A stretch of DNA of 36,712 nt from Marinimicrobium sp. (GTDB lineage Bacteria; Pseudomonadota; Gammaproteobacteria; Pseudomonadales; Cellvibrionaceae). Position numbers and translations under genes: made by a program. The notes under the pieces were generated by a model. It saw only the letters and a list, made by a program, of their open reading frames with translations. It did not search any database and was not told where the DNA came from. This document shows, one piece after another, positions 1 through 36,712 of this stretch (the stretch's first letter is position 1; every line of letters begins with the position of its first letter). The stretch spans positions 1 to 36,712 of the forward strand of contig DAHVRW010000006.1 of the NCBI GenBank assembly GCA_027322215.1. Reading direction: 5' to 3'.

Positions 1-103
1 AGCCTGTCATACGGGACGCGAATCCTGTTTTTACCGGGTCGCCCAGGACGGCCAGTGGCAGGCCACGGACCCGGTGTTAAAAGACCCTCAAGAGATCTAC
101 TGA
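1..103 (+). CDS. hisI: Phosphoribosyl-AMP cyclohydrolase, C-terminal fragment
   Basis: Only the last 33 codons are in the window, read in frame 2 and ending in TGA at 101-103. The fragment shows [13 protein letters not shown], the conserved C-terminal CHTGR-x-SCF motif of HisI, whose cysteine belongs to the zinc site. The enzyme opens the purine ring of phosphoribosyl-AMP in the third step of histidine synthesis, in the cytoplasm. The next gene, hisE, starts 12 bases later and does the step just before it, so the two are surely co-transcribed. HisI and HisE are separate proteins here, as in Pseudomonas, and not a HisIE fusion as in E. coli. The 5' part lies outside the window. Confidence 0.93.
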
Positions 104-115
104 AGCGGCGCCACC

Positions 116-445
116 ATGGATATATTGACCGAATTGACGCGCGTGCTAGAAGCGCGCAAAAATCACCCGGATGCCGACAGCTCTTACGTGGCCAGCCTGC
201 ATCAGAAGGGCTTGAACAAGATTCTAGAAAAAGTGGGCGAGGAGGCAACCGAAACGATCCTTGCCGCCAAGGACGCTCAAACCAGCGGCGACCACCGGCA
301 ACTGATTGCCGAAACCGCCGACCTTTGGTTTCACAGCCTGGTAATGCTTTCTCATTTAGGGGAAAACGCCGAGGCCGTACTGGATGAATTGGCTCGACGC
401 TTCGGGATCTCCGGGCACGAGGAAAAAGCGGCGCGCAAACCCTAA
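116..445 (+). CDS. hisE: Phosphoribosyl-ATP pyrophosphatase
   Basis: This 109-residue protein hydrolyses phosphoribosyl-ATP to phosphoribosyl-AMP and pyrophosphate, the second step of histidine synthesis. It is an all-alpha MazG-type NTP pyrophosphatase. The typical core is visible: [20 protein letters not shown] followed by [11 protein letters not shown], where the acidic EE..E and E..D residues bind magnesium, and then [13 protein letters not shown]. The length is usual for stand-alone HisE. The ATG at 116 has no strong ribosome binding site, but it follows hisI by 12 bases, so translation is probably coupled. tatA starts 45 bases downstream on the same strand, the hisI-hisE-tatABC order known from Pseudomonas. 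Confidence 0.95.
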
Positions 446-490
446 TGGTTGCGCCCGTTGCCTTTTAATTTTTACAGTTGAGGAACCGTC

Positions 491-733
491 ATGGGTATCA
501 GTGGCATTAGCATTTGGCAACTTCTTATTATTCTGGCCATCGTGGTCATGCTGTTCGGCACCAAGCGTCTGCGCAATATCGGCACCGATCTGGGCTCCGC
601 CATCAAGGGCTTTAAAAAATCCGTCGCCGATGACGAACCCGAGCAGCCAGAAGAGACTAAAAGCATCGACGAGTCCAATGACGCCACCGTAAAGGCGGAA
701 GCGGCCGAGAAAGAAAAAGACGCTCAGCATTAA
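491..733 (+). CDS. tatA: Sec-independent translocase subunit TatA
   Basis: This 80-residue protein is the pore-forming subunit of the twin-arginine translocase, which exports folded proteins across the inner membrane. The N-terminus [20 protein letters not shown] is a single membrane helix, followed by the FG hinge in [11 protein letters not shown], an amphipathic helix ([14 protein letters not shown]) and a charged, disordered acidic tail. These are TatA/E hallmarks. The ATG is preceded by GAGGAACC at good spacing. The gene sits between hisE and tatB. A 148-base gap separates it from tatB, longer than usual for tatAB, so tatB could have extra transcription or mRNA processing there. A TATACT hexamer at 812-817 lacks a matching -35. 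Confidence 0.95.
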
Positions 734-881
734 GCGTTAAAAGTGATGACCGGCATGGGCCAAACTCCGTTATAGGATTCTGGCGCATGCGTCGCTCGCC
801 GTGAGGCGGGTTATACTCAGCGGATTATTTCATTAACGATCTACGCACCCCAGTTGCGGCCATGACAGCGAAGGTATCTGC

Positions 882-1355
882 GTGTTCGACATAGGCTTTT
901 TTGAAATTCTTGTGATCGCCATCGTCGCGTTGGTGGTTATCGGGCCCGAACGCATGCCCGAAACCGTCCGTGCCGTGGGCCTATGGATAGGCCGCTTGAA
1001 GCGCAGCTTGCGCGATACCCGCAATGAAATCGAGCGGCAGATTGGCGCGGATGAAATTCGCCGCCAGCTGCACAACGAAGAAGTGATGCGCAGCCTGGAA
1101 AAAACTCGTCAACAGCTCGAAGGTGCCATTGACGAGGGGGTTATCACCCCACCAAAAACCAACCCCAAGCGGCCCTACGAACCAGAAGAAGAGCTGCCCG
1201 ATCACGCCCATGGAGAATCGGTATCGACCGATGCGCCCATGGCGAATGCGGACACCGATAACGCCAAGACCCCGCAAACAGGCACTGAGGCCAGCGATGC
1301 TCCCGCCACAGAGGCGGCACCTTTCCGAGACAAAAGTAGTTCTTCAAAAACATGA
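882..1355 (+). CDS. tatB: Sec-independent translocase subunit TatB
   Basis: This 157-residue protein forms the twin-arginine signal receptor together with Tat[22 protein letters not shown] is the membrane helix, followed by the [10 protein letters not shown] hinge and amphipathic helix that separate TatB from TatA. A long charged helical stretch and a low-complexity Pro/Thr/Asp/Ala-rich tail follow. Translation starts at a GTG; GAAGG lies about 7 bases upstream, and the MFDIGFFE start matches the family. The stop region overlaps tatC as ATGA (1352-1355), which implies translational coupling. The tail from about residue 90 is poorly conserved in the family. Confidence 0.94.
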
Positions 1356-2119
1356 GCAATTTGCCCACTGACCACGAGCTGCCCCTGGTGCAGCATTTGC
1401 TTGAGCTGCGCAATCGACTGCTGCGGATTATTGGTATCGTTCTGGTCATTTTTATTGCGCTGTTTTACTTCGCGAACGATATCTACAGCTTTACCGCCGC
1501 ACCGCTGGTCAAGTTTCTGCCCGAACACAGCAGCATGATCGCCACGGAAGTCACCTCGCCGTTTCTGGCACCGTTCAAGCTGACGCTGTTTGTTTCCGTG
1601 TTGCTGGCCGCGCCCTTTATTTTGCATCAGGTGTGGGGCTTTATCGCGCCGGGTCTGTACCAACATGAAAAACGTTTGGCCGCGCCGCTGCTGATCTCCA
1701 GCGTGGTGCTATTTTACAGTGGTATGGCGTTTGCGTATTTTGCGGTATTTCCTCTGGTATTCGGTTTCTTCACCAGCATCGGGCCAGAAGATGTGGCCGT
1801 AATGACGGACATCAGCCAGTACCTGAATTTCGTGCTGAAACTGTTTTTCGCGTTCGGTATCGCCTTTGAAATTCCCATCGCCACCGTGCTCCTTATTCAC
1901 GCTGGACTGGTGACTCCCCAAGGCATGGCACAGAAGCGACCTTATATCGTCGTCGGTTGCTTTATCATGGGCATGCTCCTCACCCCCCCGGATGTCATCT
2001 CCCAAACGCTGCTGGCCGTGCCCATGTGGCTGTTATTTGAAACTGGCGTATTTTTTGGCCGCATCACCTACCGGCGAAAAACTGCCAACGAAGTGCAAGA
2101 ACACGAAGAGCATTTGTAA
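1352..2119 (+). CDS. tatC: Sec-independent translocase subunit TatC
   Basis: This 255-residue polytopic membrane protein is the core of the twin-arginine translocase and binds the RR signal peptide. It has the family N-terminus ([17 protein letters not shown]), the [17 protein letters not shown] stretch after the first periplasmic loop, YQHEKR in the second cytoplasmic loop, and about six hydrophobic helices. The ending [20 protein letters not shown] is the conserved last-helix region. The ATG overlaps the tatB stop by four bases. The C-terminal tail is short and charged ([10 protein letters not shown]). It is the last gene of the his/tat run; the next gene, cfa, is 238 bases on and probably has its own promoter. 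Confidence 0.96.
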
Positions 2120-2232
2120 CCCTTCTTAAGGTTCGCGCGTCACAAGACACCCTCTCGTGTCGCGCCAACCAACCTCTTCACGCGCAGAAAAAACTTCATG
2201 CGCGACGGCGCGACGCCACCTGGCCAACAAAC

Positions 2233-2262
2233 TTGACCTTACTTCGGTAAAGGCTTTCAATA
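2233..2262 (+). promoter_or_regulatory. Possible sigma-70 promoter for cfa
   Basis: TTGACC at 2233-2238 lies 18 bases from TCAATA at 2257-2262, about 95 bases before the cfa start. The -35 match is good and the -10 is only fair. The 238-base gap between tatC and cfa otherwise holds no gene I can support. cfa homologues are often under stationary-phase sigma factor control, which I cannot confirm here. Confidence 0.3.
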
Positions 2263-2357
2263 CGGCAGAACGCCTGCTGTTGGAGGCTGAGCTTGTGTGC
2301 CGGAGGCCATTTGCGTTCCATAGTTTGATAAATCCACTGAGCGGAGATTTATGAAGC

Positions 2358-3554
2358 ATGGGAAATTCAACCGCCGAAGTTAGCAATAAAAACGTCAGCA
2401 ACAAAAAGGTGAACCATAAAACCACTCGGAGCGCGGCACAGCGCTACGTGGTGAAACTTCTCGAGCAGGCCGATATCCGCATCAACGGCGACCGCCCGTG
2501 GGATATTCAAGTTCATAACGAGGCGGTATTTTCCCGCATTCTCTCTTCTGGTACGCACCTGGCGTTCGCCGAGTCCTACATGCAAAACTGGTGGGACACC
2601 CAAAGTTTAGATCAACTCATCACCCGCATACTGAGTGCCCGGCTGGATAAGAAAGTGCCAAAGCTGGGCCGGCTACAATTACTCAAAGCCGTGCTTAACG
2701 CGGCGTTTCTGAACAAGCAGAGCCCCGAAAGAGCATTTGAAGTGGGTGAAGTGCACTACGATATCGGTAATGATCTATACGAAAAAATGCTCGACCCGCG
2801 CATGATATACAGCTGCGCCTATTGGCCCGGCGCGGAAACCTTAGAGCAAGCCCAGGAACAAAAGCTCGACTTGATCTGCCGCAAGCTGGAACTGGCTCCT
2901 GGAATGCAACTGCTGGATATCGGTTGCGGCTGGGGCGGCCTGGCCGAGTTTGCCGCCCGTCGGTATGGCGTGGATGTGGTGGGCATTACGATTTCCAAAG
3001 AACAGCAAAAACTGGCGCGCGAGCGCTGCGCTGGCCTGCCGGTGGACATCCGCCTGGTGGATTACCGGGCACTGGAAGGTCAATTCGACCGCATCGTTTC
3101 CGTGGGCATGTTTGAGCATGTGGGCAGAAAAAACCACCGGGTGTATTTTGAAACTGTGCGCCGATTACTCGCTCGGGACGGGCTGTTTCTTCTGCACACC
3201 ATAGGCGCGGACAAGGCGCGCCACGGGGTTGATCCCTTCATTGAAAAATACATTTTCCCCAACGGGGAAATACCCTCCCGGCATTCCGTTAATCAGTCCA
3301 GTTTAGACCTGCTTCGTCTGGAGGACTGGCACAATTTCGGCCCCGATTACGACCGCACGTTGATGGCCTGGTGGCACAACTTTGACCGGGCCTGGCCCGA
3401 GCTCAAAGAGCGCTACGATCACAACCACTTTTATCGAATGTGGAAGTTTTACCTGCTGTCCTCAGCAGGGTATTTCCGCAGCCGCGGCGGGCAGCTTTGG
3501 CAAATTGTGTTCAGCCATCTGGACAGCAACCGCGAGTATCGCAGCTTGCGCTAA
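2358..3554 (+). CDS. cfa: Cyclopropane-fatty-acyl-phospholipid synthase
   Basis: This 398-residue enzyme transfers a methylene group from S-adenosylmethionine to cis double bonds of membrane phospholipid acyl chains. The N-terminal domain covers roughly residues 1-130 (ADIRINGDRPWDIQVHNEAVF, then GTHLAFAESYMQNWWD). The methyltransferase domain has motif I LLDIGCGWGGLA, followed by VVGITISKEQ. Also present are YSCAYWPGA, which carries the conserved cysteine, the MFEHVGRKNHRVYF segment with its active-site glutamate, LLHTIG, and FIEKYIFPNGEIPS. These match E. coli Cfa (382 residues). The ATG at 2358 follows GGAG at 11 bases. The first 20 residues are Asn/Lys-rich and not conserved, so the start could lie slightly downstream. 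It ends 11 bases before the convergent methyltransferase gene. Confidence 0.95.
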   Translation: MGNSTAEVSNKNVSNKKVNHKTTRSAAQRYVVKLLEQADIRINGDRPWDIQVHNEAVFSRILSSGTHLAFAESYMQNWWDTQSLDQLITRILSARLDKKVPKLGRLQLLKAVLNAAFLNKQSPERAFEVGEVHYDIGNDLYEKMLDPRMIYSCAYWPGAETLEQAQEQKLDLICRKLELAPGMQLLDIGCGWGGLAEFAARRYGVDVVGITISKEQQKLARERCAGLPVDIRLVDYRALEGQFDRIVSVGMFEHVGRKNHRVYFETVRRLLARDGLFLLHTIGADKARHGVDPFIEKYIFPNGEIPSRHSVNQSSLDLLRLEDWHNFGPDYDRTLMAWWHNFDRAWPELKERYDHNHFYRMWKFYLLSSAGYFRSRGGQLWQIVFSHLDSNREYRSLR

Positions 3555-3581
3555 GGCGGCCTGGCTCACACCAGTGCCGCC
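3555..3581. terminator. Hairpin between convergent cfa and methyltransferase genes
   Basis: GGCGGC at 3555-3560 pairs with GCCGCC at 3576-3581, with an inner TGG/CCA. It begins right after the cfa stop and runs over the end of the opposing gene. There is no T-run on either side, so use as a two-way terminator is uncertain. A second stem, CCAGC-CCG-GCTGG followed by TTTT (3593-3609), is the better + strand candidate for ending cfa transcripts. Confidence 0.33.
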
Positions 3582-4363
3582 ACATAAGCCAGCCAGCCCG
3601 GCTGGTTTTGCACGTGCTTGCGCTCGCGAAAACTGCCGTCCGCCACATCCCAATAAATGTGTGTTTTGGCAAAGCCTGCCTCTTCCAGCAGTTCGAGAAT
3701 TTCCACCATGGACCAATGGCGCCACACGTAGGTAAACGCCTTATTCATTTTGCTGCCATCGCGAAAATGAAAATGAATGTAGTTAACGACCTCATGGGTG
3801 CGTGGGTCAAAACTATGCTGGTCCCATACATAGGTAAAGCCGCCCTCGATTCGCCGCTTTTCCTCTTTAATCTCTTGCGCTTCCCAGCCGCCGAACAAAT
3901 CCAGAAAGAAAATGCCATCACTTACCAGCGAACGGCGAACGGTACGAAAGTATCGAAGCATTTCCTTTCGGGTTGAAAATATCCAATAACTGAAATTCAT
4001 GGCGTTGATCAGGTCGTACTTGCGCCGGGTCACCTGGCGCACGTCGCGCTGTTCCAACGTCAAACGGTTGCCCGGCTCATCCAGATGCGCCATGTTGTTA
4101 TCGATACCCCACTGCAACACCTCCGGATCAATGTCCACGCCCGTGGCGGTACGGTCTTTTCGACTCTCCACCCAAGTGGTGCTCACCAAGGCCGTGCCGC
4201 AAAAGTCTTCGCGCATAGACAGCGCCCGGCGTTTGCGCAGTTTTCTGAAAGTGCGATCAAAAAACTCCACTTCGAACTCCGGTGCCTGTACGCTGCGCTG
4301 GTAGAGGTCGTGTCGGTCGGAGTTTTTGGCAGTAAAACGGGCTTTTGGCTTTTTCTTGGCCAC
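3566..4363 (-). CDS. Class I SAM-dependent methyltransferase
   Basis: This protein of 265 residues is a soluble methyltransferase of unknown substrate. It shows a divergent motif I (MREDFCGTALVSTTWV), then TATGVDIDPEVLQWG, where the acidic residue should bind the SAM ribose. YDLINAMNFSYWIF and GIFFLDLFGGWEAQ follow as motifs IV and V. The open frame continues upstream, but the start is set by an AGGAGG six bases before a GTG at 4363; the encoded protein begins VAKKKPKARFTAKNSD (Met in the cell). The family is widespread in Proteobacteria without an assigned role. It is transcribed away from the replication pair and towards cfa, with which it shares only the general fold. Confidence 0.85.
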   Translation of the reverse strand: MAKKKPKARFTAKNSDRHDLYQRSVQAPEFEVEFFDRTFRKLRKRRALSMREDFCGTALVSTTWVESRKDRTATGVDIDPEVLQWGIDNNMAHLDEPGNRLTLEQRDVRQVTRRKYDLINAMNFSYWIFSTRKEMLRYFRTVRRSLVSDGIFFLDLFGGWEAQEIKEEKRRIEGGFTYVWDQHSFDPRTHEVVNYIHFHFRDGSKMNKAFTYVWRHWSMVEILELLEEAGFAKTHIYWDVADGSFRERKHVQNQPGWLAYVAALV

Positions 4364-4536
4364 AAAAATCCTCCTGAGAACTGTCCTGGGAACTGAATGG
4401 TGGGAAGATCCAAATCGATCAGCGTGACGGGGCAATAGTGTCCTTGGGCACCTCAGCCCGCCCGGTCAGCGCAGGCAACCTTACCAGCTCCGGGCGCCAA
4501 TCGCCTAGCCCAGCAATCAGTGGTAAAGTGTGCCGT

Positions 4537-5652
4537 ATGAGCTCATCCCTGATTCCCGAAAAACCTCTGGTGATATCTCCCTCGCTGGCCGCAACCATCG
4601 GCCTGGAGGAGGCGGTCATGCTATCGCTGTTAAACGACGTGGCGCTGGGCCAGCCACAGCCCAACGCGCCTCTGGATCTGGATGAAAGCCAGCTCACCCG
4701 GTTGTTGCCGTTTTGGAACGACTATGACATTCAGCGCATTAGCCGGAATCTGCGTGATCAGGGGATTATTTCCCTTACCTCCGCCCCGTACCAGGAAAGC
4801 CGACGGCTAACCTTGACCTTTAGCGGCGGCGTTCAAACGCCGGCACCGAGCCGCCCGAGTCGCGCGCCCGGCCCCACCAGAGCCGCGCCCGGCAGCGCCA
4901 ACCTCATTGCTCCAAACTGGCAACCGGATACTGAGCTGATGCGCCATATCGCGCAACACGGCATTCCCGACTATTTTGTGCGCCGACACCTGCCGGAATT
5001 CATCGCCTATTGGCGCGAGCGGGGCGAGAGTCATCACGCCTGGGGGGCACGCTTTCTCAAACATTTGCTGCGCCAATGGCGGGCCGAGGAAACCGATCAG
5101 TTTCGCCGCGACCAGGAAGTGGCTATGCACAGCGACTGGCGTCCGAGCCAGGATGCGCTGGAGGTGTTGGTGAAACACGCGAACATTAGCCTCGCGTTTA
5201 TCGAAGACGCTATCGCTGAGTTCGTACTCTATTGGCGAGAGCGCGGCGACGTCACCCGTACCTGGAACAGCAAATTCATCCAGCACGTCAAACGCCAGTG
5301 GCTGCGCTATAATTCCGCATTGGAGCACTCGACTGAACCTAAGCGGCTGCCATCGGACTGGCAACCCAGCCAGGATGTTTACGACGTGTTGCGCCTGGCT
5401 AATATCGATTTGGAGTTCGCCCGACGACAGGTGCCCGAGTTCACGCTTTATTGGCGCGAGAGCAACCAGGTGCACAGCTCCTGGAACACCAAATTCCTCC
5501 AGCATGTCAAGTACCATTGGGCGCGCCAGCACGCGCTGACAACACCGCAACAGGCAGGTCAAAATGCAGGACAGCAAGCAGTTAATCCAGAAAGTCGCAC
5601 AAGAGATCGAAGCCTCTTCGAGGACCTCACCGACCGCAGCTGGGCCCGCTGA
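4537..5652 (+). CDS. Replication-type protein with three tandem DnaT-like domains
   Basis: This 371-residue protein looks like a primosome or helicase-loading factor. Residues about 15-97 form a winged-helix-like domain (GLEEAVMLSLLND, then NDYDIQRISRNLRDQGIISL). A Pro/Ala/Arg-rich linker follows. Three copies of a DnaT-type ssDNA-binding module come next, at about 128-182, 201-256 and 275-329. Each has the pattern W-x-P-(D/S) ... EF-x-x-YWRE ... W-x-x-(R/K)F-x-x-H. E. coli DnaT, which helps load DnaB through DnaC, has a single such domain. The ATG at 4537 is preferred because the frame upstream is unlike protein and the methyltransferase promoter must fit there; 4438 is an alternative. The 3' end overlaps the next gene by 89 bases. 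Domain identity is from pattern recognition and should be checked by profile search. Confidence 0.8.
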   Translation: MSSSLIPEKPLVISPSLAATIGLEEAVMLSLLNDVALGQPQPNAPLDLDESQLTRLLPFWNDYDIQRISRNLRDQGIISLTSAPYQESRRLTLTFSGGVQTPAPSRPSRAPGPTRAAPGSANLIAPNWQPDTELMRHIAQHGIPDYFVRRHLPEFIAYWRERGESHHAWGARFLKHLLRQWRAEETDQFRRDQEVAMHSDWRPSQDALEVLVKHANISLAFIEDAIAEFVLYWRERGDVTRTWNSKFIQHVKRQWLRYNSALEHSTEPKRLPSDWQPSQDVYDVLRLANIDLEFARRQVPEFTLYWRESNQVHSSWNTKFLQHVKYHWARQHALTTPQQAGQNAGQQAVNPESRTRDRSLFEDLTDRSWAR

Positions 5653-6235
5653 ACAAACCCGCGCCCAGCCTACCGATGACCACATTGATGCGCTCAATGA
5701 GGTGTTTACCCTGTTCCGGATTAACTACCACAACCAATACTACAAGGCCTACAGCGACACCCAGGTTTTGAATCAAATTAAGAAACTCTGGCTGGAAAGT
5801 TTAACGCGGTTTGAGCCCGAGACGATTCGCCGAGGAGCCCGACGGGTCATTGAAACCTCAGAGTACCTACCAACCCTGAACCGTATGATACGCGCCTGTC
5901 AGGGTGATCTGGATGCCTACGGACTCCCGGACCCGCACAGCGCCTATGTGGAAGCCTGTCGCGCGCCTAGCCCCAAAGCCGCACAGCGCTGGAGCCATCC
6001 GGCGGTGTATCACGCAGGCGTGGCCAGCGATTGGTTTTTTCTAGCCAGTAGCGCGGAGCGAGTGGCGTTTCCCGTGTTTGAAAAACACTATCAGCGCCTT
6101 TGCGAACAGGTCATGAGTGGGCACACACTGCCCAAACCGCAGGTTCCTGCTCTGCCCGAGAGTACTGAAACTCCTCTGAGTAAAGAGGAAAACCAGCAGC
6201 GCTTAAAGGCCCTGCGCCGTGATCTCGGTTTGTAG
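5564..6235 (+). CDS. Lambda replication protein P-like helicase loader
   Basis: This 223-residue protein resembles lambda phage P, the loader that recruits the host DnaB helicase to an origin. The layout agrees along its length: a disordered N-terminus, HIDALNEVFTLFRINY, a KKLWLESLTRFEPETI helix, EYLPTLNRMIRACQ (lambda P has a similar flPs..F..wC segment), GLPDPHSAYVEAC, a W-HPAVYHAG stretch, YQRLCEQVMSGHTLPKP, and a C-terminal RLKALRRDLGL like the K-x-x-FGL end of P. The ATG at 5564 lies inside the triple-DnaT gene (89-base overlap) after AGGCAGG, so the two are translated together. No phage genes surround it. It is cytoplasmic. Alternatives are a DnaC-independent primosome factor or an unrelated helical protein, but pairing with a DnaT protein supports the call. 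Confidence 0.75.
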   Translation: MQDSKQLIQKVAQEIEASSRTSPTAAGPAEQTRAQPTDDHIDALNEVFTLFRINYHNQYYKAYSDTQVLNQIKKLWLESLTRFEPETIRRGARRVIETSEYLPTLNRMIRACQGDLDAYGLPDPHSAYVEACRAPSPKAAQRWSHPAVYHAGVASDWFFLASSAERVAFPVFEKHYQRLCEQVMSGHTLPKPQVPALPESTETPLSKEENQQRLKALRRDLGL

Positions 6236-6250
6236 CAGCCGGCTTTTTTG
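6236..6250 (+). terminator. Weak candidate terminator after the replication pair
   Basis: The short self-complementary AGCCGGCT is followed at once by TTTTTT (6244-6249), 9 bases after the stop. The stem is too short to be convincing on its own. Confidence 0.25.
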
Positions 6251-6326
6251 TAATCCCAGCCAGTGTTGTTATCGATTATTGATTGGTAGCAACTCCAGCA
6301 AGTCGTATTGATAAAAGGTTATATAC

Positions 6327-7193
6327 ATGTTGCACGTTGTATCCAGGTGTGCGCCAGCAATCATGTTGGCCGTCTTTCCACTGTTTTGCCTGACGCTAGC
6401 GTTGTATCTCAGTCACAACCCGCCGCACACCGATCACCCCATCGAAGTCGTAGAGCTAACGCCACCGGCACTGGTAAAAAAACTGCCAGCTCTAGCCGAC
6501 ATTCAGCATATCCCCGAGCGCAAACAAACCTTTATTGACGTGCTGCTGCCTCTGATTGAGTGGCAGAACCACGAGCTGTTACAGATTCGGGAAGAGCTGG
6601 TCGCCATGTACGCCAGCGCCTTGGCGGACACGGCGCTAACCAGCACACAGACCCACCGATTAACAACATTGCGGAAAAAGTTTGACGTCACCGAGGACCA
6701 TTTCCCCGAGCTGAAGGAAGCGCTGGTGACACTTTTGCGCCGGGCGGACATCCTTCCCCAGGATATGGTGCTGGCACAGGCGGCTGCCGAGTCTGGGTGG
6801 GGCACATCGCGCTTCGCAGTGGAGGCCAACAATCTCTTTGGTCAGTGGTGCTATCGTCCCGGCTGTGGTCTGATCCCCCAGCGGCGCCCCGAAGGGGCTC
6901 GACATGAAGTGCAAAAATTTGCCTCGGTGAACGAGGCGTTGAAATCCTATTACCGGAACATTAACACCCACGCTGCCTATCAGGAGCTGCGCCACCAGCG
7001 CGCGGCGCTTCGGGCTACGGGCGAGGCCATCCGCGGTGAAGCCCTTGTGCCCACACTGCTGCGCTACTCCAGCCGCGGGCAGGCGTATGTGGACGAATTA
7101 TTGGAGCTGATCCGGTTCAATGATCTGGCCAATGTGACCGTCACCCAACCCGGACCGGAAGAGCAGCAACTGGCCGCGGGTGAAGACAGCTGA
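6327..7193 (+). CDS. Bax-family glucosaminidase-domain protein
   Basis: This 288-residue protein is related to E. coli Bax and to the mannosyl-glycoprotein endo-beta-N-acetylglucosaminidase fold that cuts peptidoglycan glycan strands. A hydrophobic segment at residues 11-28 (IMLAVFPLFCLTLALYL) should be a signal anchor, placing the rest in the periplasm. The C-terminal domain has the catalytic-glutamate motif LAQAAAESGWGTSRFAVEAN, followed by NLFGQWCY, FASVNEALKSYYRNINTH and YVDELLELI. A helical region (60-130) precedes it. The ATG at 6327 follows AAGG. It converges with the deacetylase gene; only 28 bases separate the stops. Both neighbours act on cell-envelope or extracellular glycans, though a shared pathway is not shown. 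Confidence 0.85.
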   Translation: MLHVVSRCAPAIMLAVFPLFCLTLALYLSHNPPHTDHPIEVVELTPPALVKKLPALADIQHIPERKQTFIDVLLPLIEWQNHELLQIREELVAMYASALADTALTSTQTHRLTTLRKKFDVTEDHFPELKEALVTLLRRADILPQDMVLAQAAAESGWGTSRFAVEANNLFGQWCYRPGCGLIPQRRPEGARHEVQKFASVNEALKSYYRNINTHAAYQELRHQRAALRATGEAIRGEALVPTLLRYSSRGQAYVDELLELIRFNDLANVTVTQPGPEEQQLAAGEDS

Positions 7194-7230
7194 TAAGCGA
7201 GTCTCCTCACCGGATGGTCATTCAGCTGTC
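7185..7230. terminator. Perfect 9-bp inverted repeat joining two convergent gene ends
   Basis: GACAGCTGA at 7185-7193 is repeated inverted as TCAGCTGTC at 7222-7230. Each arm is the last three codons (Asp-Ser-stop) of one of the two opposing genes, with a 28-base loop. It could act as a two-way terminator or RNA-protecting stem; there is no T-run. Confidence 0.35.
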
Positions 7231-8301
7231 ATGCCGCCAGTTACCGTCCTTATCGGTGACCAGCCACTGCTGAGAGAGCCAGAAAAACCGCCCCCGCTCA
7301 CCGCTCGGGGCGGTACAGTTGTACTGCGTACGCCCGGGCGATAGCGGCTCGTTGGCACGGGTGTAAAGCGTGTTGCCATCCACCCAGGTCTCGATGGCGC
7401 CCTGGCGGGATGCAAAGCAGTTAATGGCCGGCAGTAAGCTCTTGTTCTTCACGGTGATAGCCAGCACAGGTCGCTGTCCCTGGGCCACCACGACATCATC
7501 CAGGGGCTGTTCACAGTCGCGATCGGTACAGCGCGCTATGGCGGTGGCGGGCATGGGCCGCGTGCTGGCCTTTAGGGCAAAATCATCCGGCGCACCAAAC
7601 ACACCCCCAAAAGGAAAGCGTGGCAGCGCCAATAGATCATTGTGCGGAGCCAGCGGGCCCGAGTTTTGAGCAAACGCGATGAATCCTAACTCCCGTAAAA
7701 GCGCCTGCACCCGCTTGTCGAACTCGCCATAAGGGTAAGCCAGCACTTTGTGGCTCTGGCCTGTCTCCTCTTTGATCCGCTGCTCTGCGGTCATAATCTC
7801 TTTGGTTATCCGCTGGCGCCATTGCGCCTCGCTCTCACCGGACGCCCGGCGTGGTAAAAATCCGTGCGCGGTACTGTGATTGGCAATCGTGCCCCCCTGC
7901 TCAGCCATTTCACGCAACTGATCCCAGGTAGCGAAGCCCTTGCGCTGATTGTCGATGGGGTTGGTATTTACAAACACGGTGAAAGGCCAGTTCCGGGCTT
8001 TCATCAGCGGGAAGGCAATGTCATAAACCGAGCTGTAAGCATCGTCAAAGGTAAGCACCACTGTCTTATCGGGCAGCGCCTCGTCTTTTTTGAGTTTGGC
8101 TACGATCTCTGGCAGGGAAGCGACGTGAAAACCTTCCGCCGCCAGATAATCCAAGTGCTGCTCAAAAAGCTCCGGTGTAACACTGGTGGATGGAGGCGTT
8201 GTGTCACTCACGTGATGGTATTGTAGAACCACTGTGGCGTGCAGCTGGGCGCACCACAAAAGCGCCAGCAAACCGGTTACCGCTTTTGCTATTTTTGCCA
8301 T
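7222..8301 (-). CDS. Secreted polysaccharide deacetylase (NodB domain)
   Basis: This 359-residue protein carries a signal peptide (KIAKAVTGLLALLWCAQLHA), so it is exported. A NodB/CE4 deacetylase domain follows: VVLQYHHVS, VVLTFDDAY (motif 1, whose second Asp binds the metal), TIANHSTAH (motif 2, the two zinc-binding histidines) and LAYPYGEFD (motif 3). The roughly 120-residue C-terminal part contains several cysteines (CTDRDCEQP, NCFASRQ, YNCTAP) and may be a small extra beta domain. Such enzymes remove N- or O-acetyl groups from glycans, such as peptidoglycan or exopolysaccharide like PNAG; the substrate is not evident. The ATG at 8301 follows AGGAGCGAG. A 17-base tandem repeat lies just upstream, at 8317-8350. 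Confidence 0.88.
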   Translation of the reverse strand: MAKIAKAVTGLLALLWCAQLHATVVLQYHHVSDTTPPSTSVTPELFEQHLDYLAAEGFHVASLPEIVAKLKKDEALPDKTVVLTFDDAYSSVYDIAFPLMKARNWPFTVFVNTNPIDNQRKGFATWDQLREMAEQGGTIANHSTAHGFLPRRASGESEAQWRQRITKEIMTAEQRIKEETGQSHKVLAYPYGEFDKRVQALLRELGFIAFAQNSGPLAPHNDLLALPRFPFGGVFGAPDDFALKASTRPMPATAIARCTDRDCEQPLDDVVVAQGQRPVLAITVKNKSLLPAINCFASRQGAIETWVDGNTLYTRANEPLSPGRTQYNCTAPSGERGRFFWLSQQWLVTDKDGNWRHDS

Positions 8302-8316
8302 CGTTGCTCGCTCCTG

Positions 8317-8350
8317 TTCTACCGGCGTATTTATTCTAACGGCGTATTTA
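8317..8350 (-). repeat. 17-bp tandem duplication upstream of deacetylase gene
   Basis: Two adjoining 17-base copies, 8317-8333 and 8334-8350, differ at one base. Read on the minus strand each is TAAATACGCCG(G/T)TAGAA. They end 15 bases before the deacetylase start codon, so they lie in its leader or promoter. Each copy carries a TAAATA that could serve as a -10. Confidence 0.8.
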
Positions 8351-8406
8351 GCACCCTACTCGCCCTGCCGGCTTGTAGAACTGAGCAAATGTGCCGCGTA
8401 TTAAAA

Positions 8407-8667
8407 TCAATCCAGAAATCTCAAACCGACGCCTTCGGACTCAATGCGCACCACTTCCATGCGCAGTTGAGGCGCTTCCTCGGCCAGCCCCTGCACTTGC
8501 CCGACAACCACCGTTCCGATAGGTGGCATCTGCTCTGGCTCCAGTGAAACGAAAACCCCACCATCGGAAATGTCTCGGGTTTTCGCTTCCAAATCGCCCA
8601 GAGTTTCGTGGCCAATTTTGATGCGACACACGAAGGGTGTGCGCACGTGCTCGCGTTTATCACTCAT
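8407..8667 (-). CDS. PilZ-domain protein
   Basis: This 86-residue protein is a single PilZ domain, a cyclic di-GMP sensor. The two binding motifs are visible: R-x-x-x-R in KREHVRTPF near the N-terminus and D-x-S-x-x-G in RDISDGGVFV around residue 32. The C-terminal strand ends in VGLRFLD, as usual. It probably works by contact with a partner protein. It lies 50 bases after parC on the same strand and has its own likely promoter within the end of parC. PilZ proteins are often tied to type IV pilus function and motility, and this window has pil genes and an HD-GYP protein, but I cannot link them directly. Confidence 0.88.
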   Translation of the reverse strand: MSDKREHVRTPFVCRIKIGHETLGDLEAKTRDISDGGVFVSLEPEQMPPIGTVVVGQVQGLAEEAPQLRMEVVRIESEGVGLRFLD

Positions 8668-8687
8668 AGGCTATCCCGCTCGTTGTC

Positions 8688-8716
8688 GTTATATGCGGTA
8701 CGCCGGTGGGCGACAA
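8688..8716 (-). promoter_or_regulatory. Sigma-70 promoter for the PilZ gene
   Basis: On the minus strand TTGTCG (8716-8711) is 17 bases from TATAAC (8693-8688). Transcription would start near 8681, giving a short leader containing a GGGA ribosome site before the ATG at 8667. The site lies between the parC stop (8718) and the PilZ start. Confidence 0.5.
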
Positions 8717-8717
8717 T

Positions 8718-10976
8718 TTACGTCTCGGCCACCTCAGCGCGATCTACTTTCTGAAAACCCCGTGGCAGTTTATTGCCGCGTCGGCCGCGCTCGCCCCGAT
8801 AGTGCTCCAGGTCAGTCGCTTTCAGAGTCAAATGCCGCCTACCCGCATGGAGCGTCAGCGCCTGTCCGGGCTTGAGCACGCATACGGCCAGCATATACTC
8901 TTCCCGGGCCTGCGCACGCGCGGCGGGGATATTCATAATCTTGTTGCCCTTACCTCTGGCCAATTCAGGTAACTCGGAAACCTGAAACACCAGCAGCCGC
9001 CCCTCGTTGCTCACCGCCGCCAGCAGATCCTGGGTGACATCCGCGACGGGCTGCGGTGGCAGAATCTGAGCGCCCGCGGGCACCGTAAGCATGGCCTTAC
9101 CCGCTCGGTTCTTACTGTACAGGTTCTGCAAGCTGGTCACAAAACCGTAACCCGCATCCGTGGCCAGTAACGCTTGCTCCGTGTCGGCACCCATGAGCGC
9201 ACCCTTAAAGCTGGCACCGCTGGGCGGATTCAAACGGCTGCTAATGGGCTCACCTTGACTGCGGGCCGACGGCAGGTTGTGAGCTGGCAGAGCGTAGCTG
9301 CGTCCCGTGGAGTCCAGCAACAGCACATTTTGGTTAGTTCGACCGCGCACGGCGAACCTGTACTTATCGCCCGCCTTGTAACTGAGCGCAGCAGGATCAA
9401 TATCGTGACCCCGAGCGGCGCGAATCCAGCCTTTTTCCGAAACCACCACCGTCACCGGATCGGCACTAATGAGCTCTTTTTCACTGAAGGCCTGGGCCTC
9501 AGCACGCACCACCAGGGGCGAACGTCGGTCGTCCCCATAGGTATCGGCCGCAGCCAGCAATTCTTTGCGCACCAGGTTTTTTAGTCTTACGGCGGAACCG
9601 AGAATTTTTTGCAGCTGATCCCGTTCTTTGGCCAGGGCTTCTTGCTCGGCGCGGATTTTCATTTCTTCCAGGCGCGCCAACTGCCGCAACCGGGTATCGA
9701 GAATGTAATCCGCTTGCAGCTCGCTCAAGCCGAAGCGCTCCATCAACACCGCTTTGGGGTGCTCCTCGGTGCGAATAATGTGGATCACTTCGTCAATATT
9801 TAGAAATGCGATCAGCAACCCATCTAACAAATGCAACCGGTGCTCTACCTTGTCCAACCGATATTGCAAACGCCGCCGGGTAGTGACGGTACGGAAACTG
9901 AGCCACTCGGACAGGATCTGTTGCAATCCACGCACACCGGGGCGCCCGTCCACACCTATCATGTTCATATTAACGCGGTAGCTTTTTTCCAGATCGGTGC
10001 TGGCAAACAGGTGTGCCATCAGCTGTTCCACATCGACCCGGTTAGAGCGGGGTACGATCACCAGGCGCGTGGGATTCTCGTGGTCAGATTCATCCCGTAA
10101 ATCAGCCACCATGGGCAGCTTCTTGGCCTGCATTTGCGCCGCGATCTGCTCCAGCACCCGGGAACCACTGACTTGATGCGGCAACGCCGTAACGACGAGA
10201 TCACCCGATTCTTTATCCCGCTGCCACACAGCGCGCATACGCAAGCTGCCGCGCCCACTGTCGTACATTTTCAGCAGGTCTTCCCGGGGCGTAATGATCT
10301 CCGCTTCGGTGGGCATATCCGGCCCAAGCACATGCTCACACAGCTCCTCTGTGGTGGCCTTGGGGTTATCCAGTAGATGCACGCACGCGGCGACAACCTC
10401 TCGCAAGTTGTGGGGCGGAATATCGGTAGCCATGCCCACTGCAATACCGGTGGTGCCGTTAAGCAGCACGTTGGGCACCTGCGCAGGCATAACCACTGGC
10501 TCATCCATGGTGCCGTCGAAGTTCGGTTGCCATTCCACGGTGCCCTGTTCCAGCTCCTCCAACAATACTTTGCTGTAAGCGGTCAGGCGCGATTCCGTGT
10601 AGCGCATCGCGGCGAACGATTTGGGGTCATCCGGCGAACCCCAGTTGCCCTGCCCGTCCACTAACGGGTAGCGATAGGAGAACGATTGGGCCATGAGCAC
10701 CATGGCCTCATAAGCGGCTAAATCGCCATGCGGGTGGAATTTACCGATGACGTCACCCACGGTGCGCGCGGACTTTTTGTATTTGGCGGTTGCGTTAAGC
10801 CCCAGCTCGCTCATGGCGTAAACAATGCGCCGCTGCACCGGCTTAAGACCGTCGCCGATGTGCGGCAAAGCCCGGTCGAGAATCACGTACATGGAGTAAT
10901 CCAGGTACGCTTTTTCCGTGTACTCCTTAAGGGCGATTTGTTCGTCGGCGTCGGGCGGTACTACGAGGTCGGTCAT
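8718..10976 (-). CDS. parC: DNA topoisomerase IV subunit A
   Basis: This 752-residue protein is the DNA-breaking subunit of topoisomerase IV, which separates daughter chromosomes. It matches E. coli ParC in length and sequence. The winged-helix region has [20 protein letters not shown]; the catalytic tyrosine is Y126 in [10 protein letters not shown]; and the C-terminal beta-pinwheel domain starts at about 500. Its short C-terminal domain and close match set it apart from GyrA. Residue 86, equal to E. coli Ser80 in the quinolone-resistance region, is Leu (codon TTA), while Glu90 (E. coli Glu84) is kept. The start follows AGGA by 8 bases. A good promoter lies just upstream. parE is not in the window. 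Confidence 0.96.
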
Positions 10977-10993
10977 GAAGAATCCTGAAGCTG

Positions 10994-11022
10994 ATTAAAA
11001 TCGATAAAGCGTGTTATGTCAG
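10994..11022 (-). promoter_or_regulatory. Sigma-70 promoter for parC
   Basis: On the minus strand CTGACA (11022-11017), 17 bases, then TTTAAT (10999-10994). Each hexamer matches the consensus at five of six bases. The start point would be near 10987, just ahead of the AGGA ribosome site and the ATG at 10976. Confidence 0.5.
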
Positions 11023-11059
11023 CGCTTATTATGTGTATACGGGCGCGAACGGAGCTGAG

Positions 11060-11518
11060 CTAGCGCAGCCGGATTGTGCCCGCTTCTTCTACGCGCATAT
11101 CAGGCAGCCATTGATTGAAATCGAGCCGGGCCTGAAATACATAGCCAACATTATCCAGAGTGCCCCGGCGACTCATGTGCTCCACCAGGCGCGCCAAGGC
11201 TAACAGATTGGCCGAAACCTCCACGGTCACGGGTGTTTCTTCATAAGCGGCCAAGATCGGTAGCTGGCTGGTGGCGCCGCTTAAAACGTCAAAATTTTCG
11301 ATGCCGATAGTATAAGAGATGCCCCGCAGGGACAAATCCCGGCTATTGGGGTTGAGAATGGCTAGGCGTACCGCAATGCGCTGCTCAAGACCGGTGGCCG
11401 GCAACAGTTGCACATGAGTCACCTTTACCTGAGGCTGCTCTATGGTCCAGGGATAGGTGGCGCAACTGCTGAGCGCAAACAGACATAACGTCAGGGAGAC
11501 AACGCGTAATAAAAACAT
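11060..11518 (-). CDS. LEA14/WHy-type lipoprotein
   Basis: This 152-residue protein has a lipoprotein signal: a hydrophobic stretch ending in the lipobox LSSC, so the mature protein starts at Cys-19 or nearby and is anchored in a membrane from the periplasmic side. The rest fits the LEA type 2 (LEA14, WHy domain) beta-sandwich: VKVTHVQLLPATGLEQRIAV, then RLAILNPNSRDLSLRGISY, the NPN element being typical. Function of these bacterial proteins is unclear; stress or outer-membrane roles are suggested for the family. The ATG at 11518 is chosen because GGAG sits 8 bases upstream; a TTG two codons earlier is too close to it. It precedes parC by 83 bases. Confidence 0.8.
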   Translation of the reverse strand: MFLLRVVSLTLCLFALSSCATYPWTIEQPQVKVTHVQLLPATGLEQRIAVRLAILNPNSRDLSLRGISYTIGIENFDVLSGATSQLPILAAYEETPVTVEVSANLLALARLVEHMSRRGTLDNVGYVFQARLDFNQWLPDMRVEEAGTIRLR

Positions 11519-11577
11519 ATACAAGGCTCCGTTTAAGACACCGAGAAAAAGTCCATCCGACCAACAGCCCGCCTATT

Positions 11578-11593
11578 TGTGAGCTGCATCACG
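11578..11593. promoter_or_regulatory. CRP/Vfr-type operator
   Basis: TGTGA-GCTGCA-TCACG matches the CRP half-site layout TGTGA-N6-TCACA at nine of ten bases. It lies between the divergent lipoprotein gene (start 11518) and the hypothetical gene (start 11682). The centre at 11585.5 would be at -41.5 of a start point 7 bases after the TGTAAT at 11615-11620, the usual class II activator position for the rightward gene. Confidence 0.45.
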
Positions 11594-11614
11594 CGCCTTC
11601 TGCTACCAGTGTGG

Positions 11615-11620
11615 TGTAAT
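11615..11620 (+). promoter_or_regulatory. Possible -10 element for the 11682 gene
   Basis: TGTAAT (five of six to TATAAT) has no good -35 at 17 bases upstream but lies at the correct distance from the CRP-type site, which would explain the missing -35. The leader would be about 55 bases. Confidence 0.35.
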
Positions 11621-11681
11621 TTAGCGTCCGCACTGACATCCACCGAGCCGCCGCTCCGGCCAACAGTAGTCCAGAATAATT

Positions 11682-12020
11682 ATGCCTAAGCACCCGCTCA
11701 GCCCTGATGCCTTACTCGGCAGCCGCGAAATCCGTTTTTTAGACCGACAATCCACCAATTATCCCAACCTGATGCGTCTGTGTCTGGACTTCGAGTTTCG
11801 CGTTCTTCAACTGCTGCATGATTCCGCTGTGCCGAGCGAGGGCAAGTCTTTTCTGGTAGCCACGCAAGATTACCGCACCACGCCGACCGCTGCCATCACT
11901 CCAGCCTGCGCCAGCCTGGAGGAATTGGAAGAGTATATTACACACCACCTGGTGGATATTCTGCACGATTATCTATTCGGCTTTGTGGATGAAGATATTG
12001 CCAACGGCCAATTTGATTGA
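11682..12020 (+). CDS. Hypothetical protein
   Basis: I do not recognise this 112-residue protein. It is acidic towards the end, has no signal peptide or membrane helix, and contains hydrophobic heptad-like stretches (LMRLCLDFEFRVLQLLHD and LEELEEYITHHLVDILHDYL), so a small helical, soluble protein is likely. The codon use resembles its neighbours and the ATG is preceded by a plausible promoter with a CRP-type site, but the ribosome site is weak. The middle (SFLVATQDYRTTPTAAITPACAS) could be a loop or strand. The frame on the opposite strand is shorter. It is probably real but has no assignable function; the gap after it to the next gene (218 bases) argues that it stands alone. Confidence 0.6.
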   Translation: MPKHPLSPDALLGSREIRFLDRQSTNYPNLMRLCLDFEFRVLQLLHDSAVPSEGKSFLVATQDYRTTPTAAITPACASLEELEEYITHHLVDILHDYLFGFVDEDIANGQFD

Positions 12021-12090
12021 GAGCCAGCGGCGCACTCGTTCGTAAGCCAGCCGCCCGTTAGACTCCGAGCGGGCAGTTCGGCTATGCTTT

Positions 12091-12116
12091 CGGTTTCAGC
12101 GGGCGGTTTCAGCGGG
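12091..12116 (+). repeat. 13-bp exact tandem repeat
   Basis: CGGTTTCAGCGGG occurs twice in a row (12091-12103 and 12104-12116) in the gap between the hypothetical gene and the oxidoreductase. Confidence 0.85.
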
Positions 12117-12128
12117 CCATTTCGCCAT

Positions 12129-12159
12129 TTCAATGGACGATTAAATCGAAGCCATTGAA
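12129..12159. repeat. Inverted repeat in the oxidoreductase leader
   Basis: TTCAATGG (12129-12136) and CCATTGAA (12152-12159) form an 8-base stem, with an inner CGAT/ATCG pairing. A further direct copy of GCCATTGAA lies at 12165-12173. There is no T-run, so a terminator is unlikely; an operator or RNA fold is possible. Confidence 0.6.
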
Positions 12160-12238
12160 TCGGGGCCATTGAACTGAGGCGCTTACCGCTTTTACTCCGA
12201 CGCGTTTACCCAAGTGCTATTACCAGAGCCCTACTTTA

Positions 12239-13381
12239 ATGATGCGAACCCTGCTCTTGGTCGGCGGCGGTCACAGCCACAGCCTGTTGTTGCGGCGCCT
12301 GCGCAACCGCCTGGACCCCACCACGCAGGTGATCTTGGTGTCACCGGAGCGCTTTGCGCCTTACTCCGCCATGTTGCCCGGCCTGATAGCCGGCCATTAC
12401 CGGTTTCGTGATTGCCACATTGATCTGGAACAGCTATGCCGCAGCGCCGGAGCGACGTTGATTTGCGCGCGGGTGGAGCGCCTGGATCTGGATGCTCAAA
12501 CCGCCGTTCTGGACAATGGCCAACAGGTGAAATTCGATCTGGCGTCACTTAACTGTGGCATTGAGTCCGAACCACCGCCCGGCGCCAACGAACACAATCA
12601 CGTCGCCATCAAACCCATCAGCCAATTTCTGCCCCGCTGGCAAGACGCCCTTGAGCGCCTGTACCAACGGGTGGATCGCCATAAGATCGCCAGTTTGGCG
12701 GTGGTAGGCGGGGGCGCCACCGGGGTAGAAATCGCCATGGCGCTCCGCTACCGGCTCGATCGCGACCCGCGCCTTAAAGTACCGGTGGATATTCAGCTGG
12801 TGCACAGCGGCGGCACACTGCTTGCCGACGCGCCCCTGCGGGCACAGATGGAGGTTGCACGACGACTTCAGGCCATGCGCGTGCGGGTGCACCCGCTGTT
12901 CAGCGTTTCTCGGGTCGCTGACCAAGAGCTGCACACCGAACGCGGCCAACATCTGCCGGTCGACGAAGCGCTGTGGTGCATCGAGGGATCGGCGCCGGGC
13001 TGGCCGAGTCGCTGCGGATTAGCTTGCGATGCGGCGGGTCTGGTCAGGGTCAACCGTCATCTGCAATCCGAAAGCCACCCATTTGTATTTGCCGCCGGCG
13101 ACATTGCCACCATCAGCGGCCAGCCCCTGCCGCAGGCGGGCGTTCACGCCGTACGCGAAGCGCCGGTATTGGCCGAAAATCTGCTTCGCTGCCTGAACAA
13201 CCCCGACAACCCCGGAAAGTTGCGCGCGTATCGCGGCCAAAAGCGCTACCTGAGCCTATTAACCTGTGGCGAAGAGTATGCGGTCGCCCAACGTGGCGAC
13301 CGGGTACTGGCCGGCAAATGGGTTTGGTATTGGAAGCGCTATATTGATCGGCGCTTTATGGCCCAGTTCCCGCGCCCTTAA
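12239..13381 (+). CDS. FAD-dependent pyridine nucleotide-disulfide oxidoreductase, SelD-associated type
   Basis: This 380-residue flavoprotein has an N-terminal FAD-binding Rossmann motif (LLLVGGGHSHSLLLRRL), then VILVSPERFAPYSAMLPG, a second NAD(P)-binding motif (LAVVGGGATGVEIAMALRY) and the C-terminal FAD contact VFAAGDIAT. It ends in GKWVWYWKRYIDRRFM. HSH, PYSAMLPG and this ending are typical of the family that is often fused to the N-terminus of selenophosphate synthetase (SelD). Here the protein stops at the point where SelD would begin, and no selD is nearby. Type II NADH dehydrogenase is a related alternative. It is probably cytoplasmic or loosely membrane-bound; substrate unknown. Two ATGs (12239, 12242) are possible, with no strong ribosome site. 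Confidence 0.85.
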   Translation: MMRTLLLVGGGHSHSLLLRRLRNRLDPTTQVILVSPERFAPYSAMLPGLIAGHYRFRDCHIDLEQLCRSAGATLICARVERLDLDAQTAVLDNGQQVKFDLASLNCGIESEPPPGANEHNHVAIKPISQFLPRWQDALERLYQRVDRHKIASLAVVGGGATGVEIAMALRYRLDRDPRLKVPVDIQLVHSGGTLLADAPLRAQMEVARRLQAMRVRVHPLFSVSRVADQELHTERGQHLPVDEALWCIEGSAPGWPSRCGLACDAAGLVRVNRHLQSESHPFVFAAGDIATISGQPLPQAGVHAVREAPVLAENLLRCLNNPDNPGKLRAYRGQKRYLSLLTCGEEYAVAQRGDRVLAGKWVWYWKRYIDRRFMAQFPRP

Positions 13382-13423
13382 GCCGCCATTTTAAGTTCCA
13401 TGGCGACTAACGCGCGCACGAAC

Positions 13424-13789
13424 TCAGGACCCGATTTCCTGTTCCATTTCCTGCAACAGGTCCAGGGGTTCCAACTCCTCGCCTTCCAGTTCCTGAGTCC
13501 AATTGACGCCAATCAGCAACCCGTCCTTATGCATGCCGGTCAGCCAGTCATCCAGGAACTCTTCAATATCGATGGCGACCGGTTTGTACTCTTGCCACTC
13601 GTCTTCGCAGTGCACCTGCGCCAGCTCCCGAGCGGACCAAAACGGCATTACGTCGCTGTTAGGGTATTTTTCGGAACTGGTTAAAGCCCAGCCTTCGGGG
13701 CCTTCCAAACCCCAAGCGCAGCCGTTTTGCAGGCTTTCCACAATAAATCGATCCAGGTTTTCCGCCCAGTCGTCACTCAATGGCGTCAT
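13424..13789 (-). CDS. DUF2750-family protein
   Basis: This 121-residue acidic protein fits DUF2750: GCAWGLEGPEGWALTSS, then VMPFWSARELAQVHCEDEW, EYKPVAIDIEEFLDDWLTGM and DGLLIGVNW. No function is known for the family; a small soluble cytoplasmic protein is likely. The open frame extends far upstream, but the start at 13789 is supported by AAGGA seven bases ahead and by the family's usual length. It is 26 bases downstream of the metallopeptidase gene on the same strand, so the two are probably co-transcribed. Its end faces the oxidoreductase gene across 42 bases that contain a short CGCCAT/ATGGCG stem (13384-13405). Confidence 0.8.
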   Translation of the reverse strand: MTPLSDDWAENLDRFIVESLQNGCAWGLEGPEGWALTSSEKYPNSDVMPFWSARELAQVHCEDEWQEYKPVAIDIEEFLDDWLTGMHKDGLLIGVNWTQELEGEELEPLDLLQEMEQEIGS

Positions 13790-13815
13790 AGTTTTTCCTT
13801 CGCAGGCAATAGCCT

Positions 13816-14529
13816 CTATAGCGTCAGGCAGCGGCCATTGGCCTTGAGCCAGTCGCGGTGGGCTTGGTAATCGGGACACACGCTGGCCACCAGTGCCCAA
13901 AAGTTGGCGCTGTGGTTTAAGTGGCGCAGGTGGCACACCTCGTGGGCGACAAGATAGTCCACCACTGGCTCCGGTGCCAGCACTATATGCCAGTTGTATT
14001 GCAAGACACCCTCGCTGGTGCAGTGGCCCCATTTCGACCGGGTAAAGCGCACTTTTATTTCCCGGTAGCGCAGCCCCAGGCGTTGAGCCAGTGCGCTGGA
14101 CTTGGCCGTCAACAACTTGAGTGCTTCGGTCCGGTACCAATCCTTTACCAACTGACGGGCCTGTTCAACGCTGGAACGTGTGCTGCGACGGGACAACGTC
14201 ACCACTAAATCACTGCCACAGCGGTGCACACCGCCAGTGGCGCCCTGGCCTACCACCAACGTTAAGGTTTCATCCAGCCACGGCATGGTGCTACCGCTGA
14301 GATAGGAATACTCAGGGATACGTGCTAACTGACGTCGCTGGGCGGTGAGTTTTTCCACAATCCAGGCGCGTTTGCGATAGACCATTTGCTGAAGCGTGCG
14401 CTCGGACACACCCGGCGGTGCACGGACAATAACCTCGGCATCGCGGATTTCGATACTGACCGTCCGGCGACGGGCCGAACGCTGCACTCGATAGGCGAAA
14501 TCGCCAGCAATCAGAGGCTGCAAGCTCAT
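13816..14529 (-). CDS. YgjP-type zinc metallopeptidase (DUF45)
   Basis: This 237-residue protein belongs to the YgjP/WLM-like metallopeptidase family. The zinc motif is HEVCHLRHLNHS (HExxH followed by the third ligand further on), preceded by KVRFTRSKWGHCTSEGVLQYNWHIVLAPEPVVDYLV, which is the family signature. The N-terminal part (RRRTVSIEIRDAEVIVRAPPGVSERTLQQMV) matches the usual first domain. It has no signal peptide and should be cytoplasmic. The physiological substrate is not known. The ATG at 14529 overlaps the stop of the phosphate transporter gene as ATGA; the longer open frame upstream overlaps that gene and is not coding. Confidence 0.88.
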   Translation of the reverse strand: MSLQPLIAGDFAYRVQRSARRRTVSIEIRDAEVIVRAPPGVSERTLQQMVYRKRAWIVEKLTAQRRQLARIPEYSYLSGSTMPWLDETLTLVVGQGATGGVHRCGSDLVVTLSRRSTRSSVEQARQLVKDWYRTEALKLLTAKSSALAQRLGLRYREIKVRFTRSKWGHCTSEGVLQYNWHIVLAPEPVVDYLVAHEVCHLRHLNHSANFWALVASVCPDYQAHRDWLKANGRCLTL

Positions 14530-16103
14530 TGCTCTGCCGGCGCCTGATAATTTAACCGCCGGCGGGCCAAATCGATGTTCTCGATATGCACCGCCACGTG
14601 CTGCAACCAGCGGGCGATATCCATAAGACTTACCCCTTGCTTCAAATCCAGGTGCCCTTGGGCAATCCGTTGCATGGTGCTCTCGCGGATGGTTTGCTCC
14701 AACTGCGTAACCTCGGCCACCAATGTACTGACCTGCTGCTCGTCCAGTGTCTCTTTGTGCTGCAACAGCTGCACCAGCTCGCGTACCCGCTGAGCGGGCT
14801 CTCGCAAACCATCTCCGTTGCGAAGAGCAACATGTACTGATTTGTTGCTGCAACGATCCAACAGACGCTGTAAATGATCCACCATTTTGATCGCCGCGAG
14901 CAGACGTTCCCATTCGGCCTCTGACGTGGAGTCCAGATGAATGGAATCAATATATTCCTGGATATCGTTGAGCTCGCGTTCGTTATCCGCTAAAGAAGTC
15001 GCTCTGGGCACATCGCCGAGGATGTATGCCAGTTGCTGAGCCACCATATCTGCCTGACTAATCAGCACTTTTTGTACCGCCGTCAATGCCAGCTCCGGAA
15101 ATTTGAGTAGACCCTGGTCCAGCACCTGTTGATAACCATAGGGTTTATCGGGAAACAGCCGCTCCACCAAATGCGCAAAATTTTTAACGAACGGCAGCAC
15201 CATCACGATGCCCAAAAAGTTAAACCCTGTGTGGAAACCGACCAATGCGAACTCTCCGTGCTGAACCAAACTCCCCGGCGAGGCGAACTCCCACAGCCAA
15301 ACATACGGCGTGATCAGAAACAGGGCCACGCTGCTCACAAAAGTGTTGTACAGCACATGGGAAAAACCGGTACGGCGCACGTGAATATTGCCACCCACCG
15401 TCGCCGCCGCAGCGGACGAGCTGGTGCCTATGTTCATGCCCACAACCAGCGCTGCGGCCTGCTCAAAAACGATGGTGCCCGTGAACAGCGCCGTCAGTGC
15501 CGCCACCACACCGGCGGTGGACGATTGAGTGATGAGCGTAAACAGCACCCCAAGGAACACCAGCTGAAATTTACCCCACAGGTTGTCGGCCCCGAGGCGG
15601 GAAAAATCCACATAGTCCTGCAAGCCGCTCAGCCCCGCCTGCAAGCCGGCAATACCCACGAAGACCAAACCAAAACCGGCGACCGCGTAACCCATGCCCT
15701 GGAAGCGACGTCCACCAAATAAGCGCATGAAAGCACCGATAAAAATCAGTACCGTGGCCAATGTGCCGAACTGAAACTTGAGGCCCACCACGGCCACTAG
15801 CCAACCGGTCAGGGTGGTGCCCAGAGACGAGCCCAAAATAATGCTTAACGCCTGATAAAAACTCAGCAGGCCCGCACCTACGAAACCGATGGTGGCGATT
15901 ACGGCTGCACTGGAGGACTGCAATACCGCCGTAGCCAAAAACCCTGTCACTGCCCCACTGAACGGGCTGCGGGTGACGCGCCGCAGGGAGGTGCGGATGG
16001 CATCGCCGGCCATTGCCTTGAGCCCTTCAGTCATGAGGGACATGCCCAACAAGAACATCCCCAAACCGCCCATGACGCCGACAACGATGGTACTTAACTC
16101 CAT
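14526..16103 (-). CDS. Na/Pi cotransporter with PhoU-like C-terminus
   Basis: This 525-residue inner-membrane protein is a sodium-dependent phosphate transporter of the YjbB/NptA family. Two inverted-repeat membrane halves are visible, each with the QSSS/T-A substrate loop: TAVLQSSSAAVIATIGFV and TLITQSSTAGVVAALTAL, with GSSLGTTLTGW and MNIGTSSSAAAATVGG as the matching second loops. The region from about 350 to the end is soluble and helical, with a PhoU-like look (QADMVAQQLAYILGD, LLAAIKMVDHLQRLLDRC, DIARWLQHVAVHIENID). It could import or export phosphate. The ATG at 16103 is the only good one. It is divergent from psd, and the gap between the two carries their promoters. Confidence 0.9.
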   Translation of the reverse strand: MELSTIVVGVMGGLGMFLLGMSLMTEGLKAMAGDAIRTSLRRVTRSPFSGAVTGFLATAVLQSSSAAVIATIGFVGAGLLSFYQALSIILGSSLGTTLTGWLVAVVGLKFQFGTLATVLIFIGAFMRLFGGRRFQGMGYAVAGFGLVFVGIAGLQAGLSGLQDYVDFSRLGADNLWGKFQLVFLGVLFTLITQSSTAGVVAALTALFTGTIVFEQAAALVVGMNIGTSSSAAAATVGGNIHVRRTGFSHVLYNTFVSSVALFLITPYVWLWEFASPGSLVQHGEFALVGFHTGFNFLGIVMVLPFVKNFAHLVERLFPDKPYGYQQVLDQGLLKFPELALTAVQKVLISQADMVAQQLAYILGDVPRATSLADNERELNDIQEYIDSIHLDSTSEAEWERLLAAIKMVDHLQRLLDRCSNKSVHVALRNGDGLREPAQRVRELVQLLQHKETLDEQQVSTLVAEVTQLEQTIRESTMQRIAQGHLDLKQGVSLMDIARWLQHVAVHIENIDLARRRLNYQAPAEQ

Positions 16104-16278
16104 AACGCGCGCCTGTGTTTTACAGTAACTTCCATAACGGTATCTTCAAAAAAACAATCTTTAATTGAGGAGTCTTTGAAAAAGGGGCTTTGGTCAAAGG
16201 GCGTTAGTCAGCCCTGTATGTGGCGCCGCGCCAAATTTGCTAGTATGCGCCTTGAAATTTACCCGGATGCCCATTGCG

Positions 16279-17133
16279 ATGATCAAAGCCAGACTCTTTG
16301 CCCTGCTACAGTATATTACCCCACAGCACGCATTATCGCGCGCCGCCGGCGCATTGGCACGCTGCCGCCGCCCCTGGGTAAAGAACACATTTATTGAATG
16401 GTTTATCAAACGCTACAATGTGGATATGTCCGAGGCGCTGGAAGAAAACCCAAGAAACTATGGGTCTTTCAACGAGTTTTTTTGCCGCCCCCTCAAGCCG
16501 GATGCGCGTCCAATCTGTGCCGAGCCCGGTGCGGTGGTCTGTCCGGCGGATGGGTTTATCAGTCAGCTTGGGGACATTGAGGCAGGACGAATTTTTCAGG
16601 CCAAAGGGCAAGATTATAGCGCCCTGGAGCTGCTCGGTGGCGATGAAGCCCTAGCGGCGGAGTTCGCCGATGGGCATTTTGCCACCATCTATCTCTCGCC
16701 TCGCCATTACCACCGGGTACATATGCCCCTGGCCGGACGGCTGCGTCGCATGCTCGCCATTCCCGGCGATTTGTTTTCGGTCAACACGGCCACCGCCAGT
16801 CAGGTACCGCGTTTGTTCGCCCGCAACGAACGCGCCGTCGCCGTGTTTGATACCGAGGCAGGCCCAATGGCTTTGGTTTTGGTTGGGGCAATGATTGTGG
16901 CCGGTATTGATACAGTGTGGGCCGAGGATGTGACCCCGGCCAAGCGCACGATCGCCACCACCGATTACACCGGCAATGAGGCCATAGAACTGGCCGCCGG
17001 GGCAGAAATGGGCCGCTTCAAACTCGGCTCCACCGTGATTGTGCTATTTCCCAAAGGCAAGGTGCAGTGGGACGCGGCCTACCTGGCCGAGTCAGTGACC
17101 GTTATGGGACAAAAACTGGGGACTGTGGTGTAA
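16279..17133 (+). CDS. psd: Phosphatidylserine decarboxylase
   Basis: This 284-residue proenzyme makes phosphatidylethanolamine from phosphatidylserine at the inner membrane. FKLGSTVIVLF contains the LGST self-cleavage site (Gly250-Ser251); the serine becomes the pyruvoyl cofactor on the alpha chain. PADGFISQLG (Asp91) and SPRHYHRVHMP (His148) supply the other residues of the processing triad, and YGSFNEFFCRPLKP is typical of the N-terminus. The start MIKARLFALLQYITPQHALSRAAG lines up with the E. coli Psd N-terminus; a second ATG at 16267 and a TTG at 16237 are also in frame. It converges on the HD-GYP gene. The gap (62 bases) has no clear terminator. Confidence 0.94.
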   Translation: MIKARLFALLQYITPQHALSRAAGALARCRRPWVKNTFIEWFIKRYNVDMSEALEENPRNYGSFNEFFCRPLKPDARPICAEPGAVVCPADGFISQLGDIEAGRIFQAKGQDYSALELLGGDEALAAEFADGHFATIYLSPRHYHRVHMPLAGRLRRMLAIPGDLFSVNTATASQVPRLFARNERAVAVFDTEAGPMALVLVGAMIVAGIDTVWAEDVTPAKRTIATTDYTGNEAIELAAGAEMGRFKLGSTVIVLFPKGKVQWDAAYLAESVTVMGQKLGTVV

Positions 17134-17195
17134 GCTGGGCAATTCGTCCGGATACCCAAACGAAATTGCAGGTGTAGGGACGGCCTCAGGAGGCG

Positions 17196-18566
17196 TCAAT
17201 GGGTCCAGCGATCCAGCAACGCAAGAAGGCCGGACCGCTCCCTTCGTAGCAGGTAGCTGTCGCGCACCGAGGCGATGTCAATATCGTATGTGCCCGGCTC
17301 CAAATCCCTGACGATTTCGATCTTTGTTATCTGGCCGGGGCTTCTTTTCCCTGAATCCAAAAGCGCCTGCTTGCGCTTCTCATCCGCTGCCAGATCCAAT
17401 AATTGATGGCGAGCCAACGGCTCTTTAAAAGTATCGAGTACCAGCATCACTTTGGGCTTCAAGCGACGCTCAAAGTTTTGCTCTACCACAACACCCACCT
17501 CGCCCGTATTTAACACCACCAAGGTTCCGGTGGGGTAAAGCCCAATGGCGCGAATGAACTCCACCACCAGCTCTTCCTGAAACTGTGTGTTCCTTAGCTC
17601 GTACAGTTTGGACACCGCTTTGGACGGTGCGACGGGCAGACGCGCACCGCGCGGATTGGTGACGTTATCGTAGAAGGTGACTATTCCGGCAATTTTCCCC
17701 AAAAGAGGAATTTTATCCCCTTGCAAATGCTGCGGAAACCCACTGCCGTTGAGACGTTCGCAGTGGGTTTTTACCACGCTGATCACGCGCGGCTCAACGC
17801 CGGGGGTCTGGCGAAGAATTTCCACACCGTGGTCCACAAACGATTCGTACAAACGCTCCTCTTCGGCGCTACGTTCGGTTTTTTCGAGCAATCTCTGGTC
17901 AAGTCTGACCTTGCCTACGTCTTTGAGTAATACCCCCAGCGCCAGTACGTCCAAATCCCGTTTAGGCAATCCGATGTGACGGCCGAACAAGATCGCCCAC
18001 ACCGAGGAGCGAATGGCGTGGGCGTAGGTGTGCTCATCTTTTTCCTGCACCCGGGTGAGCCAGGTGAAGGCGTCGGGGTTGCGCAAAACGCTGTCCACCA
18101 TGTCGCTGGCCAACCGTTTCGTGTCGGTCATGGGAACTCTGTGCAACTCATTGCTGCCCAGGTAGCCCAACACTTCGCCTACCGCGTGATAGACGTTTTG
18201 GTGCAGTTGTTTGGCCTTGCGGATTTCCCGTTTAAGCGGTTTAACCTCAGGATAGGCATCGCGCTGAATACGCAGCCTGGCCACCTTGATATTGCTGGGC
18301 GCGGCTGTATTTTCGCGCCTGTTGATGCGATGTTTTAAGGTATCGGCAGGCAGGCTTTTCAGGTTCGCGGCCATGGGTGCGCGGCCACGCATAACGTCGA
18401 TGTACACATGGCGACAGATATTTTTTAGCTGTTTGATTTCATCCAGATCGCGGATGTAAAAGCCCTGCAGTGGGAACGGTGTCTGGCTCCAGGGCCTATC
18501 CAGCCCTGAAACAAACATGCCCACGGTGATTTCATTGACGTCCAGCTTAACCTGCTTAATACCCAC
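17196..18566 (-). CDS. DUF3391 / degenerate HD-GYP domain protein
   Basis: This 456-residue protein has an N-terminal DUF3391-type domain (KLDVNEITVGMFVSGLDRPW, with YIDV) and a C-terminal HD-GYP-type domain. Active HD-GYP proteins hydrolyse cyclic di-GMP with HD and H-H-E-x-x-DG-x-GYP motifs. Here the HD pair reads Lys215-Asp216 (LLKDVGK), the HHE is HCE (268-270), the next part is RLNGSGFP, and the usual D-x-YDA is FYDNVT. The fold is kept but most metal ligands are changed, so catalysis is doubtful; a binding or sensing role is likely. It is cytoplasmic. It lies just downstream of a 310-base gap containing a 13-bp repeat array. Confidence 0.85.
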   Translation of the reverse strand: MGIKQVKLDVNEITVGMFVSGLDRPWSQTPFPLQGFYIRDLDEIKQLKNICRHVYIDVMRGRAPMAANLKSLPADTLKHRINRRENTAAPSNIKVARLRIQRDAYPEVKPLKREIRKAKQLHQNVYHAVGEVLGYLGSNELHRVPMTDTKRLASDMVDSVLRNPDAFTWLTRVQEKDEHTYAHAIRSSVWAILFGRHIGLPKRDLDVLALGVLLKDVGKVRLDQRLLEKTERSAEEERLYESFVDHGVEILRQTPGVEPRVISVVKTHCERLNGSGFPQHLQGDKIPLLGKIAGIVTFYDNVTNPRGARLPVAPSKAVSKLYELRNTQFQEELVVEFIRAIGLYPTGTLVVLNTGEVGVVVEQNFERRLKPKVMLVLDTFKEPLARHQLLDLAADEKRKQALLDSGKRSPGQITKIEIVRDLEPGTYDIDIASVRDSYLLRRERSGLLALLDRWTH

Positions 18567-18717
18567 GGTTGTTCCTCGCTACGCCCCAGCGGGCGCATGA
18601 ATCTACCTCCGGCGTGAGCCGTTTGATACAACGTATATGGTACAGCTTTTACGGTACGGCTTTGGTGACCCAATTCTTATGATGCCGTTTTATCCGGGCA
18701 CGATTCACACTGATACG

Positions 18718-18795
18718 TTCGCGTTCTTTTTCGTTGTTTTACGCGCTTTTTACTCCACACGTTTATTCGACGCTTTTATGCGGTGCTTTTATTCG
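18718..18795 (-). repeat. Array of imperfect 13-bp tandem repeats
   Basis: Read on the minus strand, six 13-base units run without gaps. Three are clear: CGAATAAAAGCAC, CGCATAAAAGCGT and CGAATAAACGTGT (18795-18757). The next three (18756-18718) keep the A-rich core and CG edges but have diverged. The consensus is near CGNATAAAAGCGT. The array is upstream of the HD-GYP gene and could be a set of protein-binding sites or an old slippage expansion. Confidence 0.6.
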
Positions 18796-18837
18796 GTCCC
18801 ATCGGTATAGACGGCGCATTACATGATCGTCGACATA

Positions 18838-18862
18838 GGCGCCAGCGCCGGTGGCTGGCGCC
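18838..18862 (-). terminator. Strong hairpin after hemE
   Basis: GGCGCCAGC (18838-18846) pairs perfectly with GCTGGCGCC (18854-18862) around a 7-base loop, starting 15 bases after the hemE stop. There is no T-run on the minus side, so it may be a 3' end-protecting stem or a weak terminator. A 12-base-distant T-run exists on the + side. Confidence 0.45.
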
Positions 18863-18876
18863 CTTCAGGGCCATTT

Positions 18877-19941
18877 TTATTCGTGATAGGGCGCCGACAA
18901 CTCGTGCACCGCGCGGATGAAAACACCCGCGTGCTCTGGGTCCACATGTGGGGTGATCCCGTGGCCCAAATTAAACACATGCCCAGGCCCCGTACCGTAG
19001 GATTTGAGAATATCACTCACCTCAGTGCGAATGCGCTCGGGCGTACCATACAGCACGCTGGGGTCCATATTGCCTTGCAACGCCACGCGGTCGCCCACTC
19101 GGGCCCGGGCTTGACCCATGTCGGTGGTCCAGTCCAGCCCGAGGGCTTCGGCGCCAGTGTCCGCCATGGCCTCCAGCCATTGTCCGCCGCCTTTGGTAAA
19201 CAAAATCAGCGGCACACGGCGACCTTCGTGTTCGCGCAACAAGCCGTCGGCGATTTGTTGCAAATACTTGAGGGAGAATTCCCGATAAGCGTTGTGTGAA
19301 AGCGCGCCACCCCAGGAGTCAAAAATTTGCACCACCTGAGCGCCGGCGCGAATCTGTGCGTTCAAATAAGTGGTTACGGAGCGTGCCAGCACGTCGAGCA
19401 TATGATGCAGCAGTTCCGGCTGGCTATAAGCCATTTCCTTTGCACGACGGAAATCCCGGCTGGAGCCGCCTTCGATCATATAGGTGGCCAGAGTCCAGGG
19501 GCTGCCAGAAAAACCAATCAAGGGTACGCGGCCGTTTAGCTCACGACGGATGGTTTTCACCGCATCCAGAACATAGGGCAGGTCCGCTTCCGGGTCAATT
19601 TCCGGCAGAGCCATAATCTCGGCTTCGGTGCGCACGGGCTTGCGAAATTTTGGGCCTTCGCCAGTCTCAAAATAAAGCCCCAAACCCATGGCATCGGGAA
19701 TGGTAAGGATGTCGGAAAACAAAATAGCGGCATCCAACGGATAGCGCTCCAGTGGCTGAAGAGTCACTTCACAGGCCCGTTCCGGGTTCGTGCACAGCCC
19801 CATGAAATCGCCCGCTCGCTCGCGGCTGGCGCGGTACTCCGGCAGGTAACGCCCAGCTTGGCGCATCATCCAAACAGGGGTTACGTCAACGGGTTCGCGC
19901 AGCAAGGCGCGCAGAAAGCGATCATTCTTAAGCTCGGTCAT
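18877..19941 (-). CDS. hemE: Uroporphyrinogen decarboxylase
   Basis: This 354-residue enzyme converts uroporphyrinogen III to coproporphyrinogen III in haem synthesis, in the cytoplasm. It has the family signature [16 protein letters not shown] near the N-terminus, [17 protein letters not shown] with the catalytic Asp, [13 protein letters not shown], and [10 protein letters not shown] with FNLGHGITP near the end. The length equals that of E. coli HemE. The ATG at 19941 is chosen over an upstream in-frame start because [17 protein letters not shown] is the family N-terminus. It follows gltD on the same strand after a 163-base gap, where a TATACT (19964-19959, minus) has no good -35. Confidence 0.97.
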
Positions 19942-20104
19942 GGTTAAGGTGCCTGATAAGTATATGCGGTGACAGGGCGCCGGCCTCGTAGAACCAACTG
20001 GGGCCGCGAAGGGCACCCTTTTTGTGCTCGTCTATCCGCATTGGGGCCTCTTGCCGGGCGCCGGGCGGAACAGATCGGCGGTGAAGAGGCTACCGGAGAC
20101 GGGC

Positions 20105-21613
<1,509 letters not shown>

Positions 21614-21622
21614 TCACACCCG

Positions 21623-24600
21623 TTACTCGCCACGCTGCTGCACGGTGCTCAACAGGCCCGGCAGGCTTGCCGCCTTGGGTTTTACCAGCCAGAATTTGCC
21701 GATGTAATCGTCAAAATTCTCCGCTAACTCATTCCCCCACGGGCTGTCGGTTTCGCGCGCAAACTCGTCAATGATTCCTCGTAAGTGGTGGCGGTGTGCC
21801 TGCAGGGCTTCGCCATTGAGACGATAAATCTCCACCAGTTCGCGGTTGTAACGGTCCACAAAGCGATGTTCTTCATCGAACACATAGGCGAAGCCGCCGG
21901 TCATGCCGGCACCGAAGTTTGCACCGGTTTTGCCCAACACGGTGACCACCCCGCCAGTCATGTATTCGCAGCCGTGGTCGCCTACGCCTTCCACCACCAC
22001 ATGGGCGCCAGAGTTGCGCACCGCGCAGCGCTCACCCGCCGTGCCTGCGGCAAAGAGCTTTCCGCCCGTCGCGCCGTATAAGCAGGTATTGCCCATGATG
22101 CTGGTTTTGTGTGAATCGAACCGGGCGCCTCGCGGTGGCCGAAGCACCAGTTTGCCGCCGGCCATGCCCTTGCCCACATAATCGTTGGCGTCACCCTCCA
22201 GGTACATATGTAAGCCGCCGGCGTTCCACACCCCAAAGCTCTGCCCAGCCACGCCGGTCAGCCGGAGTGTAATGGGCGCATCGGCCATACCCTGATTGCC
22301 GTGACGCTTGGCAATTTCGCCACTGATGCGAGCGCCGACGGAGCGGTCGCCATTGTTCAGATGGAAGGAATACTCGCCACCGGTTTTGCCTTCGATGGCG
22401 GGCATCAATTCGCGAACCATCGTTTCCGCCGTCTCGCCTTTGTCAAAGGGCCGGTTGCGCTCGACCGTACACATCCGCGGTTTGCTTTCCAAAAACTCGT
22501 CGGTATGAATCAACCGGCTCAGGTCCAGTTGCTGTTGTTTACGGGTTTCGCCGGTAACCGCTTCCAGCAGATCAACCCGGCCCACCACATCCGCCAAGCG
22601 GCGAACGCCCAAGCTCGCCAGCACCTCGCGGGTATCCTCGGCGATGAATTTAAAAAAGTTCATCGCCATTTCTACCGTGCCGATGTAGTGCTCGCGGCGC
22701 AGTTTTTCATTCTGAGTGGCAACACCGGTGGCGCAGTTATTGAGGTGGCAGATTCGCAAATATTTACAGCCCAACGCCACCATTGGGGCCGTGCCGAAAC
22801 CAAAACTTTCTGCACCCAGCATTGCTGCTTTGACAACATCCAGGCCGGTTTTTAAACCGCCGTCGGTCTGGACCCGCACTTTGTCTCGCAAGTCGTTGGC
22901 TCGCAGCGTTTGGTGCGTTTCCGACAGGCCCAGCTCCCAGGGTGAGCCCGCGTAGCGAATCGAGCTCAGCGGGCTGGCGGCGGTGCCGCCGTCGTAACCG
23001 GAAATGGTAATCAGATCCGCGTAGGCTTTGGCCACCCCGGCGGCGATGGTGCCCACCCCTGGCCGGGACACGAGTTTTACCGATACGAGGGCATCCGGAT
23101 TGACCTGCTTCAGGTCATAAATCAGCTGCGCCAGATCCTCAATGGAGTAAATGTCGTGGTGCGGCGGTGGCGAAATCAACGTCACGCCGGGAGTGGAATA
23201 ACGCAGGCGCGCTATCAGGCCGTTGACTTTGCCACCGGGCAACTGCCCCCCTTCGCCGGGCTTGGCCCCTTGAGCCACTTTAATTTGTAGCACTTCGGCA
23301 TTGACCAGGTAGTGCGGCGTAACGCCAAAGCGGCCCGAAGCGATCTGTTTGATTTTGGATACCTTGTCGGTCCCGTAGCGGGCCGGGTCTTCGCCGCCCT
23401 CGCCGCTATTGGAACGCCCGCCCAGACGGTTCATGGCTTGGGCCAACGATTCGTGGGCCTCTGGCGACAGAGCGCCCAACGACATTCCCGCCGAGTCGAA
23501 ACGCTTGATGATGTCTGCCACCGGTTCCACTTCACTCAGAGGAATGGGCTCCACATTGCCCTGACGCAGTTTGAGCAAATCCCGCAAGGTCGCCACGGGG
23601 CGCTGATTGACCAGACTGGAGTAGTCCCTCCATAGGGCGTAATCACCGGTTTGCACGGCGCGCTGCAGAGTTTGAACCACGTCCGGGTTAAAGGCGTGGT
23701 ACTCCTGCCCATGCATGTACTTGAGCAACCCTCCGGGGGCGATGGGCTTGCGCGCCTGCCACGCGGTTTTTGCCAGCGCTTTTTGGTCAAACTCCAACTC
23801 CGCAAAGCCCGCGCCCTGAAGGCGCGAGGGCGTGCCGGTAAAACAAAGCTCCACCACTTCATCGGCAAGACCAATGGCCTCAAATAATTGCGCGCCCCGG
23901 TACGAGCTGATGGTGGAGATACCCATCTTCGAGATGATTTTTAGCAGGCCTTTATTGACGCCCCTGCGATAGTTTTTGTAAGCCTGATCGGTATCCAGTA
24001 ACAGCTCGCCAGTGTCAATTAATTGGTTGAGTACAAAATAGCTCAGGAACGGGTAAACGGCGGTAGCACCGTAACCGATCAATGCCGCGATTTGGTGAGC
24101 GTCCCGAGCGGTACCGGTAGCGACGATGATATTGGCGTCGCAACGCTGGCCACTGTGAGTGAGGTGGTGATGCATTGCGCCGGTGGCCAACAACGCGTGT
24201 ATGGGCAACTGATGTGGCTGCACTTGGTTGTCGCTCAGTATCAGAAGCACTTTGCCCTGACGCACCGCCGATTCAGCGCGCTGACAAAGATCGACAATGG
24301 CGGCGCGCAAATCCATCTGCTCTGGGTCATAAGCAAGCGATAACGTGTGCGCTTCATAGCCTGGTCGCTGTACATCCTGCAGGGCATGAAACTTAGCGGG
24401 CGAAAGCACCGGGGAATTCAGAATCAGCCGATTAGCGTGTTCTTCGGTTTCTTCATAAACCGACAGCTCGCGCCCCAGGCAAGTCTCCAATGACATCACA
24501 ATGGCTTCGCGCAGCGGGTCGATGGCCGGGTTGGTGATCTGCGCAAACTGCTGACGAAAATAATCGTACAGTGAGCGCTGAGTGCGCGACAGCACCGCCA

Positions 24601-26077
24601 TAGGCGTGTCGTCTCCCATGGAGCCCACCGCTTCTTGCCCACCCTCGGCCATGGGTCGCAGCGCTTGGTCGCGCTCTTCAAAGCTGACCTGGTACAGTTT
24701 CATATAAGCCTTGAGCTGCTCATCGCTCAGGCTGTTCTCCGCCACATCCAGCTCCAATGTGGATTCAAAGCGCAGCGCTTTAGCCTTGAGCCAGGCTTTG
24801 TAGGGTCGGGCGTTTTTAAGCTGCGCATCGATGTCGTCCGTGTGGTATAGCTGACCGGTTTGAGTGTCCACCGACAGCATCTGTCCCGGACCCAAACGCC
24901 CTTTTGCCACCACATCCTCGGGCTGATAACCATAAACCCCCACTTCCGACGCGACAGTGATCATGTCGTCGCTGGTAATCACCCAGCGCGAGGGACGCAA
25001 CCCATTGCGATCCAGGGTGCAGACCGCATAGCGCCCATCGGTAATCACCAGACCGGCCGGACCATCCCAAGGCTCCATGTGCATAGAGGTGTAGTCATAG
25101 AAAGCGCGCAGATCCGGATCCATGTGCTCAACGTTCTGCCAAGCTGGCGGCACCAGCATGCGTATGGCGCGGTGCAGATCGATACCGCCGAGGGTGAGTA
25201 CTTCCAGCATATTGTCGAGGCTGGAGGAATCCGAACCCTCGCGATTGACCAGTGGCGCCACCTGCTCCAGATCAGGCAGAAGAGGCGTTTTGAACTTGGC
25301 GGTTCGCGCCACTGACCAGTTGCGGTTGCCCACCACTGTATTGATCTCACCGTTGTGAGCCAGCATCCGGAACGGTTGCGCCAAATGCCACTTGGGCAAG
25401 GTGTTGGTGGAGAAGCGTTGATGGAAAACGCATATGGCCGTTTCGAGGCGCGGGTCCGCCAGGTCGGTAAAAAACCTTGGCAGATCCACCGGCATCATCA
25501 GCCCTTTATATGCAATCACTCCGGTACTGAGGCTAGCTACATAAAAGGCTTCGTCGTCCCTGAGGCGCTGCTCCATTTTCCGGCGCGCCATAAACAGGCG
25601 GGCGTTGAGTTGCTCCAAAGGCAAATCGGGCGTGTTGTTGACAAAGAAATGCTCAAACACTGGCAGCGATGCCAGAGCGATGGGCCCCAGGCAACCCGTG
25701 TTGACCGGCACTGTGCGCCAACCCTGCAGACACAACCCCTGCTCGGCAATCTCCTCAGCGATCACCCGACGGGCCCGCTCCGCCAACGCGTTATCGGTGT
25801 TCAGCATCACCGAGCCCACGGCGTAACTATCCGTCAGTTCCGTGTCGCAGGCCTCGCGGGCCAAGGCTCGCATGAATCCGTCAGGCATTTGCAGCAACAG
25901 GCCGCAGCCATCGCCGGTTTTACCGTCCGCGGCAATGCCGCCCCTATGGGTCATCGCAGTGAGTGATTCAATAGCGGTTTGCAAAAGGCGGTGGCTGGCT
26001 TTGCCCTTAAGGTGGGCTACCAACCCAAAACCGCAGTTGTCTTTGAACTCGTCTAAGCTGTAGAGGCCTGTGCTCAT
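21623..26077 (-). CDS. gltB: Glutamate synthase [NADPH] large chain
   Basis: This 1484-residue subunit carries the glutamine amidotransferase and the FMN/3Fe-4S synthase centres. The N-terminal cysteine of the mature enzyme is Cys15 in [18 protein letters not shown]; a 14-residue propeptide would be cut off. The central domain, FMN-barrel ([42 protein letters not shown]) and cysteines of the 3Fe-4S cluster ([17 protein letters not shown]) are all visible, followed by the beta-helix C-terminus. The ATG at 26077 is favoured by the [10 protein letters not shown] family start and length (about 1480 in Pseudomonas); upstream frame is not coding. The best promoter (26191-26219) is separated from the gene by a terminator. 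Confidence 0.97.
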
Positions 26078-26149
26078 AGGCTGTCTCTCTTGATGTGGCA
26101 CCATGGCGCGGTACCGATCAACTGGGAGGAGACCTGCACCACGCTCAGA

Positions 26150-26174
26150 CAAAAAAGCCCCTGAGAAGGGGCTT
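26150..26174 (-). terminator. Rho-independent terminator ahead of gltB
   Basis: On the minus strand AAGCCCC (26174-26168) pairs with GGGGCTT (26161-26155) around a 6-base loop, followed by a run of T (26156-26151). It lies 73 bases before gltB and just after the start point of the predicted gltB promoter, so it could attenuate gltBD. It may instead end damX-like transcripts. Confidence 0.75.
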
Positions 26175-26190
26175 GGCAAGTGGGCGAAAA

Positions 26191-26219
26191 ATATTAAAGG
26201 CTGATGTTAAAGCTGACAA
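26191..26219 (-). promoter_or_regulatory. Sigma-70 promoter facing gltB
   Basis: TTGTCA (26219-26214 on the minus strand), 17 bases, TAATAT (26196-26191). The start point would be near 26184, so the transcript would begin a few bases ahead of the terminator stem. Confidence 0.55.
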
Positions 26220-26250
26220 GTAAAAATTTACTAAGTTCGTCGGACAGGCC

Positions 26251-26280
26251 GACAAAAGTCCGCAAAAGTCGACAAGTTTC
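26251..26280. repeat. 10-bp tandem repeat upstream of gltB promoter
   Basis: Three 10-base blocks in a row: GACAAAAGTC, CGCAAAAGTC, GACAAGTTTC (+ strand). They lie about 70-100 bases upstream of the predicted start point. The one-turn spacing resembles a row of regulator sites. Confidence 0.5.
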
Positions 26281-26394
26281 TTCGAACGCAAGGAAAATGA
26301 CGTAAACGTCCGCGAAATTAATTTGATATTTTTTTCCGAAAAAGACGGCCGAGAAAGCGGGAGAGTCACCCCACCACTAACGTCGGCAGGGAAA

Positions 26395-26425
26395 TTGGCA
26401 TAATGCCGCCTAAACCTCCTATAAT
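26395..26425 (+). promoter_or_regulatory. Possible rightward promoter in the damX-gltB gap
   Basis: TTGGCA (26395-26400) is 19 bases from a perfect TATAAT (26420-26425). It points towards the 3' end of the damX-like gene, so its transcript would be antisense there. The spacer is one or two bases longer than usual. Confidence 0.35.
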
Positions 26426-26455
26426 TCAGAGCTCGCGGCACCCGTCGAGGATGGC

Positions 26456-26491
26456 ATGATCACCACGCGTTTTGAAATTAAGATTAATTAG
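26456..26491 (+). CDS. Possible 11-residue micro-ORF
   Basis: ATG to TAG encodes MITTRFEIKIN. GAGG lies 5 bases ahead of the ATG and a perfect -10 about 30 bases ahead. No homologue is known to me. It may be a leader peptide, part of a small RNA, or chance. Confidence 0.25.
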   Translation: MITTRFEIKIN

Positions 26492-26498
26492 AGAGTTT

Positions 26499-26534
26499 AA
26501 GGCTTCGCACAGGCTTACATCTGTCTGAAGCCTT
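26499..26534. terminator. Stem over the end of the damX-like gene
   Basis: AAGGCTTC (26499-26506) pairs with GAAGCCTT (26527-26534), with inner ACAG/CTGT. It spans the damX-like stop codon and could end transcripts of either strand, but lacks a T-run. Confidence 0.4.
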
Positions 26535-28119
26535 CGATCTCTTCCTGAATATCCTTTAACACGCGGGGCCACGGCCCCGCTTCTCTTTGGTGGGCTGGCA
26601 GTGCGGCGATGGCCGCTCGGGCCTGCTCGATGCTGCTGTAACGGCCGGCGACGACCACAAACCAATCCTTGCCTTGCCGGCGCGTTGTAAAGCGCAGCAG
26701 TTGTTCGCGGTTGGGCTGGCTGGCCACAAAATCCCGCACCGCTTGTTCCGAACCGGCGCCCAGTAATTGAAGGGTGTAGTCACCTGGGCGCCATGAAAGC
26801 AGGATTTGCTCGTCCTCCGGCAACCTTTGAGTGGTGTTAGGCGAGGCGGGTGCCGGCTCGGGCTGGGCCTGCTGTGTAACCTGAGGGGTCGGTGCCGGGG
26901 ATTCAGGCACCTCCGGTTTGGGCTGGGTCGGTTCCGGCTGGGCCGGCTCGGGAATTACCGGCTCTGGCATTGGCGTAGTGTCTTGCGCAGGGCTGGTGGT
27001 GATCGAGTCGCTGGCGGCCTGCGCGCTTTCTGAGGGCACCGCTGGAGGTTCAGGCTCAGCAATCGGTCGTTGCGCCTGGGGCAAGGTCACGCTGGCCGGC
27101 GCTGGCCGATCCGCTACGAAAACCATCTCGGCTTCCAGCTCCCGGCGCTCTGTGGTGCCACTGCCTCGATAAAAAAACAGCATCATCAATACGCCCAGTA
27201 AGGCGGCAATGGCAACCAAGTGCATCACTGGCAGATTGGACAGATTGGGCGTTTTGAGGAGCTTCGGAAGATTTGAAAAATTAGTAAGATTTGAAATATT
27301 TAATGCGGGTAGCCTAAACGACCCTTTGGCGGAAGGCGCGGCAACCGATTCCAGCAACCACTGGTGGGCGTGTTGGTGTAACACCGGCAAACTGCCATCG
27401 GCACGGTGCCACCAGGGCTCCGCCAAACTTTCATTAAACAATTCCGGCCCCAAATAACCGGCGGATTCCATACGAAAATTAAGGTAATCCACCGCCTCGG
27501 GCAGGCCCAGTGGCTCAAGATACAGCTCGTGCACCAGTACGCCGTGCATCTCCAGCTGGCTCAAACGGTCGCCCAACTGTGGCTCGGCAAACAGCACCAG
27601 ATGTAACCGGCGCCCGCCCGGGTCCTGGCCCTGCAAAAGCGTTAGCAGGCTCGCCAGCGTCTGTTCGTCCAGGTGATGCGCATCGTCGATAAGGACCAGC
27701 GCCAAACTGTCCAGCTCATCAGCCGACTGTCCGAAGCGTCTTAAGGTAGCCAGTAATTGACCCACTGAGGCCTCGGGCTCGGTCAGCAGTCGCAGGTCAC
27801 TCACGATTTGCGTAAATACCTGGGCCGCGGTGCAACCGGGTTTGGCCCGCACCGCGCTGAGGTCATTCTCACCCTCAAAGCCACTGAGCAGTTCCGCCGC
27901 CAAGCGCGTTTTGCCTGTGCCTGGCCCGCCCAGAACGGCCAGCAAGCTGGCGCTGAACTGGCACAGGTGTTGGAGTTTTTCCAGAAGTTGAAAGCGTTCG
28001 CCACCGCCATAAAAAGGCGTTGGCGGCGAATCCTGAAACGGATCCCGGGAGAGGCCATAATACTGGCGATAGTCCGCCAATTCGTGCGCGCGGGAAATGT
28101 TTGTCATATCCGAAGTCAT
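26515..28119 (-). CDS. damX: DamX-like protein: AAA ATPase plus SPOR domain
   Basis: This 534-residue protein combines a cytoplasmic ExeA-like AAA ATPase, a single membrane helix and a periplasmic peptidoglycan-binding SPOR domain. Walker A is GGPGTGKT at 64-71 and Walker B LVLIDD at 141-146. An Asn/Leu-rich repeat (ISNLTNFSNLPKLL, NLSNLP) precedes the membrane helix at about 299-317, then a long Pro/Glu/Gln/Ala linker, then SPOR at about 450-525 (GDYTLQLLGAGSEQAVRDF). SPOR domains bind denuded glycan at the division site; DamX of E. coli is a division protein in this same aroB neighbourhood, but lacks a clear ATPase. The start could also be 28107. It sits between aroB and gltB as in Pseudomonas. 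Confidence 0.85.
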   Translation of the reverse strand: MTSDMTNISRAHELADYRQYYGLSRDPFQDSPPTPFYGGGERFQLLEKLQHLCQFSASLLAVLGGPGTGKTRLAAELLSGFEGENDLSAVRAKPGCTAAQVFTQIVSDLRLLTEPEASVGQLLATLRRFGQSADELDSLALVLIDDAHHLDEQTLASLLTLLQGQDPGGRRLHLVLFAEPQLGDRLSQLEMHGVLVHELYLEPLGLPEAVDYLNFRMESAGYLGPELFNESLAEPWWHRADGSLPVLHQHAHQWLLESVAAPSAKGSFRLPALNISNLTNFSNLPKLLKTPNLSNLPVMHLVAIAALLGVLMMLFFYRGSGTTERRELEAEMVFVADRPAPASVTLPQAQRPIAEPEPPAVPSESAQAASDSITTSPAQDTTPMPEPVIPEPAQPEPTQPKPEVPESPAPTPQVTQQAQPEPAPASPNTTQRLPEDEQILLSWRPGDYTLQLLGAGSEQAVRDFVASQPNREQLLRFTTRRQGKDWFVVVAGRYSSIEQARAAIAALPAHQREAGPWPRVLKDIQEEIEGFRQM

Positions 28120-28221
28120 GGGTATCCAATCCGTAGCATTCGCATTGAGGCTAATCAGTTTGCCGGCGCGCTTCAAGGAGCCAGCGCACACCCTGTACCG
28201 GAAGGATAAGCCGGACTTCGA

Positions 28222-29304
28222 TTATTGACCGCGACAGGCGGCAAATGTCTCCTGCAGCAGGGCGTCTTCGATATCGGTCGTGATTACCGCCTCGCCTATG
28301 GCCTGCAACAGAACCAGGCGCAGTCGACCATCGAGCACTTTTTTATCCACGCCCATCAGGCTGAGAAAATCTTCGGGCATCATATCGGCGGGGGCTTTAA
28401 TGGGCAGACCCGCACGCTCAATAAGCGCCGTGGTGCGGGCTAAATCGCCCGCGCTCAGAGAACCCCGGCGGTGCGACAGGTCCGCTGCCATGACCATACC
28501 GGCACCGACGGCCTCGCCATGCAACCATTGGCCATAACCCTGCGCCGCTTCGATGGCGTGACCGAAGGTGTGGCCCAGGTTTAGAATGGCGCGAACACCG
28601 CCCTCTTTCTCATCCAGCGCCACCACCCGTGCCTTGTTTTCGCACGAGCGCTTGATGGCATAGGCTAAGGCCTGCTCATCCCGCTGTAGCAGCGCATCCA
28701 TGTTCTCTTCCAGCCATTCGAAAAACTTGTGGTCGGCAATCAGGCCGTACTTAATCACTTCAGCGATGCCAGCGGCCAGTTCGCGCTCAGGCAATGTGTG
28801 CAACACGTCGGTATCGGCCAGAACCAGGCGCGGCTGGTGGAAAGCGCCGATCATGTTCTTGCCCAGCGGGTGGTTGACGCCGGTTTTACCGCCTACAGAA
28901 GAGTCGACCATGGCAAGGAGGGTCGTGGGTATCTGTATAAAGTCCACACCACGCTGGTAACAGGCGGCGGCGAAGCCAGCCATATCCCCCACTACGCCGC
29001 CACCGAGCGCGATGAGCGTGGTGGTGCGATTATGGCGCGCGGTCAACAGGCCATCGAAAATCCGATTGAGAACCTCGAGGGATTTGTGCTGTTCACCATC
29101 GGGCAGGATGGTGGTATCCACTTGATACCCTTGCACGGAGGATAAGACGGCATCCAGGTATAAGGGCGCAATGGTTTCGTTGGTGACCACATACACTTGG
29201 CGACCGCGAATGCGCTCAGCCAACAGGGTGCTGTTGCCAATAAGCTGTTTACCGATATGGATTGGATATGTGCGGTCTGCGAGATCGACGGTCAGCGTAT
29301 GCAT
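28222..29304 (-). CDS. aroB: 3-dehydroquinate synthase
   Basis: This 360-residue enzyme converts DAHP to 3-dehydroquinate in the shikimate pathway, using NAD and a divalent metal. The typical motifs are present: [19 protein letters not shown], the NAD-binding [41 protein letters not shown], and the metal ligands in [14 protein letters not shown] and [11 protein letters not shown]. The start MHTLTVDL at 29304 matches the family; an in-frame ATG further upstream is eight codons earlier. aroK lies just upstream and the damX-like gene downstream on the same strand, the aroK-aroB-damX order common in gammaproteobacteria. Cytoplasmic. Confidence 0.97.
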
Positions 29305-29361
29305 AGAATAATATGAGATCCGAGGCAAAAGGCAAAAAAGGGAGCCTCATATTATCACACT

Positions 29362-29889
29362 TCAATTGCCCTCACGGGCGCGCTCCACCAACTGAACAAT
29401 CTCCTGAGCCACCGTGCGCGGGGAGCGCCGGTCAGTGACCACCACGAAGTCGGCTACCTGGCGATACAAAGGGTCGCGTTCGGCCAACAGATCGACAATC
29501 TTCTGTCGTGGGTTCTCCACCTGTAGCAACGGCCGCTTTTTGTCCCGAGCCGTGCGCTCCACCAATTGGTCAACGGCCGCGGTCAAATAACACACGAAGC
29601 CGGACCCACGCATTAAATCGCGGTTGGCTGGACTGAGAACGATGCCGCCACCCGTGGCAATCACAGCTGGCTCATGCTCGGCCAGCTCCGCGAGCACTCC
29701 GGATTCCCGGGCGCGAAATCCGCTCTCGCCTTCCACGTCAAATATCCATGTAATATCGGCGCCGGTGCGCTCTTCAATGGCGCGATCGGTGTCGTGGAAC
29801 GGCAAGTTCAGCTCGCCAGCCAGCACACGACCTATAGTGGACTTGCCGGCCCCCATGGGGCCGACAAGGTATACCTTATCCTTGGACAT
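29362..29889 (-). CDS. aroK: Shikimate kinase
   Basis: This 175-residue kinase phosphorylates shikimate with ATP. Walker A is VGPMGAGKSTIGRVLA near the N-terminus; FHDTDRAIEERTGADI contains the shikimate-binding Asp-Asp pair region (here DTD); GFRARESGVL and VIATGGGIVL are family motifs, with the lid and adenine-binding RPLL and RDPLYRQVAD later. The ATG overlaps the pilQ stop by one base (TAATG), so it is probably translated by the same ribosomes. The link of pilMNOPQ to aroKB is the one known from Pseudomonas. Cytoplasmic. Confidence 0.96.
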   Translation of the reverse strand: MSKDKVYLVGPMGAGKSTIGRVLAGELNLPFHDTDRAIEERTGADITWIFDVEGESGFRARESGVLAELAEHEPAVIATGGGIVLSPANRDLMRGSGFVCYLTAAVDQLVERTARDKKRPLLQVENPRQKIVDLLAERDPLYRQVADFVVVTDRRSPRTVAQEIVQLVERAREGN

Positions 29890-32039
29890 TAGTTGGTCAG
29901 GCTATCGGCCATAATCTTAGGCGTGATAAAGATCAGCAGCTCACGCTTTTCTTCAAGGCGAAGTTCACGCTTGAACAGCCGACCCACAAAGGGAAGATCT
30001 CCCAGGAATGGCACCTTGTCTTCAGCATTGAGGTGCTCGACGCGGAATATACCGCCCAGGACCACGGTTTGACCATCAGCCACTAGCACTTGGGTTTCCA
30101 GCTGCGTGACGTCGATCTCAGGGATCTGCGTCGCCTGGTTAATGTTACCGACAGAGTCCTGGTTGATGATCAGGTTCATAATGACCCGATTATCGGGGGT
30201 AATTTGCGGCGTGACATCCAGCTTCAGAACCGCCTCTTTAAACGACGTGGTGCTAGCGCCACTGGCGGACGCTTCCTGATAGGGAATCTCAGTACACGAC
30301 TCAATGGTTGCCCGCTGCTTGTCGCCGGTAATCACTTTCGGTTGGGACACAATTTCCGCATAGCCAGTGTTTTCAAGGGCGGACAATTCGAGATCGACAA
30401 ACGCGTTGTCGGTGAGCACGCTGAGCCCGAAGCTACCGACGCGGTTGGCGACGCCAAGATCCACCATCATATTTTCTTCCAGGTCCAAACTACCGCCCTG
30501 ACCCGTTAACCATTCCGCAGGCGACGCGGGGGAAGAGTCCAAACCGGCGGTGGAACCAGCCACTTCGATCAAGCTGCTGCCCGATGTGGTGTAGCCCACA
30601 CCACCCCAGCGAATACCCATCTCACGACGGAAGTCGGTATTGGCAATAACAATACGCGCTTCGATCATGACCTGGCGAATTGGGATATCGATCTGCTCCA
30701 CCAAACGCTTGAAGGCTTCGATGCGCTCGGCGGTATCGGTCAAAATAATTGAGTTGGTGCGCTCATCGACAATGGCCTGCCCTCGGTTCGATAGGACGCT
30801 ACCCGTGGCTTGGCTGCCGCCGCGGCTGGAGCTGCCGCTTGCAGAGCCACTTCGGCCTTCGCCGCGCTCGCCCCGGAACAACTCAAACATTTCCCGTGCA
30901 TTGGCGTAGCGGACACGAATGTACTCGGTGCGCAGCGGTGCCAGCTCTTCCAGCTGCTGCCGTGAGGCCAGCTCCTGACGCTCGCGCTCGGCAATTTCGG
31001 CCGCCGGTGCCACCATCAGCACGTTGCCGATCAGGCGCTGATCCAGCCCACGGGTTTTAAGCACCAAGTCGAGGGCCTGATCCCAGGGCACATTGTCCAG
31101 ACGCAGGGTAATCCGCCCACGCACTGTATCGCTGGCCACCAGGTTGAGGTCGGTAAAGTCGGCGATGATTTGCAGCACGCTACGCACTTCGATGTCCTGG
31201 AAGTTGAGGGACAGACGATCGCCGGTGTAAGTGAATTCCTGCTCACGAGCTTCGATTTCACGCTGTGTCAGCGGCTTTACGCTGATTACATATTGCTCAT
31301 CAGCCTGGTACGCCATGTAGTCGAACTCGCCGTGGGCGGAGATATTCAGCACGGTGCCGCGCTCGTCGTAGCTGGCGCCCACAAAACGCACCGGCGTGGC
31401 AAAGTCAGTGACATCCAAGCGACGACGCAACTCCTCCGGCAAGAACACATTGGTCAGGGACAGGCGCACACCTTCACCGGTGCTTCGTACATCGGCGCGT
31501 ACGTTGTCGTCGGACAGATTGATAATCACACGGCCTTCACCCTCATCACCGCGACGAAAGTCAATGTCGGTTACCCGCTGACGCTCGGGGCCGCGCGCCT
31601 GAGAACTCGTTTCCGACGCTGTGTAGGTTGAGGCTGACGCACCCACCGGGCTCGTTTGGGCTACATAACCGCCCTGCACACCACCCACCTCGACAATATA
31701 GGTATTACCTTCGACACGACCCTCGTAGGTGGTCAGTTCCGACAGGTTAAGAATCAGGCGAGTGCGCCCATCAGAGGTCAACAGCATGGCGCTGGAGCTG
31801 TTTTCAAACGACAGCGGAAAGCGGCGCTGGTTGAGATTGCTGACTACGTCTGGGAAGTCCAGCACGATGCGGGCAGGCCGCTCAATGGTGTAGCCCTGCG
31901 GTTCGGGAGGCGCACCGTCAAAGGTCAAGCGCACTTCGAACCGATCTCCGGGAAGCGCTGAAAATTTAACATCGTCCAGACCTTGAGCCAACACAAGTGA
32001 AGGCGCCAGACAGAACAGTAGCAAGGCTAGTTTTCGCAT
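29889..32039 (-). CDS. pilQ: Type IV pilus secretin PilQ
   Basis: This 716-residue protein makes the outer-membrane channel through which type IV pili pass. It has a signal peptide (MRKLALLLFCLAPSLVLAQG), two AMIN domains (residues about 20-110 and 155-240), a secretin N0 domain (LNFQDIEVRSVLQIIADFTDL), an N1/NolW domain (EYIRVRYANAREMFELF), a Gly/Ser-rich insert near 400 (GRSGSASGSSSRGGSQATGS) and the secretin barrel domain (SQPKVITGDKQRATIE, LDVTPQITPDNRVIMNL, LGDLPFVGRLFK near the end). The ATG at 32039 is chosen because GGGG lies six bases ahead and the signal peptide is standard; an ATG ten codons earlier is possible. It is the last pil gene before aroK. Confidence 0.94.
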   Translation of the reverse strand: MRKLALLLFCLAPSLVLAQGLDDVKFSALPGDRFEVRLTFDGAPPEPQGYTIERPARIVLDFPDVVSNLNQRRFPLSFENSSSAMLLTSDGRTRLILNLSELTTYEGRVEGNTYIVEVGGVQGGYVAQTSPVGASASTYTASETSSQARGPERQRVTDIDFRRGDEGEGRVIINLSDDNVRADVRSTGEGVRLSLTNVFLPEELRRRLDVTDFATPVRFVGASYDERGTVLNISAHGEFDYMAYQADEQYVISVKPLTQREIEAREQEFTYTGDRLSLNFQDIEVRSVLQIIADFTDLNLVASDTVRGRITLRLDNVPWDQALDLVLKTRGLDQRLIGNVLMVAPAAEIAERERQELASRQQLEELAPLRTEYIRVRYANAREMFELFRGERGEGRSGSASGSSSRGGSQATGSVLSNRGQAIVDERTNSIILTDTAERIEAFKRLVEQIDIPIRQVMIEARIVIANTDFRREMGIRWGGVGYTTSGSSLIEVAGSTAGLDSSPASPAEWLTGQGGSLDLEENMMVDLGVANRVGSFGLSVLTDNAFVDLELSALENTGYAEIVSQPKVITGDKQRATIESCTEIPYQEASASGASTTSFKEAVLKLDVTPQITPDNRVIMNLIINQDSVGNINQATQIPEIDVTQLETQVLVADGQTVVLGGIFRVEHLNAEDKVPFLGDLPFVGRLFKRELRLEEKRELLIFITPKIMADSLTN

Positions 32040-32075
32040 GGTTGACCCCAATAAGTACAAAGCGCGCATGAGTGC

Positions 32076-32609
32076 TTATCCATTTTGTCGTAATTCAATG
32101 ATCCTGGGACGCTCGACCCAGCCACCACCACCGTCGGCCACAATCTCCAGCAGCTCTATCTGATTGCGATTCGCTGCCACAATGCGACCGTGGTTTTTAC
32201 CCAAATAATTGCCGACGGTAACCGGGTGCACACCACCTTGTCCGTCATCCACCAGTACCCACAGTTGACCGTCCTTGACCAGAGTACCCACCATGGCCAG
32301 CGAGGTTACGCTGAAATTCTCCAAGTACTCCGGCTCCCGGTCGAAATCGGGCTCAACGGTCACACCACTGAGGCGTGCCGCCCGCTCCTCTTCACGCATA
32401 GGCGGGTCAAAGGGGCTGCGTAAGGTCATGGCACTGTAGGCGTAGGGCCGGTACGGACGAAACGTCGGCAGCGGCTCTATCTCGCCTTGGGGCCGATTCT
32501 TGGTTTCCTCGATGTACCGTTTTAGGTCCCGATGCTGACTGCTATCGGCACACCCGGCCAGAAACGCCGCGGCGCACATTAAACTGATTATTGTTAGAGA
32601 TCTTTTCAT
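32076..32609 (-). CDS. pilP: Type IV pilus lipoprotein PilP
   Basis: This 177-residue periplasmic lipoprotein ties PilN/PilO to PilQ. The lipobox is FLAGCAD, so Cys about 20 is the lipidated residue. The N-terminal part is disordered and proline-rich and binds PilNO; the C-terminal part from LENFSVTSLAMVGTLVKDGQLWVLVDD to VTVGNYLGKNHGRI is the beta-sandwich that contacts PilQ. The start is either the ATG at 32609 or the GTG one codon ahead; GGATGAG precedes both. The pilO stop touches the start (TAGTGATG). Confidence 0.93.
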   Translation of the reverse strand: MKRSLTIISLMCAAAFLAGCADSSQHRDLKRYIEETKNRPQGEIEPLPTFRPYRPYAYSAMTLRSPFDPPMREEERAARLSGVTVEPDFDREPEYLENFSVTSLAMVGTLVKDGQLWVLVDDGQGGVHPVTVGNYLGKNHGRIVAANRNQIELLEIVADGGGGWVERPRIIELRQNG

Positions 32610-32611
32610 CA

Positions 32612-33223
32612 CTACTCATCCTGTGACTTATAGCGATAAGTCCTGGCTTGAATCTGCATGTCCAGCGCTCCGCTGTCGCCGCTACGGGTAATGGCGAAGT
32701 TATGCAAGGTAACAATGCGCGGCATGCCGGCAACTCCGCTGACGAAACCGCCCATATCGTGGTAACTGCCACTTACGTTGATGCTGATGGGCAGCTCCAC
32801 GTAGTACTCGGATTGCCGTTCCGCCTCCAGGCGAATGCTGTTGATTTCCAGTCCACTTTCGGAACCCCTGGCGTCGATATCTTCCAGAAGTCCGGGAACT
32901 TCGGTATCGCCGGGAAGGCGATCGAGCAATGCACCGAAAGAGCGCTCCATCTCTTCCATCTGCAATAGATACTCGTCGAGATTCGCGGCCTGAAAACTCT
33001 TGCGTTCAAAATTTTGTCGTAAGGTAGTTTCCTGTGCAGTGACCCGATCCAACTGCTGGTTAAGGTCCTTGACTTTCAGGTAACCGACCGCTCCCAGCAC
33101 CAACGCCGCCAGAAGAACGCATACAAAAATCTTGCCCGGCAAGGGCCACACACCCATGCGATTGAGGTCGATATCGCTCAGGTCGAAATTCTTAATTTGC
33201 TCCAAGGTATCTGCTAAAGCCAT
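32612..33223 (-). CDS. pilO: Type IV pilus inner-membrane protein PilO
   Basis: This 203-residue protein has a cytoplasmic N-terminus (MALADTLEQIKNFDLSDIDLNRMGVWPLPGK), one membrane helix at about 31-50 and a periplasmic coiled coil and ferredoxin-like domain. It pairs with PilN. The family signature FDLSDIDLNRMG...WP is clear. A strong AGGAGG precedes the ATG at 33223, one base after the pilN stop; the longer open frame upstream overlaps pilN and is not coding. Confidence 0.93.
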   Translation of the reverse strand: MALADTLEQIKNFDLSDIDLNRMGVWPLPGKIFVCVLLAALVLGAVGYLKVKDLNQQLDRVTAQETTLRQNFERKSFQAANLDEYLLQMEEMERSFGALLDRLPGDTEVPGLLEDIDARGSESGLEINSIRLEAERQSEYYVELPISINVSGSYHDMGGFVSGVAGMPRIVTLHNFAITRSGDSGALDMQIQARTYRYKSQDE

Positions 33224-33224
33224 C

Positions 33225-33793
33225 TCAGTTATCCTCCTCAGAGTCCTGATCCGCAGGCGCGGAGGTGCGCACTGACATGACAAACGAGTTGGCCTGCTCG
33301 CCATAGGCCGGCGCACTGGTGACCGAGCTGAGATTGGGGCTGGTAAACCAATCCGAGTCTTCCAGGTTACGCATAAAGCTGGATACCCGATTGTTGGACT
33401 CCGCCACACCCTCTAAACGAATCACTTCCCCCTCGCGGGCCATGCGATTGAGGAATACACCATCCGGAATGGCCCGGACCATGTCATCGAAATAACGCAC
33501 AATCACCGGCCGGGTGCCTTCAAGATCCTGAATCACCCGCATCCGCGCCAGTAACTGCTCGCGCCGCTCCCGCAGGGCCTGGATCTGATCCACCTTTTTA
33601 TCGAGCTCAGCAATCTCTGTATTTAACAGCCGGTTGCGGGCCGTCTGATCGGCAATCGCGGCCTGTACCTGGGAGACCCACAAGTAGGCAACGAAACCGG
33701 ATGCGGCCAATACCATCAACAGAATGACGATAAATTCTTTTTTCTTAGCGTCTCGGTAGGCTTCCCGCCAAGGCAATAAGTTAATTTTAGCCA

Positions 33794-33794
<1 letters not shown>
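33225..33794 (-). CDS. pilN: Type IV pilus inner-membrane protein PilN
   Basis: This 189-residue protein begins with MAKINLLPWREAYRDAKKKE, the cytoplasmic INLLPWR motif that sits in the groove of PilM. A membrane helix follows (about 20-41), then a coiled coil and a ferredoxin-like fold in the periplasm. It joins PilM to PilO and PilP. The start lies on the pilM stop (one-base overlap), which signals tight coupling. The C-terminus is acidic (DQDSEEDN). Confidence 0.95.
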
Positions 33795-34864
<1,070 letters not shown>

Positions 34865-34897
34865 CTATTTTATATCCGTAACTTAGACGTAGTTCAT

Positions 34898-34925
34898 GTT
34901 ATAGCACTTTAAGTTAAGCCTGCAA
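34898..34925 (-). promoter_or_regulatory. Sigma-70 promoter for pilMNOPQ
   Basis: On the minus strand TTGCAG (34925-34920), 16 bases, TATAAC (34903-34898). The start point would be near 34891, about 30 bases ahead of pilM. Confidence 0.45.
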
Positions 34926-34960
34926 CAAGACAGCGCGTATGTAAACAGACGAAAAGCCCG

Positions 34961-34966
34961 TATAAT
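34961..34966 (+). promoter_or_regulatory. -10 element for ponA
   Basis: A perfect TATAAT 50 bases ahead of the ponA ATG, followed by GCGG. No good -35 is present at normal spacing, so an activator or a weak basal promoter is likely. Confidence 0.4.
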
Positions 34967-35016
34967 GCGGCAGTCTTGTCACCTAATTCGCTAACTCACT
35001 AATTCCTATAGAAAAA

Positions 35017-36712
35017 ATGCCCATTAAAACATCGTATCTGAGTATCTTATTTTGGTTATTCCTGGCCGGAGTTAGCGCCAGCGCCGTAGCGTTGGGGGGG
35101 TTATATCTTTATTTGAGCCCCAAACTGCCCCCGGTGGATACCCTCAGACACGTTAAATTACAGACTCCTTTGCGTGTTTATTCAAGTGACGGACAACTTA
35201 TTGGTGAATTTGGTGAACAGCGTCGCACTCCTGTGCGTTATGACGACATCCCCGAACTCTATATCCAAGCGTTATTATCCGCCGAAGATGCTGAATTTTA
35301 CGACCATCGGGGCATTTCTATTAGGGGATTTGTGAGAGCTGCGTCACTAATTTTACAAACAGGTGAGATTCAGGGCGGTGGTAGCACCATTACCATGCAG
35401 CTGGCCCGTGACTTTTTCCTCACCCGCGAGCAAGTATTCTCCCGCAAACTGAATGAAGTACTCCTCGCCTTGCAAATTGAACGTGAGCTGAGCAAGGAAG
35501 AAATCCTCGAGCTGTTCAATAACAAAATGTTCTTCGGCAACCGCGCCTACGGTATTCAGGCCGCCGCACAGATCTACTATGGCCGGGACCTCCAGGACCT
35601 CGAGCTACACCAAATGGCCATGATCGTAGGGGTACTAAAAGCCCCGTCCGCCTATAACCCCCTGGCCAACCCCAGTCGCGCCCTAACCCGTCGCAATTGG
35701 ATCCTCGGCCGTATGCACACTCTGGGCTATATCGACGACGCCACCTATACCGCTGCGGTGGAAACACCCGATGATGCGCGCTACCACGGCGCCACGTTGG
35801 ATCTCTTCGCCCCTTATGTGGCTGAGATGGCACGCCGTGAAGCGGTGGAGCGTTTCGGGGTCGACGCCTACAACGACGGTTATCGGGTATACACCACCGT
35901 CGACAGCCGCCATCAGGCGGCGGCCCAAACGGCTATGGTGGACGGTTTGCTCACCTACGATCGGCGCCATGGTTATCGGGGCCCAGAGGCCCGGCTTGAA
36001 GAACTGACCACCGACGGCGACTACAGCCCGTGGCTGAACACCCTCAGGAGCACACCACGGTTTGGCGACCTGGACGCGGGCGCGGTTACAGCCGTCGACG
36101 AACAATCCGCTGAAGTACTGCTCCCGGATGGTGAAATCATTACCCTTGGCTGGCAGCAAGGCCTATCCCAAGCGCGTCGCTACATCAATGAAAATGCTCG
36201 CGGCCCCGCCCCGAAGACCGCCGCCGACGTGGTGGCCGTTGGGGATCTGATTCGCCTGAGACGCGTGGGCGATGAGTGGCACCTAAGCCAGGTGCCCACC
36301 GTTCAGGGCGCTCTGGTCTCGATCGACCCGCAAGATGGCGCGATTCGGGCGATCGTAGGCGGCTTCGATTTCCGGCACAGCCAGCTTAATCGAGCGCTCC
36401 AGTCCGAGCGTCAACCTGGCTCCAGCTTCAAACCATTCGTCTATGCCGCCGCGCTGGAAAACGGTTTAACCCCCGCTTCCATCGTCAATGACTCACCCGT
36501 AGTGATCCAGGATGCCAGCCTCGAAGGGGCCTGGCGGCCCGAGAATGACGGCGGCACCTTTCTTGGCCCCACGCGCTTACGGGAAGCGCTCTATCGCTCA
36601 CGCAACCTGGTTTCCATTCGCGTTTTGCGCAGCATCGGTTTGCCCACACTGATTGATACCCTGGGCCGGTTTGGCTTTGCCCAGGAGGAGCTGCCCCGCA
36701 ACCTATCTCTGG
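35017..36712 (+). CDS. mrcA: Penicillin-binding protein 1A (partial, 3' end outside window)
   Basis: The first 565 codons of a bifunctional class A PBP (PBP1A, ponA/mrcA) are present. A membrane anchor (about 7-33) is followed by the glycosyltransferase domain with the catalytic Glu90 in SAEDAEFYDHRGI, GGSTITMQLARDFFL, and RKLNEVLLALQIE. The transpeptidase domain has SSFK at 469-472 (catalytic Ser469) and SRN at 528-530; the KTG motif would lie past the window edge. Between them is the OB-like insertion typical of PBP1A. It builds and crosslinks peptidoglycan in the periplasm. There is no good ribosome site before the ATG, only an A-run. It is divergent from pilM. Confidence 0.94.
   Translation, partial: MPIKTSYLSILFWLFLAGVSASAVALGGLYLYLSPKLPPVDTLRHVKLQTPLRVYSSDGQLIGEFGEQRRTPVRYDDIPELYIQALLSAEDAEFYDHRGISIRGFVRAASLILQTGEIQGGGSTITMQLARDFFLTREQVFSRKLNEVLLALQIERELSKEEILELFNNKMFFGNRAYGIQAAAQIYYGRDLQDLELHQMAMIVGVLKAPSAYNPLANPSRALTRRNWILGRMHTLGYIDDATYTAAVETPDDARYHGATLDLFAPYVAEMARREAVERFGVDAYNDGYRVYTTVDSRHQAAAQTAMVDGLLTYDRRHGYRGPEARLEELTTDGDYSPWLNTLRSTPRFGDLDAGAVTAVDEQSAEVLLPDGEIITLGWQQGLSQARRYINENARGPAPKTAADVVAVGDLIRLRRVGDEWHLSQVPTVQGALVSIDPQDGAIRAIVGGFDFRHSQLNRALQSERQPGSSFKPFVYAAALENGLTPASIVNDSPVVIQDASLEGAWRPENDGGTFLGPTRLREALYRSRNLVSIRVLRSIGLPTLIDTLGRFGFAQEELPRNLSL

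Follow-up and report, generated by a model that had tools for sequence, protein, structure and literature searches.

Two overlapping genes in a Marinimicrobium-like Cellvibrionaceae MAG are likely to form a domesticated phage O-P module, which would load the replicative helicase for the host instead of DciA or DnaC, most likely at the origin as well as at replication restart. The window, meaning the whole stretch of DNA that was analysed, comprises 36,712 nucleotides of contig DAHVRW010000006.1 (assembly GCA_027322215.1). The original prediction had been made from the letters of this window and described an operon of a DnaT-type protein and a lambda-P-like protein, the pair being a former phage loader module in the service of the host. 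The observation itself was confirmed by our analysis and the interpretation was partly supported. The features of the locus are as follows.

4537..5652, + strand: dopC-like gene (winged helix, three DnaT modules and C-terminal tail), 371 aa, three PF17948 matches
4537..4827, + strand: N-terminal winged-helix domain, approximately residues 1-97, from the AlphaFold2 model
4906..5094, + strand: DnaT module 1, PF17948 at 76.8 bits (cut-off 25)
5122..5322, + strand: DnaT module 2, PF17948 at 99.2 bits (cut-off 25)
5344..5535, + strand: DnaT module 3, PF17948 at 89.5 bits (cut-off 25)
5626..5649, + strand: C-terminal tail LTDRSWAR, proposed DopE-docking peptide, from conservation and likeness to lambda O
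5564..5652, + strand: overlap of dopC and dopE, 89 bases
5564..6235, + strand: dopE-like gene (lambda-P-type helicase loader), 223 aa, PF06992 and PHROG 109

We take this pair to correspond to dopC and dopE, which Brezellec et al. (2017) reportedly put forward as a helicase matchmaker of a third type, the chromosomal pair being said to derive from phage O and P. The assignment is based on three features attributed to dopC/dopE that were found here: a chromosomal lambda-P homolog next to an O-type gene, a host without DciA and DnaC/I (in a MAG that is 86.8% complete) and vertical inheritance in Cellvibrionales. The 2017 paper is also said to have answered, as a proposal, which helicase loader is used in this group. 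Like the window pair, dopC/dopE is found in a group without DciA and DnaC/I, the Cellvibrionales, described in Nat Commun 2016 as the only order composed solely of organisms that lack both loaders, and their helicase loader was left as an open question there (PMC5109545). The finding bears on which protein loads the replicative helicase where both known loader families are lacking. The kind of system is already known, and the proposed docking tail and the mobile look-alikes would be the new part, as judged against the open-licence literature. In this literature the names DopC, DopE and DopCE gave only unrelated papers among the matches listed, Cellvibrionales together with DciA gave only PMC5109545, and no paper was found that ties tandem DnaT to lambda O. 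The review PMC6784150 gives the 2017 paper on lambda-gene domestication (its reference 74) as the source on DciA in Pseudomonas aeruginosa, apparently a mis-citation.

The second protein had been described as laid out like lambda P, and profile searches agreed with this. PF06992 (Phage_lambda_P) matched the 223-aa ORF over profile positions 3-162 of 162 with an E-value of 5e-10 and 39.8 bits, against a cut-off of 26, and PHROG 109 ('P-like helicase loader') matched it with an E-value of 1.5e-22. Lambda P was missed by an HMM built from DopE alone but recovered in the PDB by profile A1, which is broader (E 5.5e-5). When the DopE profile was aligned to the phage P profile with hhalign, 218 columns were matched (99.9%, E 1.3e-35). 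The structure model of DopE (mean pLDDT 79) had the lambda P fold, with phage lambda P as its best PDB match (Foldseek E 6.7e-5). With the aligner VIA, 193 residues were aligned to lambda P (9oa1_Z) with a Z of 9.4 and an rmsd of 8.3, so the domain orientations of the two proteins differ, and DopE residues 39-110 matched the loader domain of SPP1 G39P (Z 8.7, rmsd 1.9). VIA cautions that a Z below approximately 13 between helical bundles may reflect a common arrangement, and the family claims for DnaT and P are therefore based on the sequence profiles. Neither protein of the pair matched the DciA or DnaC/DnaI families in Pfam and NCBIfam. A chance origin of the DnaT and P matches is excluded by the E-values and the conservation. 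Binding and loading of DnaB by the pair are predicted from this homology and fold.

In the first protein, three DnaT-type modules had been read from a repeated pattern, and PF17948 (DnaT) indeed matched the 371-aa ORF in three stretches (E 2.7e-73, 242 bits, cut-off 25), so that both families of the pair were recognised above their cut-offs. In the AlphaFold2 model of DopC (mean pLDDT 79), residues 116-183 had the DnaT fold and matched E. coli DnaT (4ou6) with a Z of 8.2, an rmsd of 2.6 and 29% identity in VIA. PHROG 1032 ('replication initiation protein') also matched three stretches of DopC, the best being residues 193-254 in the DnaT part. Among the O-family profiles of Pfam there was no match to DopC at E-values up to 1. 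As an identity for DopC, the E. coli DnaT equivalog was rejected, since the primosomal DnaT profile NF002770 gave 26.2 bits against the NCBI cut-off of 201. E. coli DnaT shares the ssDNA-binding three-helix domain with DopC but has one module per chain instead of three, and another N-terminal domain.

The N-terminal part of DopC had no match above the cut-off in Pfam. In the model, residues 1-96 matched the N-terminal domain of a RepA initiator (4pql) with a Z of 8.6, an rmsd of 5.1 and 92 aligned residues, and two further RepA-type N-terminal domains were matched (4pt7, Z 8.3; 5kbj, Z 8.1), all with VIA and with middling Z values. Foldseek likewise paired the winged helix with the N-terminal domains of plasmid RepA-type proteins at a probability of 1.00 and an E-value of 0.077. 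As unrelated winged helices also scored a Z of at least 7 against this part in VIA, the winged-helix-like N-terminus of the original prediction was borne out by the model as a fold class only.

According to PMC4132743, each E. coli DnaT protomer contacts two bases, and the residues involved include F124, Y127, W128, K133, F135, K143 and R146. Across 34 of 34 aligned DopC rows, the equivalents of F124 and W128 do not vary in any of the three modules. At the position of Y127 most modules have Y or F, and K143 is mostly kept. The equivalent of R146 is mostly Q, K133 aligns with E, D or Q, and F135 lies opposite a gap; with these contacts changed, the affinity of DopC for ssDNA may differ from that of DnaT. 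One genome has two DopC copies of equal score near the two ends of a contig (G206:C1:9033-9440 and 4668169-4668576), perhaps a duplicated contig end. The only plasmid match was NZ_CP048881.1:2117-2302 in a Spartinivicinus ruber plasmid, a DnaT-like domain that is 34-39% identical.

The C-terminal tail of DopC had been overlooked. Within its motif, L-x-D-x-S-W-A, the residues D, S and W do not vary across 34 of 34 aligned DopC sequences, and the motif was found in 78 of the 79 named loci among the best 80 of 494 relatives; the exception (L084) appears to be frameshifted. A similar tail is found on lambda O. This protein of 299 aa ends in LTNTDWIYGVDL, to be compared with LTDRSWAR in DopC. The window pair also shares the gene order and the lambda-P fold with lambda O/P. 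It differs from it in the length of the gene overlap (89 bases as compared to 4 in lambda) and in the three DnaT modules, in place of which lambda O has another C-terminal domain; the DnaT module profile did not recognise lambda O. An amber allele of lambda O that retains 294 of the 299 residues is described in PMC6022878 as inactive, so that the last five residues are reported to be essential; the same source suggests the C-terminal part of O as P-binding and assumes the N-terminal part of P to be O-binding. Together with the conservation, these lambda genetics suggest that the DopC tail docks the N-terminal part of DopE.

Phage P loci were then scanned for the tail with one P protein as the query, so the loci obtained are close to the Pseudomonas-type P; the upstream ORF could be read in 32 of the 35 viral P loci. 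Within the last 30 residues, the relaxed motif [DN]x[STDG]W was present in 30 of these 32 ORFs and the strict motif [DN]x[SD]W in 17 of them, while two upstream proteins (L276, L277) had no tail. Controls contained the tail motif in 1 of 353 other ORFs of the viral P loci and in 11 of 2,222 ORFs of host loci. The viral loci include many near-copies, with 18 distinct tails, 17 of them with the motif. The motif is our own and not a published family feature, and because it was relaxed after the tails had been viewed, the counts are descriptive. Among phage and prophage O proteins with a DnaT module, two of six had the tail, and L006, L007, L189 and L190 were without the motif. The tail offers a small testable handle, being a short peptide that is predicted to dock the loader and is conserved across phage lambda, host chromosomes and mobile elements.

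We propose that the pair would act in four steps. The winged helix of DopC would contact DNA, or else an initiator or restart protein. The three DnaT modules would then hold approximately six nucleotides of the strand to be loaded, as the conserved contact residues suggest, and would resemble a covalently linked piece of the filament that separate DnaT molecules form in E. coli. That one molecule could grip a long stretch of ssDNA, as had been supposed, is too strong a claim, because each E. coli DnaT domain holds two bases (PMC4132743). In the third step, the tail L-x-D-x-S-W-A would dock the N-terminal part of DopE, and in the fourth, homology and fold suggest that DopE would keep DnaB as an open spiral in the manner of lambda P, the strand would enter, and DopE would be displaced. 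In E. coli, the C-terminal domain of DnaT is described as a filament on the lagging strand, and an oligomer of the N-terminal domain is proposed to recruit DnaB/DnaC (PMC13377028).

Relatives of DopC were also found in mobile elements. Four IMG/VR contigs (L185-L188) encode a protein of 166-214 aa with two DnaT modules and the tail, and L195 is a further such contig. GemA and Mor genes adjoin it in L185, GemA in L188, and an AAA ATPase and a DUF3164 gene in L186; the profile check for Mu genes among these contigs covered L185, L186 and L188. The same two-module gene occurs in Mu-like prophages of two Cellvibrionaceae genomes (L227 in G135, L228 in G143), which have an ORF of transposase size (matching rve in one prophage of the two), an AAA ATPase, GemA and Mor. 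A second type, with three modules and the tail and no winged helix, was found at four loci (L229-L232; twice in G142, and in G137 and G148), some of them near-copies; the one locus that was scanned with profiles (L230) lies in an ICE of the PFL_4669/STY4528 type, near SSB and topoisomerase genes. The Mu-type protein had no copies in cultured phages and the ICE-type protein had no relatives in viral contigs. No P was detected by the P profile in the stretches around the Mu-type and ICE-type copies, and several neighbouring ORFs in L227, L186 and L230 match other families (DUF3164, DUF2786, TraI_2_C). The P-like neighbours of L189 and L190 likewise escape the P profile and Pfam or are hardly recognised by them, so the mobile copies could have a very divergent P nearby. 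In a further viral contig (L191:2513-3549) a phage-O-type domain replaces the DnaT modules and the tail, LTDCSWA, is kept; a DopE homolog (44% identity) follows directly with an overlap of 1 base. The idea that the tail is a side effect of the 89-base overlap was rejected, as the tail is kept in the Mu-type (7 of 7) and ICE-type (4 of 4) copies, for which no adjoining P was detected, and also in L191, where the upstream domain is another one and the overlap is 1 base.

In E. coli, the PriA primosome initiates the replication of Mu together with DnaT, DnaB and DnaC, as described in PMC3325207. Modules and tail of the DopC type in a Mu-like phage suggest that DopC is the local counterpart of DnaT, with a tail that would call DopE. 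Beyond this, the chances seem evenly balanced that the tail serves lambda-P-type loaders as a portable docking tag, and that Mu-like phages and ICEs use DopC look-alikes to call the DopE-DnaB of the host to their own single-stranded DNA. If so, one docking tag would be common to lambda O, to the DopC of a whole bacterial group and to mobile elements, and DopC would join functions that are split in E. coli, namely recruitment by DnaA or DnaT and loading by DnaC. The modules and tail in the Mu-like and ICE copies suggest that these elements copy the helicase-recruiting protein of their host, which would independently support the role of DopC.

A sample of 115 genomes from the GTDB order was surveyed for helicase loaders. 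A P homolog, found with the DopE alignment, was present in 71 genomes, DnaT modules in 70 (all within the 71) and DciA in 35. DnaT modules and DciA occurred together in none of the 115. P and DciA coincided in one genome (G060), which has a prophage-type P and no DnaT module. Neither a P homolog nor DciA was found at first in 10 of the 115 genomes. A gammaproteobacterial DciA alignment then recovered DciA (E < 1e-3) in G035, G043 and G109, the last with an internal stop, and gave weak matches with stops (approximately 0.011) in G080 and G088. In the remaining five (G022, G045, G052, G070 and G092, 75-89% complete), neither loader was found, even weakly. Strong IstB/DnaC-family matches were seen at G045:C334:2001-2675 (E 1.1e-57) and G043:C15:244729-245283 (E 1.1e-50), either a transposon helper or a DnaC-type loader.

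In the Marinimicrobium MAG no DciA, DnaC or PriC was found; with 86.8% completeness, DciA or DnaC could sit in the missing part of the genome. Its only DnaC/IstB-family matches were weak and lay in frames of 517 and 819 aa, which correspond in size to DnaA and Lon. The loading of DnaB by DciA and DnaC/DnaI is the job proposed for the pair as well. A second loading route, one of the roles first considered for the pair, is unlikely given that the MAG has no detected DciA or DnaC and that DnaT and DciA exclude each other in the 115 genomes, and the pair is probably the main loader. The idea of a second loader beside DciA or DnaC was rejected, as neither was found in the MAG.

The pair was not confined to prophages, and DopC-type modules were present in 143 of 144 genomes of the family. 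The 494 relatives came from a scan of genome contigs, and the named ones among the best 80 were mostly from Cellvibrionaceae, Halieaceae and their kin. At an E-value of 1e-10, a class-wide search found DopC in 6 of 369 genomes, the genome of the window included. Four of the five others are of 0.9-1.5 Mb, and a DopE-type gene adjoins DopC in four of the five, with one partial match. We consider it unlikely that the pair acts at replication restart only, as a substitute for PriA-DnaT-DnaC, with another factor loading DnaB at oriC. In favour of a restart-only role, DnaT modules belong to the restart primosome of E. coli (PMC13377028), and DopC-like copies are found in Mu-like phages, E. coli Mu being dependent on PriA-DnaT-DnaC in the account of PMC3325207. 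Such a role fits poorly, however, with a MAG in which neither DciA nor DnaC was detected, with the strict exclusion between DnaT and DciA, where DciA is itself tied to initiation according to PMC5109545, and with the retention of the pair in the very small genomes.

The 70 genomes with DnaT modules differ in the number of matches, with three in 48, one in 17, two in 1 and more in 4; in two of the 48 (G071, G100) the matches are partly prophage copies. DnaT and P were seen side by side in the loci that were opened, and the figure of 70 of 70 for their co-occurrence is at the genome level. Single-module hosts are of two types, one (f6, f26, f37) with a winged-helix-like N-terminus and one module and the other (type III; f2, f8, f34) with DopC frames of 148-181 aa that leave no room for a winged helix. 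The tail was found in 18 of 20 hosts of types II and III, with L159 ending in EDTNW and L166 having LTDYQW, and is retained while the modules and the winged helix vary. One two-module DopC without the tail (L236 in G284, a 0.9 Mb genome) ends in a segment similar, on visual inspection, to the C-terminal helix of DopE, and approximately 1.5 kb around it yielded no DopE.

The short type III frames favour a different division of labour, since they are too short for a winged helix plus a module. In this case DopE would load the helicase by itself after recruitment by DnaA, as may happen with DnaC or DciA, and DopC would be an accessory holder of ssDNA and not the recruiter. This reading also has a low probability in our view, as DopE-type matches are present in 70 of 70 genomes with DnaT and the tail of DopC persists where its other parts vary. 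We therefore prefer the joint action of DopC and DopE as the host loader.

An unrooted P tree of 61 rows separated 45 chromosomal DopE and the mobile L191 from 15 phage or prophage P proteins; the support for this split is moderate (81/85) and several phage rows are long. Hosts with mainly three modules and the short type were sisters (100/97). The three-module group (100/99) also contained the mobile P of L191 and a two-module host, L012. This host (G099) has a DopE of the three-module clade, yet its upstream gene has only two weak DnaT modules, in a frame that could not accommodate a winged helix. The tree was built without the relatives from outside the order, of which two have three modules and three have two. 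In a tree of the modules (68 columns), module 3 and the ICE module 3 formed a firm group (100/99), module 2 was weak (63/37) and module 1 was not one group; three clean module clades were accordingly rejected, module 3 alone being well supported. The trees would be read most simply as a single ancient domestication of an O-P pair that had one DnaT module, followed by a gain of modules on one branch and a loss of the winged helix on another.

The gene neighbourhood is that of a household locus. A Pfam scan of 22 other ORFs of the window identified tatB/tatC, a cyclopropane-synthase-type and another methyltransferase, a glucosaminidase, a deacetylase, a topoisomerase IV/gyrase A subunit, hemE, glutamate synthase, aroK/aroB, pilM/O/P and a secretin. 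No phage gene was seen among these 22 ORFs, in agreement with the earlier remark that phage structural genes are not near. The nearest relative in the genome-contig scan was Marinimicrobium sp. ABcell2, with a DopE 90% identical and a conserved gene neighbourhood. The 89-base overlap (5564-5652), already pointed out in the original prediction, was identical in length in 62 of the 79 named relatives, among the best 80 of 494, whose upstream gene could be read. Compared to ABcell2, the pair is under purifying selection (dN approximately 0.07-0.11, dS approximately 1.6-2.0); for dopC outside the overlap the values were approximately 0.11 and 2.0, which are rough as dS is saturated, and for dopE dS was undefined in two further pairs of relatives. 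A recent prophage remnant with no host role, which might be suggested by the homology to phage P and to O-P pairs in prophages of this order, was rejected as practically excluded by the household neighbours, the conservation across families, the purifying selection and the absence of DopC from 50,697 phage records at 1e-3. The gene for the topoisomerase IV/gyrase A subunit (window positions 8718-10976) was close to dopCE in 17 of 100 compared loci.
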